IMG/VR virus record: IMGVR_UViG_3300032236_000923
Coordinates: 1 to 47,558 of that record
Direction: 5' to 3' (one strand)
DNA length: 47,558 nt
Source: a virus
The notes below the pieces were generated by a model. The model saw only the letters and a list, made by a program, of their open reading frames with translations. It searched no databases and was not told the DNA's origin. How positions within the stretch are numbered: the stretch's first letter is position 1; every line of letters starts with the position of its first letter. Both the position numbers and the translations under genes were made by a program. Shown one piece after another: positions 1 through 47,558 of the stretch.

Positions 1-7
1 GCCATAA

Positions 8-316
8 TTAAGAATGTTTGTATTTTGCAAATTGTATACCTTCACTTTCAGCCTGTTTTACAGCCTTTTCACGATAGATACTTTCAATAAAAGATTGCAA
101 TTTACTAAGGAACTTTAAATCGAAAGTATAAGCCCCTAATATGACATTATTAAAATCATTTGGGTCAATACTTAACTTTTCGCAAATTACTTCAATAGAT
201 AATCCATCACGATTGTAAAGGTTGCGCACTTGCCTTGCAACGTGCAAATGATGTTCAAGCATTATAAAATCTACATCGCTTAATTTAGCTAACTGTTTTA
301 AAAATGGTTTGTTCAT
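8..316 (-). CDS. Small protein with possible XRE-like helix-turn-helix
   Basis: 102 residues. The middle (about residues 39-75) reads like a Cro/XRE-type helix-turn-helix: a short helix with EVICEKLSI, then a turn and a second helix ending FLSKLQSF. This is pattern similarity only. It is distal in the leftward operon, 3 bases after the gene at 320-541. If the window is circular, its stop lies two bases before the next ATG (positions 5-3). It could be a small DNA-binding regulator, but no key residues settle this. Confidence 0.6.
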   Translation of the reverse strand: MNKPFLKQLAKLSDVDFIMLEHHLHVARQVRNLYNRDGLSIEVICEKLSIDPNDFNNVILGAYTFDLKFLSKLQSFIESIYREKAVKQAESEGIQFAKYKHS

Positions 317-319
317 AAT

Positions 320-541
320 CTACATTTGTTCTAATTGTGATAAAATTTGCTCATAATCTTGTCTCTTACTATGGTATCTAACTTCTTTAAGCAGTTCAAT
401 ATTTGCTTTCACTTGGTTTATTGCGCATCTTATAGAAATTGAATTACATTTACCTTCATCACTTATATTCATATCTTTTACAATATCCCAATAACTATCA
501 GCTATCTCAATTGCCTTTTCTTTTGCTTCGATGTTTGTCAT
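320..541 (-). CDS. Hypothetical protein, 73 aa
   Basis: Acidic, helical-looking small protein without signal peptide or membrane segment; not recognised. It lies in the leftward operon, 3 bases upstream of the HTH-like gene at 8-316 and about 20 bases after the frameshifted small ORF at 562-742. Its position among tightly packed genes is the main support for it being real. Confidence 0.55.
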   Translation of the reverse strand: MTNIEAKEKAIEIADSYWDIVKDMNISDEGKCNSISIRCAINQVKANIELLKEVRYHSKRQDYEQILSQLEQM

Positions 542-561
542 AATGTGTTATTTTTAATTCG

Positions 562-742
562 TTACTCATAGCCTTCATTTATTTTACGTTCTACAAATTC
601 GATTTTACTATTTGGATACATTTTTTTTAGCAAACTTTTCTGATAGATTTTTTGGCAAATCATCTACCGATAAAAAATCAATACTTCCATCGGGTAAATT
701 TATCTGATAAGTATCTCTACTTATAAATTCATTATTTTCCAT
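562..742 (-). pseudogene. Small gene split by a frameshift in an 8-A run
   Basis: On the minus strand an ATG at 742 opens a 44-residue ORF (MENNEFISRDTY...) that stops at 608. The run of eight A at 628-621 lies inside it. With seven A the frame would pass into a second ORF (MYPNSKIEFVERKINEGYE, stop at 562) and give a protein of about 60 residues. The joined sequence LSEKFAKKMYPNSKIEFV reads naturally. This may be a sequencing or mutational indel, or slippage. Function unknown. Confidence 0.5.
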
Positions 743-746
743 TACC

Positions 747-1022
747 TTATATTTTAATTGTGATAGGTTGGGTGAGATATTCTTTTATATACCTATTATT
801 AAACGGTATTTCTAATCCATGTTGTAATGCCTCATCAATTATCGGCTCAATGTAGAATAGTTGGGATTTTAATTTATAATGTAAATACATTATGCCCTGC
901 TCAAACGCAGTAAGCCCGATATTGCATTTTTGCCTTAATACAATACTTTCTACCTCTTTTTCTAACCATTCCTTATCAATGCACCCTATCTGTGAGGGTA
1001 GTAGTTGTTTAGTGTTGCTCAT
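747..1022 (-). CDS. Hypothetical protein, 91 aa
   Basis: Soluble-looking protein with no membrane segment or known motif. It starts 3 bases after the stop of the 42-residue membrane protein at 1026-1154 and ends 4 bases before the ATG of the next small gene, so it fits a polycistronic leftward operon. Not recognised. Confidence 0.55.
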   Translation of the reverse strand: MSNTKQLLPSQIGCIDKEWLEKEVESIVLRQKCNIGLTAFEQGIMYLHYKLKSQLFYIEPIIDEALQHGLEIPFNNRYIKEYLTQPITIKI

Positions 1023-1025
1023 AAG

Positions 1026-1154
1026 CTATAAATTATGTGTTAATAAATAAGTTACTCCTAGTATTGTAGCACAAATAAAGACTACCATTAAGAAGATTGC
1101 TTCTGGATTATTATTTGCAAAATCCCAAAAGTTTGTTTTATTTTTTACACTCAT
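1026..1154 (-). CDS. 42-aa single-span membrane microprotein
   Basis: ATG at 1154 overlaps the stop of the upstream gene as TGATG, which suggests coupled translation. The protein has a polar start (MSVKNKTNFWDF), then one hydrophobic stretch (about residues 19-38, IFLMVVFICATILGVTYLL) and a short tail. It is probably an inner-membrane protein. Function unknown. It is below the usual length cut-off of ORF callers. Confidence 0.5.
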   Translation of the reverse strand: MSVKNKTNFWDFANNNPEAIFLMVVFICATILGVTYLLTHNL

Positions 1155-1348
1155 CATTTCTCATTTTTAGGGTAAGGTAAATTAGGACGTTGACCTTTGG
1201 GGTAGATGATGCAAAGAGTTTTAGATATAAGAGTATCTCCTATGCCTGATAAATTATAATTTTCCCAAGCATACACATACTGATAATCATATTCTTTAAC
1301 CAATTCTAAAACAACACTATCTTTTTCTAGTCCTATTATATTTTCCAT
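1154..1348 (-). CDS. Hypothetical protein, 64 aa
   Basis: I place the start at the ATG at 1348 (MENIIGLEKD), which overlaps the upstream stop as TAATG. The longer version beginning at 1375 would run 27 bases into the upstream gene. Soluble, no recognised motif; it ends in TGATG overlap with the 42-residue membrane protein. Confidence 0.55.
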   Translation of the reverse strand: MENIIGLEKDSVVLELVKEYDYQYVYAWENYNLSGIGDTLISKTLCIIYPKGQRPNLPYPKNEK

Positions 1349-1827
1349 TAGTATTCCGCTTTTAAAGTTTCCCATAAATAATTGTTACCGTCGTGCATTA
1401 CCTCTATTGTGTGAGGGTAGATACATTTAGTATGCACCTCTTTGAGCCAATATTCAAATATGTCACTATCGGTATAATGAAACCAACTTTCAGCATTAGT
1501 CTCAGTATCTTCTTTTTGTAACCACTTAGCAAAAGAAATCATATCCTCTTTTGAATATACTTTATCCCCGAATGATTTACGACCAGAGAGGAAGTCTACA
1601 CTTGTAGTACCATCATCACATTTCATCTCTCTTGCGTACCCATCCGCCAATTCTTCATCACTAGGTTGTTTGCGAATGAGTGAGGATGGGAGTATATAAA
1701 CACTATCAGTATCAGCTTCAAATGTTGTTGCAATAGGCACATCGTCATCTTTACATTCAGCTATGAATATATTTTCTCCATCCCATATTAATGTCCCATC
1801 CTTCACACTAAATACTTTCTTTTCCAT
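1348..1827 (-). CDS. Hypothetical protein, 159 aa
   Basis: Acidic soluble protein. The middle contains an EELADGYAREMK...YSKEDMISFAKWL pattern (about residues 60-105). I associate this pattern with small uncharacterised proteins common in Bacteroidota phages and prophages; this is an impression, not a search result. No catalytic motif. It is start/stop-coupled to both neighbours in the leftward operon. Confidence 0.6.
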   Translation of the reverse strand: MEKKVFSVKDGTLIWDGENIFIAECKDDDVPIATTFEADTDSVYILPSSLIRKQPSDEELADGYAREMKCDDGTTSVDFLSGRKSFGDKVYSKEDMISFAKWLQKEDTETNAESWFHYTDSDIFEYWLKEVHTKCIYPHTIEVMHDGNNYLWETLKAEY

Positions 1828-1828
1828 A

Positions 1829-2140
1829 TTATTTTTGTTTTAATTTATTGATAATATTATGCAATTCTGTGAAAACTTGTTCTTTAGTACCCCATGCCAT
1901 AAGTGGTACTATTGGGTCGTAAAGAATAGTATTTTTAAAACGTTCATCATTTCTCACTTTATCCCATACTTCGTGAAGCCAATCCCAAGAGGAGTGATAT
2001 TCGTATTCGCTAACATATTTTATATTATCAGCATCTTTTTCAACCCATATTTTACTATTTGTTGTGTATTTATTGTGATAAACCGCTATCACCTCACTCA
2101 TTGAGGCTATTTGTTCGGGGGTTAATTTACTTTCTTGCAT
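1829..2140 (-). CDS. Hypothetical protein, 103 aa
   Basis: Aromatic-rich centre (YHSSWDWLHEVWDKVR at about residues 48-63) followed by a helical C-terminus. No recognised domain. It overlaps the upstream gene (2122-2415) by 19 bases and lies 1 base before the next gene, typical of this operon. An 81-residue plus-strand ORF across it (1859-2104) looks like a shadow. Confidence 0.6.
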   Translation of the reverse strand: MQESKLTPEQIASMSEVIAVYHNKYTTNSKIWVEKDADNIKYVSEYEYHSSWDWLHEVWDKVRNDERFKNTILYDPIVPLMAWGTKEQVFTELHNIINKLKQK

Positions 2141-2415
2141 ATTGCATAAGTTTTATCTGGTGAAAGATTGTGTGATTTTAAAAGGGTTTTGAATGACGTT
2201 ATAGAAAGTACGCAAAAATCACAATAATCCTGATAATCTTTGTAATACCCAAATTCATCCCTATCAACTATCCCCTTCGCTATCTCCTCTGTAATTGTAT
2301 CAGTGGTGCAAAGGAAGGTTACATTTAGGTGAGGTAATATAGCTGTAAATAGTTTTAAATCTTTAGAAACTTCTATAAGCACAAAATCTCCCTTACTCGT
2401 TGTTATTATTGTCAC
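2122..2415 (-). CDS. Hypothetical protein, 97 aa
   Basis: Small soluble protein with a beta-rich beginning and a cysteine pair (YQDYCDFCVLS, about residues 61-71). Not recognised. It lies in the leftward operon 12 bases after the gene at 2428-2955. Confidence 0.55.
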   Translation of the reverse strand: MTIITTSKGDFVLIEVSKDLKLFTAILPHLNVTFLCTTDTITEEIAKGIVDRDEFGYYKDYQDYCDFCVLSITSFKTLLKSHNLSPDKTYAICKKVN

Positions 2416-2427
2416 TGTTAGTTAGTT

Positions 2428-2955
2428 TTACTTGTTAATTAAATACGGATTATTCTCACCCAATTTTCTAGGATCTATTGACTTAATAGTCTCAGGGAAT
2501 ATATTTATACGGCGGGAAAAGATGTATTGAAATAGGAAAAGTTGGTTAAAAGGTAAATCAAAAGTAAATTCACCGTCATTGTTTTGTAAATAAAAACTAA
2601 TATTTTTATAATCAAATGTAAACTCAGAATCCCCACCCATTAAATCAGAAAACTTTAATTTGTATTCTTGGTTATTGGTTTCTATTTCGTAATCCAGATT
2701 TGTAAAATAATCTTTACAAATCTTAGCCAATTCTACTAATGGTATTTCTACTTTACCTTCGTGGATGATTGTTTCAGTAAGGCAAGAAAGAGGGTACAAA
2801 TAGTAGGTCAAATCAATGTCTAAATATTCTACTCCATTTAAAAACTTACTATCTTCAATGATAGAATACCCCCTTTTAATACCAATTAATTTACCTTTGT
2901 CTGTTTGTAGTTCACTATTCAAGTAGTGTATTAGGTTGTTATTATTGTTGTTCAT
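2428..2955 (-). CDS. Hypothetical protein, 175 aa
   Basis: The largest protein of the leftward operon. It starts with an asparagine run, then looks mixed alpha/beta and acidic. No signal peptide, membrane segment or motif identified. The leader reads AATTAAGAAATATG, close to the recurrent ATTAGAAA leader seen before several other genes here. Confidence 0.6.
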   Translation of the reverse strand: MNNNNNNLIHYLNSELQTDKGKLIGIKRGYSIIEDSKFLNGVEYLDIDLTYYLYPLSCLTETIIHEGKVEIPLVELAKICKDYFTNLDYEIETNNQEYKLKFSDLMGGDSEFTFDYKNISFYLQNNDGEFTFDLPFNQLFLFQYIFSRRINIFPETIKSIDPRKLGENNPYLINK

Positions 2956-2960
2956 ATTTC

Positions 2961-3167
2961 TTAATTTATTAATGTTACTGTAAATTTAAAATGATAAAAA
3001 AATAAAAATAATAGTGTTATCCAAAAAGCCGAAAATATAGCGTGTACTATTAAAGATGTATTATCATTGATATATTTATAGCATTTAATAAGCCAATATA
3101 AATAAATTATCAGCCCAATAATTATCAATACTGCTATAAATCCTACGTTAATTGTTATCGTGTTCAT
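2961..3167 (-). CDS. Two-span membrane protein, 68 aa
   Basis: Two hydrophobic segments (about residues 7-27 and 42-60) separated by a short basic/polar loop (KCYKYINDN). Probably a small inner-membrane protein of the early leftward operon. It overlaps the upstream gene (3148-3330) by 20 bases. Function unknown; its distance from the lysis genes argues against a holin. Confidence 0.55.
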   Translation of the reverse strand: MNTITINVGFIAVLIIIGLIIYLYWLIKCYKYINDNTSLIVHAIFSAFWITLLFLFFYHFKFTVTLIN

Positions 3168-3330
3168 ACTTCTTTATTATTTCTTTTGTTTCAAATACTG
3201 ATTTTCGTAACCAAGACTTAGCCTTATCCTTACTTTCTTCTTTAAGCCGTTCATTCCTCAATATTAAACGTTGTCTAAAGTATTCTAAGTTCTTTTCCGT
3301 TTGTATGCCTAAAAATTCGCTAGATGTCAT
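3148..3330 (-). CDS. Hypothetical basic helical protein, 60 aa
   Basis: Highly charged protein, mostly helical by composition (FRQRLILRNERLKEESKDK), likely a short coiled-coil. It begins in an ATGA overlap with the stop of the gene at 3327-3701. Not recognised. A plus-strand ORF of equal length over the same bases is a shadow. Confidence 0.5.
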   Translation of the reverse strand: MTSSEFLGIQTEKNLEYFRQRLILRNERLKEESKDKAKSWLRKSVFETKEIIKKYEHDNN

Positions 3331-3701
3331 GTGAAAAAGTTCTCTGTTAAATTTAATAATGCTTCTTTTTTATAGTAAGCAGATTGATTGGGGTTATCTC
3401 TGAACTTTCGCAAAGCATTTTGTTTATTTAATGCAGGAATATAAACACAATCTGATTGAACTATTAAATCATTAATACCACTATAATCTTTTTCCTTAGC
3501 CTTAATAAAGCTAATATTTTTTTTGTGGTTAAATTTAGCAGGATTACAAGCCATTGTAATAGTATTAATCTCAAATAAAATATGCCCATTTTCTGGAGTT
3601 ATTTTACCCGTTAAGACTAATTCAGCTTCTTGTTGATTATTCTTTCTAGCATTAACCTCAATTTTATCTTTTAGCTTATTATGCGTGTTTAACTCCTTCA
3701 T
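3327..3701 (-). CDS. Hypothetical protein, 124 aa
   Basis: Basic soluble protein without a recognised motif. It overlaps the promoter-proximal gene of the leftward operon by 23 bases and the following gene by 4. Both overlaps support the reading frame. Function unknown. Confidence 0.55.
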   Translation of the reverse strand: MKELNTHNKLKDKIEVNARKNNQQEAELVLTGKITPENGHILFEINTITMACNPAKFNHKKNISFIKAKEKDYSGINDLIVQSDCVYIPALNKQNALRKFRDNPNQSAYYKKEALLNLTENFFT

Positions 3702-3858
3702 ATTGCTTACTAGGTTTATTTGTTACCAATACTTGTTTACAATGCTCTATCTGATCTCTCGTTATCATAGTGCCACTTTCTAGGATTATCATAACAGCGT
3801 TCAAATTCTGCCATAAGTTTTCGCATTTCTCGAATAAGGTTAATTCTTGCTTGTTCAT
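3679..3858 (-). CDS. First gene of leftward operon, 59 aa
   Basis: I choose the ATG at 3858 (MNKQELTLFEKCENLWQNL...), preceded by the leader AAAATTAGAAAGT and, 21 bases further up, a TATATTTG box. The longer open frame back to 4032 adds a very hydrophobic extension that crosses the promoter region and the opposite gene, so I reject it. Helical, soluble, unknown function. Confidence 0.55.
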   Translation of the reverse strand: MNKQELTLFEKCENLWQNLNAVMIILESGTMITRDQIEHCKQVLVTNKPSKQYEGVKHA

Positions 3859-3981
3859 ACTTTCTAATTTTATTTGATGCAAATATAGGAGTAATGTTTG
3901 AATAATGAAAATAAAAAAAAATATTTTTAAATAAATGAAAATTAAAAAGAAAGTACTATATTTGTAAAAAATTAGAAAAGT
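3859..3981. promoter_or_regulatory. Divergent promoter region
   Basis: A 123-base AT-rich gap separates the leftward and rightward early genes. TATATTTG occurs on both strands: minus strand at 3887-3880, plus strand at 3957-3964. Both match the Bacteroidota -7 box TAnnTTTG. The -33 TTTG element is not convincing on either side. Both transcripts would carry near-identical leaders (AATTAGAAA-GT before ATGAA). Confidence 0.65.
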
Positions 3982-4254
3982 ATGAAAAGTTTTATGCAGC
4001 CAATAAATACATACGAAAGAATGTATGAGCAATCAATAGGTAATATTCAAGGTTATAAAAAAAGACTTTGTGAATTACTTACTTGGGATAAACCAATGGT
4101 AGAAAAGTCAAAGGATTGTACAGGTCTTTGGATTACTTGGGGTAGAAAAATAGCAGCCTTAGAGGGATTGATTATTGAAGAATATCCTCGTATGAAAATA
4201 ACATTTGACAATAAAATAATACTTGGCAAAAGCTATAAAGAATTAGATTGTTAG
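3982..4254 (+). CDS. Hypothetical protein, 90 aa
   Basis: First gene of the rightward early operon, 17 bases after the TATATTTG box. Soluble, two tryptophan-containing segments (LLTWDKP, LWITWGRK), no recognised domain. The leader AATTAGAAAAGTATGAA mirrors that of the divergent operon. Confidence 0.55.
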   Translation: MKSFMQPINTYERMYEQSIGNIQGYKKRLCELLTWDKPMVEKSKDCTGLWITWGRKIAALEGLIIEEYPRMKITFDNKIILGKSYKELDC

Positions 4255-4293
4255 CATATCCGCCTTAATTATTTAAACAAACAATAAACATAA

Positions 4294-4518
4294 ATGGAGA
4301 GTAGACAGTTAGAGGCTATTAAATTAAAGATAGCCGAGATTAAATCAGAGATTAACGCAGAAGATAAGAAGGAGCTTGTAGCGAATGGTATTTGTAGCAT
4401 GGGTACTATAGATACATACGTTACTAAAGGTGATGCAAAGAATTTTACCTTAGCTAACAAAATATACAAGTTCCTTAATAAAAGAGTAAAATATCGTTTT
4501 AAAGAATTAAACAAATAA
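4294..4518 (+). CDS. Putative small DNA-binding protein, 74 aa
   Basis: Helical basic protein. A stretch around residues 25-68 (ELVANGICSMGTIDTYVTKG, then a helix ending YKFLNKRVKYRF) resembles small helix-turn-helix regulators of Bacteroidota phages. Its position as second gene of the rightward operon would suit a regulator. Family not confirmed. Confidence 0.5.
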   Translation: MESRQLEAIKLKIAEIKSEINAEDKKELVANGICSMGTIDTYVTKGDAKNFTLANKIYKFLNKRVKYRFKELNK

Positions 4519-4521
4519 ATC

Positions 4522-4899
4522 ATGCAAAAAACAAACTTAGAATTAGCACACGAAACCGCAGCTTTAATAGGCTGTATTGAGGATAATTTTAGCTTATTCG
4601 ATGGGATGGCTATAGACAAAAATCAACTCATTAAAGAGTCATTAGCGACTATTCAAAAGAACATAGCGCAGTTAAACAGCATCTACAACGGCGAAACTAT
4701 AGAGATGAAGTCGGTAGTTGAATTAGCCGAAAAAAGGCATCGAATGACGCATGAGGAGTTTAATAAGCTGCAAAAAGGAGACATTGTTAATTATGACGGT
4801 GTAAACATTTCGGTTTTAAATATAGAAAGAGGCGAAGGTCTTGTTTATTTATCCCATATAGGTTGGCAAAACTTCGATTCATGTAAATTAATTAGATAA
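4522..4899 (+). CDS. Hypothetical protein, 125 aa
   Basis: N-terminal half helical, C-terminal half beta-like (KGDIVNYDGVNISVLNIERG). The N-terminal pattern recalls small proteins of unknown function in Bacteroidota phages. It starts 3 bases after the upstream stop and ends 2 bases before the YopX-like gene. No known catalytic motif. Confidence 0.55.
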   Translation: MQKTNLELAHETAALIGCIEDNFSLFDGMAIDKNQLIKESLATIQKNIAQLNSIYNGETIEMKSVVELAEKRHRMTHEEFNKLQKGDIVNYDGVNISVLNIERGEGLVYLSHIGWQNFDSCKLIR

Positions 4900-4901
4900 C
4901 T

Positions 4902-5258
4902 ATGAGAGAGATACTGTTTAAGGGTAAAAGAGTTGATAATGGCGAATGGCTGGAAGGCTACTACGCCTATAATATAGATGATGACATTCATATTATCTAC
5001 ACTACAGCCGATAGATTTGCTATTGAAGTAGTTGGGGCAACCGTTTGCCAATATACGGGGTTAATAGATAGGAATGGCAAAAGGATATTTGAGGGTGATA
5101 CTTTTAATATGGGTTACTCATTTATAACATATACAACAGTTTGGCATGATACGGGATTTATTGGTAAAATTGATGAACAAGGATTAAATTCAACGAATTA
5201 TATAGGGTTAGAACATCACAAAAATAGAATACAAATAACAGGGAACATTCACGATTAA
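4902..5258 (+). CDS. YopX-like protein
   Basis: 118 residues with the hallmarks of the YopX family: MREILFKGKR at the start, then GEWLEGYY, an internal VCQYTGLIDRNGKRIFEGD block (about residues 49-67) and a C-terminal ITGNIHD. The family is common in phages of Gram-positive bacteria and Bacteroidota; its molecular role is not established. Length is usual for the family. Confidence 0.85.
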   Translation: MREILFKGKRVDNGEWLEGYYAYNIDDDIHIIYTTADRFAIEVVGATVCQYTGLIDRNGKRIFEGDTFNMGYSFITYTTVWHDTGFIGKIDEQGLNSTNYIGLEHHKNRIQITGNIHD

Positions 5259-5279
5259 TAACAAATAAAACAAACGACA

Positions 5280-5375
5280 ATGCTTGCCACAATAATAATC
5301 GCCGCAATATTTATCTACGACTTACGCCTAATGTCAAAGGCTCACATAGTTGATAGTAAAGAAGATTGGTTTTAA
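5280..5375 (+). CDS. 31-aa hydrophobic microprotein
   Basis: ATG at 5280 after an A-rich leader. A short hydrophobic start (LATIIIAAIFIY, residues 2-13) is followed by a polar tail ending in DWF. It may be a membrane-anchored peptide. Supported only by the open frame and its position in the early operon. Confidence 0.35.
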   Translation: MLATIIIAAIFIYDLRLMSKAHIVDSKEDWF

Positions 5376-5390
5376 AGAAATGTTACTATA

Positions 5391-5501
5391 ATGGATGGGA
5401 CTAAAAAAGATAGGCTAAATGTTCCAATGGACGCTATAATAGTAGTTAATACTCCTATAGGCGCAATTGAATTAACTAATCAAAAAGCTACTTTACTTTA
5501 A
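5391..5501 (+). CDS. 36-aa hypothetical microprotein
   Basis: ATG at 5391 (MDGTKKDRLNVP...), stop at 5501, just before a hairpin at 5511. Soluble, no motif. Weak support: position within an otherwise unexplained gap of 300 bases in the early operon. Confidence 0.3.
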   Translation: MDGTKKDRLNVPMDAIIVVNTPIGAIELTNQKATLL

Positions 5502-5510
5502 CCCTTTCAC

Positions 5511-5531
5511 AGGCGGCTAACTACCGCCTTT
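5511..5531 (+). terminator. Weak hairpin terminator candidate
   Basis: AGGCGG pairs with CCGCCT across a 7-base loop, followed by TTTAAATT. The T-run is short, so it may only attenuate transcription before the pentapeptide gene. Confidence 0.4.
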
Positions 5532-5561
5532 AAATTATATCATCAACAAAAAATAGAAAAT

Positions 5562-6074
5562 ATGATTAAGTTGCAAATTAAGTCCATTTTTGGCAAAGTA
5601 TTATTTGAGTATGAAAAAGAAAATAATACTATTAAAGATACGGTTGAGCAAGCTGTAAAAGTAGGCGCAAACCTTGCATACGCAAACCTTGAAAGCGCAA
5701 ACCTTGCATACGCAAACCTTAGAGGCGCAAACCTTGCATACGCAAACCTTGAAAGCGCAAACCTTGCATACGCAAACCTTAGATGCGCAAACCTTGAAAG
5801 CGCAAACCTTGAAAGCGCAAACCTTAGATGCGCAAACCTTGAAAGCGCAAACCTTGCTAATTCTAAAACAGATAAACGTTATATTCAAATTTCTTGCATT
5901 GGTTCAAGTAAGCGAATGACTACTTATTGCTTTGATGACGATATTATTTGGTGTGGATGTTTTAAAGGTAATTTAGAAGAATTTGAAGCTAAATGTAGAA
6001 AAACTCATGCAAGTAATGAACAGTATTTAAAGGAATATTTGGGCTTTATTAACTATATTAAATCTCTTAAGTAA
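5562..6074 (+). CDS. Pentapeptide-repeat protein
   Basis: 170 residues. After a short N-terminal segment, residues 35-100 are an uninterrupted series of A(N)LxxY/S-type pentapeptides (ANLAY, ANLES, ANLRG, ANLRC), which should fold as a quadrilateral beta-helix. A separate C-terminal domain (about 105-170) contains cysteines and aromatic residues (DDDIIWCGCFKG). Such a domain often follows the repeats in Bacteroidota phage proteins. Function unknown. Some pentapeptide proteins mimic DNA; nothing here shows that. The repeat codes from nearly identical 15/30-base DNA units. Confidence 0.85.
   Translation: MIKLQIKSIFGKVLFEYEKENNTIKDTVEQAVKVGANLAYANLESANLAYANLRGANLAYANLESANLAYANLRCANLESANLESANLRCANLESANLANSKTDKRYIQISCIGSSKRMTTYCFDDDIIWCGCFKGNLEEFEAKCRKTHASNEQYLKEYLGFINYIKSLK
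5664..5860 (+). repeat. Tandem 15/30-base repeat coding pentapeptides
   Basis: Units GCAAACCTTGCATAC, GCAAACCTTGAAAGC and GCAAACCTTAGATGC (or AGAGGC) alternate about a dozen times with almost no synonymous drift. This indicates recent expansion by slippage or recombination. Other frames stay open through the array, giving spurious ORFs on both strands. Confidence 0.9.
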
Positions 6075-6148
6075 TGCAAAAACAATGGAACGACACAAAA
6101 ATATCACTACTCATCATAGCCGCTATTATAGCCATGATGTTCGTATAA
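6074..6148 (+). CDS. 24-aa membrane microprotein
   Basis: ATG overlaps the upstream stop as TAATG. After a polar start (MQKQWNDTK), residues 10-24 are hydrophobic (ISLLIIAAIIAMMFV). Probably membrane-inserted; function unknown. One of several such tiny proteins in this genome. Confidence 0.35.
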   Translation: MQKQWNDTKISLLIIAAIIAMMFV

Positions 6149-6221
6149 TTCACAACTTACTAAAGGTAGCAATACCAGTAATGTTTTATCTAATCATGTC
6201 ACAAAAATAAAATTAGAAATT

Positions 6222-7100
6222 ATGCAATTACAAAAAGCAACTAGAAAAAAAGTTAAGTTAAGATTAGGTTTATCAGCCGTTAGTGGTGGTGGTAAAACTT
6301 ACAGCGCAATACTATTAGCTAAGGGAATAGTAGATGGAGATCTTAGTAAAGTAGCAGTTATTGATACAGAAAATAATAGCGCATCATTGTATAGTCATTT
6401 AGGCGAATATAATACTATTGAATTAACAGCACCTTACACCCCAGAGCGTTATGTTCAAGCTATAAAGGTTTGTGAAGATGCAGGAATGGAAGTAATTATA
6501 ATTGACAGCATTACTCACGAATGGGATGGCAAAGGCGGTATCTTAGAAATACACAGCCAAATGACTGGTAACAGCTTCACTAATTGGTCAAGCCTTACAC
6601 CTCGTCATCAAAAGTTTATAGATGCCATATTGCAGTCCAAATGTCACGTTATTACAACCGTTCGCCGTAAGACAGAGTATGATATGCAAAAGGATAGTAG
6701 CGGTAGGACAAAAGTAGAAAAAGCAGGTCTAAAAGAGGTTACTCGTGAAGGTTTTGAGTATGAGTTAACCATTAACTTTAATTTAGATGAAAAGCATAAT
6801 TGTACAGCATCTAAAGACCGTACAGGGTTATTTATGGACAAGCCTTTCTTTACTATTACGGAAGAAACAGGCGCAATGATTAAGCAATGGTGCGAAAGTG
6901 GCGTAGATTATGTTGCACCTTTACAACCTAAGAAAAAAATAGTACTTAAAGAAACAAAGTACAAAGAAGCTTTAGAAGCAGTAAAAATAGGCGCAATGTT
7001 GCCTAATAGTGATGTTAGCTTTTACACATTTTTAATCAACGATTGCGAACTTACACCTGAGCAGATTGCAGAGGTAGAGGCAGCATCACAACCAATGTAA
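6222..7100 (+). CDS. AAA_24 (Sak4-like) ATPase
   Basis: 292 residues. Walker A is GLSAVSGGGKTYSA at about residues 16-29; a Walker B-like EVIIIDSITHEW lies near 90-101. The start (KKVKLRLGLS) and the RKTEY/GLKEVTREGFEY segment match the phage AAA_24 family, which includes Sak4-type RecA-core annealing ATPases. The ssb gene lies about 0.8 kb downstream, as is usual for Sak4 recombination modules. The leader is the recurrent ATTAGAAATTATG. Likely role: ATP-dependent single-strand DNA annealing or recombination. Confidence 0.75.
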   Translation: MQLQKATRKKVKLRLGLSAVSGGGKTYSAILLAKGIVDGDLSKVAVIDTENNSASLYSHLGEYNTIELTAPYTPERYVQAIKVCEDAGMEVIIIDSITHEWDGKGGILEIHSQMTGNSFTNWSSLTPRHQKFIDAILQSKCHVITTVRRKTEYDMQKDSSGRTKVEKAGLKEVTREGFEYELTINFNLDEKHNCTASKDRTGLFMDKPFFTITEETGAMIKQWCESGVDYVAPLQPKKKIVLKETKYKEALEAVKIGAMLPNSDVSFYTFLINDCELTPEQIAEVEAASQPM

Positions 7101-7104
7101 GATT

Positions 7105-7299
7105 ATGACAAGACAAGAAGAAATAATAAGCGAATATTTAGACGAAAAAACACGGGGCTATTGTAAGCCTCGTGTTAAAAGTAAATGGGCTGAAAAAGTA
7201 GAAGCATTGCGCAACTTTGAGCCACCAAAAGTAGTAGATACGTCATTTAGCGATATGCGAGTGTTAACAATCCACGATAACAACATTAAAATAGTATAA
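7105..7299 (+). CDS. Hypothetical protein, 64 aa
   Basis: Small charged protein between the ATPase and the gene at 7305, with 4- and 5-base gaps. No motif seen; probably co-expressed with the recombination genes. Confidence 0.55.
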   Translation: MTRQEEIISEYLDEKTRGYCKPRVKSKWAEKVEALRNFEPPKVVDTSFSDMRVLTIHDNNIKIV

Positions 7300-7304
7300 A
7301 AATT

Positions 7305-7682
7305 ATGAACAAAGAACATTTAGCGCAGTACTTATCTAATAAGCTATGGATTAGTAAGGATAAGTTAATGGAAGTAATGTGTGGGTATGTTGAAGAAACG
7401 CCGCAGGAACACATATACATTAAAGGCGAACAAGTAGAATTTAGTGATGATGGTGCAACATGGTTTTCTGGTAAGTTTATAAGAAATCAATATGATGATA
7501 ATAAGAGGTACCCTTATTTAATAGAAAAGCCTGACGGGTATAATTGGTCTTCAAAACACATCCGCCCCCTACAAATACAACCCACTAAAAAAAACCTAAA
7601 TATAGAACCTATCATTCACGCCGAAAAGCCTAATAATTTAGAAGGAAGGATAAAACGTATTGAGCAACATTTAAAACTCTAA
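7305..7682 (+). CDS. Hypothetical protein, 125 aa
   Basis: N-terminal helical part, then a beta-rich block (EFSDDGATWFSGKFI ... YPYLIEKPDGYNW ... HIRPL, about residues 45-95). This block resembles a small domain seen in many Bacteroidota phage proteins of unknown function. Helical C-terminus. Not otherwise recognised. Confidence 0.55.
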   Translation: MNKEHLAQYLSNKLWISKDKLMEVMCGYVEETPQEHIYIKGEQVEFSDDGATWFSGKFIRNQYDDNKRYPYLIEKPDGYNWSSKHIRPLQIQPTKKNLNIEPIIHAEKPNNLEGRIKRIEQHLKL

Positions 7683-7684
7683 TA

Positions 7685-7852
7685 ATGGCAGCAAAAGACA
7701 GAGAAACGCCGATTTTACACACCCCACTAAAGGCTATCCCTAGCGATAGACATGGGATGGTAGATTGGGAGAAATTGAATAAAGCAATAATAATTGAGCA
7801 AGGGAAAACGTTTCCAAGTAAAAGTATTAATAACGTAAAATTTATAAAGTAA
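7685..7852 (+). CDS. Hypothetical protein, 55 aa
   Basis: ATG at 7685, 2 bases after the upstream stop; stop at 7852, 24 bases before ssb. Basic soluble protein (MAAKDRETPILHTPLKA...). Open frame and spacing fit the operon. Function unknown. Confidence 0.5.
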   Translation: MAAKDRETPILHTPLKAIPSDRHGMVDWEKLNKAIIIEQGKTFPSKSINNVKFIK

Positions 7853-7876
7853 GGCTACTTTACAGCCGTAAGAATA

Positions 7877-8254
7877 ATGAATAAATTTATCGCAACGGGT
7901 AATCTAGGAAAAGATTGCACCACATCCGCAGCAGGCACAACGAAAGTTATTAATTTCTCAATAGCCGTTACAAGCGGTTACGGTGATAATAAAAAAACTT
8001 TTTGGTTAGAGGTTTCTAAATTTGGAGACAACATAAAACTATCTGAATACCTGTTAAAAGGTCAACAAGTTATCGTTATTGGCGAGCTATCTATTCGCAC
8101 ATGGGAAAAGGACGGTAAAAGTGGAACATCTATTTGCCTAAGAGCCGATGAAGTACAGTTAATAGGTGGTAAACAAGATGCTACGCCGCAACCACAAACT
8201 ACAGCACCGCAGAAAACAACACAAATAGAAGAACCACAAGACCTCCCTTTCTAA
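7877..8254 (+). CDS. ssb: Single-stranded DNA-binding protein
   Basis: 125 residues. The OB-fold spans about residues 1-100, with MNKFIATGNLGKD at the start and FWLEVSKFG and VIVIGELSIRTWEKDGKSG further on. A Gln/Thr/Pro linker follows, and the acidic tip ends DLPF, the usual SSB tail for partner binding. It coats single-stranded phage DNA in replication and recombination, beside the Sak4-like ATPase. Confidence 0.92.
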   Translation: MNKFIATGNLGKDCTTSAAGTTKVINFSIAVTSGYGDNKKTFWLEVSKFGDNIKLSEYLLKGQQVIVIGELSIRTWEKDGKSGTSICLRADEVQLIGGKQDATPQPQTTAPQKTTQIEEPQDLPF

Positions 8255-8260
8255 TCTCAC

Positions 8261-8297
8261 AGGCTGCAAGCCTAACACGGTTGCAGCCTTAACTTTT
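8261..8297 (+). terminator. Terminator after ssb
   Basis: AGGCTGCAA and TTGCAGCCT form a perfect 9-base-pair stem with an 11-base loop, followed by TAACTTTT. Confidence 0.7.
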
Positions 8298-8301
8298 CAC
8301 T

Positions 8302-8499
8302 ATGTACACACCACCCGAAACATTTACCTATTACTACAATGAAACGGCTACATTTGTCCGTAATCATACGAATCGCACGCAGTATTGGTATAGTTGGTTT
8401 AACGTAGAGAAACAGCGTAAGGAAGAAATACCGCTAACAAAAGGAAATATTAATTACATATTAAAAAACATTAAACAGAAAGATTATGCCACTAAGTGA
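8302..8499 (+). CDS. Hypothetical aromatic-rich protein, 65 aa
   Basis: Rich in Tyr/Trp/Thr in the first half (TFTYYYNETATF, QYWYSWFNVEK), basic at the end. No recognised family. It overlaps the dCTP deaminase-like gene by 14 bases. Confidence 0.5.
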   Translation: MYTPPETFTYYYNETATFVRNHTNRTQYWYSWFNVEKQRKEEIPLTKGNINYILKNIKQKDYATK

Positions 8500-9022
8500 C
8501 TTAAAAATAATTGAAGAAAGGGAAAATGGGAATATAATAATTGAAGATTGGGACTTATCACGCTTAAACGCTTGTAGTTATGATGTTAGAATTTACGATA
8601 TTATCAAAGCCCCAAAAAATTATGTGCTAGATACCAGAACTGAAAACGAATGGATAGAGTACCCAATTGAGGAAAAAGGTTTCGTAATTGAACCCGGTAC
8701 TATTTACAATTCTTGCATCATTGGAAAATTTAGCGTTAAGGGTAATATTTGCGCTAAAGTTATGGGTAAATCTAGCTTAGGTCGTCTAGGCTTAGATGTA
8801 ACCGTTGGTGACGTTGGTCATGTTGAAAGTGATTTCTTTGGCAGCTTAGTCATTGAATTAGCAGCTAAACAGCCTACTATTATCTATCCTAATATGAAAA
8901 TAGGGCAAGTATTATTCTACTATATTGACGGAGAAATAGAACGCTATTATTCTAAAGTAAAAGTAAGTAAGTACATGAATCAGGTAGGCGTTCAAACTTC
9001 TTTGAATCATTTGAATTTTTAG
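8486..9022 (+). CDS. dCTP deaminase / dUTPase-family protein
   Basis: 178 residues with the family layout. SYDVRI lies near residue 31. FVIEPG leads to the core, GKSSLGRLGLDV (about 94-105) matches the conserved substrate loop, and FGSLVIELA (about 120-128) carries the expected catalytic Glu. NMKIGQVLFY precedes a C-terminal arm. It would deaminate dCTP to dUTP (possibly also hydrolysing dUTP) to supply dTTP precursors. Sequence alone does not decide between mono- and bifunctional forms. Confidence 0.82.
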   Translation: MPLSDLKIIEERENGNIIIEDWDLSRLNACSYDVRIYDIIKAPKNYVLDTRTENEWIEYPIEEKGFVIEPGTIYNSCIIGKFSVKGNICAKVMGKSSLGRLGLDVTVGDVGHVESDFFGSLVIELAAKQPTIIYPNMKIGQVLFYYIDGEIERYYSKVKVSKYMNQVGVQTSLNHLNF

Positions 9023-9024
9023 AG

Positions 9025-9032
9025 TATATTTG
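9025..9032 (+). promoter_or_regulatory. TATATTTG promoter box
   Basis: TATATTTG starts 3 bases after the dCTP deaminase stop. TTTG lies 20 bases upstream (inside that gene), close to the Bacteroidota -33/-7 spacing. It would drive the structured leader 9037-9130 and the ParB-like cassette. Confidence 0.65.
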
Positions 9033-9036
9033 CCGA

Positions 9037-9130
9037 GTTAATTAGCTATGCGACAGCTAATCACAAAAAACTTATTGCCCCTTTTTGTTAACGTGTGTCG
9101 CATACTCGTTTTTCAATTAGGGGTTTTTTT
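9037..9130 (+). ncRNA. Kissing-loop RNA candidate, copy A
   Basis: Hairpin 1: ATTAGCT (9041-9047) pairs with AGCTAAT (9055-9061), leaving the loop ATGCGAC. Hairpin 2: CCCCT/AGGGG, TTG/CAA and AACG/CGTT (9078-9123, with T-T internal loops), loop 9094-9106. The loop contains GTCGCAT (9097-9103), the exact complement of all seven bases of loop 1. A run of seven T follows. The layout repeats at 12597-12700 with different loop bases. It could be a small RNA or a regulatory leader with terminator for the gene at 9149. Confidence 0.6.
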
Positions 9131-9148
9131 ATTTTAAAATTAGAAAAA

Positions 9149-10309
9149 ATGGAAATTACGCAAAAACTTGTATTGCAAGAAAGGTTAGAATTAATTAAAT
9201 CTTTAATTAATAATGAAATTAAATATCTTCCTATTAATGATAAAATAGAAGCTATTAATGAAATTAGAGAACATATACATGATTTGTCGCCATTTAAAAA
9301 TGAACCTGTAGATTTTGTTAAATGGGTTTTAGCCGAAAATGTAGTAGCTAATAATTACAACCCAAACAAAGTTGCTCCACCAGAAATGGAATTGCTTGAA
9401 GTTTCAATTATGAATGATGGATATACTCAGCCTGTAGTTACATTTCCTAATAACGGCAAAATTGAAGTTGTAGATGGTTTTCACCGTACTAGGGTAAGTA
9501 AAGAATCAAAGATTGTTAGACAAAGAGTTTTAGGGTATACTCCTACTGTAATAATTCGTAAAGAACAAAGCGATAAAAACGACAGAATGGCTTCTACTAT
9601 TAGGCACAATAGAGCAAGAGGAAAACATCAAGTTGATGCAATGAGTGAAATAATCATAGAACTTAAGAATAGAAATTGGAAAAATGAACGTATTGCAAGG
9701 GAATTGGGTATGGACGAAGAAGAAATATTAAGACTATGCCAAATAACAGGATTGCAAGATATTTTTAAAGATGATGATTTTAGTAAGTCTTGGGAGTCAT
9801 CAGATAGTATTGCAGATTACGAACCTATTACAGATGACCTTACGGATGAAGAAGTGGAAACATATAGAACTGTAAACACTAGCGACCCTGATAGGATATT
9901 TCACACATTTGAAAGATGGGAATGCCATAAAGCAGGATTTTACGCTTCAAAAAAAGAAGGCATGACACAAGAACAATGCGAAAATGCTTACAAAGATTTT
10001 TTATCTGACATACCTAGATTTAAAGAAGGCTTGGACGGAGTTATACGAGAATGGATTAATTCTTGTGAACATTATTTAACTAATAAAGCGATGAATAGAA
10101 TTGCATGGTTAGGACAAGCTGCAATGTGTTATTCAACAGGAGTACCTTCAAAATATTGTGCAGGATTTAATTTATTAACAGAAGCGCAGCAAGATGAAGC
10201 CAATGCTTGTGCATTACAAGCTTTAAACTATTGGATGAAAAAATACGATAGAAGCGCAGTAACTATGGAAGATGCATTATCTATTGGTAGGCAAATAAAT
10301 ATATATTAA
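9149..10309 (+). CDS. ParB-like (IbrB-type) protein with extra C-terminal domain
   Basis: I start at the ATG at 9149 (MEITQKLVL...), preceded by ATTAGAAAAA. An upstream GTG at 9095 lies inside the structured leader. 386 residues. The ParB/Srx-like fold occupies about residues 45-150 with the signature VVDGFHRTR (about 107-115) and a MASTIRHNRARG segment. A helical DNA-binding-like part follows (NERIARELGM). The C-terminal half (about 240-386) contains LTNKAMNRIAWLGQAA, a block I associate with other phage proteins. Genes of this type often pair with a PAPS-reductase-like partner (IbrA/IbrB), as here. Confidence 0.7.
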   Translation: MEITQKLVLQERLELIKSLINNEIKYLPINDKIEAINEIREHIHDLSPFKNEPVDFVKWVLAENVVANNYNPNKVAPPEMELLEVSIMNDGYTQPVVTFPNNGKIEVVDGFHRTRVSKESKIVRQRVLGYTPTVIIRKEQSDKNDRMASTIRHNRARGKHQVDAMSEIIIELKNRNWKNERIARELGMDEEEILRLCQITGLQDIFKDDDFSKSWESSDSIADYEPITDDLTDEEVETYRTVNTSDPDRIFHTFERWECHKAGFYASKKEGMTQEQCENAYKDFLSDIPRFKEGLDGVIREWINSCEHYLTNKAMNRIAWLGQAAMCYSTGVPSKYCAGFNLLTEAQQDEANACALQALNYWMKKYDRSAVTMEDALSIGRQINIY

Positions 10310-10310
10310 T

Positions 10311-10832
10311 ATGAAGCCATCAGTAACGGAATTGATAAAACTATTAGATAAGCCAGCATTATTAAAGTGGGCTAATAAAATAGGATTAGAAGGAATAAAA
10401 CTTGAAGATTATAGCAAAAAAGTAATGCAACAAGGGACATCTATTCATAAACAAATTGAATTGTATATTAAATATAAAATTCCTTTTGAAAACAAGTTTC
10501 ATCAAGAATCATTTGATATGTATTTTAAAGATAAAGAAATATTATCTTATGAAAGTATCATTGAAACAGAATGGTTTAAAGGAAGATTAGATTTGAAAAT
10601 ATTATTTAAAGGCAAAACATATGTTTGTGATTTTAAGTTAAACCAAAAGTTTGTTTACTTTGAAAATAAGCTACAACTTGCAGCATATAGATTTGCTGAA
10701 AATGCAGATGGAGTAGGCATTATTTCAATACCTGATTTTACATTTTTGCCTGTTATAATTAAAGATTTTACTCCTTACGAAGAAATACTTAAATCACTTT
10801 CAAATATTTATACATTAAAAAAACAATTATAA
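10311..10832 (+). CDS. PD-(D/E)xK nuclease-like protein
   Basis: 173 residues, 1 base from each neighbour. GTSIHKQIE (about residues 43-51) resembles the helix-1 motif of RecB/Cas4-like exonucleases. GRLDL (about 90-94) and VCDFKLN (about 104-110) supply the D...(D/E)xK core, and KLQLAAYRFAE (about 120-130) matches the following QxxxY helix. Predicted metal-dependent DNA nuclease. The tight coupling to ParB-like and PP-loop genes suggests one function. Confidence 0.75.
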   Translation: MKPSVTELIKLLDKPALLKWANKIGLEGIKLEDYSKKVMQQGTSIHKQIELYIKYKIPFENKFHQESFDMYFKDKEILSYESIIETEWFKGRLDLKILFKGKTYVCDFKLNQKFVYFENKLQLAAYRFAENADGVGIISIPDFTFLPVIIKDFTPYEEILKSLSNIYTLKKQL

Positions 10833-10833
10833 A

Positions 10834-12045
10834 ATGGCAACTAAAATTTATAATGAAAAAACAGTATTACAAGCAAGTAAAGAAAGAATATCATTAACTT
10901 TTGATAATTTTGAAAGTATATATATTTCTTTTTCTGGAGGTAAAGATAGTAGCGTAATGTCTCATTTAGTTTTAGCAGAAGCTAAAAAAAGAAATAGAAA
11001 AGTAGGTTTTCTTATTATTGATTTAGAGGCTCAATATAATGATACGATAACGCATATTGAACAAATGTGCAAAATGTATAAAGATAATATAGAACTTCAT
11101 TGGGTATGCGCTGAACTCTTATTGCGTAATGCAGTAAGTAACTATCAACCACGTTGGGTATGTTGGGATGAAGATAAACAAGATATTTGGGTAAGACAAA
11201 AACCAAAATTAGCATCCGATTTATCTCAATATGATTTTTATCAACCAAAAATGGAGTTTGAAGAGTTTATGGTTATTTTTGGTGAATGGTATTCAAAAGG
11301 TAAAAGTACTGCTGCTTTTATTGGTATTCGTGCAGATGAATCTTTGCATCGTTATCGTGCAATTATATCTAGGAAAGATGGATTAATGTTTCAAAATTGG
11401 AAATGGAGCACAAAAGTATCTAGTAAATTATATAATATTTATCCAATATATGATTGGAAGACAGAAGATATTTGGGTGTTTCATAGCAAATACAGAGAGT
11501 TGCCACATAATAAAGTTTATGATAAAATGATGATTGCAGGTGTTAAAATAAGTCAACAACGTTTATGCCAACCTTATGGAGATGACCAACGTAGAGGATT
11601 ATGGCTTTATCATATTATAGAACCAGACACTTGGTATAAATTAATAGCTCGTGTAAATGGTGTAAATAGCGGAGCATTATATGTGCAAGAAAAAGGGAAT
11701 ATTAGTGGTTATAATAAAATCTATAAACCTGAAAATCATACATGGGAAAGTTTTTGTAACCTTCTTTTATCAACAATGCCTAAAAAAACAAGAGAGCATT
11801 ATAAGGAGCGTTTTATTAAATTTATTAAAGGTTGGCAAGATAGAGGATATTTAAAAATACCTGATGAAGCCCCAGAAGATTTAGAAAATAAATGTTGGGT
11901 TCCTTCTTGGAGGCGTATGTGTAAAGTTATGCTTAGAAATGATTATTGGTGTAAAGGATTAGGGCAAACGCAACCACTATCAGACGCTTATCAAAAGTTT
12001 AAAGAAATTAAAAATAAGCGAAAATTAGATGCTAATTTAATATAA
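10834..12045 (+). CDS. PAPS-reductase-like PP-loop ATPase (IbrA/DUF3440 type)
   Basis: 403 residues. The PP-loop SFSGGKDSS lies at about residues 33-41, binding ATP as in PAPS reductases and DndC-like proteins. Further family features are FIGIRADESLHRYRA (about 163-177) and PIYDWKTEDIW (about 206-216). C-terminal region as in DUF3440 proteins. Length fits IbrA-like proteins. It is last in the three-gene cassette. The sulphur or adenylyl substrate is unknown. Possible roles are nucleotide/DNA modification or regulation; I cannot decide which. Confidence 0.78.
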   Translation: MATKIYNEKTVLQASKERISLTFDNFESIYISFSGGKDSSVMSHLVLAEAKKRNRKVGFLIIDLEAQYNDTITHIEQMCKMYKDNIELHWVCAELLLRNAVSNYQPRWVCWDEDKQDIWVRQKPKLASDLSQYDFYQPKMEFEEFMVIFGEWYSKGKSTAAFIGIRADESLHRYRAIISRKDGLMFQNWKWSTKVSSKLYNIYPIYDWKTEDIWVFHSKYRELPHNKVYDKMMIAGVKISQQRLCQPYGDDQRRGLWLYHIIEPDTWYKLIARVNGVNSGALYVQEKGNISGYNKIYKPENHTWESFCNLLLSTMPKKTREHYKERFIKFIKGWQDRGYLKIPDEAPEDLENKCWVPSWRRMCKVMLRNDYWCKGLGQTQPLSDAYQKFKEIKNKRKLDANLI

Positions 12046-12062
12046 CAAAACCGATTGTTTTG

Positions 12063-12070
12063 TATATTTG
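12063..12070 (+). promoter_or_regulatory. TATATTTG promoter box, leaderless geometry
   Basis: TATATTTG is followed by AGACT and then the ATG at 12076. With the usual Bacteroidota start distance, transcription would begin at or next to the start codon. Confidence 0.6.
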
Positions 12071-12075
12071 AGACT

Positions 12076-12579
12076 ATGACGCATAAAGAAAGATACAACA
12101 AAGCACATAAGAATTATATGGAGATTAAATGCCCAACGGTTTGTGCCGATGGGCATTACTCTTTGCCTAAGATGCCTGATGTTAAAAAGTCAAATGGATT
12201 GACTATGTTCATTATTAATTATCTTAATTGGTCAGGACATCACGGAGAGAGAACTAATACTATGGGTAGACCTATACAAAAATATGCTCCTAAAATGAAC
12301 ATTTTTAGTGGTAAAATTGAACAAGTAGAAAGTGGTATTGAATGGCAGAAAGGCACAGGGATTAAAGGCTCTAGCGATATTAAAGGAGTTATAAATGTAC
12401 CATATCAAAAATTTGGCGTACCTTGTTTTATTGAAATTAAAGTTGCAAAAGACAAACAATCAGCAGCTCAAATAGAATATGAAAAAAAAATAAACAAAAC
12501 GGGAGGACTATATGTAATAGTAAAAACGCCAGATGATTTTTTAAAATTCTTTGATGATGTTGTAGAAAATAGAATTTAA
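12076..12579 (+). CDS. VRR-NUC-like PD-(D/E)xK nuclease
   Basis: 167 residues from the ATG at 12076 (MTHKERYNKAHKNYM...). The upstream extension to 12055 would contain the promoter box. GIKGSSDIKGV (about residues 95-105) and PCFIEIKVAKDKQSAAQIEY (about 116-135) form the D...ExK core of VRR-NUC nucleases. VIVKTPDDFL closes the domain. Such phage nucleases usually act on structured DNA such as replication forks or junctions. Confidence 0.75.
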   Translation: MTHKERYNKAHKNYMEIKCPTVCADGHYSLPKMPDVKKSNGLTMFIINYLNWSGHHGERTNTMGRPIQKYAPKMNIFSGKIEQVESGIEWQKGTGIKGSSDIKGVINVPYQKFGVPCFIEIKVAKDKQSAAQIEYEKKINKTGGLYVIVKTPDDFLKFFDDVVENRI

Positions 12580-12584
12580 TTTAT

Positions 12585-12592
12585 TATATTTG
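12585..12592 (+). promoter_or_regulatory. TATATTTG promoter box
   Basis: TATATTTG immediately after the nuclease gene, followed by a structured RNA candidate and then the gene at 12706. Same arrangement as at 9025. Confidence 0.6.
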
Positions 12593-12596
12593 CAAT

Positions 12597-12700
12597 AGTT
12601 CTTACAATATAAATATAGCTATCTGGCAGTAGCCTATTAATCAATAATTTTATACGCCCTTAACGGGGAGAGTGCCAGCTCGAACCGTTAAGGGCTTTTT
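12597..12700 (+). ncRNA. Kissing-loop RNA candidate, copy B
   Basis: Hairpin 1: ATAG-CTA (12615-12621) pairs with TAG-c-CTAT (12630-12637), leaving loop TCTGGCAG. Hairpin 2: GCCCTTAACGG (12656-12666) pairs perfectly with CCGTTAAGGGC (12685-12695). Its 18-base loop contains TGCCAG (12673-12678), complementary to CTGGCA in loop 1. Five T follow. Copy A at 9037-9130 has the same topology with changed but still complementary loops, i.e. covariation. Confidence 0.6.
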
Positions 12701-12705
12701 ATTTT

Positions 12706-12975
12706 ATGGACATATTAAACAAGTCAAGAAAGCTTTTAGTATTAAAAGACTTTCGTAAACATACACTAGATAAAGGTGGTGTATGTATTTTAGGTGCAAG
12801 CATTCAAATATTTATTGAATCAAAACAAAAGTTCATCGACTTTATAGACCAAGATGAAGTATGTGATGCACAAGGCGAAACTGCTATTTATGAAGCATTA
12901 CGAGAAGCCCAAACAATTACTAACAAATTATTTCCTACTCTTAAAACTAGAATAAACTATGGAGAAGTTGATTAA
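12706..12975 (+). CDS. Hypothetical protein, 89 aa
   Basis: Soluble helical protein starting 5 bases after the T-run of RNA copy B, so the RNA may control it. No recognised motif. It overlaps the HNH nuclease gene by 17 bases. Confidence 0.6.
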   Translation: MDILNKSRKLLVLKDFRKHTLDKGGVCILGASIQIFIESKQKFIDFIDQDEVCDAQGETAIYEALREAQTITNKLFPTLKTRINYGEVD

Positions 12976-13549
12976 TGGTTGTGAAAAATGCAATAGCAGC
13001 AATATAGAATACAAGACTAATGAATTTCAAAAAGGTTATTATTGCAATGATTGTGACCACATTTTTACGCACCAAATAGATTATGGAAGTTGTTGCGGTT
13101 GGACTGATGTACAAACTATGAAAATAGCTACTGCTAATGGGTTTAGCTATAGAAATATTTGCCAAAATTGTTATACTTTAATTTCTGTATTAAAAAAAAC
13201 GGATAAGCCTATAAGTAGTTATTATGAAATAACTTTAGACGAGTTAAGAAAAAAAACTAACTCAATAAACAGGCATTCATTATATACCGAGTTAATGAAT
13301 GTTAAAACAGAAAAACAAAAAAATAAGGATACTGCATTTTGGAATAACTATAAAGAATATCTTAATAGTCAAAAATGGTATAATAAAAGAAATAAAGTTT
13401 TAGAACGTGACAAATATCTTTGCCAAGCTTGCCTAAAAAATAAAGCCATACAGGTTCATCATTTAACTTATGAAAGAGTATTCGATGAACCACTATTTGA
13501 TTTAGTATCTATTTGTTTACCGTGCCATGAAAAGCTACATAAAAAATAA
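12959..13549 (+). CDS. HNH endonuclease with N-terminal zinc ribbons
   Basis: 196 residues. Several CxxC knuckles lie in the first 80 residues (GCEKC, YYCNDC, ICQNC). The HNH domain covers about residues 135-196. It opens with YLNSQKWYNKRNKVLERD, continues CQACLKN and VHHLTYERV, and ends CLPCHEKLH. The paired cysteines and the HH and CH positions are present. This is an ordinary phage HNH nuclease architecture, probably used in DNA processing or host DNA attack, rather than a clear homing enzyme. Confidence 0.8.
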   Translation: MEKLINGCEKCNSSNIEYKTNEFQKGYYCNDCDHIFTHQIDYGSCCGWTDVQTMKIATANGFSYRNICQNCYTLISVLKKTDKPISSYYEITLDELRKKTNSINRHSLYTELMNVKTEKQKNKDTAFWNNYKEYLNSQKWYNKRNKVLERDKYLCQACLKNKAIQVHHLTYERVFDEPLFDLVSICLPCHEKLHKK

Positions 13550-13552
13550 AAT

Positions 13553-15838
13553 ATGGACTTTAATATTTTTAAAGAATTAGTTGATATTGGTTTTAAACCG
13601 TTCCCTATTTATTGGGATGCTGAAAATAAAACAGCTACAAGCCATGTAGTTAAGCATGGAGAAATTACAGACGAAAATTATTCGCAAACAACGATAGAAA
13701 AGTGGGTAAAGGAAATAGGGCAAGCAAATGGAATTGCTATAAAACTTTTTCCCCCATTCTTGATGATAGACTTTGATATTAAGAACACCGAGAATAAGTC
13801 TGTTTTTAAAGATTGGATGCAAGTTTTAAAAGCTACAAATGAAGATGTATTACGCAAAGTATGTATTGAGGAAACAAGAAACAAAGGTTATCATGTTTAT
13901 TTAAAATATCCTGAAGTAAAGCATAAGATTACTATTGCTGCAAGTGAAAAAGGTGCTGAGGTTATTAGCGTTTATACAGGTGGATTAGTAGCTTATTGTA
14001 GTCCTACTCCAGGATACACAATGATACATAACTCATGGGATGATATAGAAGAATTGACACAAGAAGAATTTGATTTACTTGTTTCTATTTCTGCTACATT
14101 TAATGAATATAAAGATAACTATGAGAAAAAAGAAGTTGGTTTTAAGCCAGTAGAATATCCTATTGACTACGAAGCTACTTGTCTATCATTTGACTATCAT
14201 ATTACGGACGAAGCCTTTGAAACTTTACTTAATTCGATGGACTTATTTAGAAATAATAGTTATAAGTATCACAAGAAAGATAAACACATTGCATACTTAC
14301 GCAAAGGCAGTACTGCTACATATTCGGCAAAGGTTTATTGGCAGTCTCGTAAAATATTATTATTTACTACTTCTTTGCCACTATTCCCTACGTGGGCTGA
14401 TAATAAAGGCACAGGCGATAAGTCATGGGTACTAACACCCTCTCGGGTTATTTATTATCGTAACAAAAGGGATTGGGTTGCTACTATTGAAGAAATACAA
14501 ATGATTTGTGATAGTATAGGTATTGAATTAAAGCAAAAGCCTATAGAATTACAACCTTTACGCCAAGATAGAATGCAATTTCCTTATGACATATTTCCTG
14601 ATTACTTGCAGGAATACATCAAATGCCATAATATACAACATGAGTATATCGCATCATTTATGTTTTCTGCATTGGCTACGGCAATAGGTAATACTTGTTA
14701 TTTGGAAGCATTAGACGGTTATTTTGTTAAACCTATTATTTATTTAGCAGTAGTGGCAAATGCAGGAAGTGCAAAGTCTCCTAGCATGAAAATAGCTTTT
14801 GATTTTTTATTTAAAATGGATAACGAAACTTTTAAAACTTATAAGACCAAAAAAGCTAGTTATTTAGAAGAAAAGGCAATATTTGACAAAGACAAGAAAG
14901 CAAATACGCCGCCAACAATTCCTGTATTATCACAAAACATTATTCAAGATGCTACTATTGAGACTGTTATAAATGTACTTCAATATAATAACAAAGGATG
15001 TGTTTTAATGGCTGATGAGTTGATAGGTTTTATTAAAAGAATGAACGCCTACAAACAGGGTGATGATTTACAAAAATGGTTGGAAATGTGGGATGGAAGT
15101 AGCATAATGTTGCAACGTATCACACGAGAAGAAACTAAGATAATAGATTATACTTGCAATGTTGTAGGAGGTATTCAGCCGGGTGTATTAGACCAATTAA
15201 GCAGTGGTGATAATGCCTATAATGGTTTTTACCATAGATTTCTATTTAGCTATCCTAATCCACAAGAAAAAGCATCTTTTGAACAGATTTATAAGCCGAC
15301 ACATTTAAAAGAAAGAGTTACAACTTTATTTGAGAACATTTATTTACATCGTGATAATGATACTAAAACACATTATACGATGTCAACAGATGCCTTAAAT
15401 CTTTATAAACGTTGGCATGACCATAAAAATACTTATTATAACAAAGCTAATAATGATAACGTTAAAGGTATTATAGCAAAATATCAGGGGTATTGTTTAC
15501 GTTTTGCGCTTATTATTCAAGCTATAGAAGATAGTAGTTACAGAGTAGGTTTAATCGGGCAGGATAGTATGGAAAGAGCAATAAGACTTACTGAGTATTT
15601 CTTTGCGAATATGAATAAGGCTTTAAAGTTATTGAACCCAGAAACTCCTATTGATACACTTAGAAGTCCTTATGATAAGATATACGAAGAACTGCCAGAC
15701 TTTTTTACTATGAAAACGGGTATATTGATTGCTGATAAATATAAGGTTAAAACATCTGCATTTAAAATGTTCATTTTAAGGCAAAAGGATTTATTTAAAA
15801 AAGGTACTGATTTAGGAAGCTATGAGAAAATATTATAG
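13553..15838 (+). CDS. Primase-polymerase / DUF3987 replication protein
   Basis: 761 residues. The N-terminal prim-pol (AEP) domain covers about residues 1-175: DFD at 73-75, GYH at 112-114, and EVISVYTGGLVAYCS as the third motif. The DUF3987 helicase-like domain follows (about 360-660) with a P-loop-like NAGSAKSP near residue 402 and VLMADELIGF as a Walker B-like segment. It should make primers and unwind DNA at the origin. The adjacent downstream gap is packed with GTCACA iterons. Confidence 0.85.
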   Translation: MDFNIFKELVDIGFKPFPIYWDAENKTATSHVVKHGEITDENYSQTTIEKWVKEIGQANGIAIKLFPPFLMIDFDIKNTENKSVFKDWMQVLKATNEDVLRKVCIEETRNKGYHVYLKYPEVKHKITIAASEKGAEVISVYTGGLVAYCSPTPGYTMIHNSWDDIEELTQEEFDLLVSISATFNEYKDNYEKKEVGFKPVEYPIDYEATCLSFDYHITDEAFETLLNSMDLFRNNSYKYHKKDKHIAYLRKGSTATYSAKVYWQSRKILLFTTSLPLFPTWADNKGTGDKSWVLTPSRVIYYRNKRDWVATIEEIQMICDSIGIELKQKPIELQPLRQDRMQFPYDIFPDYLQEYIKCHNIQHEYIASFMFSALATAIGNTCYLEALDGYFVKPIIYLAVVANAGSAKSPSMKIAFDFLFKMDNETFKTYKTKKASYLEEKAIFDKDKKANTPPTIPVLSQNIIQDATIETVINVLQYNNKGCVLMADELIGFIKRMNAYKQGDDLQKWLEMWDGSSIMLQRITREETKIIDYTCNVVGGIQPGVLDQLSSGDNAYNGFYHRFLFSYPNPQEKASFEQIYKPTHLKERVTTLFENIYLHRDNDTKTHYTMSTDALNLYKRWHDHKNTYYNKANNDNVKGIIAKYQGYCLRFALIIQAIEDSSYRVGLIGQDSMERAIRLTEYFFANMNKALKLLNPETPIDTLRSPYDKIYEELPDFFTMKTGILIADKYKVKTSAFKMFILRQKDLFKKGTDLGSYEKIL

Positions 15839-16182
15839 CGTCACAAAAGCGTCACAATTATGTGATAAAAATGTGACGATGTGACGAATTTAAAAAATGA
15901 AAAATTTAAAACCGTCACATTATCACAAAACCGTCACAATCAATGTGACACTCAAACTCAATACCATCAAAGGTTTTAGACGAAAGTCACACAATCACAT
16001 AAAACATAAGCAAAATGTATTTTAATTATATTATTATTATTATATATATACTATACATATTTAATTATAAATATACATTCTAGTAAAAAATTGTGATTGT
16101 GTGACACTTAGTTTATTACAGCCTTAGAAAAAAATATTTGCCTATTCACCGATTAGTTTATTAATGTAACCAAAAATACACC
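15839..16182. other. Iteron-type replication origin candidate
   Basis: No convincing gene here. GTCACA occurs at 15840, 15851, 15914, 15933 and 15986. Its complement TGTGAC occurs at 15872, 15880, 15954 and 16100, with further partial TCACA/TGTGA copies. An almost pure A/T block lies at about 16015-16090 and could be the unwinding element. It lies directly behind the prim-pol gene. TTATCACA at 15920 is one base short of a DnaA-box pattern. Confidence 0.65.
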
Positions 16183-16190
16183 TATCTTTG
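16143..16190 (+). repeat. Duplicated upstream region, copy 1
   Basis: TATTCACCGATTA and TTAATGTAACCAA are shared with 16559-16614. Copy 1 precedes the gene at 16211 and includes the TATCTTTG box. Confidence 0.5.
16183..16190 (+). promoter_or_regulatory. TATCTTTG promoter box
   Basis: Matches TAnnTTTG, 20 bases before the ATG at 16211. The upstream sequence (ATTCACCGATTA...AATGTAACCAA) recurs before the gene at 16634. Confidence 0.5.
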
Positions 16191-16210
16191 TGTCAACAAA
16201 AAAAGGAAAT

Positions 16211-16381
16211 ATGTACACAATAACAATTACAAGGTTAGATAGCAAGTTAGTAAAAAGCTTTTCAACTAAAGAAGAAGCAAAAAAAGAAGTAAAAAGACTT
16301 TGCAAAGAATTAGGATTGAAAAGAATAGTAGGATTTTATGGTAACGCAAAAACGGGAACTGAACTAGATACAAATTATTAA
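16211..16381 (+). CDS. Hypothetical basic protein, 56 aa
   Basis: I use the ATG at 16211, preceded by AAAAGGAAAT. The earlier GTG at 16190 falls in the promoter box. Lysine-rich, alternating beta and helix (MYTITITRLDSKLVKSF, then STKEEAKKEVKRL). Unknown small DNA-neighbourhood protein near the origin. Confidence 0.5.
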   Translation: MYTITITRLDSKLVKSFSTKEEAKKEVKRLCKELGLKRIVGFYGNAKTGTELDTNY

Positions 16382-16552
16382 TCCATCAGGGGTGCAGCAT
16401 CCTACCAACTGCAAAAAAATATCATTATACAAGTAATTAAATGCAGAAACACAAACAAAGTAACTTTCTACCTTAACGGTGTTCAAGTGTTCCCGACTTC
16501 AATAAGTGGTAACATTTACAAATTTGAAAACGGTAAAAATATTATTTTATAA
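16382..16552 (+). other. Open frame without ATG after the 56-aa gene
   Basis: In the same frame as the preceding gene, the sequence stays open from its TAA to 16552. It reads like protein near the end (VTFYLNGVQVFPTS, YKFENGKNIIL) but has no ATG. It may be a decayed gene, a readthrough extension or a gene with an unusual start. The rest of the gap to 16633 holds only the second copy of the duplicated upstream region. Confidence 0.3.
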
Positions 16553-16558
16553 TTTCCC

Positions 16559-16614
16559 TTATTCACCGATTAATGTAACCAATAATAAAAATAAACCCTG
16601 ATCTTTACATCATC
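16559..16614 (+). repeat. Duplicated upstream region, copy 2
   Basis: TTATTCACCGATTAATGTAACCAA repeats the key words of 16143-16180. The -7-like word is GATCTTTA, weaker than in copy 1. Precedes the gene at 16634. Confidence 0.5.
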
Positions 16615-16633
16615 AAATTAAAAAATAGAAAAA

Positions 16634-16915
16634 ATGAAAAAAGTAACATTGACAAACACAACAGTTAAAACTTACGTAAACACAAATGGTCAAATAGAAT
16701 TTTTAATTTACAAAGGAAAGGGTAATGGTAGTAGCTTAATTTCTTGCCCATCTATGGAAGATGCTAAATTGTTTGATAACGAATTGTCAAAACTTGAATA
16801 TAAAATCATTTTTAAAAATGGTACAAAATCAAGAGGTGGTGCATATTTTTATAAGGGAACTACAAAAATGTTTTCAAAAACACACCCTTTCTTAAAAGCA
16901 GGATTTACAATTTAA
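16634..16915 (+). CDS. Hypothetical protein, 93 aa
   Basis: Lysine-rich, beta-looking soluble protein (MKKVTLTNTTVKTYVN...). Leader AAAATAGAAAAAATG resembles the recurrent leader of other operons. Not recognised. Confidence 0.55.
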   Translation: MKKVTLTNTTVKTYVNTNGQIEFLIYKGKGNGSSLISCPSMEDAKLFDNELSKLEYKIIFKNGTKSRGGAYFYKGTTKMFSKTHPFLKAGFTI

Positions 16916-16961
16916 TCACACACCCCACAAGTTGGCAGAACTTCAAAACTGCCTGTTTATT

Positions 16962-17108
16962 ATGACCCCAAAAAAAAGCAACGCCGGACGAAAGTCATTG
17001 CCTTATAAATCAGTACCGCTAAATGTTAGAGTGCCTGATCCGATTAAAATGGAAATAGTAGAGTTAGTAAAATTAAAAATTAAGCTATGGAAAAAAGGTC
17101 AAATTTAA
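16962..17108 (+). CDS. Possible ribbon-helix-helix protein, 48 aa
   Basis: ATG at 16962. After a basic start (MTPKKSNAGRKS), the segment VPLNVRVPDPIKMEIVELVK could form the strand and first helix of a ribbon-helix-helix DNA-binding fold. Overlaps the next gene by 22 bases. The fold is a guess from pattern only. Confidence 0.4.
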   Translation: MTPKKSNAGRKSLPYKSVPLNVRVPDPIKMEIVELVKLKIKLWKKGQI

Positions 17109-17437
17109 TACAAGGGCTGCACGCTCTTAAAATAGCGAAAGAAAACTTTGCCTGTCTTGCGTTAGACAACAAAGGCGGATTAGGTGAAAAGCTAGGTAAG
17201 CGATACGAAAGACAAATAGACGCTATTTACAACGATTTTATATCTACGCCACAATTTCCCAAAGAAGTGCGTGAGGGAGTCCGCAGTGAATGGAATAGCG
17301 ATGTTTTCGCAGTTGGCGCAATATCTGAAAAGCTTGCATTAGTGCCACCAAAGGAAAGGGAACAGTTAGAAATGATTATTGACGGGATTTTAAACGGTGA
17401 AAAAATAACAATTTTAGAAGATGAAACAACAGATTAA
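17087..17437 (+). CDS. Hypothetical protein, 116 aa
   Basis: Helical soluble protein, charged, no recognised motif. It overlaps the genes on both sides (by 22 and 17 bases) and leads into the DnaA-domain gene, suggesting a replication/packaging transition operon. Confidence 0.6.
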   Translation: MEKRSNLIQGLHALKIAKENFACLALDNKGGLGEKLGKRYERQIDAIYNDFISTPQFPKEVREGVRSEWNSDVFAVGAISEKLALVPPKEREQLEMIIDGILNGEKITILEDETTD

Positions 17438-17903
17438 TACACCAGGGGAATTACTAACAGCTATATGCAATGAGTTAGGATGCAATGAAACTAAGATAAA
17501 GTCTAAATGTAGGAAACAAGAGTTAGTTAATGTTCGCCACATTTACGCTTACATAGGGAAAATATACTTTGATTTTACTTTAATGTCATTAAGTACTGAA
17601 ATTGGTAATAGAGACCATACAACAATGATACATTCAATTACAGCCGTAAAAACATTCTTATCCTGTAATGATAAAATGATTACTGAAATGCTTGCAATAG
17701 TCATGACTAGCTTAGGATTGACTGAAAGTGATAGAAAAAACTATGAGCATCTACTTAGCCAATACAATGATTTGCAAAAGTTGTATAGTGAACTGAAATT
17801 AAAATACGCTAACAGTTGCGCCGATAATCTTTTTCTCATCAAAAAAATAGAAATTTTGGAGCGACAAATAAAATTGTATAAAAGTAATGCGTTAATTGCG
17901 TAA
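17421..17903 (+). CDS. DnaA domain IV-like protein with coiled coil
   Basis: 160 residues. About residues 20-80 match the DnaA C-terminal DNA-binding domain: KSKCRKQELVNVRHIYAY then LSTEIGNRDHTTMIHSI, where RDHTT.IH is the DnaA signature. There is no ATPase domain. Residues about 105-155 are heptad-like and should form a coiled coil. It may bind DnaA boxes on host or phage DNA and bridge sites through the coiled coil. DnaA-tail-only proteins are known from phages; the role here is inferred. Confidence 0.75.
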   Translation: MKQQINTPGELLTAICNELGCNETKIKSKCRKQELVNVRHIYAYIGKIYFDFTLMSLSTEIGNRDHTTMIHSITAVKTFLSCNDKMITEMLAIVMTSLGLTESDRKNYEHLLSQYNDLQKLYSELKLKYANSCADNLFLIKKIEILERQIKLYKSNALIA

Positions 17904-17908
17904 TTTTG
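17901..17908 (+). promoter_or_regulatory. TAATTTTG promoter box, leaderless geometry
   Basis: Matches TAnnTTTG. It overlaps the stop of the DnaA-like gene and stands 5 bases before the small-terminase ATG. Chance match possible in AT-rich DNA. Confidence 0.4.
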
Positions 17909-17913
17909 GGGGC

Positions 17914-18333
17914 ATGGCAGGCAAAATAAATATAAACACTTTGGACACTAATAAAAAGGCTATGATAGAAGCTTTGGAGGAGTTCTATGGTATTGTATTG
18001 CCAGCGACTAAAAAAGCTGGTATTTGCCGTGCAACACATTATAATTGGTATAATACAGACCCTATTTACAAAGCAGCCGTTGATGATACGTCAAACATAG
18101 CTTTAGACCATGTTGAAAGTAAACTTTTTGAAAAGATAAACGGTATTCATGTTCAAAAAGGTGAAGAAGTTTATGACGTTCCCCCAAGCGATACAGCTAT
18201 AATATTTTTCCTTAAAACCAAAGGCAAAGCACGTGGATACGTTGAACGTGTGGAACAATCCCAAGTCAACAAGGACGGGGAAGATGTGCAACCAATACTA
18301 ATAGGGTATGGCAAACCATCAAAAGAAGATTGA
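17914..18333 (+). CDS. terS: Terminase small subunit-like protein
   Basis: 139 residues from the ATG at 17914; an upstream TTG would start inside the promoter box. N-terminal helix-turn-helix (about residues 18-50, LPATKKAGICRATHYNWYN), then helices, then a PPSDTAIIFFLKTKGKARGY segment typical of phBC6A51-type small terminases. It recognises phage DNA for packaging. The following large subunit overlaps it by 26 bases. Confidence 0.75.
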   Translation: MAGKININTLDTNKKAMIEALEEFYGIVLPATKKAGICRATHYNWYNTDPIYKAAVDDTSNIALDHVESKLFEKINGIHVQKGEEVYDVPPSDTAIIFFLKTKGKARGYVERVEQSQVNKDGEDVQPILIGYGKPSKED

Positions 18334-19837
18334 GTTTAACCCTGAGTTATTCAATAATATTTATTGGCATTTAAAGAAAGCCTTCGAAAACCCGTTGATT
18401 AGGTTCATTTGGGTTTACGGAGGCTCTTCCGCATCTAAGACATTTAGTGTTGTACAGTTGCAAGTTTTCCTAATGCTTACAGAAACTAACCAAAACGCTA
18501 TGATAATGCGTAAGGTAAGTACAGACATTAGGGATAGTATTTATAAAGACTTTACGGATATAATTAACGATTGGGGGCTAAGTGAATACTTTGTTTGTCA
18601 ACAAAACTACATACTATGTACATTAACGGGTTCTTATTGTCGTTTTCGTGGGCTAGATGATAGCGAAAAAGTTAAAGGTATAAAAGGATTTAAACGTGTT
18701 ATTTTAGAAGAGGTTAACCAATTTGATTACGAAGATTTAAAACAAATTCGTAAAAGGTTACGGGGTATGGTAGGGCAGCAGATAGTAGGTATATTCAATC
18801 CTGTTAGTGAAGAACATTGGATAAAGAAACAAGTATTTGACCTTGAAACGCTAATAGAACATACTACGGATATTTACGACCCAATACCCGAAAGTAATAT
18901 TCCTATATCTGGGATGTGGCTAAACGAAAAGGGCAACTTAACTATTTTTAAAACCAACTATTTAGATAACGTTTACATAGTAGGCAAATGGAAGGTTAAT
19001 AAATTCGGGCAGTTAGTACAAACGGGCGGTTTTTTAGACCAGCACGTTATTGATGACTTTGAGCAGGACAAGATAAAAGACTTCAATTACTATCAAATTT
19101 ATGGGTTAGGTAATTGGGGTAAAATTAGAACAGGAGGGGAGTTCTGGAAAGATTTTAATGCAAATATTCATACTACAAAAATAGGGTGGGATGAAGAAAA
19201 GCCAATATTTATGTCGTGGGATGAAAATATAAACCCGCACATAACCTGTCTATTATGGCAAATCCACATAAAAGATGGGAAGAAAACAGCCATACAAATA
19301 GATGAGATTTGTTTACTTGACCCTAACAATAGGGTTATAAGTGTTTGTAATGAATTTGCTAAACGTTATCCCATTGAAAGAGTTAAGGGATTATTTGTAG
19401 GCGGGGATAGAACAAGCATGAAAGAAGATACTAAAATGGAAAAAGGGCAAAACTTTTTCACTAAGATTTTAGAACATTTAAAGCCTTATAGACCTACACT
19501 CAGAATACAATCTGTTAATCCGTCCGTAGTTCAAAGTGGCGGGTTTATTAATAATTGTTATTCAGGGAGAACCAATATTGAAATATTAATAAATGAACGT
19601 TGCAAAAAATCTTTATTCGATTATCAATATGCTTTAGAAGATTCAGATGGCACTTTGAAGAAAAGTAAAAAAACTAACCCTATAACAAAAGTTAGTTATG
19701 AGGAGTTCGGACATTGCAGTGATTGTAAACGGTACTTCATAACTACTAACTTTGCGGATGAATATATGACTTATATTAAAGGAGGTAGAACATCTAAGCC
19801 TACCATTGGAAAAAACATTTCTCGTAATACTTACTAA
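18308..19837 (+). CDS. terL: Terminase large subunit, PBSX type
   Basis: 509 residues. ATPase domain: Walker A GGSSASKT at residues 38-45, Walker B VILEE at about 131-135 followed by VNQF. Nuclease domain: MSWDENINP and FVGGDRTSMKEDT supply acidic residues. It cuts and pumps DNA into the head. Length and motifs fit PBSX/XtmB-like enzymes, usually of headful packaging phages. That would agree with circular permutation. Confidence 0.9.
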   Translation: MANHQKKIEFNPELFNNIYWHLKKAFENPLIRFIWVYGGSSASKTFSVVQLQVFLMLTETNQNAMIMRKVSTDIRDSIYKDFTDIINDWGLSEYFVCQQNYILCTLTGSYCRFRGLDDSEKVKGIKGFKRVILEEVNQFDYEDLKQIRKRLRGMVGQQIVGIFNPVSEEHWIKKQVFDLETLIEHTTDIYDPIPESNIPISGMWLNEKGNLTIFKTNYLDNVYIVGKWKVNKFGQLVQTGGFLDQHVIDDFEQDKIKDFNYYQIYGLGNWGKIRTGGEFWKDFNANIHTTKIGWDEEKPIFMSWDENINPHITCLLWQIHIKDGKKTAIQIDEICLLDPNNRVISVCNEFAKRYPIERVKGLFVGGDRTSMKEDTKMEKGQNFFTKILEHLKPYRPTLRIQSVNPSVVQSGGFINNCYSGRTNIEILINERCKKSLFDYQYALEDSDGTLKKSKKTNPITKVSYEEFGHCSDCKRYFITTNFADEYMTYIKGGRTSKPTIGKNISRNTY

Positions 19838-19843
19838 AATTCA

Positions 19844-19851
19844 TACTTTTG
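19844..19851 (+). promoter_or_regulatory. TACTTTTG promoter box, leaderless geometry
   Basis: Matches TAnnTTTG, 6 bases before the ATG of the connector gene at 19858. Confidence 0.5.
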
Positions 19852-19857
19852 TAAATT

Positions 19858-20823
19858 ATGGATAGTTTCTTATTTATCGGCGATTACGCCAAACAGATTG
19901 AAGCAAACACCCTTACTCAATTAACAGGTGGTAATACTTCTATTTTACAAGGTGTACAACGTGCAGCCGTAGAGGAGTGTATTAGCTACCTAAAACAGAA
20001 ATACGATACTACGCTAGAATTTGAAAACACCACACAACACAATAGGTCGTTATCCTATTTAGCCGAAAATACAGTTTACTTAAATGCTAATACTTACGAC
20101 CAAACAGCTACATACGCTATAAATGCTTACACGCTTTACAATGGCAGCGTTTATCAATGCTCTACAGCTATAACTATACCCGAAGCTTTCAACCCTACTA
20201 AATGGGCTTTATTAGGCTTGCAGTATGATTTATACAATGCTGTTGTTCCTTACCCAATATTCAATATTTACAACTACTACAATATTGGCGATAAGGTATT
20301 TTGGCGCAATAGCACTTACACTTGTAAGATTGCCACACAAGCTATTAATCACGATGCAGCATTGGCGATAGGGCAAGCAATAGACTATAATGTTATTAAT
20401 GTGTTTCCTGATGACAAATATAGCGGTGTGCAATATTGGGGAACGCCAACAGCGTACACCGTACCCGCTAACACTTCATTATTGAATACTACATATTGGG
20501 CTAATTTTGATAATCGTGACCAAAAATTATTAATGGTTTGTGTTGCAATTGCGTTATATCATTTGCATTTTAGAATAAGCCCAAAGAACATCCCCGATGC
20601 AATTATTCACCGATATATAGGTGATAGTTCGGATAGATACAGACATGAAGATAGAATACTTTACCCTACTTATTCCGCGTTAGGATGGTTACAAGCTGCA
20701 AACATTGGGACAGACATAACCCCCGAATTACCACTACTACAACCAAGACAAGGCGCAAGGCTTCGATTCGGAGGTCATGTAAAATTAAATAATACCTATT
20801 TTCACAACGCATTTACGATATAA
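19858..20823 (+). CDS. DUF1320/gp36-like head-tail connector with inserted CBM-like modules
   Basis: 321 residues. The start (about 1-60, with TQLTGGN and AAVEECISYLKQKY) and the end (about 220-270, LMVCVAIALYHLHFRI) look like the two halves of Mu gp36/DUF1320 connector proteins. Between them lie two segments like CBM5/12 carbohydrate-binding modules: NAYTLYNGSVYQCS...W (about 90-122) and YNIGDKVFWRNSTYTC...YW (about 142-218). It should sit at the head-tail joint. The inserts may be surface-exposed decorations. The assignment as connector is moderate. Confidence 0.6.
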   Translation: MDSFLFIGDYAKQIEANTLTQLTGGNTSILQGVQRAAVEECISYLKQKYDTTLEFENTTQHNRSLSYLAENTVYLNANTYDQTATYAINAYTLYNGSVYQCSTAITIPEAFNPTKWALLGLQYDLYNAVVPYPIFNIYNYYNIGDKVFWRNSTYTCKIATQAINHDAALAIGQAIDYNVINVFPDDKYSGVQYWGTPTAYTVPANTSLLNTTYWANFDNRDQKLLMVCVAIALYHLHFRISPKNIPDAIIHRYIGDSSDRYRHEDRILYPTYSALGWLQAANIGTDITPELPLLQPRQGARLRFGGHVKLNNTYFHNAFTI

Positions 20824-21383
20824 TGAGGGCAAAAGATAAAAATATATCATACGTATATTCGCACACTAGAATTGATACTAATCAAATCTTTTATATTGGT
20901 GTAGGTACAGGTAGGAATTATTATAGGTCAAGAGAAAAAGAAAGAAGAAATGAGCATTGGAATAGAATTGTTAATAAAACAGATTATTTAATAAATATTT
21001 TATTTGATAACTTATCATTTGAAGATGCTTGTAAAAAAGAAATTGAATTAATTTCATTATATGGCAGAGTAAATAATAATACAGGTATTCTTTGCAATCA
21101 AACAGACGGAGGAGACGGCACAAAGGGAGTAATAGTTAAAGAAGAAACTAAGTCTAAACTAAAAGGATTGAATTTAGGTAGAAAAGCAACAAAAGAAGAA
21201 AGATTGCTAAAAAGCATTAATGGGGTCATAGGTTGGGAAAAAAGAAGATTAACAAACAAAACAATAAGTAATAATAAACCTATTTTATGTTTAAATAATA
21301 GTAAAGAATATATTTCAGCAGGTAAAGCAGCTAAAGAATTAGGCTTGTCATGCGGGAATATATCTATGGTAGTTAATGGGTAA
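20823..21383 (+). CDS. GIY-YIG homing endonuclease, 3' end frameshifted
   Basis: 186 residues. GIY-YIG domain at about 8-95 (SYVYSHTR, then IFYIGVGTGRNYYR), a NUMOD3-like basic segment (about 110-140) and the start of a NUMOD1 domain (SAGKAAKELGLSCGNISMVV, about 161-180). The frame stops at VNG. Further on, at 21398-21421, another frame codes KGFNFKFI-stop, the usual NUMOD1 end. So a net one-base loss probably truncated the gene. Distinctly AT-rich. Free-standing mobile gene between connector and portal. Confidence 0.8.
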   Translation: MRAKDKNISYVYSHTRIDTNQIFYIGVGTGRNYYRSREKERRNEHWNRIVNKTDYLINILFDNLSFEDACKKEIELISLYGRVNNNTGILCNQTDGGDGTKGVIVKEETKSKLKGLNLGRKATKEERLLKSINGVIGWEKRRLTNKTISNNKPILCLNNSKEYISAGKAAKELGLSCGNISMVVNG

Positions 21384-21420
21384 GAAAACAAACAAAAGGC
21401 TTTAATTTTAAATTTATATA

Positions 21421-22758
21421 ATGGCACAAACACAAGGAGATATTAAACGGTGGCTTCAAGCAATTAACCCATTCGCAAGAAATAGCGTAGACCCTTCTGT
21501 AATGAAAAAGGATTTGCGCAATGTCATAGCACCCGTTATTCTTCAACGTGTACGCCAAGACGTTCAAACGTGGAGAGATGCAGTAGTTGAAGCAGAAAAC
21601 GCATTTTTCCCACACCGTGTTAAGGCGCAAAGGTTATTTATTGACACTATTAATAACGGTCATGTTTACGCTTGTATGGAAAGACGAAAAGACCTTACAA
21701 TGCTTCGCAAATGGGAGTTTGTAGATAAAGACGGAAAGATAGACCAATATACAACAGATTTATTTACAGAAAGCATCAAAGGACAGAACCAAAATAAAGA
21801 ATGGTTTAATAAGTTTATCTCTATTTCTTTAGATGCCTTATTTTATGGTTATTCGTTAATAACATTAGGAGATATTATCAATGGTGAGTTTCCTAATTTG
21901 GATATTATAAAACGTTGGAACGTATCCCCCGATAGGAACAATGTTACTAACTTCACATATTCAATTAGTGGGGAGTTGTTTTTAGAAGAACCTTACAAAG
22001 ATTGGCACGTTTGGGTAACTACTTATAACGAGATAGGTAGCAGTAAGGTTGGCTTTGGTTTATTGTATAAAGTTGCCTTGTACGAAATATTTTTACGCAA
22101 TACGTTAGGCTTCAATGGTGATTTTGTGGAGCTATTTGCACAACCTTTCAGAGTAGGAAAGACCACTAAGACAATGGAAAGCGAAAGGGCTGAATTAGCA
22201 CAATCATTGCAACAAATGGGTAGCGCAGGCTGGGCATTGATTGACCCCGAAGACGATATTACTTTTCTTGAGACAGCATTGGGGGGAACGGGTTTTCAAG
22301 GTTATGATAATTTTGACCAAAGATTAGAAAAAAAGATAAGCAAACTTATATTAGGTCACGCTGATGCAATAGATAGCGTACCCGGTAAATTAGGCTCTGG
22401 GCAAGGGGGTAAGACACAAACAGATAAGGCATTAGAGGATAAGCAAACTAAAGACGGTAGTTTTATTTGTAACGTTGTTAATGGAAAGTTGTTTGAAAAT
22501 ATGAGGGCGTTAGGTTTTGCAATACCACCAGAAACGAGGGCAGTATTAAAGAATGATGCCGAGATAATGGAACTTAACAGTACAATAATAGACCAAGCCG
22601 TTAAGATGCACTCAGCGGGGTTGCAAATGGATTCTAAGTATTTCACTAAATTAACGGGCATACCCGTAAGCGCACCAGCATTACCTTCGCCTATCGGTTT
22701 AACGCCTAGCATAAAGAATAAACTACAAAAAATATACAACAAACATGAACATCATTAA
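21421..22758 (+). CDS. Portal protein, DUF935 (Mu gp29-like)
   Basis: 445 residues with the features of Mu-type portals: a VYACMERRKDLTMLRKWEF segment (about 78-96), LFYGYSLITLG (about 140-150) and an ILGHADAID (about 309-317) plus GSGQGGKTQTDKALEDKQ block (about 325-342). It forms the dodecameric ring through which DNA enters. Its start codon is overlapped by the stop of the reading frame that ends the broken endonuclease. Confidence 0.85.
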   Translation: MAQTQGDIKRWLQAINPFARNSVDPSVMKKDLRNVIAPVILQRVRQDVQTWRDAVVEAENAFFPHRVKAQRLFIDTINNGHVYACMERRKDLTMLRKWEFVDKDGKIDQYTTDLFTESIKGQNQNKEWFNKFISISLDALFYGYSLITLGDIINGEFPNLDIIKRWNVSPDRNNVTNFTYSISGELFLEEPYKDWHVWVTTYNEIGSSKVGFGLLYKVALYEIFLRNTLGFNGDFVELFAQPFRVGKTTKTMESERAELAQSLQQMGSAGWALIDPEDDITFLETALGGTGFQGYDNFDQRLEKKISKLILGHADAIDSVPGKLGSGQGGKTQTDKALEDKQTKDGSFICNVVNGKLFENMRALGFAIPPETRAVLKNDAEIMELNSTIIDQAVKMHSAGLQMDSKYFTKLTGIPVSAPALPSPIGLTPSIKNKLQKIYNKHEHH

Positions 22759-23035
22759 ACAATGGAACGCAAAAAGATTACAGACTAAAGATTATAAGTT
22801 ATTCCAAAAGGGGTTAATGGATAATCCTCAAATATTACTAGAACAACAAAAGAAGTTTGAGAGGTCATTTGGAATAAATTCATCCGTACGCAATAAAGAA
22901 CAATGGAACAATCTTGTAAGAGTTTACGGGATTGAAACTGTAATGAAAACAGAAGCATTGACAAAAGAAGAAGTTGAGCAAAGATGTAAAGAGACGTTTG
23001 GAGAACGATTAAAAAGACAAATGAAAGATGCCTAA
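22745..23035 (+). CDS. Hypothetical protein, 96 aa
   Basis: Basic helical protein overlapping portal (14 bases) and minor head gene (8 bases). Its place suggests a head-morphogenesis accessory protein. No known motif. Confidence 0.6.
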   Translation: MNIIKQWNAKRLQTKDYKLFQKGLMDNPQILLEQQKKFERSFGINSSVRNKEQWNNLVRVYGIETVMKTEALTKEEVEQRCKETFGERLKRQMKDA

Positions 23036-24854
23036 AGAACCTAAAGTTAAATATTCAGACGAGCAGATACAAGAACTGTTAAAGGGATTGTATGACGGTA
23101 GTATTGATGAATACAATATCCCCGAAAGCCTTTATCTTGCTACTGCTGAATATTTAATGAAAGCGGTTGAATTAGGATTTGAAGATTTTGAGGGTAAGGA
23201 TATTGAACTGTTCAATGAACTAAGGGAAAACGTTTATATGTTTTCCGCTGCTAAAACCTTTCAGCAATTACGTGACATTGGAAGTTTGATGTTTGACGAA
23301 GATGGCAATAGGGTTAGTATAAATGAGTTTAGTAAATTAGGCGAAGAAAGATTCGACACGTGGAATGATGATTGGGGACGTACTGAATACAATACAGCCG
23401 TAGCAAGTGCAACGACAGCCGTTAAATGGCAAGAAGTTGAAGATAATAAGGATGTATTACCCGTTCTTTCTTATTCTACTATTGGTGATGCTTGCGATAT
23501 TTGTGCACCATTGGACGGATTAACTGCCAGTGTGGACGATGCTATTTGGAACACGCTAACACCTCCGAACCATTTTAACTGTTTTAAAAATGGGACAAAA
23601 ATATTAACCAAAAACAAATGGGTTAATATTGAAACAATAAAAAAAGGAGATTTAGTTATTAGTGGGGGAGGTATAGAGCAAAATGTTTTGGGAGTCCACA
23701 TTAATACTTTTGATGGCGAATTGAGGCAAATCAATATCAAAAAAGAAACCATTTCGGCGACCAAAAATCATGGTTTCCTCACCTTTAATGGGTGGAAGGC
23801 TGCCGATGATTTGACCGTTAATGATATATTGATACAAAATATTGAAGGTTCCTTTATCAATAAACTTATTTGTACAATAAATAATACGTGTGTTATTTTG
23901 ACATATTTGTTTATGCCTATCATAAACAACATTAGAAATTTTGTGTTGGCATTCAATACCCAAATTATAATCGGGCAAATAAATATCTATAAATCTTCCA
24001 TTAACAAGTTCATTACCAATACACTTGACACTTTTAGATTGAAGAAAATCAAAAACAATTTGCTCACGTTTAGTAAGTTTATTGTGATACATATTTCGTC
24101 TTTTAGGTTCTTTATTATACGTTTCAATAGTTTTTTTATTAGCTTTTTCTCTTACGCTAATATCAAACATGGGGTTATTAATTTTCATTCTTTCAGAAGC
24201 ATCGGGGCGAGAACATCCGAGAGCAGGATTAGACCACTTTCTAACTTCTTTCAATTTATTAGAAGTATTGATTTTCCTTTTGTCATTATTAATCCATTGC
24301 AATTTTACGGATTCGCTACCCTTTCTATATTTGAACCCGTATTCTTTCATAAGTTTAGGCAAAATTCTATTGGAAAAGGAATATATTTTCCTCATTTCAT
24401 TAAGGGAAAGCATATCAACAAAATGTCTTTTGTAAATGGCTTCACGGCAGGGAATCCCCTCAATTGCTTCAATTCTTTGTTTAGTTTCAAGTTGCACTCC
24501 TTTTTTCATCGTAGATTTGTTTTAATTAAAAGTATTAAAAATGAATTATACACAGGGCAAATATACAACTTGTCGGTGAATAAAGACGAAACATACATTA
24601 CAAATGTGTGTGTTGTTCATAACTGTTTATGTGTCGTAACACAACATAGCGATGATAAGGAATTAACACCTAAAGGAGAAAAGAATATTACTTTTGAGCA
24701 AGTAGGTAAAGAAATGGATGATACTTTTAAATATAATCCGGGCAAAGAAAAAGTTATATTCAGCGAAGACCACCCATATTTTCAAGTACCGAAAGAAGAT
24801 GTTAAATTTGCGGAAGAAAACTTTGGGTTGCCTATCCCCGAACATAAAAAGTAA
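23028..24854 (+). CDS. MuF/SPP1 gp7-type minor head protein interrupted by an intein
   Basis: 608-residue precursor. Residues 1-184 and 533-608 form the minor head protein. It has the family signature DACDICAPLDG (about 158-168), and after splicing PPNHFN joins CLCVVTQ, the conserved PPxHxxCxC metal-binding end of MuF/gp7 proteins. Residues 185-532 are an intein placed exactly at the first Cys of that motif. The spliced protein is 260 residues. It works in head assembly beside the portal. Uninterrupted relatives have no such insert. Confidence 0.85.
   Translation: MPKEPKVKYSDEQIQELLKGLYDGSIDEYNIPESLYLATAEYLMKAVELGFEDFEGKDIELFNELRENVYMFSAAKTFQQLRDIGSLMFDEDGNRVSINEFSKLGEERFDTWNDDWGRTEYNTAVASATTAVKWQEVEDNKDVLPVLSYSTIGDACDICAPLDGLTASVDDAIWNTLTPPNHFNCFKNGTKILTKNKWVNIETIKKGDLVISGGGIEQNVLGVHINTFDGELRQINIKKETISATKNHGFLTFNGWKAADDLTVNDILIQNIEGSFINKLICTINNTCVILTYLFMPIINNIRNFVLAFNTQIIIGQINIYKSSINKFITNTLDTFRLKKIKNNLLTFSKFIVIHISSFRFFIIRFNSFFISFFSYANIKHGVINFHSFRSIGARTSESRIRPLSNFFQFIRSIDFPFVIINPLQFYGFATLSIFEPVFFHKFRQNSIGKGIYFPHFIKGKHINKMSFVNGFTAGNPLNCFNSLFSFKLHSFFHRRFVLIKSIKNELYTGQIYNLSVNKDETYITNVCVVHNCLCVVTQHSDDKELTPKGEKNITFEQVGKEMDDTFKYNPGKEKVIFSEDHPYFQVPKEDVKFAEENFGLPIPEHKK
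23652..24509 (-). CDS. Vsr/PD-(D/E)xK-like homing endonuclease, antisense inside the intein
   Basis: 285 residues. A helix-turn-helix-like segment at about 25-60 (SLNEMRKIYSFSNRILPKLM) and a NUMOD3-like NNPMFDISVREKANKK (about 111-126) precede the nuclease at 145-213. The nuclease has Glu149, FIDIYLPDYNLGIECQ (173-188, Asp175 and Glu186) and YDRHK (196-200). This pattern resembles Vsr-like/EDxHD homing enzymes. Codon boundaries coincide with the sense intein frame, so TTA, CTA and TCA codons are excluded. About 70 C-terminal residues lie antisense to the N-terminal splicing domain and may be non-functional. Confidence 0.82.
   Translation of the reverse strand: MKKGVQLETKQRIEAIEGIPCREAIYKRHFVDMLSLNEMRKIYSFSNRILPKLMKEYGFKYRKGSESVKLQWINNDKRKINTSNKLKEVRKWSNPALGCSRPDASERMKINNPMFDISVREKANKKTIETYNKEPKRRNMYHNKLTKREQIVFDFLQSKSVKCIGNELVNGRFIDIYLPDYNLGIECQHKISNVVYDRHKQICQNNTRIIYCTNKFIDKGTFNILYQYIINGQIIGSLPPIKGEETMIFGRRNGFFFDIDLPQFAIKSINVDSQNILLYTSPTNN
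24558..24565 (-). promoter_or_regulatory. TATATTTG box for the antisense endonuclease
   Basis: On the minus strand TATATTTG lies within the block F coding sequence, 48 bases before the endonuclease ATG at 24509. It is the same box used before other genes in this phage. The -33 element is unclear. Confidence 0.5.
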
Positions 24855-24857
24855 AAT

Positions 24858-24965
24858 ATGACCCACAATCATCACAATAGATTGGACGAAATTATTGCAA
24901 TAGCAATAATGGTAACTGTATTTGCTGTTTTAATTTTTATGAAGTATCTTGCAAGTCATGGATAA
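24858..24965 (+). CDS. 35-aa membrane microprotein
   Basis: ATG at 24858, 3 bases after the minor head stop. His-rich polar start (MTHNHHNRLDE), then one hydrophobic span (about residues 12-31). Overlaps the next start by 8 bases. Function unknown. Confidence 0.4.
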   Translation: MTHNHHNRLDEIIAIAIMVTVFAVLIFMKYLASHG

Positions 24966-25149
24966 GAAATTAGCCGAGTTAAAACTAGCTTCAATGATAT
25001 TACTTACACGTCCGCATAATACGTGCGAGCCTTACGCAATATTGAAGATAATGGAAGATAGATGTAATCAAATTGTAGAAGCTTGTTTTAATGCGGGGTA
25101 CAATATTGCATCGGGGGAAACTATCTTAAAAACTATTAATGATGAGTGA
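24958..25149 (+). CDS. Hypothetical protein, 63 aa
   Basis: I use the ATG at 24958 (MDKKLAELKLASMILL...), which overlaps the microprotein's stop; the longer form would start at a TTG. Helical soluble protein. It overlaps the gpG-like gene by 11 bases. Not recognised. Confidence 0.5.
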   Translation: MDKKLAELKLASMILLTRPHNTCEPYAILKIMEDRCNQIVEACFNAGYNIASGETILKTINDE

Positions 25150-25609
25150 TAAATTTGGTTTAGGTGACGTACAAAAGAGACTAAAAGAAGGTCAGCGTAA
25201 ACTTATGGTATCGCTCACGAACCAAGCGCAAAATTACTTTTTAGATTCGTTCACTAAACAGGGATGGGATGGTAAAGATTGGCAAGAGGTGCAAAGGCGG
25301 ATAACTGACACAAAGGCTTATAAATACCCTAAAACAAAAGGTTTGCAACGTAGGACTTCGCCGATATTAGTAGGCGCAGGATATAAGATAAGAGGGGGAA
25401 CGTTAAGAAGGGCAGTAAGCGCAATGTCACGAACGGCTCAAATTAATGGGTTACAAAGTAGAATGGTTATAGAATTACCTTACGCAAAGTTTAACAACGA
25501 GGGTACGGATAAGTTGCCACAAAGAAAATTTGTAGGACAAACATCTCAATTAACAGAAATGCAAAGGAATATCATTGATAAGCAAATTAAGGAAATATGG
25601 CAGGCATAA
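25139..25609 (+). CDS. Phage virion morphogenesis protein (Mu gpG-like)
   Basis: 156 residues; two successive ATGs (25139 and 25142) are possible starts. Features of the gpG/tail-completion family: GWDGKDWQEVQRR (about 40-52), SPILVGAGYKIRGGTLRRA (about 72-90), YAKFNNEGT and a C-terminal PQRKFVGQT. It works at the head-tail interface or tail completion. Confidence 0.75.
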   Translation: MMSDKFGLGDVQKRLKEGQRKLMVSLTNQAQNYFLDSFTKQGWDGKDWQEVQRRITDTKAYKYPKTKGLQRRTSPILVGAGYKIRGGTLRRAVSAMSRTAQINGLQSRMVIELPYAKFNNEGTDKLPQRKFVGQTSQLTEMQRNIIDKQIKEIWQA

Positions 25610-26211
25610 AACAACCTATACTCGATGTAATGTCGAAACTTTCTAGCATAACTGTAACCAACGGTGATAATAATCCCGTTCCGTTATTTACTAGAATTTG
25701 GAACAAACAAATAGACTATTTAAAAGATGGCAGCGGGTATGCCTTTGCGAGACCAGCAGCATTTGTAGAGGTAATCAACAACGCTACTTATCAAACAATA
25801 GGGCAAGGATTCCGTAGTGCTGATATTGGATTTCGTATTCACTTGATTGCAGACAGCTACAACGAGATAGAGGGAACAATGGAACAGTTTTTGGGCATCT
25901 TTGACCTACGGGATAAAGTGATTGCCAACGCAAATAATCCTAGTAATGCAGGGCTATCATTCTTTGTGCCTACAGATTGCAGCCCCTTAAATTGTGTAAG
26001 CGAAGAACAAGATTACAGCCACGATAATATTTATCACTACATACTCGATTTTGTTTGTAATTTTACAGATTCAAAGGCAAGTGCATTCGATACGGGAGCA
26101 GGGCAATATGATGATACTGCCAACCCTAACATGGATACGCAAAGCAATGTTAGCAAAACGCTACCAACGCCTACGCAGCCTTCGACTAATTACTTTATAA
26201 TACCGCAATAA
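25597..26211 (+). CDS. Tail terminator-like protein
   Basis: 204 residues. ARPAAFVEVIN (about 50-60), FRIHLIADSYNEIE (about 79-92), FDLRDKV and the C-terminal DNIYHYILDFVCNFTD (about 144-159) follow the pattern of tail-end completion proteins next to gpG in Mu-type clusters. The last 45 residues are Thr/Asn/Pro-rich and probably flexible. Exact family not certain. Confidence 0.55.
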   Translation: MAGIKQPILDVMSKLSSITVTNGDNNPVPLFTRIWNKQIDYLKDGSGYAFARPAAFVEVINNATYQTIGQGFRSADIGFRIHLIADSYNEIEGTMEQFLGIFDLRDKVIANANNPSNAGLSFFVPTDCSPLNCVSEEQDYSHDNIYHYILDFVCNFTDSKASAFDTGAGQYDDTANPNMDTQSNVSKTLPTPTQPSTNYFIIPQ

Positions 26212-27059
26212 TGAGTAGAACAGTTGCAGAGATACAACAACAAATACAAACAACACTTGTAGCTAACATGGCTAATATTGGCGTTACTATAGATACAACG
26301 CAATGGAGTAAGTTTAATATCCTTAGAATGTTATGTTTTACGTTTGCGGTATGTGCTGCCTACATTGAGCAGTTAATGGATGTGCTAATAAGTAATATTG
26401 AGACACAAGTAAGTCAAGCGGCGGCAGCTAGTAACTTCTGGGTTCAAAGTAAAATGTTTCAGTTCCAATATTCGGCAACTAACCCGCAGATATTACAACT
26501 AATAAATACAGTTATTCAATATCCTGTAATTGATACTTCATTACAAATAATTAGCGGGTGTAGCGTTACAAGTACAGCACCTAATATTGTAACCATAAAA
26601 CTAGCAACTGGAAACCCATTTGTAGCATTATCTAGTCCGCAACTAGCGGCAGCGCAGGGTTATATTAATCAGATAGGAACAGGAGGTATAATTTACCAAT
26701 GCCAATCTGCAAACGCTGATTATATCTACATCGTAGCAAATGTTTATTACAACGGGCAATATGCTAGCGTAATTAATGCAAATGTTACGGCAGCCATAAA
26801 CGCTTACTTGCAATCGCAATCAACGGTAAACCTTAATGGCGTTATTAAAATGTCTGCACTAGAGGCTGCAATAGCGAATGTGGCAGGAGTTAATGATGTT
26901 GTTTTAGTTACAGTTGGCGGTCGTAAAGCAACGGATAGTTTAGGCTCAAGTGTTTATACAGTATTGAATCAAACTTTATTATCTAAAGAATACGACCCAT
27001 CGGCGGGTTATACTATATTAGATACTACTAACACATCACTTACATTTATAGCGCAATAA
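26211..27059 (+). CDS. Baseplate J-like protein
   Basis: 282 residues. The C-terminal half holds the baseplate J signature: AAINAYLQSQ, then GVIKMSALEAAIANVAGVND (about 205-225) and VVLVTVGGR. Shorter than T4 gp6-like proteins but usual for P2/Mu-type wedges in Bacteroidota phages. It forms the baseplate wedge. It stands upstream of capsid and sheath genes, unlike the usual order. Confidence 0.75.
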   Translation: MSRTVAEIQQQIQTTLVANMANIGVTIDTTQWSKFNILRMLCFTFAVCAAYIEQLMDVLISNIETQVSQAAAASNFWVQSKMFQFQYSATNPQILQLINTVIQYPVIDTSLQIISGCSVTSTAPNIVTIKLATGNPFVALSSPQLAAAQGYINQIGTGGIIYQCQSANADYIYIVANVYYNGQYASVINANVTAAINAYLQSQSTVNLNGVIKMSALEAAIANVAGVNDVVLVTVGGRKATDSLGSSVYTVLNQTLLSKEYDPSAGYTILDTTNTSLTFIAQ

Positions 27060-27724
27060 TGTCATTTTACGACTTCAATATATCATCCGCAGTACAGCAG
27101 TTAGTTCCGCCTGACAAAAGGCGTAACAACTTGCTTAACATTGCCTATTCAATTATTGCAGCACCTTTGCAGTGGGCGCATGATTTATTGTTTAATACTT
27201 ATTTAGTTGGAAGTAGCGACCCTATTTATTCACCAGGTACTTACAACTATCAAGATAAGGTTATTTATAACAAACAAGTATATTCAAGCCTTATTGCGAA
27301 CAATACAGACGCACCAACAACAAGCAATTGGATATTAGTAAGCAACACATTTATAGGCGTGCAAGAAAGAGTTCTTTATAATAGCGCAAAGCTTACATTT
27401 GAATATGCCTTAAACAAAGAATTTGGCACTACATTTAGACAACCTAACGACCCAGTGACCCCAACGCATAGCGATATTTATATAACAGCACTTGCAGCAG
27501 TACCTAATGGCTTTCGTATTGGCAGTACAAACACGGGCAGCAGTTCGATAGGTGCGAGTAGTGCAAGTGCAAGTATTGGCGGCACTTATCCATTTGTTTA
27601 TTTAAATAATTTTACAATTAACGTACCTTCGGCAGTATTAACAGCGCAAACGCCACAAGCAATTAGGGCTTTTGCAAACAATTACAAAGCAGTGGGATTA
27701 AACTTCACAATAACATCATACTAA
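27059..27724 (+). CDS. Baseplate gpI-like protein with CBM-like insert
   Basis: 221 residues. Its N-terminus (QQLVPPDKRRNNLLNIAYSI, about 14-33) and its position right after the J-like gene suggest a gpI-type wedge-to-fibre connector. Residues about 60-100 (SPGTYNYQDKVIYNKQVYSS ... NWILV) resemble a CBM5/12 carbohydrate-binding module. The C-terminal half has a Ser/Gly-rich stretch. Adjacent to the fibre gene. Confidence 0.55.
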   Translation: MSFYDFNISSAVQQLVPPDKRRNNLLNIAYSIIAAPLQWAHDLLFNTYLVGSSDPIYSPGTYNYQDKVIYNKQVYSSLIANNTDAPTTSNWILVSNTFIGVQERVLYNSAKLTFEYALNKEFGTTFRQPNDPVTPTHSDIYITALAAVPNGFRIGSTNTGSSSIGASSASASIGGTYPFVYLNNFTINVPSAVLTAQTPQAIRAFANNYKAVGLNFTITSY

Positions 27725-27725
27725 C

Positions 27726-28559
27726 ATGAGAATATTAGACGTATCGGCGATAACAGATAGTAAACAGTTCTTTCCTAAACAGGGAACTTTACAGTTTTTA
27801 CAAGATGCTTACAAAGAACAATTTAACAATCTTGCTCAATCATTGGTGCAAGCATTAGGTAATACTTATAGCCCTTCTACTATTTATGTTTTGTGGGGAT
27901 GTGTTAATAGCGGGTCGGGTAGCACTTACAATATTAGCGAAGGTGCGGTTTTATTCAATGGTGAAGTTTTCAGCGTTCCCGCCGTTAATTTAACAGCAAG
28001 TGGTAATGTACCCGTAGCGAATATTAGTGTAGCACAATATACTACCAACGCAGACCCAGTAACCTATAGTGATGCTACTACGGCTAATATTCACAACATT
28101 AGAACTATATCTATTGGCTTAGGCGCAAGTGGAAGTACTATTAGCGATTATTCAGCATTTGTATTCTTGCAGTACGTTACACCTTCGCAAGTATTGATTA
28201 AAGGTAGTACTACAGCTTTTACGCCTACTATTGCAACAGACCCTGTTAATAAGGGCTATGTGGATGCTCAAATAGGGGCTAAGTGTGTTTATGCTGCTTT
28301 GTACAATCATAGTAGCAATACATTTTCAGACGTTTATAATCCAAGTAGTTTATCTGTCAGCGGTTCAGCAAGTGGCGCAAACTTTACTATCAATCATAAT
28401 TTAGGGTCATCTAATTTTATAACAGTTACAGGCGCATCAGTTGGTTCATATGGTAGCGTTACAAGTAAAACAAATAACTACTTTATAGTTAATACAGGAT
28501 TCGGTGGTAGTACAGATACTGCCGAAGATTTTTACTTTCAAATTTGGCAACACAGTTAA
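27726..28559 (+). CDS. Tail fibre protein
   Basis: 277 residues, rich in Ser/Thr/Gly/Asn. KGSTTAFTPTIATDPVNKGYVDAQ (in two parts, about 160-180) is a standard fibre linker, followed by a C-terminal beta-rich tip ending FYFQIWQHS. Start after the gpI-like gene supports attachment to the baseplate. Receptor unknown. Confidence 0.7.
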   Translation: MRILDVSAITDSKQFFPKQGTLQFLQDAYKEQFNNLAQSLVQALGNTYSPSTIYVLWGCVNSGSGSTYNISEGAVLFNGEVFSVPAVNLTASGNVPVANISVAQYTTNADPVTYSDATTANIHNIRTISIGLGASGSTISDYSAFVFLQYVTPSQVLIKGSTTAFTPTIATDPVNKGYVDAQIGAKCVYAALYNHSSNTFSDVYNPSSLSVSGSASGANFTINHNLGSSNFITVTGASVGSYGSVTSKTNNYFIVNTGFGGSTDTAEDFYFQIWQHS

Positions 28560-28569
28560 TACATAAAAT

Positions 28570-28875
28570 ATGACTACACAAAAACTACCACAGTATTTAG
28601 ATTTGCAAGATTACAAAAATGTAGGCAACTTAGCCGTTGATATGGTATGTCATGGTATCATTCACGAACGTAAAAGGGGCTTATGGGTTAAAACAGTAAG
28701 GCTTGATAAAAAATACTGGAAACTTTTTTGTGATTGGGCGCAAAGAGAGTACGGAGAGGAAATAGTAGAAAAGGCTTTCTTTATTGATACTGTTTGCATT
28801 GAGGAACAACTCATTGCAACAGGTAAGATATTAACTTTCGAATACGAAGTATTAACACCAAAAGCAGAAGCGTAA
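28570..28875 (+). CDS. Hypothetical protein, 101 aa
   Basis: Mixed alpha/beta soluble protein with aromatic residues (KKYWKLFCDWAQREYG). Overlaps the ribbon-helix-helix-like gene by one base. No recognised family. Confidence 0.55.
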   Translation: MTTQKLPQYLDLQDYKNVGNLAVDMVCHGIIHERKRGLWVKTVRLDKKYWKLFCDWAQREYGEEIVEKAFFIDTVCIEEQLIATGKILTFEYEVLTPKAEA

Positions 28876-29072
28876 TGAATAAAGATAAGAGACAGGAGAC
28901 AGGAGAAAAAACATATTTACCACCGTTGTACAGTAAGTTAGTGGCGGCGCAAAGTAAATACACAGGAATGAGTAAAAGTGCGGTTATAGCCGATAGCGTA
29001 AGGAAGTGTTTTGATGCAATGCCAGTTCAAGAAAGGGAAAAGCTTTTAGACATTGGTCGTAATAGATACTAA
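28875..29072 (+). CDS. Ribbon-helix-helix-like protein, 65 aa
   Basis: A strand-like start (KTYLPPLYSKLVAAQSK) then a turn GMSKSAVIADSVRKCFDAMP fits the CopG/Arc pattern, in which the strand and second helix bind DNA. It could regulate late genes, being last in its operon and before a terminator. Pattern-based call. Confidence 0.5.
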   Translation: MNKDKRQETGEKTYLPPLYSKLVAAQSKYTGMSKSAVIADSVRKCFDAMPVQEREKLLDIGRNRY

Positions 29073-29101
29073 ATTTTTTTGTGTTTCATATTTCTAATTA
29101 T

Positions 29102-29130
29102 CGCCGCCTATTTCTATAGGTGGCGTTTTT
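29102..29130. terminator. Strong, possibly two-way terminator
   Basis: CGCCGCCTAT pairs with ATAGGTGGCG (10 base pairs with one G-T) around a 4-base loop, followed by TTTTT. It stands between plus-strand and minus-strand genes and could stop both. Confidence 0.8.
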
Positions 29131-29132
29131 AT

Positions 29133-29225
29133 TTATCCTATTGAGTCAATAATCATGTAAGCTAAACAAAGTACAGCGGTGATAAATAATATTGCTGCTA
29201 TGATTGTGCGGATTGTGTCTGTCAT
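29133..29225 (-). CDS. 30-aa membrane microprotein
   Basis: Minus-strand ATG at 29225 overlaps the upstream stop as ATGA. Residues 6-26 are hydrophobic (RTIIAAILFITAVLCLAYMI). Second gene of the small minus-strand island. Function unknown. Confidence 0.45.
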   Translation of the reverse strand: MTDTIRTIIAAILFITAVLCLAYMIIDSIG

Positions 29226-29455
29226 TTCAACTCTAATTTATTTTTTATACCTAAAGGAAATTCTTTTTCTATCCCATTATCTAAACAACGCCACCCTATA
29301 GCCTTAACATCACTACCGCCAAACCTACGAATTACAGTAATGACATAACTAAGCCGACCTTCATCTCTTACCCTAATATCTGTCTTATAAACGTTCCCGT
29401 TTGTGTTATCAAAATTAGTCGGACATGGGTAACCGTTATAGTAGATTGTTAGCAT
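29222..29455 (-). CDS. Hypothetical protein, 77 aa
   Basis: Beta-rich small protein (MLTIYYNGYPCPTNFDN...). It lies opposite to the surrounding virion genes, with its own promoter at 29460-29489 only 4 bases from the ATG. Not recognised. Its orientation suggests separate expression from late genes. Confidence 0.55.
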   Translation of the reverse strand: MLTIYYNGYPCPTNFDNTNGNVYKTDIRVRDEGRLSYVITVIRRFGGSDVKAIGWRCLDNGIEKEFPLGIKNKLELK

Positions 29456-29459
29456 CTTA

Positions 29460-29489
29460 CAAAACTACACAATATTTCCGACCTACAAA
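29460..29489 (-). promoter_or_regulatory. Complete Bacteroidota-type promoter
   Basis: On the minus strand TTTG (29489-29486), an 18-base spacer and TAGTTTTG (29467-29460) match the TTTG / TAnnTTTG pattern. The ATG follows after 4 bases, so the mRNA would be leaderless. Confidence 0.65.
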
Positions 29490-29536
29490 CAACCTATTAC
29501 ACAAATAAGCCTATTTATTAAAAATATCTTTACAAT

Positions 29537-30724
29537 ATGATTTATTGTATTGACCCAACAGTTGACGAACCTATACTGCTTATAAATAAGCACATAGGAT
29601 TTGACGAGCAAGAAGGGCAAGGAATAGATGGCTCTTTGTTTCAGCAGGAACTTTTGCAGCTAGATACAATGGGCAAGAAGCGCATTGAGATTTGGATTAA
29701 CTCACCGGGGGGGGTTGTTACAGATGGCTATTCCATTTACAGCGCAATACTAAAGTCCAATACGCCTGTAGATACTTATTGCGTGGGATGTGCTGCATCA
29801 ATAGCGGGGGTTATTTTCCAAGCAGGGCGCAAACGTATAATGGCTGATTATTCATGGCTAATGTATCACAACCCATTTGGGAGCGATAACACAGACGTTA
29901 TTGCTACAATGAAGCAGTCAATTATAAAAATGATTGCAACACGTAGCGGTATGAGTGAGCAAGATGTAAAGGTAATGATGAACCGTGAGACGTTTATCCT
30001 AGCTGACGAAGCAATGAAACTTAAACTAGCCGATTCAATAGATTCTAGCGTTCAATTAAACACTAAGTATCTAAAGAAGATAACAGACAATTTACAGTTT
30101 CACAAAGAGTGTAATAAAGTAGTAAACTCAATTTTAAACAATAACTCAAATACTCAAACTATGTCAATGACTAAAGTAACGATGAGATTGAAGCTAAACG
30201 ATGCCGCCCGTGAGGACGATATTATAGCCGCAATTGATGCAATCGAAAACAGGGCTAAGAAAGCCGAAGCCGATGCTGACGAAGCTAAACTAAAAGCCGA
30301 AAACAAAGCAAAAGATGATTCAGACGCTTACAGCAAATTAAAGAATGACTTTGAAGAAAAGAAAAAAGCATTCGACAAACTAAAGGCTGAAATGGAAGAC
30401 TGCAAGTCTAAACTAGATGCTTTGGAAGAAGATAAGGCGAAAGCTGAAATGGAAACCAAGAAAGAAAAAGCTAAGAACATGGTGGAAGGTATAGCCAAGT
30501 TAGGTAAAATTAAAAACGAAGCTACCGTTATCCTTAAATGGACTAACCTAGCAGTTGCAGACTTTGAAGGTACTAAAGCTATGCTTGATGAATTGCCTTT
30601 AAACAAAGTTGCCCCTGTTATCACAAATGCAGATGCTAACAAATTGGAAGAAGGTCAATTGCCAACTACTGCAATCGGATTGTTAGCAAAAAATCGTTTA
30701 GCAAGACAAGGTAAACTTAATTAA
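29537..30724 (+). CDS. ClpP-like head maturation protease fused to scaffold
   Basis: 395 residues. The protease domain covers about 1-180: the GGVVTDGYSIYSA helix, catalytic Ser88 in CAASIAG and His111 in MYHNPFG. From about 220 to 315 a strongly charged coiled coil (KAEADADEAKLKAENKAKDD) looks like a scaffold, followed by a C-terminal helical part. It should scaffold capsid assembly and then cleave itself. A TATCTTTA word lies 5 bases before the ATG. Confidence 0.85.
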   Translation: MIYCIDPTVDEPILLINKHIGFDEQEGQGIDGSLFQQELLQLDTMGKKRIEIWINSPGGVVTDGYSIYSAILKSNTPVDTYCVGCAASIAGVIFQAGRKRIMADYSWLMYHNPFGSDNTDVIATMKQSIIKMIATRSGMSEQDVKVMMNRETFILADEAMKLKLADSIDSSVQLNTKYLKKITDNLQFHKECNKVVNSILNNNSNTQTMSMTKVTMRLKLNDAAREDDIIAAIDAIENRAKKAEADADEAKLKAENKAKDDSDAYSKLKNDFEEKKKAFDKLKAEMEDCKSKLDALEEDKAKAEMETKKEKAKNMVEGIAKLGKIKNEATVILKWTNLAVADFEGTKAMLDELPLNKVAPVITNADANKLEEGQLPTTAIGLLAKNRLARQGKLN

Positions 30725-30747
30725 TCAAATTTTAAAACTACAATAAC

Positions 30748-31758
30748 ATGGCATTAGTAATTAATGACACCCAGTATGCAGGTACATTCGCCTCATACTT
30801 TTGGTTGCCAGCCACATTCGGGCTTAACACTATCCAAAAGGGTTGTGTTTATGTTCAAGATGGCATCAAAAAGCAACATACAATAGGACGTGTAGACTTC
30901 GCAAATCCTTTGCAAGCACGTACAGCAACACCTACAACAAGTGGAACATTCACGGTTGATGGTAGAGTATTAGTTCCGCAAGACATAATGGTATATACTG
31001 AGTTTAACCCTCGTGATTACGAACAACATTGGTTGGCAGAGCAGTTAAGCCCTACATTGCTTGCACGTGAGTTGCCTGTAACAGCAGAAAACTATATGAT
31101 GCAGATAGGACTTTCAAGGGCTTTCGAGCAATTGGAATTAGGTATTTGGATGGGTTCACAAAGCTACACAGCATCGCCCGGCACAGGCGGTAACGGACAG
31201 TTAGCCTTCTTTAACGGATTTTTCCAAAAGATGATTAACGATAGTTCTGTTTTGCAAGTTCCTTCGCCGTTGCCTTTGAGTGCAGCCGCTACTAGCGGTA
31301 GTGTTTACAATATCGCAGATGCTATGGATGCCCTTTTAAAACTTTGTGCAGTAAATAAGAAAGCTCTTTTGGCTAATCCTAAAAGATACGAACGTTTGAA
31401 ATTTTTTGTTTCTGTTAACACAGAACAAATCTATCAAACTTACATCACTACTAGCCAAGTTTACAAAGGTGTAAATACTACGGAAAAGGGTATAAACCTT
31501 TATAAAGGTTATGAGATTGTTCCTTTGCCGGGTATTGCTGACGATACAATTTTATTCACTTGTGGTTTAGATGATGTATCTAGTAACTTGTATATTGGTA
31601 TGAACAGCACCGAAGATAATAATTTGCAGTTGATGAGATTGCAAAACAACTCAGAACTATTCTTCCTTAAAGGGTTGATGAAGTTCGACGTTCAGTATGG
31701 TTTCGGTGCAGAAGCTTTCCTTTACACAACAATGACAGCTGCAACATTTACAGCGTAA
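30748..31758 (+). CDS. Major capsid protein
   Basis: 336 residues, directly after the protease/scaffold and before a strong terminator, both typical for a highly expressed coat gene. Soluble, mixed alpha/beta, with an N-terminal arm and a long central helix region (LLARELPVTAENYMMQIGLS). I rely on position, size and expression signals; the HK97-type fold is assumed. Confidence 0.8.
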   Translation: MALVINDTQYAGTFASYFWLPATFGLNTIQKGCVYVQDGIKKQHTIGRVDFANPLQARTATPTTSGTFTVDGRVLVPQDIMVYTEFNPRDYEQHWLAEQLSPTLLARELPVTAENYMMQIGLSRAFEQLELGIWMGSQSYTASPGTGGNGQLAFFNGFFQKMINDSSVLQVPSPLPLSAAATSGSVYNIADAMDALLKLCAVNKKALLANPKRYERLKFFVSVNTEQIYQTYITTSQVYKGVNTTEKGINLYKGYEIVPLPGIADDTILFTCGLDDVSSNLYIGMNSTEDNNLQLMRLQNNSELFFLKGLMKFDVQYGFGAEAFLYTTMTAATFTA

Positions 31759-31765
31759 TTTATAA

Positions 31766-31796
31766 GGGGTACGGCAAAACACCGTACCCCTATTTT
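31766..31796 (+). terminator. Terminator after capsid gene
   Basis: GGGGTACGG pairs perfectly with CCGTACCCC (9 base pairs, 7-base loop), followed by TATTTT. Confidence 0.85.
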
Positions 31797-31817
31797 AAAC
31801 CTTTCAAATAAAATTAA

Positions 31818-32246
31818 ATGAAAAAAGTAATATTGTTTTTATCGTTCATCGTAGCGGTAATAGTTACAAATGCTCAAAGTTCTTCACCTCGTTTTGGTAC
31901 TTTGAAAAACCAAGATAATACAGGGCGTGTTTTAACTTATGGGTTAAAATCTTACACAGACGCTACAGGCGCAGACAGCGTAATTGTTACACCAGCATTT
32001 TATCAAACTATCTACAAAGTAGCTTTGATTGATAGCTTTTGTTTCAAAACTCCTGTTAATACCGTTTCTTTTTACGGTGATAATATTAAGATAATCGCAA
32101 CAGGTGCAAGCGGAACTAAAGTAAAGTTTAATGGTAGTTCATGGATTACAGCGGGTACGGCTATATTATCTAGTGGAGGTCGTGCAGTAATTGATTTGGT
32201 TTTTGACGGTACTTATTGGGTTGAAGCAAATAGAACAGTTCAATAA
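31818..32246 (+). CDS. Signal-peptide protein in the head gene block
   Basis: 142 residues. Residues 1-20 form a Sec signal peptide (MKKVILFLSFIVAVIVTNAQ) with cleavage expected after NA or NAQ. The rest is beta-rich and Thr/Ser/Gly-rich (ATGASGTKVKFNGSSWITAG), like a small fibre or decoration protein. Odd: it stands between capsid and sheath genes, where virion proteins are cytoplasmic. It could be a decoration protein of host origin or a secreted factor. Confidence 0.6.
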   Translation: MKKVILFLSFIVAVIVTNAQSSSPRFGTLKNQDNTGRVLTYGLKSYTDATGADSVIVTPAFYQTIYKVALIDSFCFKTPVNTVSFYGDNIKIIATGASGTKVKFNGSSWITAGTAILSSGGRAVIDLVFDGTYWVEANRTVQ

Positions 32247-32252
32247 TGAATT

Positions 32253-32417
32253 ATGAATAATGTTTTTGAAGCATTACCCCACATTGATGAAATTTGGGTA
32301 ACAGAGGACGGGCATTTTCATTTACACCCAAATAACGGGGGAAAGAAAGTAACCCGTCCTTTGATTAAAGTACAAGAGCAGGAAGTAGAAAAGCCTGTTC
32401 GCAAATTTAAAAAATAA
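32253..32417 (+). CDS. Hypothetical protein, 54 aa
   Basis: ATG at 32253, stop immediately before the sheath ATG. His-rich middle (WVTEDGHFHLHPNNGGKK) and basic end (VRKFKK). Position suggests a small head or tail accessory protein. Not recognised. Confidence 0.5.
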   Translation: MNNVFEALPHIDEIWVTEDGHFHLHPNNGGKKVTRPLIKVQEQEVEKPVRKFKK

Positions 32418-33959
32418 ATGAGACCTAATATAACCTTTATCAAAGGACAAGGCGCAAGCAAAAGAGTTGGTGCGGGTCAAGACTTTATTAGTGGGTTAGT
32501 ATTTTACACAGGGTCACTACCAAGTGGATTTACTACAGCTAACAATATCAAAGCACTTTACAGCCCAATAGATGCAATCAATGCGGGCATATTAAACGAC
32601 TTTTCAGACGCTACTGCTGCAAGTGGTAGTTATTTAGTTACAACCGCAGGAACTACAGGCGATGTAATCAATATTACAGTAGCAGACTTAGACGTTTACG
32701 GAAACAAACAAACTACAACTATCGGTACTTACACCAAAGTAAGCGGTGATAGTACAGCGGCGGCAGTTGCTACAAGTATTGCATCAGCAATTAACGCACT
32801 AACTACTACTACAGGATATAGTGCTACTGTTAGCAGTGCAACAGTTACAATAATTGCACCTAAGAGAATGGGTATATTCTTAAATAGCGGAACTCCTATA
32901 GTAGTAACACTTTCTAGCGGTGCAACGTTAGCGGGTACACTTACACAGTTCAGCGGTGGTGTTGCTTCTAAGCAAGCAGTTTGGTATTATCATATTAATA
33001 GGTTCTTTGGTGCAAATCCAAACAGTATTTTATATGTTGGTTTCTTCCCTGTACCAAGTACTTACACATTTAGCGAAATTACTTTATTGCAAACTTTCAG
33101 CGGTGGTACTATTCGACAAGTAGGTGTATATAAAGATAGTGCAGCTTATGCAGTAGGGGATTTGGTTGCAATAGATAATCAAATTAAGACGTACAATGAT
33201 GCCAAACATAAACCATTATCAGCACTTTACGCAGCAGATTTAAGCGGCACAAGCGACATTACTACAATAGTAGATTTGTCAACTTATACAGCGAATAAAT
33301 GTTCTAGTATTATTGGGCAGGATGGATATGGATTAGGCAACTATTTGTATTTAACTTACGGAAAATCTATTACTCAATTAGGTGTTGCAATGGGATTGCT
33401 TTCATTGAGCGCAGTAAGTGAAGACTTTGGCGAACCCGCAAAGTTTAACCTAGCTTTCGATGGTTATGAGGATGCAGTACCCGCTTTTGCCAATGGTAAG
33501 AAATTATCAGACCCTTCATTGAGCGATGCCGCACTAGATGCCTTAGATGCTAAACGTCATATTTTCGGATTGACTTATATAGGTTATGCAGGAACTTTCT
33601 TTAACGATAATCATACTGCAATAAGCACTACTAGCGACTACGCATTTATCAATGATAATCGTGTAATTGACAAAGCTACTAGAGGTGTTTATTCAGCGTT
33701 AATACCTTATCTAAAAAGTAACTTGGTTAAAAATGCATACGGTACACTAGCAGCTACTACAGTTGCTTTCTTGCAAGGCATCGCAATACAGCCACTTTAT
33801 CAAATGAGTAGGGATGGAGACTTAGGGGAAATTTCAGCTAGTGACGTTTATATAGACCCTAGTCAAAATGTTTCATCAACGAATATGATTGTAATAAATG
33901 TCTACTTAAATGAAGATGCGATTGCAAGACAGATTCAAATTCCAATCAGCTTTAAATAA
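32418..33959 (+). CDS. Tail sheath protein (DUF2586 type)
   Basis: 513 residues. N-terminal arm, then a variable beta-rich surface domain (about 60-180, Thr/Ser/Gly-rich), then the conserved sheath core (about 180-513), with HIFGLTYIGYAGTFFNDNHT and the ending VYLNEDAIARQIQIP. Forms the contractile sheath around the tube encoded next. DUF2586 is my best family match. Confidence 0.8.
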   Translation: MRPNITFIKGQGASKRVGAGQDFISGLVFYTGSLPSGFTTANNIKALYSPIDAINAGILNDFSDATAASGSYLVTTAGTTGDVINITVADLDVYGNKQTTTIGTYTKVSGDSTAAAVATSIASAINALTTTTGYSATVSSATVTIIAPKRMGIFLNSGTPIVVTLSSGATLAGTLTQFSGGVASKQAVWYYHINRFFGANPNSILYVGFFPVPSTYTFSEITLLQTFSGGTIRQVGVYKDSAAYAVGDLVAIDNQIKTYNDAKHKPLSALYAADLSGTSDITTIVDLSTYTANKCSSIIGQDGYGLGNYLYLTYGKSITQLGVAMGLLSLSAVSEDFGEPAKFNLAFDGYEDAVPAFANGKKLSDPSLSDAALDALDAKRHIFGLTYIGYAGTFFNDNHTAISTTSDYAFINDNRVIDKATRGVYSALIPYLKSNLVKNAYGTLAATTVAFLQGIAIQPLYQMSRDGDLGEISASDVYIDPSQNVSSTNMIVINVYLNEDAIARQIQIPISFK

Positions 33960-33966
33960 TTAAACA

Positions 33967-34383
33967 ATGGCAGCACCACTAATAAATGGCGTAAATTTCA
34001 GCTGGTCAACAGTTACTTTCAATTTGTTTGGAGTGCCTGTAAAAGGTATCACGAATATTACTTACAACGCAAAGCAAGAAAAGACAAACAACTACGGTGC
34101 AGGCAGCGAGCCTGTTAGTAGGGGTTATGGTCGTAAGACTTATGAAGGTTCAATAGAAATATATCTCGATGAATGGAAACAAGTAATTGCAGCCGCACCT
34201 AGTAGAGACCCTTTACTTATCGGTTGGTTTGATATTGCAGTAACTTACGGAAACAGTCTTGCAGACGCTACAACGGATATGTTAAGAGCAGTTGAGTTCT
34301 TAGAAAATCCATTTGAAGCAAAAGAAGGCGATACAAAACTAATGGTTAAAATACCATTGATAATTGGCAAAATAGAAAGATAA
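33967..34383 (+). CDS. Tail tube protein
   Basis: 138 residues. A beta-rich start (VNFSWSTVTFNLFGVPVKGI), a charged central segment (RGYGRKTYEGSIEIYLDEW) and position right after the sheath identify the tube. Length fits P2/Mu-type tube proteins. Seven bases separate it from the sheath gene. Confidence 0.8.
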   Translation: MAAPLINGVNFSWSTVTFNLFGVPVKGITNITYNAKQEKTNNYGAGSEPVSRGYGRKTYEGSIEIYLDEWKQVIAAAPSRDPLLIGWFDIAVTYGNSLADATTDMLRAVEFLENPFEAKEGDTKLMVKIPLIIGKIER

Positions 34384-34385
34384 AT

Positions 34386-34742
34386 ATGATACAAGAATTA
34401 ACACAAAAAGAAGTAGAAACAGTTGAACAGTACGCCGAAGGTTTGGCAAAAAAACACGGGCTTAAAAAAGTTCATGTTTATGTAGCTATAGACGAATCGA
34501 CAGGCGATAGGATTGTTGGTTATTACAAAGAGCCTAGCTACGCACAGAAGCTTTATGCTATGGATAAGATTGCAACAGTAGGTACTTTTAGCGCAGGCGA
34601 AGAACTAAGGCAAGCTTTGACATTAACGGGCGAAGGCGAAAGCGATGTAAGAATTTACACCGAAGACCAATATAAACTAGCTATTGCAGGTGCTTGTATT
34701 GCATTGATACAAGTTGCTCAAAATCAGTTTAAAAAAAAATAG
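34386..34742 (+). CDS. Tail assembly chaperone, short form
   Basis: 118 residues ending FKKK at a stop right after nine A. Placed between tube and tape measure genes, the standard site of the gpE/gpG-type chaperone. Helical, soluble. Coats the tape measure during tail assembly. The nine-A run allows a -1 shift into the extension described separately. Confidence 0.75.
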   Translation: MIQELTQKEVETVEQYAEGLAKKHGLKKVHVYVAIDESTGDRIVGYYKEPSYAQKLYAMDKIATVGTFSAGEELRQALTLTGEGESDVRIYTEDQYKLAIAGACIALIQVAQNQFKKK

Positions 34743-34909
34743 CCGAATACGAAAGTATTGTAAAAGACACTCCTACGGCGAGGATGGCAGCCCTAATAAA
34801 GGGCTGTCTTCATTTAGACCCCGACCAATTAACAGAAGATGAATTTTGCAAGGCGTGGGCGCAAACAAAATATTATCTTAGTATTGTACACCAAGTAAAA
34901 TTTGAATAA
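34386..34909 (+). CDS. Tail assembly chaperone, -1 frameshift long form
   Basis: After the lysine codons at 34731-34739 a -1 slip continues as IAEYESIVKDTPTARMAALI and on to WAQTKYYLSIVHQVKFE, stop at 34907-34909. This adds 56 residues, giving 174. The extension ends 2 bases before the tape measure ATG and reads as normal protein. Only this frame stays open across the gap. It is the familiar gpE-gpE' / gpG-gpGT arrangement. Confidence 0.8.
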
Positions 34910-34911
34910 AT

Positions 34912-36477
34912 ATGGCAGATGTGGTGGAATATATAATGAACCTAAAAGATAACCTTTCCCCAACTATAGAGGGCGCAACTTCTCATGTAAAGAAGATGGA
35001 AAGCGCATTCGGTGAGTTAGGCGAAAAGGCTACACACATAGTTGAGGCTATGGGTATATCGTTTGCCGTATTCAAAGGATTCGAAACTATTAAAGAAGGC
35101 ATTGAAAAGGTAGAAGAATTTCATAAGGCAGAAGCAGCTTTGAGTAACACCATGAAGAACATGGGTACTTATAGCGAAGAAAGTTTCGAAAAGATAGTTA
35201 AAGGGGCTGCCGATTTAAGCCAAAAGGTAGGATTCTCGAAAGCGCAATTTATAGGGCTTCAATCTCAATTACAGCTAGTTGGTAATATTGGAGAGAAAGA
35301 AATGGACAGGCTGCAAAAGGTTTCAGCCGATTACGCTACTAAGTTTGGTATGGACTTAGAAAGTGCGGGTAATACTTTGGCTAAAGCTATTAACAATCCA
35401 GAGTTAGCAAGACGGCTAGGGATGCAATTAAAGATTGACCCAGCTGTAATGGAACACGTTCAAAAACTTGCAAAGAGTGGTAAAGAAGCAGAGGCAAGAA
35501 TGGAACTATTATCACTTGCAGAAGCTAAGGTAGGAGGTGCAGCCGAAGCGGCATTTAACGCCGACCCGTTAGCTAAGTTTAATAAGATGATGGGTAGTGT
35601 TAAAATGGCATTAGGTGAGGGCGCAATAGAATTATTGAAAGTATTACAGCCCGCACTTGAAACGGTTGGTACTTATGTAAAAATGTTTGCCAATGGATTA
35701 AGAGAATTATACAAATGGATAGGTGATAATAAGCAACTACTACAAACTATAGCAGTAGCTTTATTAGCAGGGGCTACGGCATTTGGAGTTATCGCAGTTG
35801 CTATGAATGCAGCTACTATTGCAGCTACAATACAAGCTACTGTTATGAGTGGGCTTACTACAGTTATAGAAGGATGTGCAGCAGCGATGGAATTTCTAAA
35901 CGCCACTTTCATCGCTTCGCCTATTGGATGGATAGTTCTAGGGGTTGCAGCGTTAGCGGCGGGGGTGATGGCTTTAATTCATCATTTCGGTTCGTTCAAT
36001 AATGCGATGAAAGACACATGGGAAATTATCAAAGCATTTGGCAATGGGGTAGTAAATGTATTTAGTGGTATCGGCGAAAGTATAAAGGGAGCATTTACTA
36101 TGAACCCTAAACTAATCGCTCAGGGGCTAGTTGACACAGTTGCAGCCGCCAAAGATGCTAGTAAGCAAATAAGCGACATTTGGAATAATAAAGATGCACA
36201 AGACGCAGCCGCTAAAGGTAAAAGCTTAGTACCTAAAGATGAAAAAGGTAAAGAAGGTAAGCAAGGACAATTTGCAGGAGAAAAAGCCCCCGCATTAAAG
36301 ACTAAGGCAGAAGGGCAGAAGGTTGTAAATATTCACATTGCTATCAACGGCGGTTTGGTTCACGAAATGAAGATTATGACTACTAATATTTCACAAGGTT
36401 ATGGGAAGATTAAAGAAGCAGTGCAAGATGTATTGGTAGGCGTCATAAATGATTCACAGGTAGTGGCAAGTTTTTAA
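34912..36477 (+). CDS. Tape measure protein
   Basis: 521 residues. Long helical N-terminal region with Ala/Lys/Glu repeats, hydrophobic segments at about 280-320 and 335-355 (IGWIVLGVAALAAGVMALIH), and a Lys/Gly-rich linker near 445-465. Follows the chaperone frameshift, as in other contractile tails. It sets tail length and may enter the host membrane with DNA. At 521 residues the tail should be short. Confidence 0.85.
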   Translation: MADVVEYIMNLKDNLSPTIEGATSHVKKMESAFGELGEKATHIVEAMGISFAVFKGFETIKEGIEKVEEFHKAEAALSNTMKNMGTYSEESFEKIVKGAADLSQKVGFSKAQFIGLQSQLQLVGNIGEKEMDRLQKVSADYATKFGMDLESAGNTLAKAINNPELARRLGMQLKIDPAVMEHVQKLAKSGKEAEARMELLSLAEAKVGGAAEAAFNADPLAKFNKMMGSVKMALGEGAIELLKVLQPALETVGTYVKMFANGLRELYKWIGDNKQLLQTIAVALLAGATAFGVIAVAMNAATIAATIQATVMSGLTTVIEGCAAAMEFLNATFIASPIGWIVLGVAALAAGVMALIHHFGSFNNAMKDTWEIIKAFGNGVVNVFSGIGESIKGAFTMNPKLIAQGLVDTVAAAKDASKQISDIWNNKDAQDAAAKGKSLVPKDEKGKEGKQGQFAGEKAPALKTKAEGQKVVNIHIAINGGLVHEMKIMTTNISQGYGKIKEAVQDVLVGVINDSQVVASF

Positions 36478-36486
36478 TAAAACATT

Positions 36487-37158
36487 ATGGCAATAGAAAT
36501 AACAAACGAAGGGCTAGCCCTTAATGGGGCAAGATTAGCGGGGCAAATAGCTACTGAATTACTAGCAAAAGCACGAGACAATAGACTTAATGTAAATAAT
36601 TATTACAAAGGTGTTCACTCTTTGCCAGCAGTAAGCCCTAGTGGGAATAATACATACAATGGTCAAACAGGCATAGCAACACCCGACACCCCACTTTACA
36701 AGTCTGATATAGGCACCGATGTATTTGCAGACGTTACTTTTGGGAGTGTTACTTACACAGATAGAATCGGTAAAATAATAACTACACCTTCATTAACATT
36801 TCAAGCTATTCTTATAAGTTTATCTTTCCCTAGAAATATTGTAAAGACAGAAATACAAGGGCGTGACGGGACGGTAAAAGAATACATCGGCGAAGGTGAT
36901 GCAAACATAAGTTTCAGAGGGGTAATAACAGGATCAAATGGCGTTTATCCCGCCGATGAAGTAGAGCAACTAAGGCAAGTTATAAAAGCCCCTACTAGCA
37001 TCCCTGTAACGTGTACTTTCTTGAATGACAAAGATATTTACAACGTGGTTTTTGAGGATAGAACATTAGACCAATCAGAGGGAGGATATAGTTATCAAAC
37101 ATTTGTATTACAAGCAATTTCGGATATTCCACAAGAACTACTTATAACAGGTAATTAA
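36487..37158 (+). CDS. DUF6046-like baseplate/hub protein
   Basis: 223 residues. The pattern ISLSFPRNIVKTEIQGRDGT (about 112-131) followed by VKEYIGEGDANISFRG and DVTFGSV resembles DUF6046 proteins that link tube and hub in Bacteroidota phages. Start 9 bases after the tape measure, stop overlapping the hub gene. Confidence 0.65.
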   Translation: MAIEITNEGLALNGARLAGQIATELLAKARDNRLNVNNYYKGVHSLPAVSPSGNNTYNGQTGIATPDTPLYKSDIGTDVFADVTFGSVTYTDRIGKIITTPSLTFQAILISLSFPRNIVKTEIQGRDGTVKEYIGEGDANISFRGVITGSNGVYPADEVEQLRQVIKAPTSIPVTCTFLNDKDIYNVVFEDRTLDQSEGGYSYQTFVLQAISDIPQELLITGN

Positions 37159-38345
37159 TGTATAGAGTTGTTTCAAATATCACAATAATACAGCAGCCAA
37201 CAAAAGATTTCCCTACAAGGAATAAAACGCTACACTTCGATTTTGCGCATGAATTTGAAGCGAATGATAGTTGGCGTAATTTAACCAACACGGGCAAAAT
37301 TATAATACCTAAGAAACTATATTATAGGGATGCTAACAATAAGCTACAGCCATTGGACGGCACATTGGTAAATATTGGCGGATTCTCATCTACACCACCA
37401 TTACTACTTAGGGGCGATGTAGTTACTATTGATTGGGGATATAAATATTTTAAAGGCGGTCACGAAGTGTTAGAAAGTAGTAATGACGGGCTGCCATTAT
37501 TTAGCGGATATATTTCACAAGTTACAGCTAAGAAGCCTATTGAGTTTTTAGTTGAGGATAATATGTGGAAGCTAAAACAGATACCAGCACCTACACACAC
37601 ATTCGCAACGACTGACACGCTAGAAAGTATTTTAAAGTTTCTTTTACAAGGTACTAACTTTACAGTACAGACAACTACACAAACTACGTTTGGGTTATTT
37701 AAGATAGGTAATGAAACAGTTGCGGAAGTATTAGCAAGGCTAAGAAAAGCGTATAGGTTCGAGTTCTTTTTTCGTGGTAATACTTTATTTGGCGGTAGCC
37801 TTATTTATTCGCTATTAACACCAAAGACAAGGGTATTTACTTTTCAAAACAATATCATTAGTGACGAACTAGAATACAGACGAAAGGACGATATTACACT
37901 TTCGGCGGTTGCTCAAAATTCTATCGAAGAAGAAACAGGCAAGACCAATAGGCAAGGTGTTGCAAAGACAAAGAAAGTACGTTTAGAAGTATTGGTTACG
38001 TTTCAAAATGGTAGCGATACGCCTACTAATTTTATCAAAATTAAGGGTATAGATTACCCTCCTAATACGGGCGGTGAACGTAGGACATTATTCTTTCCTG
38101 GCGCAAAGTCTATCGCAGAACTTGAACAATTAGCGGCGGATGAACTACGCAAATATTATTATACGGGTTTTAAAGGAAAGTTTACTACTTTTGGTTTGCC
38201 ATTTGTAAGAATGGGTGATAATGTGCAGTTGGTAGATACTATCTTACCAGAGCGAAACGGAACTTACAAAGTAAGGAGTGTGGAATATACAGGTGGAATG
38301 GGTGGACTTCGTCAAAATATAGAATTGGATTACAAAATTATATGA
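37158..38345 (+). CDS. Baseplate hub protein (gpD-like)
   Basis: 395 residues. It has the hub-type arrangement: beta-barrel-like segments, a PLFSGYISQVTAKKPIEFLV block (about 112-131), an ETVAEVLARLRKAYRFEFFF block and the late KFTTFGLPFVRMGDNVQLVD segment (about 345-365) ending LRQNIELDYKI. Equivalent to P2 gpD / T4 gp27-like hubs that hold the spike. Family call by pattern. Confidence 0.7.
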   Translation: MYRVVSNITIIQQPTKDFPTRNKTLHFDFAHEFEANDSWRNLTNTGKIIIPKKLYYRDANNKLQPLDGTLVNIGGFSSTPPLLLRGDVVTIDWGYKYFKGGHEVLESSNDGLPLFSGYISQVTAKKPIEFLVEDNMWKLKQIPAPTHTFATTDTLESILKFLLQGTNFTVQTTTQTTFGLFKIGNETVAEVLARLRKAYRFEFFFRGNTLFGGSLIYSLLTPKTRVFTFQNNIISDELEYRRKDDITLSAVAQNSIEEETGKTNRQGVAKTKKVRLEVLVTFQNGSDTPTNFIKIKGIDYPPNTGGERRTLFFPGAKSIAELEQLAADELRKYYYTGFKGKFTTFGLPFVRMGDNVQLVDTILPERNGTYKVRSVEYTGGMGGLRQNIELDYKII

Positions 38346-38848
38346 GTAGCGCAAACAGAAATATAAGCGATGCACTTACTAAGATAGTAGGACTACATAA
38401 AGTAGACCCTATTTATTATGGTGACGCTATTATAGAAAGTGTTGATTTGCCTAATTGTATTTGTAGTGTTACCGTAGTTGATGGATTAGCCGAAGTGGTA
38501 ATACCTAACGTAAGGTTGATGACGGTAACAGATGACGGCGTATTGATTGAGCCTGTAGTAGGCAGTACAGTTACTATTTTATACTCTCAAAATGTAGACC
38601 CTGTTATTGTTCAATATAGCGAAATTGCTAGTATTAACATAACGTCAACAAAGTTTAGTTTCAACGGGGGCGAATTAGGGGGATTGATTAAGTCCGATAT
38701 TTTAACGCAAAAGTTAAATAACTTAGAGACTAAATTTAATACGATGTTAGTTTGGGCGGCAACAGTTACACCTCCATTTACTTCTCAGCCGTTAATATTG
38801 ACACAATCTAGTGAACTTCAAAATAAAAGTGTAACACATGGCTATTAG
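38342..38848 (+). CDS. Baseplate spike/assembly protein (gpV-like)
   Basis: 168 residues. Residues about 25-100 look like an OB-fold (DLPNCICSVTVVDGLAEVVI, then GSTVTILYS), followed by a beta-rich tail. Position between hub and gp25-like genes fits a gpV/spike protein. Overlaps neighbours by 4 and 11 bases. Moderate certainty. Confidence 0.6.
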   Translation: MSSANRNISDALTKIVGLHKVDPIYYGDAIIESVDLPNCICSVTVVDGLAEVVIPNVRLMTVTDDGVLIEPVVGSTVTILYSQNVDPVIVQYSEIASINITSTKFSFNGGELGGLIKSDILTQKLNNLETKFNTMLVWAATVTPPFTSQPLILTQSSELQNKSVTHGY

Positions 38849-39140
38849 ATACGATATAGGATTGAATAATAACGATATAATCATTGCTAATAATGATGTT
38901 ACTTTTGTTGAAAGTGATACTCAGCATATAGCCGATTGTATTAATTCGTGTGTAGGCTGGTGGAAAGAAAGCCCAACAGCAGGAGTTAATATAATGAGCT
39001 ATTTAAAGTCCCGTCAAAACGGGCAAGAACTAGCAAGAGTGACTAAAATACAACTTACATCAGATGGCTACAATTGCAGACCTACAACTTCAATAGATTC
39101 AAACGGCAAACTAATACTTAATCCAAATGTCACAATTTAA
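38838..39140 (+). CDS. gp25/gpW-like baseplate wedge protein
   Basis: 100 residues. NNDVTFVESDTQHIADCINS (about 18-37) followed by GWWKESPTAGVNI and ELARVTKIQLTSDG matches the pattern of T4 gp25/P2 gpW-type and related wedge proteins. Small size is usual. Confidence 0.7.
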   Translation: MAIRYDIGLNNNDIIIANNDVTFVESDTQHIADCINSCVGWWKESPTAGVNIMSYLKSRQNGQELARVTKIQLTSDGYNCRPTTSIDSNGKLILNPNVTI

Positions 39141-39684
39141 CGCAATTTACGGGCAATCTATTTGGGATGTAATCTTAAATACTTACGGTAGTTTTGATAA
39201 CTCCGTAAAGTTACTTTTAGATAATGGATTGCCAAATATAAACATTACCCCTACTTCACAACAGCCTTTTACATGGGATAATACATTAACATCCGACCAA
39301 AGCATTAGCGTATTAAATACTAATGTCGTTTACGCCACTTCACCCGTTGCGAATGGTAGTGTATTATCAGTAGTACAAGGTGTTAGCGGTGCGGCGGGCA
39401 ATAATACTAACTACGTTAAACCTAGTAATCCAAATTATGCAACGATGATAAAATACGAGACTAATATAGAGGTACAATATATAGCATCAGGCGGTGAAAC
39501 AAATGTAACTATTAGTGATTTGATAGGCAATAGAATAGTGCAAATAACGAGAGAAATTAAACCAATGTTACAAGCAGACTTTGGATTTAATGCGAATACG
39601 GGTAAAATTACTTTCAATAACGGTATTTTATTAAATAATGGCGAAACATTATTTATTATTTACGCTAAAATACTAACTTCGTAG
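39127..39684 (+). CDS. Baseplate-associated protein with LysM-like start
   Basis: 185 residues. The first 40 (NAIYGQSIWDVILNTYGSFD) resemble LysM-like openings found in Bacteroidota phage baseplate proteins. The rest is beta-rich and ends with EIKPMLQADFGFNANTGKI. Between wedge and large fibre genes, so it may anchor the fibre. Not confirmed. Confidence 0.5.
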   Translation: MSQFNAIYGQSIWDVILNTYGSFDNSVKLLLDNGLPNINITPTSQQPFTWDNTLTSDQSISVLNTNVVYATSPVANGSVLSVVQGVSGAAGNNTNYVKPSNPNYATMIKYETNIEVQYIASGGETNVTISDLIGNRIVQITREIKPMLQADFGFNANTGKITFNNGILLNNGETLFIIYAKILTS

Positions 39685-39688
39685 CTTT

Positions 39689-41755
39689 ATGAGACTACTT
39701 ATAACATTATTACTACTCACTTCAATATCTTACGGGCAATGGCAGCCAATTAACGGTAAGCAAAGGTTTACAAATGGGTTAGGAGTTCCCGCAAAAGATA
39801 CATCTACAACAAGTACAGCCGATAGTTCAATGATTACTATTCGCCCTCAGGATAGTTCATTGTGGGTAAAATACAAAGGCGATTGGTATAAAGTGCCTAG
39901 AATATCTAGCGGCACAGTAATAGACACAACCAAACTAGCATATCTAGCTAAGTCTCAAACTTTTACAGGTATAAATACGTTCAATAATACAATAGGTAAT
40001 AGCAATTGGACAGTATTAAATAACGGCACATGGCAAATTAATAACTCATTAGGTCATGCTGCATTTATATTCAAGTCTAATAACGATTATTTCGGCGTTG
40101 GTGATACTTACGGTGACTTTAATAACACATCATTTGTTCTAAATGACAGCGCAAAGACAATTGATTTACGGGCAACTAACGGAATAGGTAATATAACATC
40201 TAATACATGGCTTATAAAAAACAATGGTAATGCTAGATTTAACGATACTATTACGGGGGCAGTTGTAAAAGATAACAACGGGCTACTAGATAGTACAAGT
40301 GCAAATGGTATAGTAACGCCTACAATGTTAACAGCAGCTACACCACAAGCCACTAGCAGCACTTATGGACTTGTAAAAGTAGGTAGCAATATAAGCGTAT
40401 CGAGCGGTACAATTAGTATCAATAATAGCAATGTTATCGCAGCGTTAGGGTATATGCCTTATAACGCTAGTAACCCTAGTAATTATATAGCTAGAACAGG
40501 GTTATCAGCCAACAGCCCTATCAACTACGCATCCAGTACGGGAGTTTTTAGTTTGTCAACATTAGATAGTACAAATGTAGGGGGGTTGCATAGCGAAAAT
40601 TACTACAATACAAAGTATTTAAGATTAGCCGATACGGCAGCATCGTTATTGGCTTATCAAGTAGCTATTAATGGAAAACAAGTTACTTTAGTTAGTGGAA
40701 CGAATATAAAAACAGTTAACGGAAGTAGCTTATTAGGCAGCGGGAATATTGTAGCGGGGGTTGATACAACTAGAAACTATACATGGATTCCAAGTGTAAC
40801 GGCAAGTAGCGGGTTAGCAAAAGGGCAAACTTATAGCCCAACATTAGCAGCCGCAGCAAATAACGATACATTGGTTGGGATAGACTTACAGCCCACATTT
40901 ACAGCTAATTCAAAGACAGGATTAACAAAGTCAGCGTTGAGATACGCAAATGGGAATATTGTAGAGAATGGTGCAGTATTGCCAAGTTCATACGGCACAA
41001 CAGATTTCTTATTAAAGCAAGATACTAAGCTAATATCCACTTTTACTACCAATAATACTTATTACGGGTCATTAAAACTAATGGATAATGGTGCGCAAAT
41101 AACTTTAGCTACTACTTATGGTGGTGGCAAAGTAAACTTTACGATAGGTAGTAACACATCCAACTTTGATGGTAGCGGTAATTTGAACATGAAAGGTGTT
41201 ACAGGAATAACAAATAGTGGTGGTGTTAATATCCAATACACAGGTGCAATTTCTGCACAAGCCCCTAATGGAACGCAGGGTAATCTTTACCCGATGAATA
41301 GTAGTGGGCAAACGGTTATCCAAAATGGATATAATAGTTCAAGTGCAGGGATAGTATTTTCTACATCACCGTCTAGCAGCAATACTTATGTAGAAGCAGG
41401 GAGGTTTAGTTATACAGGGGCTATGCTATTGAATACTACTACAGATGATGCAGTAGCTAATGACAAACTACAAGTTAACGGTAATATTAACATAGTTTCA
41501 GCAAGTGGTAAGTTAAAGATAAACGCAGGAACTTCATCAACTGCAAGTGTAGGAACTGCAACAATGAACGGCACAACTGCGGTAACTATTAGCACAACTG
41601 CGGTAACTTCATCAAGTATAATATTGATTACTTATCAAAACTGCTCTAATTGTGGAACGGCTTATGTTTCAGCAAAAACGGCTGGTACTTCATTTACAGT
41701 AACATCAACAAATGCGCTTGACGCAAGCACAATAGCATATCAAATTATCAACTAA
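39689..41755 (+). CDS. Large tail-fibre-like protein with signal peptide
   Basis: 688 residues. Begins with a Sec signal-like sequence (MRLLITLLLLTSISYGQWQ). The rest is fibre-like and rich in Ser/Thr/Asn/Gly, with typical fibre words: TFTGINTFNN, SSTYGLVKVGSNISVSSGTI (about 224-243), and ALGYMPYNASNPSNYI. Location after the baseplate genes supports a fibre or receptor-binding protein. The signal peptide is unexpected. The C-terminal 150 residues differ in style (TTAVTISTTAVTSSS). Confidence 0.65.
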   Translation: MRLLITLLLLTSISYGQWQPINGKQRFTNGLGVPAKDTSTTSTADSSMITIRPQDSSLWVKYKGDWYKVPRISSGTVIDTTKLAYLAKSQTFTGINTFNNTIGNSNWTVLNNGTWQINNSLGHAAFIFKSNNDYFGVGDTYGDFNNTSFVLNDSAKTIDLRATNGIGNITSNTWLIKNNGNARFNDTITGAVVKDNNGLLDSTSANGIVTPTMLTAATPQATSSTYGLVKVGSNISVSSGTISINNSNVIAALGYMPYNASNPSNYIARTGLSANSPINYASSTGVFSLSTLDSTNVGGLHSENYYNTKYLRLADTAASLLAYQVAINGKQVTLVSGTNIKTVNGSSLLGSGNIVAGVDTTRNYTWIPSVTASSGLAKGQTYSPTLAAAANNDTLVGIDLQPTFTANSKTGLTKSALRYANGNIVENGAVLPSSYGTTDFLLKQDTKLISTFTTNNTYYGSLKLMDNGAQITLATTYGGGKVNFTIGSNTSNFDGSGNLNMKGVTGITNSGGVNIQYTGAISAQAPNGTQGNLYPMNSSGQTVIQNGYNSSSAGIVFSTSPSSSNTYVEAGRFSYTGAMLLNTTTDDAVANDKLQVNGNINIVSASGKLKINAGTSSTASVGTATMNGTTAVTISTTAVTSSSIILITYQNCSNCGTAYVSAKTAGTSFTVTSTNALDASTIAYQIIN

Positions 41756-41759
41756 TATT

Positions 41760-42122
41760 ATGAAAAAAATACTTACATCTATTGCGCTATTATTTGCGCT
41801 AACGTCATTCGGTCAAACAGTAGACACCTCAATACATGATTGTACGTGTGCAGCTGTAAACAATTTAACTATTAGTCATGGATTCCCAATAGTTACGGAT
41901 ACTATCAATCACATCGGTTTCTTTAATTATACAGATTCTCCGAGAGATACAAGTTGTGTGGTAAACTTTACCGTTAAAGCTAATTCTAATTTTCAGAACG
42001 TTATATTCAATACTTATACACTTACAAAGAATGAGTACGCTAATTGGGTAACTGATAACGATTTGATAGTAGATATAAAGAACTATTTACAGCGTTCTGG
42101 AATTACTTTAACTTTCAAATAA
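41760..42122 (+). CDS. Secreted small protein, 120 aa
   Basis: Signal peptide MKKILTSIALLFALTSFGQ with Bacteroidota-style FGQ ending. The mature part is beta-rich with three cysteines (HDCTCA, TSCV) and may form disulphides. Directly after the large fibre gene. Could be a fibre chaperone, envelope factor or superinfection-exclusion protein; no family recognised. Confidence 0.55.
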   Translation: MKKILTSIALLFALTSFGQTVDTSIHDCTCAAVNNLTISHGFPIVTDTINHIGFFNYTDSPRDTSCVVNFTVKANSNFQNVIFNTYTLTKNEYANWVTDNDLIVDIKNYLQRSGITLTFK

Positions 42123-42157
42123 CCTTCCAAATTAACACCCTATGACTTCAATTATAA

Positions 42158-42364
42158 ATGACGGCAAATAATATGGTACACCACATTCGAGAAACAGCAG
42201 ACGGATTTATTAGTCTATTAAGTGTGATAGGCTTATTTACTATATCAGCTACTACAGCAGATTGGACAATGAAAGTAATATCTTTCTTATTAGGTAGCAC
42301 CGTTTCTGTATTGGCGGCTATTTACTATTGGAAAGCAATCAAGTCAAACAACAAACATAAATAA
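42158..42364 (+). CDS. Holin-like two-span membrane protein
   Basis: 68 residues with hydrophobic segments at about 16-33 and 38-58, basic end (KAIKSNNKHK). A second ATG at 42173 is possible. Size, two spans and nearness to lysozyme suggest a class II holin. Confidence 0.5.
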   Translation: MTANNMVHHIRETADGFISLLSVIGLFTISATTADWTMKVISFLLGSTVSVLAAIYYWKAIKSNNKHK

Positions 42365-42365
42365 T

Positions 42366-42539
42366 ATGAACAATTGGAAAACAACGTTAGTAGGTATTTT
42401 AACAGGCGGTAGTATTAGTATTAACGCTATTATTACGCAAGGATTGACGCAAGGTTGGAAGCAAGCTGCAATAGGCTTAGGAGTTGCATTATTAGGGGCG
42501 TTGGCTCATGATAGTAACAATCCGACACCGACAGCGTAA
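42366..42539 (+). CDS. Small membrane protein, holin-like, 57 aa
   Basis: ATG at 42366 just after the preceding stop. Gly/Ala/Leu-rich segments (TLVGILTGGSISINAII and AAIGLGVALLGALA) with a polar C-terminus ending PTPTA. May work with the preceding protein as holin/antiholin or be the holin itself. A common type next to lysis genes in Bacteroidota phages. Confidence 0.5.
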   Translation: MNNWKTTLVGILTGGSISINAIITQGLTQGWKQAAIGLGVALLGALAHDSNNPTPTA

Positions 42540-42548
42540 AGTAATTAT

Positions 42549-42674
42549 CACGGGAAGCCTCTCAACGATGCTCACTTGCCCGTGCTTTTCAAGCACCCAT
42601 AACTAACTTAGGTGCAAGCCGTAGGGCGCAAAACTTGCCGCCGTGAATGAAATTGAAGCGGCGGTACTTTTTTT
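42549..42674 (+). ncRNA. Structured RNA of unknown family with terminator
   Basis: A chain of overlapping helices. CACGGG (42549)/CCCGTG (42579) and GTGCTT (42582)/AAGCAC (42591) compete for the same GTG. GCACC (42593)/GGTGC (42611) and GCAAG (42614)/CTTGC (42634) overlap further. CCGCCG (42638)/CGGCGG (42659) followed by seven T is a terminator that CTTGC overlaps. This looks like an attenuator or small RNA. No known riboswitch or ribozyme core recognised; no ORF fits. Confidence 0.5.
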
Positions 42675-42685
42675 AATTTACATTT

Positions 42686-42877
42686 ATGAATTACCCAATA
42701 ATAAAATATACAGACCCTGCATCAGTTATTGAAATAATGAAAGCATTTGGTAGTAAAGGATTCAATAATAGCGAATATGGTTTATTTTATTATGTAGGTA
42801 ATAAATGCGAATTTGTAGCTAAAAAAGGGCAATCAGTTACAAAAGATAATTTAACTAAAAAAATAGTTTGTTTATGA
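42686..42877 (+). CDS. Hypothetical protein, 63 aa
   Basis: Small soluble protein (MNYPIIKYTDPASVIEIM...), overlapping the next start as ATGA. It follows the structured RNA by 11 bases, so it may be controlled by it. No motif. Confidence 0.5.
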   Translation: MNYPIIKYTDPASVIEIMKAFGSKGFNNSEYGLFYYVGNKCEFVAKKGQSVTKDNLTKKIVCL

Positions 42878-43452
42878 AATCACTATACACCCACATCTTT
42901 ATCGTGCTAGTATTTCTAGCGGCTTGCATGACTAAGGGTAAAGTGCTAAAATACATAGATAGTCACCAACAAATAAAAGACAGCATTGAATCTAAAATAT
43001 TGCGTGATAACCCATGCCCTAGTTTAGATACCGATGTTTCTATTGGCAAGACAGATACATCAGGATTGAATAGATATTATAATGAAATTGATAACGCAGT
43101 TAATGGCATAGGAGACTATGTTTATTTGCCATCTACAAACCCACTTGCATCTATTCATGATACTGTTTATAAAGAAAGATTGATTAAGCCAAATATTGAC
43201 AGTCTTAAAAAATACATAGGCAAAGACACGGTAAAACTCCCCGTTGACCCTAGAATATTAAAGACTATGAATTTATCTTTAAAAATGGTAGAAGATAGCT
43301 TAACTAAGCAGCATGATGTGATAACTAAACTTACTCAAACTATCACCGACAAAACAGCCGAGAATAAGGCTAAAGATAAATGGCTTTATTTATTTATTGG
43401 GTTATTTGTAATTGACTGTATTTATGTAGCTTTTAAATTGTTTGTGAAATGA
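42874..43452 (+). CDS. Candidate unimolecular spanin (lipoprotein plus C-terminal membrane span)
   Basis: 192 residues from the ATG at 42874. The N-terminus is a lipoprotein signal (KSLYTHIFIVLVFLAACM) with lipobox LAAC, so the Cys would be lipidated and sorted to the outer membrane. A helical periplasmic region follows, with coiled-coil character near 140-165, then a C-terminal span (WLYLFIGLFVIDCIYVAFKL, about 170-189). Anchors at both ends define u-spanins that fuse inner and outer membranes. It stands between holin-like genes and lysozyme. Confidence 0.6.
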   Translation: MKSLYTHIFIVLVFLAACMTKGKVLKYIDSHQQIKDSIESKILRDNPCPSLDTDVSIGKTDTSGLNRYYNEIDNAVNGIGDYVYLPSTNPLASIHDTVYKERLIKPNIDSLKKYIGKDTVKLPVDPRILKTMNLSLKMVEDSLTKQHDVITKLTQTITDKTAENKAKDKWLYLFIGLFVIDCIYVAFKLFVK

Positions 43453-43733
43453 AAACTCTAAAAAAAGTACCATACGAGCCAGTGTTCGTTGAGTTTGTTC
43501 CAGATGAATTGGAAGAAGGGAAACTCTATATATCTGAAAAATACAATACTGCAATACACAAATGTTTATGTGGTTGTGGTGAACAAACAGTTACACCATT
43601 AGGTGGTGGCAAAAAATGGGAGCTAGTAAAAGAACCTAATGGAACTGTTTCACTTATTGGCTCAATAGGAAATTTTCAATTCCCTTGTAAATCTCATTAT
43701 GTAATGACAAAAAATATTGCAAACTTTCTTTAA
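43449..43733 (+). CDS. DUF6527-like zinc-binding protein
   Basis: 94 residues. CLCGCG at about 39-44, then TVTPLGGGKKWELVK, then SIGNFQFPCKSHYVM (about 71-85). The CxCGC...C..H pattern fits DUF6527, a presumed zinc-binding family. Family function unknown. It overlaps the spanin candidate by 4 bases; the neighbourhood offers no partner genes such as ubiquitin-like enzymes. Confidence 0.7.
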   Translation: MKTLKKVPYEPVFVEFVPDELEEGKLYISEKYNTAIHKCLCGCGEQTVTPLGGGKKWELVKEPNGTVSLIGSIGNFQFPCKSHYVMTKNIANFL

Positions 43734-43735
43734 CT

Positions 43736-43867
43736 ATGACAGAATACACAGTAACAATCAATAACGTAAAATACAACGTACTAGCCACTAGCCGTATAGA
43801 TGCAGTTCAACGAGCATTATGTTATGGTAGTGATGCAAGTGAATTTATAACTAATATTTTTGAGTGA
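43736..43867 (+). CDS. Hypothetical protein, 43 aa
   Basis: ATG at 43736, stop overlapping the lysozyme ATG as TGATG. Beta-then-helix layout (MTEYTVTINNVKYNVLATSR...). Coupled translation with lysozyme is the main support. Confidence 0.45.
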   Translation: MTEYTVTINNVKYNVLATSRIDAVQRALCYGSDASEFITNIFE

Positions 43868-44331
43868 TGCGACAAGTAAATAAAGCTACTATAGACTTAA
43901 TAAAGTCATTTGAGGGGTTTAGTGCAAAAGCTTATCATGATAGTATTGATAAGCCGTCAATAGATACTATAGGCTTTGGTAGTATAACTTATGAAAATGG
44001 CACAAAAGTAAAAGTTGGCGACCCAGCAATAACAGAAGAGATAGCAATTGAATTACTAATGTGGGAAGTAAACGAAAAGGCTAAGGTTATAACCCCAATG
44101 ATTACAGCCACATTAAACGATAATCAGTTCGGGGCTTTAGTTTCATTCGCCTATAATTTAGGCGAAGGTAATTTGCAAAGTTCAACATTATTAAAGAAAG
44201 TAAATGCTAACCCAAAAGACGCATCTATCCAGCTAGAATTTGACAAATGGATATATTCTAACCACTTGCCCGTAAAAGGGCTAGAAACACGCCGTAGGGC
44301 TGAATATCAGTTATATATTAAACCTATCTAA
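43867..44331 (+). CDS. Lysozyme (GH24 endolysin)
   Basis: 154 residues from the ATG at 43867, coupled to the upstream stop. Catalytic triad in T4 spacing: Glu16 (SFEGF), Asp25 (AYHD) and Thr34 (DTIGFG). Other family blocks: LNDNQFGALVSFAYNLG (about 78-94) and GLETRRRAEYQLY at the end. Cuts peptidoglycan sugar strands. No signal peptide, so release needs a holin. Confidence 0.92.
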   Translation: MRQVNKATIDLIKSFEGFSAKAYHDSIDKPSIDTIGFGSITYENGTKVKVGDPAITEEIAIELLMWEVNEKAKVITPMITATLNDNQFGALVSFAYNLGEGNLQSSTLLKKVNANPKDASIQLEFDKWIYSNHLPVKGLETRRRAEYQLYIKPI

Positions 44332-44374
44332 TGCCAACACCTAACTTCATAAATGACTTTTCTAAAATAAAAAT

Positions 44375-45547
44375 ATGTCCAACGTCCAAGAAGAAGAAAA
44401 GAATATCAGCAAAGGCAGCAAAATAAAAGAACATATTCTAGCTAACCAATTAGAAGATAACGAAACTATCGCCGACAAATTTAAGACTACTAAAGATTTT
44501 GTTAGTAAACTTAAATCTGAACTTCGAAAGGATGGCAAACTACCTAAATTAGAGGAAGGGTATAGGCAAAAAAAGACAGAAGAAAAACATATTGCATTAG
44601 CTGAGGAGTGCAAGAATAGCAATATACCATTTGACAGCGTAAAACATGGTTGGTATAAAGGAGAACATTTTAGTTTATTCTTCAATAAACAAGTAACATG
44701 GGAAGATTTAAAAGAAGAAATAGTAAACGAAGTAAAACAATATGCCCCAAAATATCCTAATATATTTTATCCAAATTATGAAGATGCCCACCTATTAGTA
44801 GTATCACCCGCAGACATTCACATTAATAAACTTTGCAGTGCTTTTGAAACAGGTGATGAGTATAATATTGATATTGCAATAAATAGGGTAAAAGATGGCA
44901 TTGCATCGCTATTAAATAAAGTAAGATTCTATAACATTGATAAGGTACTTTTAATTATCGGTAATGATATATTGCACACTGATAATCCGCAAAATACCAC
45001 AACAGCAGGGACTAGACAAGACACACAAATTATGTGGTATGATGCTTTTTTAATCGCTAAAAAGTTAATCATTTGGGTAATAGAAACACTTTCTACCATA
45101 GCACCATTACAAGTTGATTACAATCCGTCTAATCATGATTATATGACGGGGTTTTTATTGGCTCAAACTTTGGAAGCATGGTTTTCAAAATGTGAACATA
45201 TTACTTTCAATGTTACCATGTCTCACAGGAAGTATTTTGTTTACGGTCAAAATCTTATAGGTAGTACACACGGTGACGGTGCAAAGGAGACTGATTTAGC
45301 TTTATTAATGGCACACGAAGCTGGCGAAAGTTGGTATAAATGCAAGTTTAGATATTACTATTCGCATCATATACATCACAAAAAAACTAAGGATTACATG
45401 AGTGTAACAGTTGAAAGTATGAGAAGCGCAAGCGGTGCGGATTCATGGCATCATAGGAATGGATATGTACATAGCCCAAAAGCAATAGATTGTTATTTAC
45501 ATCATCCAACACAAGGGCAGATAGGTAGGTTTACACATTACTTTTAA
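44375..45547 (+). CDS. Phage metallophosphoesterase with N-terminal winged-helix-like region
   Basis: 390 residues. The N-terminal ~60 residues (NETIADKFKTTKDFVSKLKS) resemble a helix-turn-helix. The calcineurin-type phosphoesterase follows from about 135: SPADIHINKL, IIGNDILHTD, the GNHD-equivalent NPSNHDYM, STHGDGAKE and YYSHHIHH. All metal-binding motifs are present. Similar proteins are frequent in phage late regions. Possible substrates are nucleic acid ends or cyclic nucleotides; not determined. Confidence 0.8.
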   Translation: MSNVQEEEKNISKGSKIKEHILANQLEDNETIADKFKTTKDFVSKLKSELRKDGKLPKLEEGYRQKKTEEKHIALAEECKNSNIPFDSVKHGWYKGEHFSLFFNKQVTWEDLKEEIVNEVKQYAPKYPNIFYPNYEDAHLLVVSPADIHINKLCSAFETGDEYNIDIAINRVKDGIASLLNKVRFYNIDKVLLIIGNDILHTDNPQNTTTAGTRQDTQIMWYDAFLIAKKLIIWVIETLSTIAPLQVDYNPSNHDYMTGFLLAQTLEAWFSKCEHITFNVTMSHRKYFVYGQNLIGSTHGDGAKETDLALLMAHEAGESWYKCKFRYYYSHHIHHKKTKDYMSVTVESMRSASGADSWHHRNGYVHSPKAIDCYLHHPTQGQIGRFTHYF

Positions 45548-45550
45548 AAT

Positions 45551-45700
45551 ATGTCATGCAAAATTCACACGATACTTGACAAAAAAAGCCCCAACGTTTG
45601 CAACCATTGGGGTAAAATAGAAGACTTGACCAGTAAGCTATTCTTATGTGAAGCTGCCAAGTACTGTTACTTGCAAATTTACACTAACTTTGCCTTATGA
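45551..45700 (+). CDS. Cysteine-containing small protein, 49 aa
   Basis: ATG at 45551, stop overlapping the nuclease ATG as ATGA. Cysteines at 3, 17, 33 and 39 with His6 and His19 could bind zinc. No signal peptide. The strict coupling to the secreted nuclease raises the chance that it is an inhibitor (immunity) or accessory; this is inference only. Confidence 0.45.
   Translation: MSCKIHTILDKKSPNVCNHWGKIEDLTSKLFLCEAAKYCYLQIYTNFAL
45685..45692 (+). promoter_or_regulatory. TAACTTTG promoter box, leaderless geometry
   Basis: Matches TAnnTTTG, 4 bases before the nuclease ATG at 45697 and inside the upstream small gene. No clear -33 element. Confidence 0.45.
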
Positions 45701-46335
45701 AAAAATTATCATTACTTATTGCAATGTGCATTTTTTGCACTTTGCTTTTTGGGCAAGACACGATAGTATTTAAGCATACAAACTACACAAGTATTTGGAG
45801 TAACTTACACAAATACCCATATAAAGTTACGTGGTGGGAAACGAAAGCTAAAGTAGCGTGTGAACATCCCTTAGTAAGAAAGAATGACTTTGCGCCAGAC
45901 CCGCAAAATATAGCTGCAACAAATTTACAAAGAGATTATAATGGAAGCGGGTATGACCGTGGACATAATTCCGAAGCATCGGCAAATGAATGTCAAACAC
46001 AATCTATACAAGATGAATGTTTTTACTTTTCTAATATGATGCCTCAACCTCATTGCAGTAATGCTGGCGATTGGAAAAGTCTTGAAACCTATACCAAACA
46101 ATTAGCCACTAAATATGATAGTGTAGAAGTTTGGAGCGGTGGTGTAGGATGTATTAAAAAGTTTGGTAAAGACAGCGTAAATGTACCAGAAAAAACGTGG
46201 AAAGTTTACCATGTTATTAAAGGTAATATTTGGGGGGCTTATATTTTCAATAATACATTTGATAAACAAGTAGGCATAAAGCCACACGAGGTAAAAGTTA
46301 GCGATGTAGAAGCATTAACGGGATGGTGGTTTTAA
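45697..46335 (+). CDS. Secreted DNA/RNA non-specific endonuclease
   Basis: 212 residues. Signal peptide MKKLSLLIAMCIFCTLLFGQ, then a NUC-family domain. YDRGHNSEASAN (about 86-97) contains the DRGH motif with the general-base His, and FYFSNMMPQPHCSNAGDWKS (about 109-128) supplies the metal-binding Asn. Complete and in frame. It would cut DNA/RNA outside the cytoplasm, in the periplasm or after lysis. Host-like signal peptide. Confidence 0.85.
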   Translation: MKKLSLLIAMCIFCTLLFGQDTIVFKHTNYTSIWSNLHKYPYKVTWWETKAKVACEHPLVRKNDFAPDPQNIAATNLQRDYNGSGYDRGHNSEASANECQTQSIQDECFYFSNMMPQPHCSNAGDWKSLETYTKQLATKYDSVEVWSGGVGCIKKFGKDSVNVPEKTWKVYHVIKGNIWGAYIFNNTFDKQVGIKPHEVKVSDVEALTGWWF

Positions 46336-46340
46336 AAAAC

Positions 46341-46368
46341 AAAAGTCGCTAAAAATAGCGACTTTTTT
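46341..46368 (+). terminator. Terminator after secreted nuclease
   Basis: GTCGCTA pairs with TAGCGAC around AAAA, flanked by AAAA and TTTTTT. End of the main rightward late region. Confidence 0.85.
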
Positions 46369-46370
46369 CG

Positions 46371-46378
46371 TATATTTG
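46371..46378 (+). promoter_or_regulatory. TATATTTG promoter box of HNH gene
   Basis: Two bases after the terminator T-run, 22 bases before the HNH gene ATG. Gives the gene its own transcription. Confidence 0.6.
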
Positions 46379-46400
46379 TATCGCAACAATAACAAATTAC

Positions 46401-46721
46401 ATGGCAAATATACAAGAAGTTTGGAAACCTATACCTAATTATGAAGGTTATTATGAAATAAGTAATTTAGGTAGGGTTAAATCTTTAGAAAGGAAATTAC
46501 CATTTGGTAATAATTTTAGAACAAAGAAGGAAAATATACTAAAACCTAAATTCGAAAGATACTATTTTGTAAATTTATCTATAGGGCAAAAGCAAGAAAC
46601 ATTTAGAATACATAGACTTATTGCAGAATCATTCATTCCAAACCCTAATAATTACCCAATAATAAATCATATTGACGGGAATAAAGCCAATAATGATATT
46701 TCTAATTTAGTCAGCATTTAA
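46401..46721 (+). CDS. NUMOD4-HNH homing endonuclease, 3'-truncated
   Basis: 106 residues. NUMOD4 domain at about 5-40 (EVWKPIPNYEGYYEISNLGR), then the HNH core: IHRLIAESFIPNP (about 73-85), NHIDGNKANNDISNL (about 90-104). Family members continue from NLEWCTY with a further DNA-binding part; here the frame leaves the family at ISNLVSI-stop. The break coincides with the truncated end of the facing PP-loop gene. Probably a free-standing homing gene that inserted into, or recombined with, that gene. Confidence 0.8.
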   Translation: MANIQEVWKPIPNYEGYYEISNLGRVKSLERKLPFGNNFRTKKENILKPKFERYYFVNLSIGQKQETFRIHRLIAESFIPNPNNYPIINHIDGNKANNDISNLVSI

Positions 46722-47075
46722 GCCAATATACAATTCGCACGCCCCTTGTTCTTTTAAAAACAAATCTATTGGGGCTATTTTAAACTTTCCTGTACACCAT
46801 CTTTGCCCTTGTGATGGCATGAATTTCCATCCTAATATCGCATCAATCAAACTGTCAACAAAAGTGCCTTTTACCTTTACACTAGCCTTTAATCGAACTA
46901 ATTCAAAGTTTACTTTGTGTATTTCTTTTAGTACTTTTTCGCAATAATCTATGCGGTCATACATTTCTTTATGCTCTGCACCAGTATCACACCATATAGC
47001 AACTGCTCCTTTGCCATACAACACACACATTGCAGTACTTTCAACACCTCCACTAAATGATATAAATTTTTTCAT
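46707..47075 (-). pseudogene. PAPS-reductase-like PP-loop protein, 3'-truncated
   Basis: 122 residues. PP-loop SFSGGVESTAM at 6-16, CDTGAEHKEMYDR (about 34-46), GQRWCTGKFKIAPID (about 91-105), stopping right after YIGLNAD. Relatives of phage PAPS-reductase-like proteins carry on past G(L/I)(N/R)AD with another 80-150 residues. The missing end faces the broken HNH gene. Leader AAATTAGAAATATATG. Likely inactive or reduced; another PP-loop gene is at 10834. Confidence 0.7.
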
Positions 47076-47103
47076 ATATTTCTAATTTAATAAAACAAGC
47101 ATC

Positions 47104-47283
47104 CTAAATAATAGTAATTCCAAATTCTCTACTATTATATACCTCTTTATTTACTCCTAATAAAGTATAACAAGAGACTATACCCCTAGCTATCCATAAC
47201 TTACGAAAATAGTCATTGCAATAATCAAACTGATATAATAATTCGCCTAATCTAAGACATAAACCTTCTTCAAATACTGTCAT
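47104..47283 (-). CDS. Hypothetical protein, 59 aa
   Basis: I start at the ATG at 47283, which overlaps the upstream stop as ATGA; a TTG at 47292 is the alternative. Helical soluble protein with aromatic residues. Not recognised. Confidence 0.5.
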   Translation of the reverse strand: MTVFEEGLCLRLGELLYQFDYCNDYFRKLWIARGIVSCYTLLGVNKEVYNSREFGITII

Positions 47284-47480
47284 CTCCCACAATTTAATAC
47301 ATCATAAAATTCTTGTACCGCTTCTTCTTGCAAGTTATATTCATCATACAACTCATCTAAGTAAACTATTGCATTATCTATCAAATGCGGCGGTGCGTGG
47401 ACTTCCATTTGAGCATCACCCACTACTATATAATGTTTGCTAAATAACACTAGCAGGATTGCTGTTATTCGTTTTTTCAT
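47280..47480 (-). CDS. Hypothetical protein, 66 aa
   Basis: Hydrophobic N-terminus (MKKRITAILLVLFSKHYIVV) followed by an acidic helical part. The first segment may be a membrane anchor or signal. ATG overlaps the upstream stop (47477-47479) as ATGA. Unknown. Confidence 0.5.
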   Translation of the reverse strand: MKKRITAILLVLFSKHYIVVGDAQMEVHAPPHLIDNAIVYLDELYDEYNLQEEAVQEFYDVLNCGR

Positions 47481-47558
47481 AATTCATCTGGGGTTTTAAT
47501 GCGGGATTCGTTTATTTCACAAAAAGCAGAATCACTAAACAATTCGTCTGTTGCTGAC
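47477..47558 (-). CDS. Partial small ORF completed across the window ends
   Basis: Minus-strand frame open from the window edge to a stop at 47477 (26 codons, ...SATDELFSDSAFCEINES...). If position 1 follows 47558, it starts with ATG at positions 5-3 and reads ATG GCG TCA..., 28 residues. It would lie 2 bases after the stop of the gene at 8-316. Function unknown. Confidence 0.5.
   Translation of the reverse strand, partial: SATDELFSDSAFCEINESRIKTPDEL

Follow-up and report, generated by a model that had tools for sequence, protein, structure and literature searches.

A kissing-loop leader that looks like a transcription switch ahead of Bacteroidota phage genes

In the ColE1 RNAI/RNAII system, loops of about 7 nt are fully paired, and the Rop protein recognizes the resulting complex by its shape. 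In plasmids pT181 and pIP501, attenuation is driven by a countertranscript, and the leader there pairs with a distinct antisense RNA. The put sites of phage HK022 form two hairpins immediately downstream of an early promoter; they have no terminator U-run, and we know of no loop-loop complementarity in them. Intrinsic-terminator attenuators, whether of the leader-peptide, T-box, or riboswitch kind, have in common a promoter, a structured leader, a hairpin with a U-run, and a gene that lacks a further promoter. RNA motifs have also been described from phages or Bacteroidetes, including c4 antisense, Flavo-1, Bacteroides-1, and STAXI, a pseudoknot that lies close to genes encoding DNA-binding proteins; none is described as a kissing loop (Weinberg et al. 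2010, PMC2864571). The Flavobacterium psychrophilum transcriptome contains 64 structured 5′ regions, and the text of that report does not mention phage (PMC9723704).

The DNA analyzed here is a stretch of 47,558 nucleotides from IMG/VR virus record IMGVR_UViG_3300032236_000923 (the window). A sequence-only reading of it had singled out a promoter-like box at 9025, a 7-bp hairpin whose entire loop matches the loop of a terminator-like hairpin, and a run of seven T. The coordinates bear out each of these parts, which we refer to as copy A (H1, the 5′ hairpin; H2, the terminator-like hairpin):

9001-9004, + strand: TTTG of the -33 element, at a spacer of 20 to the -7 box
9025-9032, + strand: -7 box TATATTTG of the TAnnTTTG type, a promoter predicted from reading the sequence
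9041-9061, + strand: H1, with a 7-bp stem (ATTAGCT, 9041-9047; AGCTAAT, 9055-9061)
9048-9054, + strand: H1 loop of 7 nt, ATGCGAC
9062-9076, + strand: A-rich linker
9077-9124, + strand: H2, with outer stem GCCCCT (9077-9082) and AGGGGT (9119-9124)
9090-9096 and 9104-9110, + strand: inner stem of H2, with one U-U mismatch
9097-9103, + strand: inner loop of H2, GTCGCAT, the exact complement of the H1 loop
9124-9130, + strand: U-run of seven T, the first doubling as the wobble end of the H2 stem

The loop-loop pairing grows to 9 bp if the closing pair of H1 opens, and none of 200 dinucleotide shuffles folds as well (z = -3.06). The TAnnTTTG box of Flavobacterium promoters sits at -12 to -5 (PMC9723704); transcription is therefore predicted to start near 9037 in copy A and near 12597 in copy B, with H1 close to where the RNA begins. 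For copy A, we did not retain a 12-base extension of the loop match (CGAGT, 9034-9038, with ACTCG, 9104-9108), most of which falls upstream of the predicted start at 9037.

The layout had also been reported to recur at 12585, and the box, H1, linker, H2, and U-run are all found there with the loop pair CTGGCA/TGCCAG. The fold of this copy B likewise beats all 200 dinucleotide shuffles (z = -3.50):

12585-12592, + strand: -7 box TATATTTG, a predicted promoter, with transcription predicted to start at about 12597
12618-12633, + strand: H1, with stem 12618-12622 / 12629-12633, which covaries in two orthologous loci (L002 and L003)
12623-12628, + strand: H1 loop, CTGGCA
12656-12695, + strand: H2, with stem 12656-12666 / 12685-12695 and internal loop GGA/GAA
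12670-12672 and 12679-12681, + strand: inner stem of H2
12673-12678, + strand: H2 loop, TGCCAG, the complement of the whole H1 loop
12696-12700, + strand: U-run of five T; the ATG of the next gene is at 12706

Copy A had been placed in front of a ParB-like cassette, and both its position and its neighbors agree with this. The ParB-like gene starts at the ATG at 9149; the GTG at 9095 given by the ORF list falls within H2. The genes behind the two copies are:

9149-10309, + strand: ParB/IbrB-like protein (phrog_2159), first gene behind copy A
10311-10832, + strand: exonuclease-like, copy A cassette
10834-12045, + strand: PAPS-reductase/DUF3440 (IbrA-like), copy A cassette
12055-12579, + strand: endonuclease-like (weak match), copy A cassette
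12706-12975, + strand: small ORF, first behind copy B
12959-13549, + strand: HNH endonuclease-like, behind copy B
13553-15838, + strand: DUF3987 helicase/primase, behind copy B

The IbrB-like ParB and IbrA-like PAPS-reductase/DUF3440 genes (9149-12045) co-occur in several unrelated phages.

Relatives were collected from IMG/VR with the ParB-like protein (80 loci), the DUF6291-type neighbor (30), and the primase (80). Early inspection of regions upstream of ParB-like genes had revealed the same layout in other letters: TGTGCG/CGCACA in loci L013 and L021, CGTCTCAC/GTGAGACG in L044, and, without an H1 stem, TAGCTTACACCGT in L046. The scan of the collection, 2.36 Mb of related IMG/VR phage DNA, first sought a -7 box, then a terminator-like hairpin, and lastly the longest stretch over which the loop of that hairpin matches the 5′ part. 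Of 290 candidates with both promoter and terminator, 61 had a match of at least 7 bases including at least 3 G/C, compared with 6.7 expected when loops were swapped among the same 290 (orthologs are counted separately in both figures). When no promoter was required, T-run hairpins showed no excess at 7 and 8 bases (110 vs 100 and 39 vs 34), and an excess only at 9 bases or more (26 vs about 11); the counts quoted here are therefore restricted to promoter-linked hairpins. Among promoter-linked hairpins taken without selection for a T-tail, at least five T in the next 8 nt were found behind 110 of 548 overall and behind 52 of the 77 that kiss, for which shuffling predicts 1.8. Removal of duplicates left 71 kissing candidates, and the 60 with an ORF close behind form our working list.

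These counts bear out the view that a full-loop match is unlikely to arise by chance. AT-rich DNA is rich in hairpins, and two unrelated ones with accidentally matching loops would be a rare find in any single case (a 7-base match in a loop of about 36 bases is an event of about 0.2%). The family statistics, together with the compensatory changes described next, refute this explanation, and we give it next to no credence.

Covarying pairs were counted directly, in place of a covariance model, because such a model cannot represent kissing pairs. Conservation and covariation, the check proposed with the sequence-only reading, were indeed found in relatives, as compensatory double changes in orthologs. 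In the orthologs of copy B (L002-L005, only three distinct sequences), H2 is constant but for one loop base. The loops CTGGCA/TGCCAG of copy B are CTGCCA/TGGCAG in L003, both partners having changed, and two pairs of the H1 stem are altered on both sides. Similarly, of eight primase leaders, three carry GATGCAG/CTGCATC and five GATACAG/CTGTATC, and their outer stem has four pairs altered on both sides; the covariation score was reached by none of 500 shuffles and lies above all slid versions too. The compensatory changes amount to few evolutionary events, yet they are located where the model predicts. Phages like Flavobacterium phage FCL-2 added no covariation, since identity among their nine matching records is 99% or higher and phage FCV-1 has different genes at this place. 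Taken together, we are highly confident that the element is a real, conserved, structured leader.

At nine loci that hold more than one element, the median match of a leader with itself is 8 bases and that with its neighbor 5, and pairing is therefore kept in cis. The elements resemble ColE1 RNAI/RNAII in their fully complementary loops of about 7 nt. However, ColE1 pairing joins two RNAs in trans, whereas here both loops lie in one leader and match only themselves. Loop-loop pairing near the terminator of a leader RNA also recalls pT181 and pIP501, with the difference that no TAnnTTTG box, the one promoter type searched for, occurs on the minus strand near either copy (3.9-17 kb of the window).

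The 60 elements share further anatomy. The -7 box mostly lies close behind the stop codon of the upstream gene, often within 1-16 nt, and a TTG at -33, which was not a selection criterion, occurs at a spacer of 19-21 in 19 of 60 (3.3 expected). An H1 stem of at least 4 bp is present in 43 of 60, compared with 25.7 ± 3.4 expected from flank shuffling. Where the stem is lacking, the H2 loop pairs with the unstructured 5′ end, and the pairing is longer: the median match is 7 bases with an H1 stem and 9 without (p = 2e-5), which is what a hairpin that pre-orders its loop would lead one to expect. As a side observation, the linker of primase leaders L115-L126 and of the FCL-2 leader (L196:37515-37535) holds a further small hairpin (TTGGC...GCCAA; AGGTTTTTTAACCT).

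The start codon lies close behind H2. Among elements whose gene starts with ATG, it follows the H2 stem by 6-26 nt in 56 of 57, in a list pre-filtered for a nearby ORF; in the unfiltered comparison, an ATG lies no more than 30 nt from the stem in 55 of 71 kissing candidates vs 25 of 229 others. This leaves no space for a second promoter, and hence any transcript of the downstream gene, from its own or an upstream promoter, must cross H2. The sequence-only reading had left three functions open: a regulatory leader, a trans-acting RNA, and an antitermination device. A regulatory leader acting in cis is now favored, on account of the proximity of the ATG, the lack of room for a promoter, the cis-specific pairing, and the compensatory changes; the trans-acting RNA has become less likely, and antitermination stays among the candidates.

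As a trans-acting small RNA of the phage, the element would be the terminated product of about 95 nt, and the downstream gene would be expressed by leakage. The unit from promoter to terminator does have the size of a small RNA, and Bacteroides thetaiotaomicron is known to have both small RNAs with intrinsic terminators and small RNAs derived from 5′-UTRs (PMC7366714). Nonetheless, an ATG stands 6-26 nt downstream almost everywhere, each loop is taken up by pairing with the other, and loops vary from phage to phage and among the copies of a genome, each copy compensating within itself. We thus consider this function improbable.

We instead propose a cis-acting leader of about 95-105 nt, in which a Bacteroidota sigma-A-type promoter would start the RNA just ahead of H1. 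The RNA would continue via the A-rich linker into the intrinsic-terminator-like H2 and its U-run, leaving 6-26 nt to the start codon. The inner hairpin of H2 would present a loop of 6-9 nt that pairs with the entire H1 loop, forming an intramolecular kissing loop. The polymerase would then either stop at the U-run, yielding an RNA of about 95 nt, or read through into the replication/recombination operon, with the kissing fold setting the ratio between stop and read-through and an outside factor reading that fold by its shape. We put the probability that the element works as a transcription attenuator at roughly 0.55. The sequences themselves establish the layout, the family, a complementarity that exceeds chance, the compensatory changes, and a geometry that forces read-through. 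The promoter, the transcript, and its termination are predictions from sequence; termination at H2 in vivo, an effect of kissing on it, and the shape-reading factor are what we infer.

Several findings fit an attenuator. The -33 and -7 elements lie upstream, the proximity of the ATG leaves no promoter in between, and a GC-rich stem is immediately followed by a U-run. We found no alternative anti-terminator that would mask the 5′ arm of H2: the pairing of this arm exceeds 0.5 in only 9 of 60 elements, and until the 3′ arm has been transcribed it is largely free. The switch between two mutually exclusive structures that is usual in attenuators is thus absent. Compared with known intrinsic-terminator attenuators, the elements have no anti-terminator that we could find, no leader peptide that looks consistent by eye, and no conserved ligand pocket, and instead have intramolecular kissing between a 5′ hairpin and the terminator loop. 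An outside factor is suggested because no anti-terminator was found and the loop letters vary freely; a factor that reads shape would explain this freedom, as Rop does for the ColE1 kissing loops. We also considered a conserved leader peptide. In several leaders of the linear form (though not in copy B), an ATGAAAA-like start comes after the 5′ segment that pairs; by eye, these short ORFs differ between leaders and end at different places, and a peptide was not adopted.

The U-run is not a normal feature of translation start sites here: five T occur at -25 to -1 before 46 of 60 element genes, compared with 1 of 42 other, ordinary genes in the window. In Flavobacterium johnsoniae, structure in the start region lowers translation, and UUUU placed at -14 to -11 cut expression by 60% (PMC6847099), so the stem and U-run would be costly unless functional. 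The same data could point to a fold that acts after transcription, by shielding the 5′ end from decay and/or limiting ribosome access to the start codon 6-26 nt away, with a U-run that is no working terminator. Consistent with this, the 5′ end of the RNA is tied into the fold in both the H1 and the linear forms, H2 lies in or next to the region where, in F. johnsoniae, initiation is lowered by structure (PMC6847099), and no anti-terminator was found. However, such a fold would not need a U-run after the stem, a feature rare before ordinary genes and common before these, and the T enrichment tracks the end of the stem. We regard post-transcriptional action as rather unlikely, although worth weighing alongside the attenuator.

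Nineteen of the 60 elements carry GA on both sides between the outer and inner stems of H2, vs 5.4 ± 2.0; examples are GAGUA...GAA, as in FCL-2, and UGAUA...UGAU. This excess counts in favor of the attenuator, and the lack of a GA internal loop in H2 of copy A counts against it. By their letters, loops of the GAGUA/GAA type appear to resemble the sarcin-ricin internal loop. As a putative binding site, the GA-type internal loop could serve antitermination, in which a fold resembling a put or nut site would load or modify RNA polymerase to pass H2, as the first terminator, and later ones. The element does stand directly behind a promoter, consists of two hairpins, as in HK022 put, and heads replication operons. 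Unlike put, however, it adds a U-run and a loop-loop match; no conserved linear sequence such as boxA is seen in the structural listing, and nut sites, to our knowledge, do not require kissing complementarity. We consider antitermination, too, to be improbable.

Extending the attenuator reading, the kissing leaders may form a phage-wide regulon, in which one phage or host protein would recognize the fold and the GA-rich loop by their shape, irrespective of the loop letters, and switch all leader terminators together. We hold this idea only tentatively, and doubt it on balance. If true, replication, recombination, and homing-endonuclease genes would be turned on as a timed class, and loop letters would drift yet differ between copies, such that each leader pairs only with itself.

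The element looks like a widespread, unnamed switch that turns on Bacteroidota phage genes. Behind it we found genes for primases (BT4734-like_N/PriCT_1), ParB/IbrB-like, DUF6291, DUF3310-like, and VRR_NUC proteins, NUMOD4-HNH, HNH, and GIY-YIG endonucleases, and a Phg_2220_C protein in FCL-2, a collection biased toward replication-type genes because these served as queries. Loci collected by the portal gene (536 kb, including one whole FCL-2-like genome) contained one element, before a GIY-YIG gene. Cultured phages have it as well: FCL-2 and the near-identical FCOV phages carry one each, before CDS 37596-38312, and elemoF_6-3D, whose host is Flavobacterium sp. BAL314, carries one before CDS 9006-9191.

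As had been suspected, the element belongs to no named RNA family. In Rfam searches (gathering cut-off and E <= 10), the window gave only chance matches far below the cut-off, and no family reached threshold in the tested relatives. The motifs of Weinberg et al. share phage or Bacteroidota hosts with the element and are set apart by their description and by Rfam scores. No published report of the element was found, which is weak evidence of novelty given that bioRxiv and subscription texts lay outside the search. What we would call new is a leader of attenuator-like design whose kissing architecture is, unusually, intramolecular and whose pairing element is hyper-variable yet self-matching. 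The family would be unusual in that shape and self-complementarity are kept as the paired letters change freely, and it is likely to escape ordinary searches by sequence or covariance model for this reason. The timing of gene expression in Bacteroidota phages is little known, and a recurring, testable fold offers a direct handle on the control of middle genes.

Several observations concern the mobility and reach of the element. The FCL-2 leader (L196:37475-37596) and its gene are jointly missing in the related Flavobacterium columnare phages FCV-1 (L207) and V182 (L208), where we looked for the element without finding it and where other genes stand instead, as if leader and gene moved as one cassette. 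Homing-endonuclease genes (GIY-YIG/NUMOD4-HNH) lie behind many elements (L002:1488, L149:8222, L211:947, L136:4753, L160:12452, and L161:14714), which raises the possibility that these mobile genes spread the leader. In contigs of bacterial genomes, we found no ParB-like protein and six primase loci, one of which, in an Ignavibacteria MAG (L206:2405-2530), has a kissing leader with loops ACGCGAC/GTCGCGT and an 18-bp outer stem. This contig may be viral, and the element may reach beyond Bacteroidota.

A second type of leader occupies the last ~95 nt before the primase start at 13 loci (L141, L152, L155, L156, L165, L168, L172, L180, L182, L183, L192, L193, and L194). It matched no Rfam family in the four loci searched (L155, L172, L194, and L152). 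It contains a terminator-like hairpin (GAGGGG...CCCCCTC, with an inner AAAAGG/CCTTT). Between the U-run and the primase ATG lies, sometimes twice, a sequence that pairs with the apical loop of this hairpin over 7-9 bases; here, too, the pairing letters vary but match.

What the first reader, a model, noticed from the sequence alone, without database searches (positions are those of the whole stretch)
23580..24623. Intein whose homing endonuclease gene lies antisense, codon-aligned, within the intein frame
Seen directly: a complete class 1 intein frame (Cys185 to His531-Asn532, then Cys533) interrupts a MuF-type minor head protein. Its middle has no endonuclease in sense. A 285-codon minus-strand ORF (24509-23652) codes a Vsr/PD-(D/E)xK-like endonuclease with a NUMOD3-like segment. 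Codon boundaries on the two strands coincide, so no TTA, CTA or TCA codon can occur in the endonuclease without stopping the intein. Yet TTA is the common Leu codon elsewhere in this genome. The sense frame is open for about 650 bases of otherwise meaningless Phe/Ile-rich linker. Inteins normally carry the endonuclease fused in frame; I know of antisense homing genes in introns but not clearly in inteins.
Basis: partly seen in the sequence, partly recalled or inferred. Interest (0 to 1): 0.92.

Follow-up and report, generated by a model that had tools for sequence, protein, structure and literature searches.

The report
Intein with endonuclease gene on opposite strand
In this phage a self-splicing protein insert (an intein) carries the DNA-cutting gene that spreads it written backwards on the opposite DNA strand, so one stretch of about 660 bases codes for two different proteins; the same arrangement recurs in cultured Vibrio and Gordonia phages.

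Summary
Confirmed, and not unique. A Phage_Mu_F (MuF) head-protein gene (23028-24854, +) holds a complete class-1 intein (Cys185-Asn532). Eight intein-free homologues show an exact empty site. AlphaFold gives a confident Hint fold from intein residues 1-89 and 311-348. Residues 90-310 are disordered, and that stretch is where the minus-strand endonuclease gene (24509-23652) lies, codon-aligned. The endonuclease has a NUMOD3-like segment and a PD-(D/E)xK domain whose best solved match is homing endonuclease I-Bth0305I. Its 18 Leu and 17 Ser codons include no TTA, CTA or TCA; chance about 4e-10 (linker part alone 1e-7).

The same antisense, codon-aligned layout occurs in MuF inteins of Vibrio phages (DUF559 nuclease) and six Gordonia phages (unrelated LAGLIDADG-type nuclease). 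There substitutions fall at the endonuclease's third codon positions, so the antisense frame is under protein-level selection. Intein-plus/minus alleles and a homogenised intein between diverged flanks indicate homing. Eight other inteins carry out-of-frame endonucleases on the same strand, all in one phase. The two phases seen are the only two of five in which no amino-acid pair forces a stop in the intein. Splicing, transcription and cutting are untested. A 2025 preprint on non-canonical inteins could not be read.

The parts
23028..24854 (+). MuF-type minor head protein ORF with intein, 608 aa
   Evidence: PF04233 E 1.4e-8, PF14890 E 4e-11; phrog_19194 E 4e-42 on residues 15-186
23028..23579 (+). 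N-extein, ends ..PPNHFN
   Evidence: eight intein-free homologues continue NHFN|CLC without interruption
23580..24623 (+). intein, 348 aa, Cys1 to His-Asn, class 1
   Evidence: Foldseek of the model against PDB returns inteins, best E 3e-6
23580..23846 (+). Hint N-terminal splicing part (intein residues 1-89), block B ..TKNHGFLTFNGWK
   Evidence: pLDDT about 90
23847..24509 (+). sense linker of the intein (residues 90-310), no recognisable domain, pLDDT under 50
   Evidence: open by avoidance of TTA/CTA/TCA on the other strand
24510..24623 (+). Hint C-terminal splicing part ..YNLSVNKDETYITNVCVVHN
   Evidence: TIGR01443, pLDDT about 90
24624..24854 (+). C-extein, starts Cys-Leu-Cys (+1 Cys)
23652..24509 (-). 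homing endonuclease ORF, 285 aa, ATG at 24509, TAA at 23654-23652, codon-aligned antisense to the intein
24171..24197 (-). NUMOD3-like segment SERMKINNP
   Evidence: invariant S-RMK-NP across nine aligned endonucleases
23805..24095 (-). PD-(D/E)xK (Vsr-like) nuclease domain, endonuclease residues 139-235; conserved Asp175 (23985-23987) and Glu186 (23952-23954)
   Evidence: AlphaFold pLDDT mostly 74-92 from residue 141 to 230; 3r3p E 1e-4 and Z 11.1, Vsr 1cw0 Z 10.3; conserved columns

Best explanation
This is a mobile class-1 intein in a phage MuF gene whose homing endonuclease gene (HEG) lies on the opposite strand inside the intein, codon-aligned with it. Sense translation gives one precursor; Hint-N and Hint-C fold together and splice in cis while the ~220-residue segment between them is a passive loop. 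The minus strand separately yields a NUMOD3/PD-(D/E)xK endonuclease that cuts intein-free MuF alleles at HFN|C, and repair from the intein-bearing copy installs intein and HEG together. Both frames stay open because in this phase every sense stop corresponds to TTA, CTA or TCA, which synonymous Leu/Ser codons can replace. Shown: both frames, both folds as predictions, exact empty site, codon avoidance; and in Vibrio/Gordonia relatives selection on the antisense frame and (Vibrio) patchy distribution. Inferred: splicing, minus-strand expression, cleavage, homing.
For: Intein profile and fold. Exact empty site in 8 relatives. Endonuclease: PHROG 3339 E 2e-8, NUMOD3-like segment, PD-(D/E)xK model with best PDB match I-Bth0305I. 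Gene-like GC by codon position in the endonuclease frame (0.36/0.30/0.24; genome 0.43/0.37/0.28), reversed in the sense linker. Codon avoidance P 4e-10 overall, 1e-7 linker only. Same layout in Vibrio phages 1.266.O, 1.082.O, 1.265.O (DUF559 E 1.9e-10) and six Gordonia phages. Substitutions at endonuclease codon positions 1/2/3: 9/4/43 (Gordonia), 84/62/115 (Vibrio). Intein 98.4% identical between two Vibrio phages whose exteins are 88% and 80% identical; intein-free sister phages. GGAGG and AGGAG about 7 nt upstream of the antisense ATG in 1.265.O and 1.266.O.
Against: No direct evidence of splicing, transcription or cleavage. The window has no close allele carrying the same intein, so selection on its own antisense frame could not be measured. 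Its endonuclease is divergent: no Pfam hit even at E 10, and it lacks the DG..H signature of its relatives. Promoter-like sites near the HEG are no more than chance and there is no clear Shine-Dalgarno at its ATG. In high-GC Gordonia phages the sense frame could be open by chance (P 0.14-0.27). The Vibrio position test is modest (p 0.017 for position 3 over 1).
Confidence: 0.87

Rival explanations
1. The antisense ORF is a dead or fortuitous open frame; the intein is a mini-intein with a junk linker that only looks like an endonuclease on the other strand.
For: Window endonuclease has no Pfam hit and no close homologue in the phage collection.
Against: PHROG homing-endonuclease hit, I-Bth0305I fold match, NUMOD3-like segment; 289-codon run against 82 for the next gene; gene-like codon profile; selection on the equivalent frame in Gordonia and Vibrio.
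Confidence: 0.06
2. The intein works as a split intein: HEG insertion separated N and C halves that are made separately and trans-splice, as in fractured split-intein loci.
For: Split-intein loci with separate EDxHD/Vsr-like endonuclease genes are described (my knowledge of Dassa 2009, not readable here).
Against: The sense frame is uninterrupted and open through avoidance of TTA/CTA/TCA (P 1e-7), which trans-splicing would not need; sense frames are also open across the antisense gene in Vibrio (P 3e-7 and 5e-6).
Confidence: 0.03
3. Assembly or chimera artefact in a metagenomic contig.
For: The window is an IMG/VR virus record.
Against: Same architecture in isolate genomes of three Vibrio and six Gordonia phages.
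Confidence: 0.01
4. The insertion is removed at RNA level (group I/II intron) and the Hint resemblance is incidental.
For: Many phage introns carry HEGs.
Against: No Rfam intron match (only a chance snoRNA hit at E 0.4); Hint N and C parts with class-1 splice residues and a confident fold.
Confidence: 0.01

Closest known systems
Canonical inteins with in-frame homing endonuclease (e.g. PI-SceI); here L025, a MuF intein at the equivalent site with an in-frame sense NUMOD3/DUF559 endonuclease
   Same: Hint fold, class-1 splice residues, endonuclease located between Hint-N and Hint-C; window endonuclease is homologous to that of L025 (tblastn E 1e-7)
   Different: Endonuclease is on the opposite strand and is a separate protein; the sense linker codes no domain
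EDxHD/Vsr-like homing endonucleases, I-Bth0305I (PDB 3r3p)
   Same: Best fold match to the catalytic domain (E 1e-4, Z 11.1); NUMOD-type modular DNA-binding segment
   Different: PMC3943268 treats I-Bth0305I with group I homing endonucleases; here the gene is inside an intein, antisense
ShiLan domain: hidden out-of-frame HNH endonuclease in an actinophage methylase (PMC11855218)
   Same: HEG overprinted in a frame that must stay open; patchy distribution
   Different: Same strand, HNH, and no self-splicing domains found by its authors, so not an intein
Fractured split-intein loci with separate endonuclease genes (Dassa et al. 2009; from memory, not held)
   Same: Separate endonuclease gene between intein halves
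   Different: Here the intein is one continuous frame and overlaps the HEG base for base
Same-strand out-of-frame NUMOD3/DUF559 HEGs in helicase, clamp-loader and terminase inteins (L016, L017, L018, L023, L027, L029, L030, L032; found here)
   Same: Endonuclease of the same broad family overprinted on the intein linker with both frames open
   Different: Same strand, intein codon beginning at endonuclease codon position 3

Membership tests
Class-1 intein | Cys/Ser at position 1, block B TxxH, C-terminal His-Asn followed by Cys/Ser/Thr | tested here: met
   Cys185, TKNH, His531-Asn532, Cys533; PF14890 E 4e-11
Class-1 intein | Hint fold | tested here: met
   pLDDT about 90 in both parts; intein structures at E down to 3e-6
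Class-1 intein | Exact intein-free alleles at the insertion site | tested here: met
   eight homologues NHFN|CLC
Class-1 intein | Protein splicing | not testable with these tools
   needs expression and mass spectrometry
Vsr-like (EDxHD) homing endonuclease | PD-(D/E)xK catalytic fold | tested here: met
   best PDB match I-Bth0305I; Vsr Z 10.3
Vsr-like (EDxHD) homing endonuclease | Full set of EDxHD catalytic residues | tested here: inconclusive
   Asp175 and Glu186 conserved; the DG..H stretch of relatives is not conserved
Vsr-like (EDxHD) homing endonuclease | Modular DNA-binding (NUMOD) segment | tested here: met
   SERMKINNP, shared across relatives
Canonical bifunctional intein | Endonuclease domain fused in frame between the Hint halves | tested here: not met
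   sense linker disordered, no domain; endonuclease on the other strand
Split-intein locus with separate endonuclease gene | N and C halves on separate ORFs | tested here: not met
   one continuous 608-aa ORF
ShiLan-type hidden endonuclease | Endonuclease out of frame on the same strand, no splicing domains | tested here: not met
   antisense, and splicing domains present

The most novel reading that the evidence does not exclude
Antisense, codon-aligned HEGs are a recurrent, undescribed intein architecture that arose at least twice with unrelated nucleases (Vsr/DUF559 type and LAGLIDADG type) at the same MuF site. Together with same-strand out-of-frame HEGs they follow one rule: intein-overprinted endonucleases occupy only the two of five alternative phases in which any protein can be encoded without forcing a stop in the intein frame.
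Probability: 0.6. Interest if true: 0.9.

Novelty: new variant of a known kind. Interest (0 to 1): 0.83.

Why it matters
Intein and endonuclease are usually treated as one fused protein that must be expressed together. Here the mobility gene is uncoupled from the late head gene it sits in and could be made at another time or level. It shows how an invading HEG can enter a frame that must stay open, and which phases permit it. It also means that inteins annotated as mini-inteins or as having lost their endonuclease may still carry one on another frame or strand: the Vibrio and Gordonia genes are annotated only as hint-domain, coil-containing or capsid proteins.

Tried and rejected
tblastn of the window endonuclease against phages found nothing at E 1e-3; only at E up to 10 did the Vibrio case appear. 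Scans with the intein alone, with the Vibrio endonuclease alone and two genome-contig scans found no relatives. Plasmids: one weak hit. Chance open frame, split intein, intron and assembly artefact were considered and rejected (see rivals). I first took the Vibrio, Corynebacterium and Pseudomonas helicase inteins (L016-L018) for in-frame fusions; their endonucleases are in another frame of the same strand. The Gordonia ORF has no Pfam hit; it rests on phrog_5046 (labelled HNH endonuclease, E 1.7e-15), a LAGLIDADG-like motif shared with I-MsoI, and free-standing homologues. Ten literature searches found no antisense HEG inside an intein. The Gosselin 2025 preprint, Dassa 2009 and Gorbalenya 1998 are not held, so prior description cannot be excluded.

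Full report
What is there. The 608-codon ORF 23028-24854 encodes a MuF-type minor head protein interrupted after Asn184 by a 348-residue class-1 intein, codons 23580-24623, followed by Cys533. Pfam gives Phage_Mu_F E 1.4e-8 and Intein_splicing E 4e-11; NCBIfam gives the intein C-terminal model above its cut-off. Eight viral contigs carry the same head protein (59-73% aa identity in the best segment) with no intein, reading NHFN|CLC straight through, so the element is exactly bounded.

Two coding frames. The minus-strand ORF 24509-23652 shares codon boundaries with the intein. Its 18 Leu and 17 Ser codons contain no TTA, CTA or TCA, although TTA is 49% of Leu codons in the other genes used. Given the endonuclease protein and that codon usage, the chance that the sense frame is open is 3.9e-10 overall and 1.4e-7 for the linker part alone; about 10.8 stops would be expected there. 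The antisense open run is 289 codons; the longest in the same phase in any other tested gene is 82. GC by codon position in the antisense frame (0.36/0.30/0.24) runs like the genome's (0.43/0.37/0.28) and is reversed in the sense linker. Inference: the endonuclease is the original gene and the sense linker is the overprinted frame.

Folds. AlphaFold of the sense intein, aligned with five viral inteins, gives pLDDT near 90 for residues 1-89 and 311-348 and below 50 for 90-310. Foldseek against PDB returns intein splicing domains, best E 3e-6. The disordered stretch corresponds to 23847-24509, and 24509 is the first base of the endonuclease ATG. The endonuclease model is poor at its N-terminus, but residues 144-231 are confident and form a PD-(D/E)xK core. 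The best PDB match is the catalytic domain of homing endonuclease I-Bth0305I (E 1e-4; Z 11.1, 89 residues at 2.9 A); Vsr scores Z 10.3. PHROG 3339 'homing endonuclease' matches at E 2e-8. The segment SERMKINNP is invariant in its key positions across nine relatives, and Asp175 and Glu186 are conserved.

Other antisense cases. Vibrio phage 1.266.O: a DUF559-type endonuclease (E 1.9e-10) lies antisense and codon-aligned within the intein of a MuF-like gene annotated only as 'hint domain protein'. Phage 1.082.O carries the same element (98% aa identity in the endonuclease) and 1.265.O a diverged one (51%). Given the endonuclease proteins, P of an open sense frame is 3e-7 (1.266.O) and 5e-6 (1.265.O). 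AGGAG and GGAGG lie about 7 nt upstream of the antisense ATGs. Six Gordonia phages (Barsten, SchottB, Sitar, Lennon, Nordenberg, Thing3) carry a different nuclease, LAGLIDADG-like by its motif and with homologues outside inteins in Caulobacter phages and cyanophages, again antisense in a MuF intein; codon alignment was checked in Barsten and Nordenberg. In the window, Vibrio and Gordonia cases the intein sits at the MuF H-x-N|C site or its equivalent.

Selection on the antisense frame. Endonuclease codon position 3 is sense position 1, so the two frames predict opposite substitution patterns. Barsten against Nordenberg over 150 endonuclease codons: substitutions 9/4/43 at positions 1/2/3, endonuclease identity 94%, sense identity 70% (p 1e-6 for position 3 over 1). 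Phages 1.266.O and 1.265.O: 84/62/115, endonuclease 54%, sense 38%. In the last ~34 codons, over the Hint-N part, the pattern turns (endonuclease 35%, sense 41%), so the endonuclease proper ends before the end of the ORF.

Mobility. In 1.266.O and 1.082.O the intein is 98.4% identical while N- and C-exteins are 88% and 80% identical. Sister V. breoganii phages at 90-93% DNA identity match only up to the empty site; three were read and show HPN|CRST without the intein. This is what homing leaves. The Vibrio element also leaves one extra Ala codon (HPNA|C).

Same-strand cousins and the phase rule. A MuF intein at the equivalent site (L025) has a homologous endonuclease fused in frame in sense. 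Eight inteins in helicase, clamp-loader and terminase genes carry NUMOD3/DUF559 endonucleases on the same strand but out of frame, with the intein frame open; in the five simulated, 7-28 intein stops were expected and none occurred. All eight lie in one phase. Of the five alternative phases, three contain amino-acid pairs that force a stop in the other frame whatever codons are used; the two that do not are antisense codon-aligned and same-strand with the intein codon starting at endonuclease codon position 3. These are exactly the two seen. Most of the 12 endonucleases could not be encoded in the other three without changing amino acids. The eight same-strand cases are related to one another, so this is not eight independent trials.

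Mechanism. Most likely: cis-splicing of a continuous precursor, separate minus-strand expression of the endonuclease, cleavage of intein-free MuF alleles, and repair copying intein and HEG together. Antisense placement could let the endonuclease be made outside the late window of head-gene expression; this is conjecture. Promoter-like matches in the window do not exceed chance.

Novelty. Out-of-frame endonucleases overprinted on a phage gene are published for the ShiLan element, which is on the same strand and has no splicing domains. That paper cites a 2025 preprint on actinobacteriophage inteins with 'non-canonical architecture', which could not be read and may cover the Gordonia cases. I found no description of an antisense endonuclease within an intein in ten searches of the held library. 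I therefore file it as a new variant of a known kind.

Noticed in passing
window 20823-21383 (+): Second homing-endonuclease-like gene (phrog_314 E 1.7e-14, I-HmuI NUMOD-like C-terminus) just upstream of the portal gene.
   Followed up: no
L023 2301-2915, L027 2896-3453, L029 2812-3627, L030 2851-3648, L032 2866-3450, L016 2159-2947, L017 2309-2953, L018 2237-2974: NUMOD3/DUF559 endonucleases overprinted on intein linkers of helicase, clamp-loader and terminase genes, same strand, all in the same alternative phase.
   Followed up: partly
L025 1627-3864: MuF intein at the equivalent insertion site with a related endonuclease in frame in sense, so orientation differs between relatives.
   Followed up: partly
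L030 1086-4316: A clamp-loader gene appears to carry two inteins, one at the P-loop (..SGC..HHN|CGKTT) without an evident endonuclease and one with an out-of-frame endonuclease.
   Followed up: no
L011 and L014, MuF genes: Vibrio inteins sit after an extra Ala codon (HPNA|C, HWNA|C) absent from empty alleles (HPN|CRST), so splicing would leave a one-residue scar.
   Followed up: partly
L035 3274-4008; L036 3147-3857 and 5005-5658: Sister V. breoganii phages have extra genes beside MuF (DNA methylase, DNA-binding-domain protein, unknown), suggesting an insertion hot spot.
   Followed up: no
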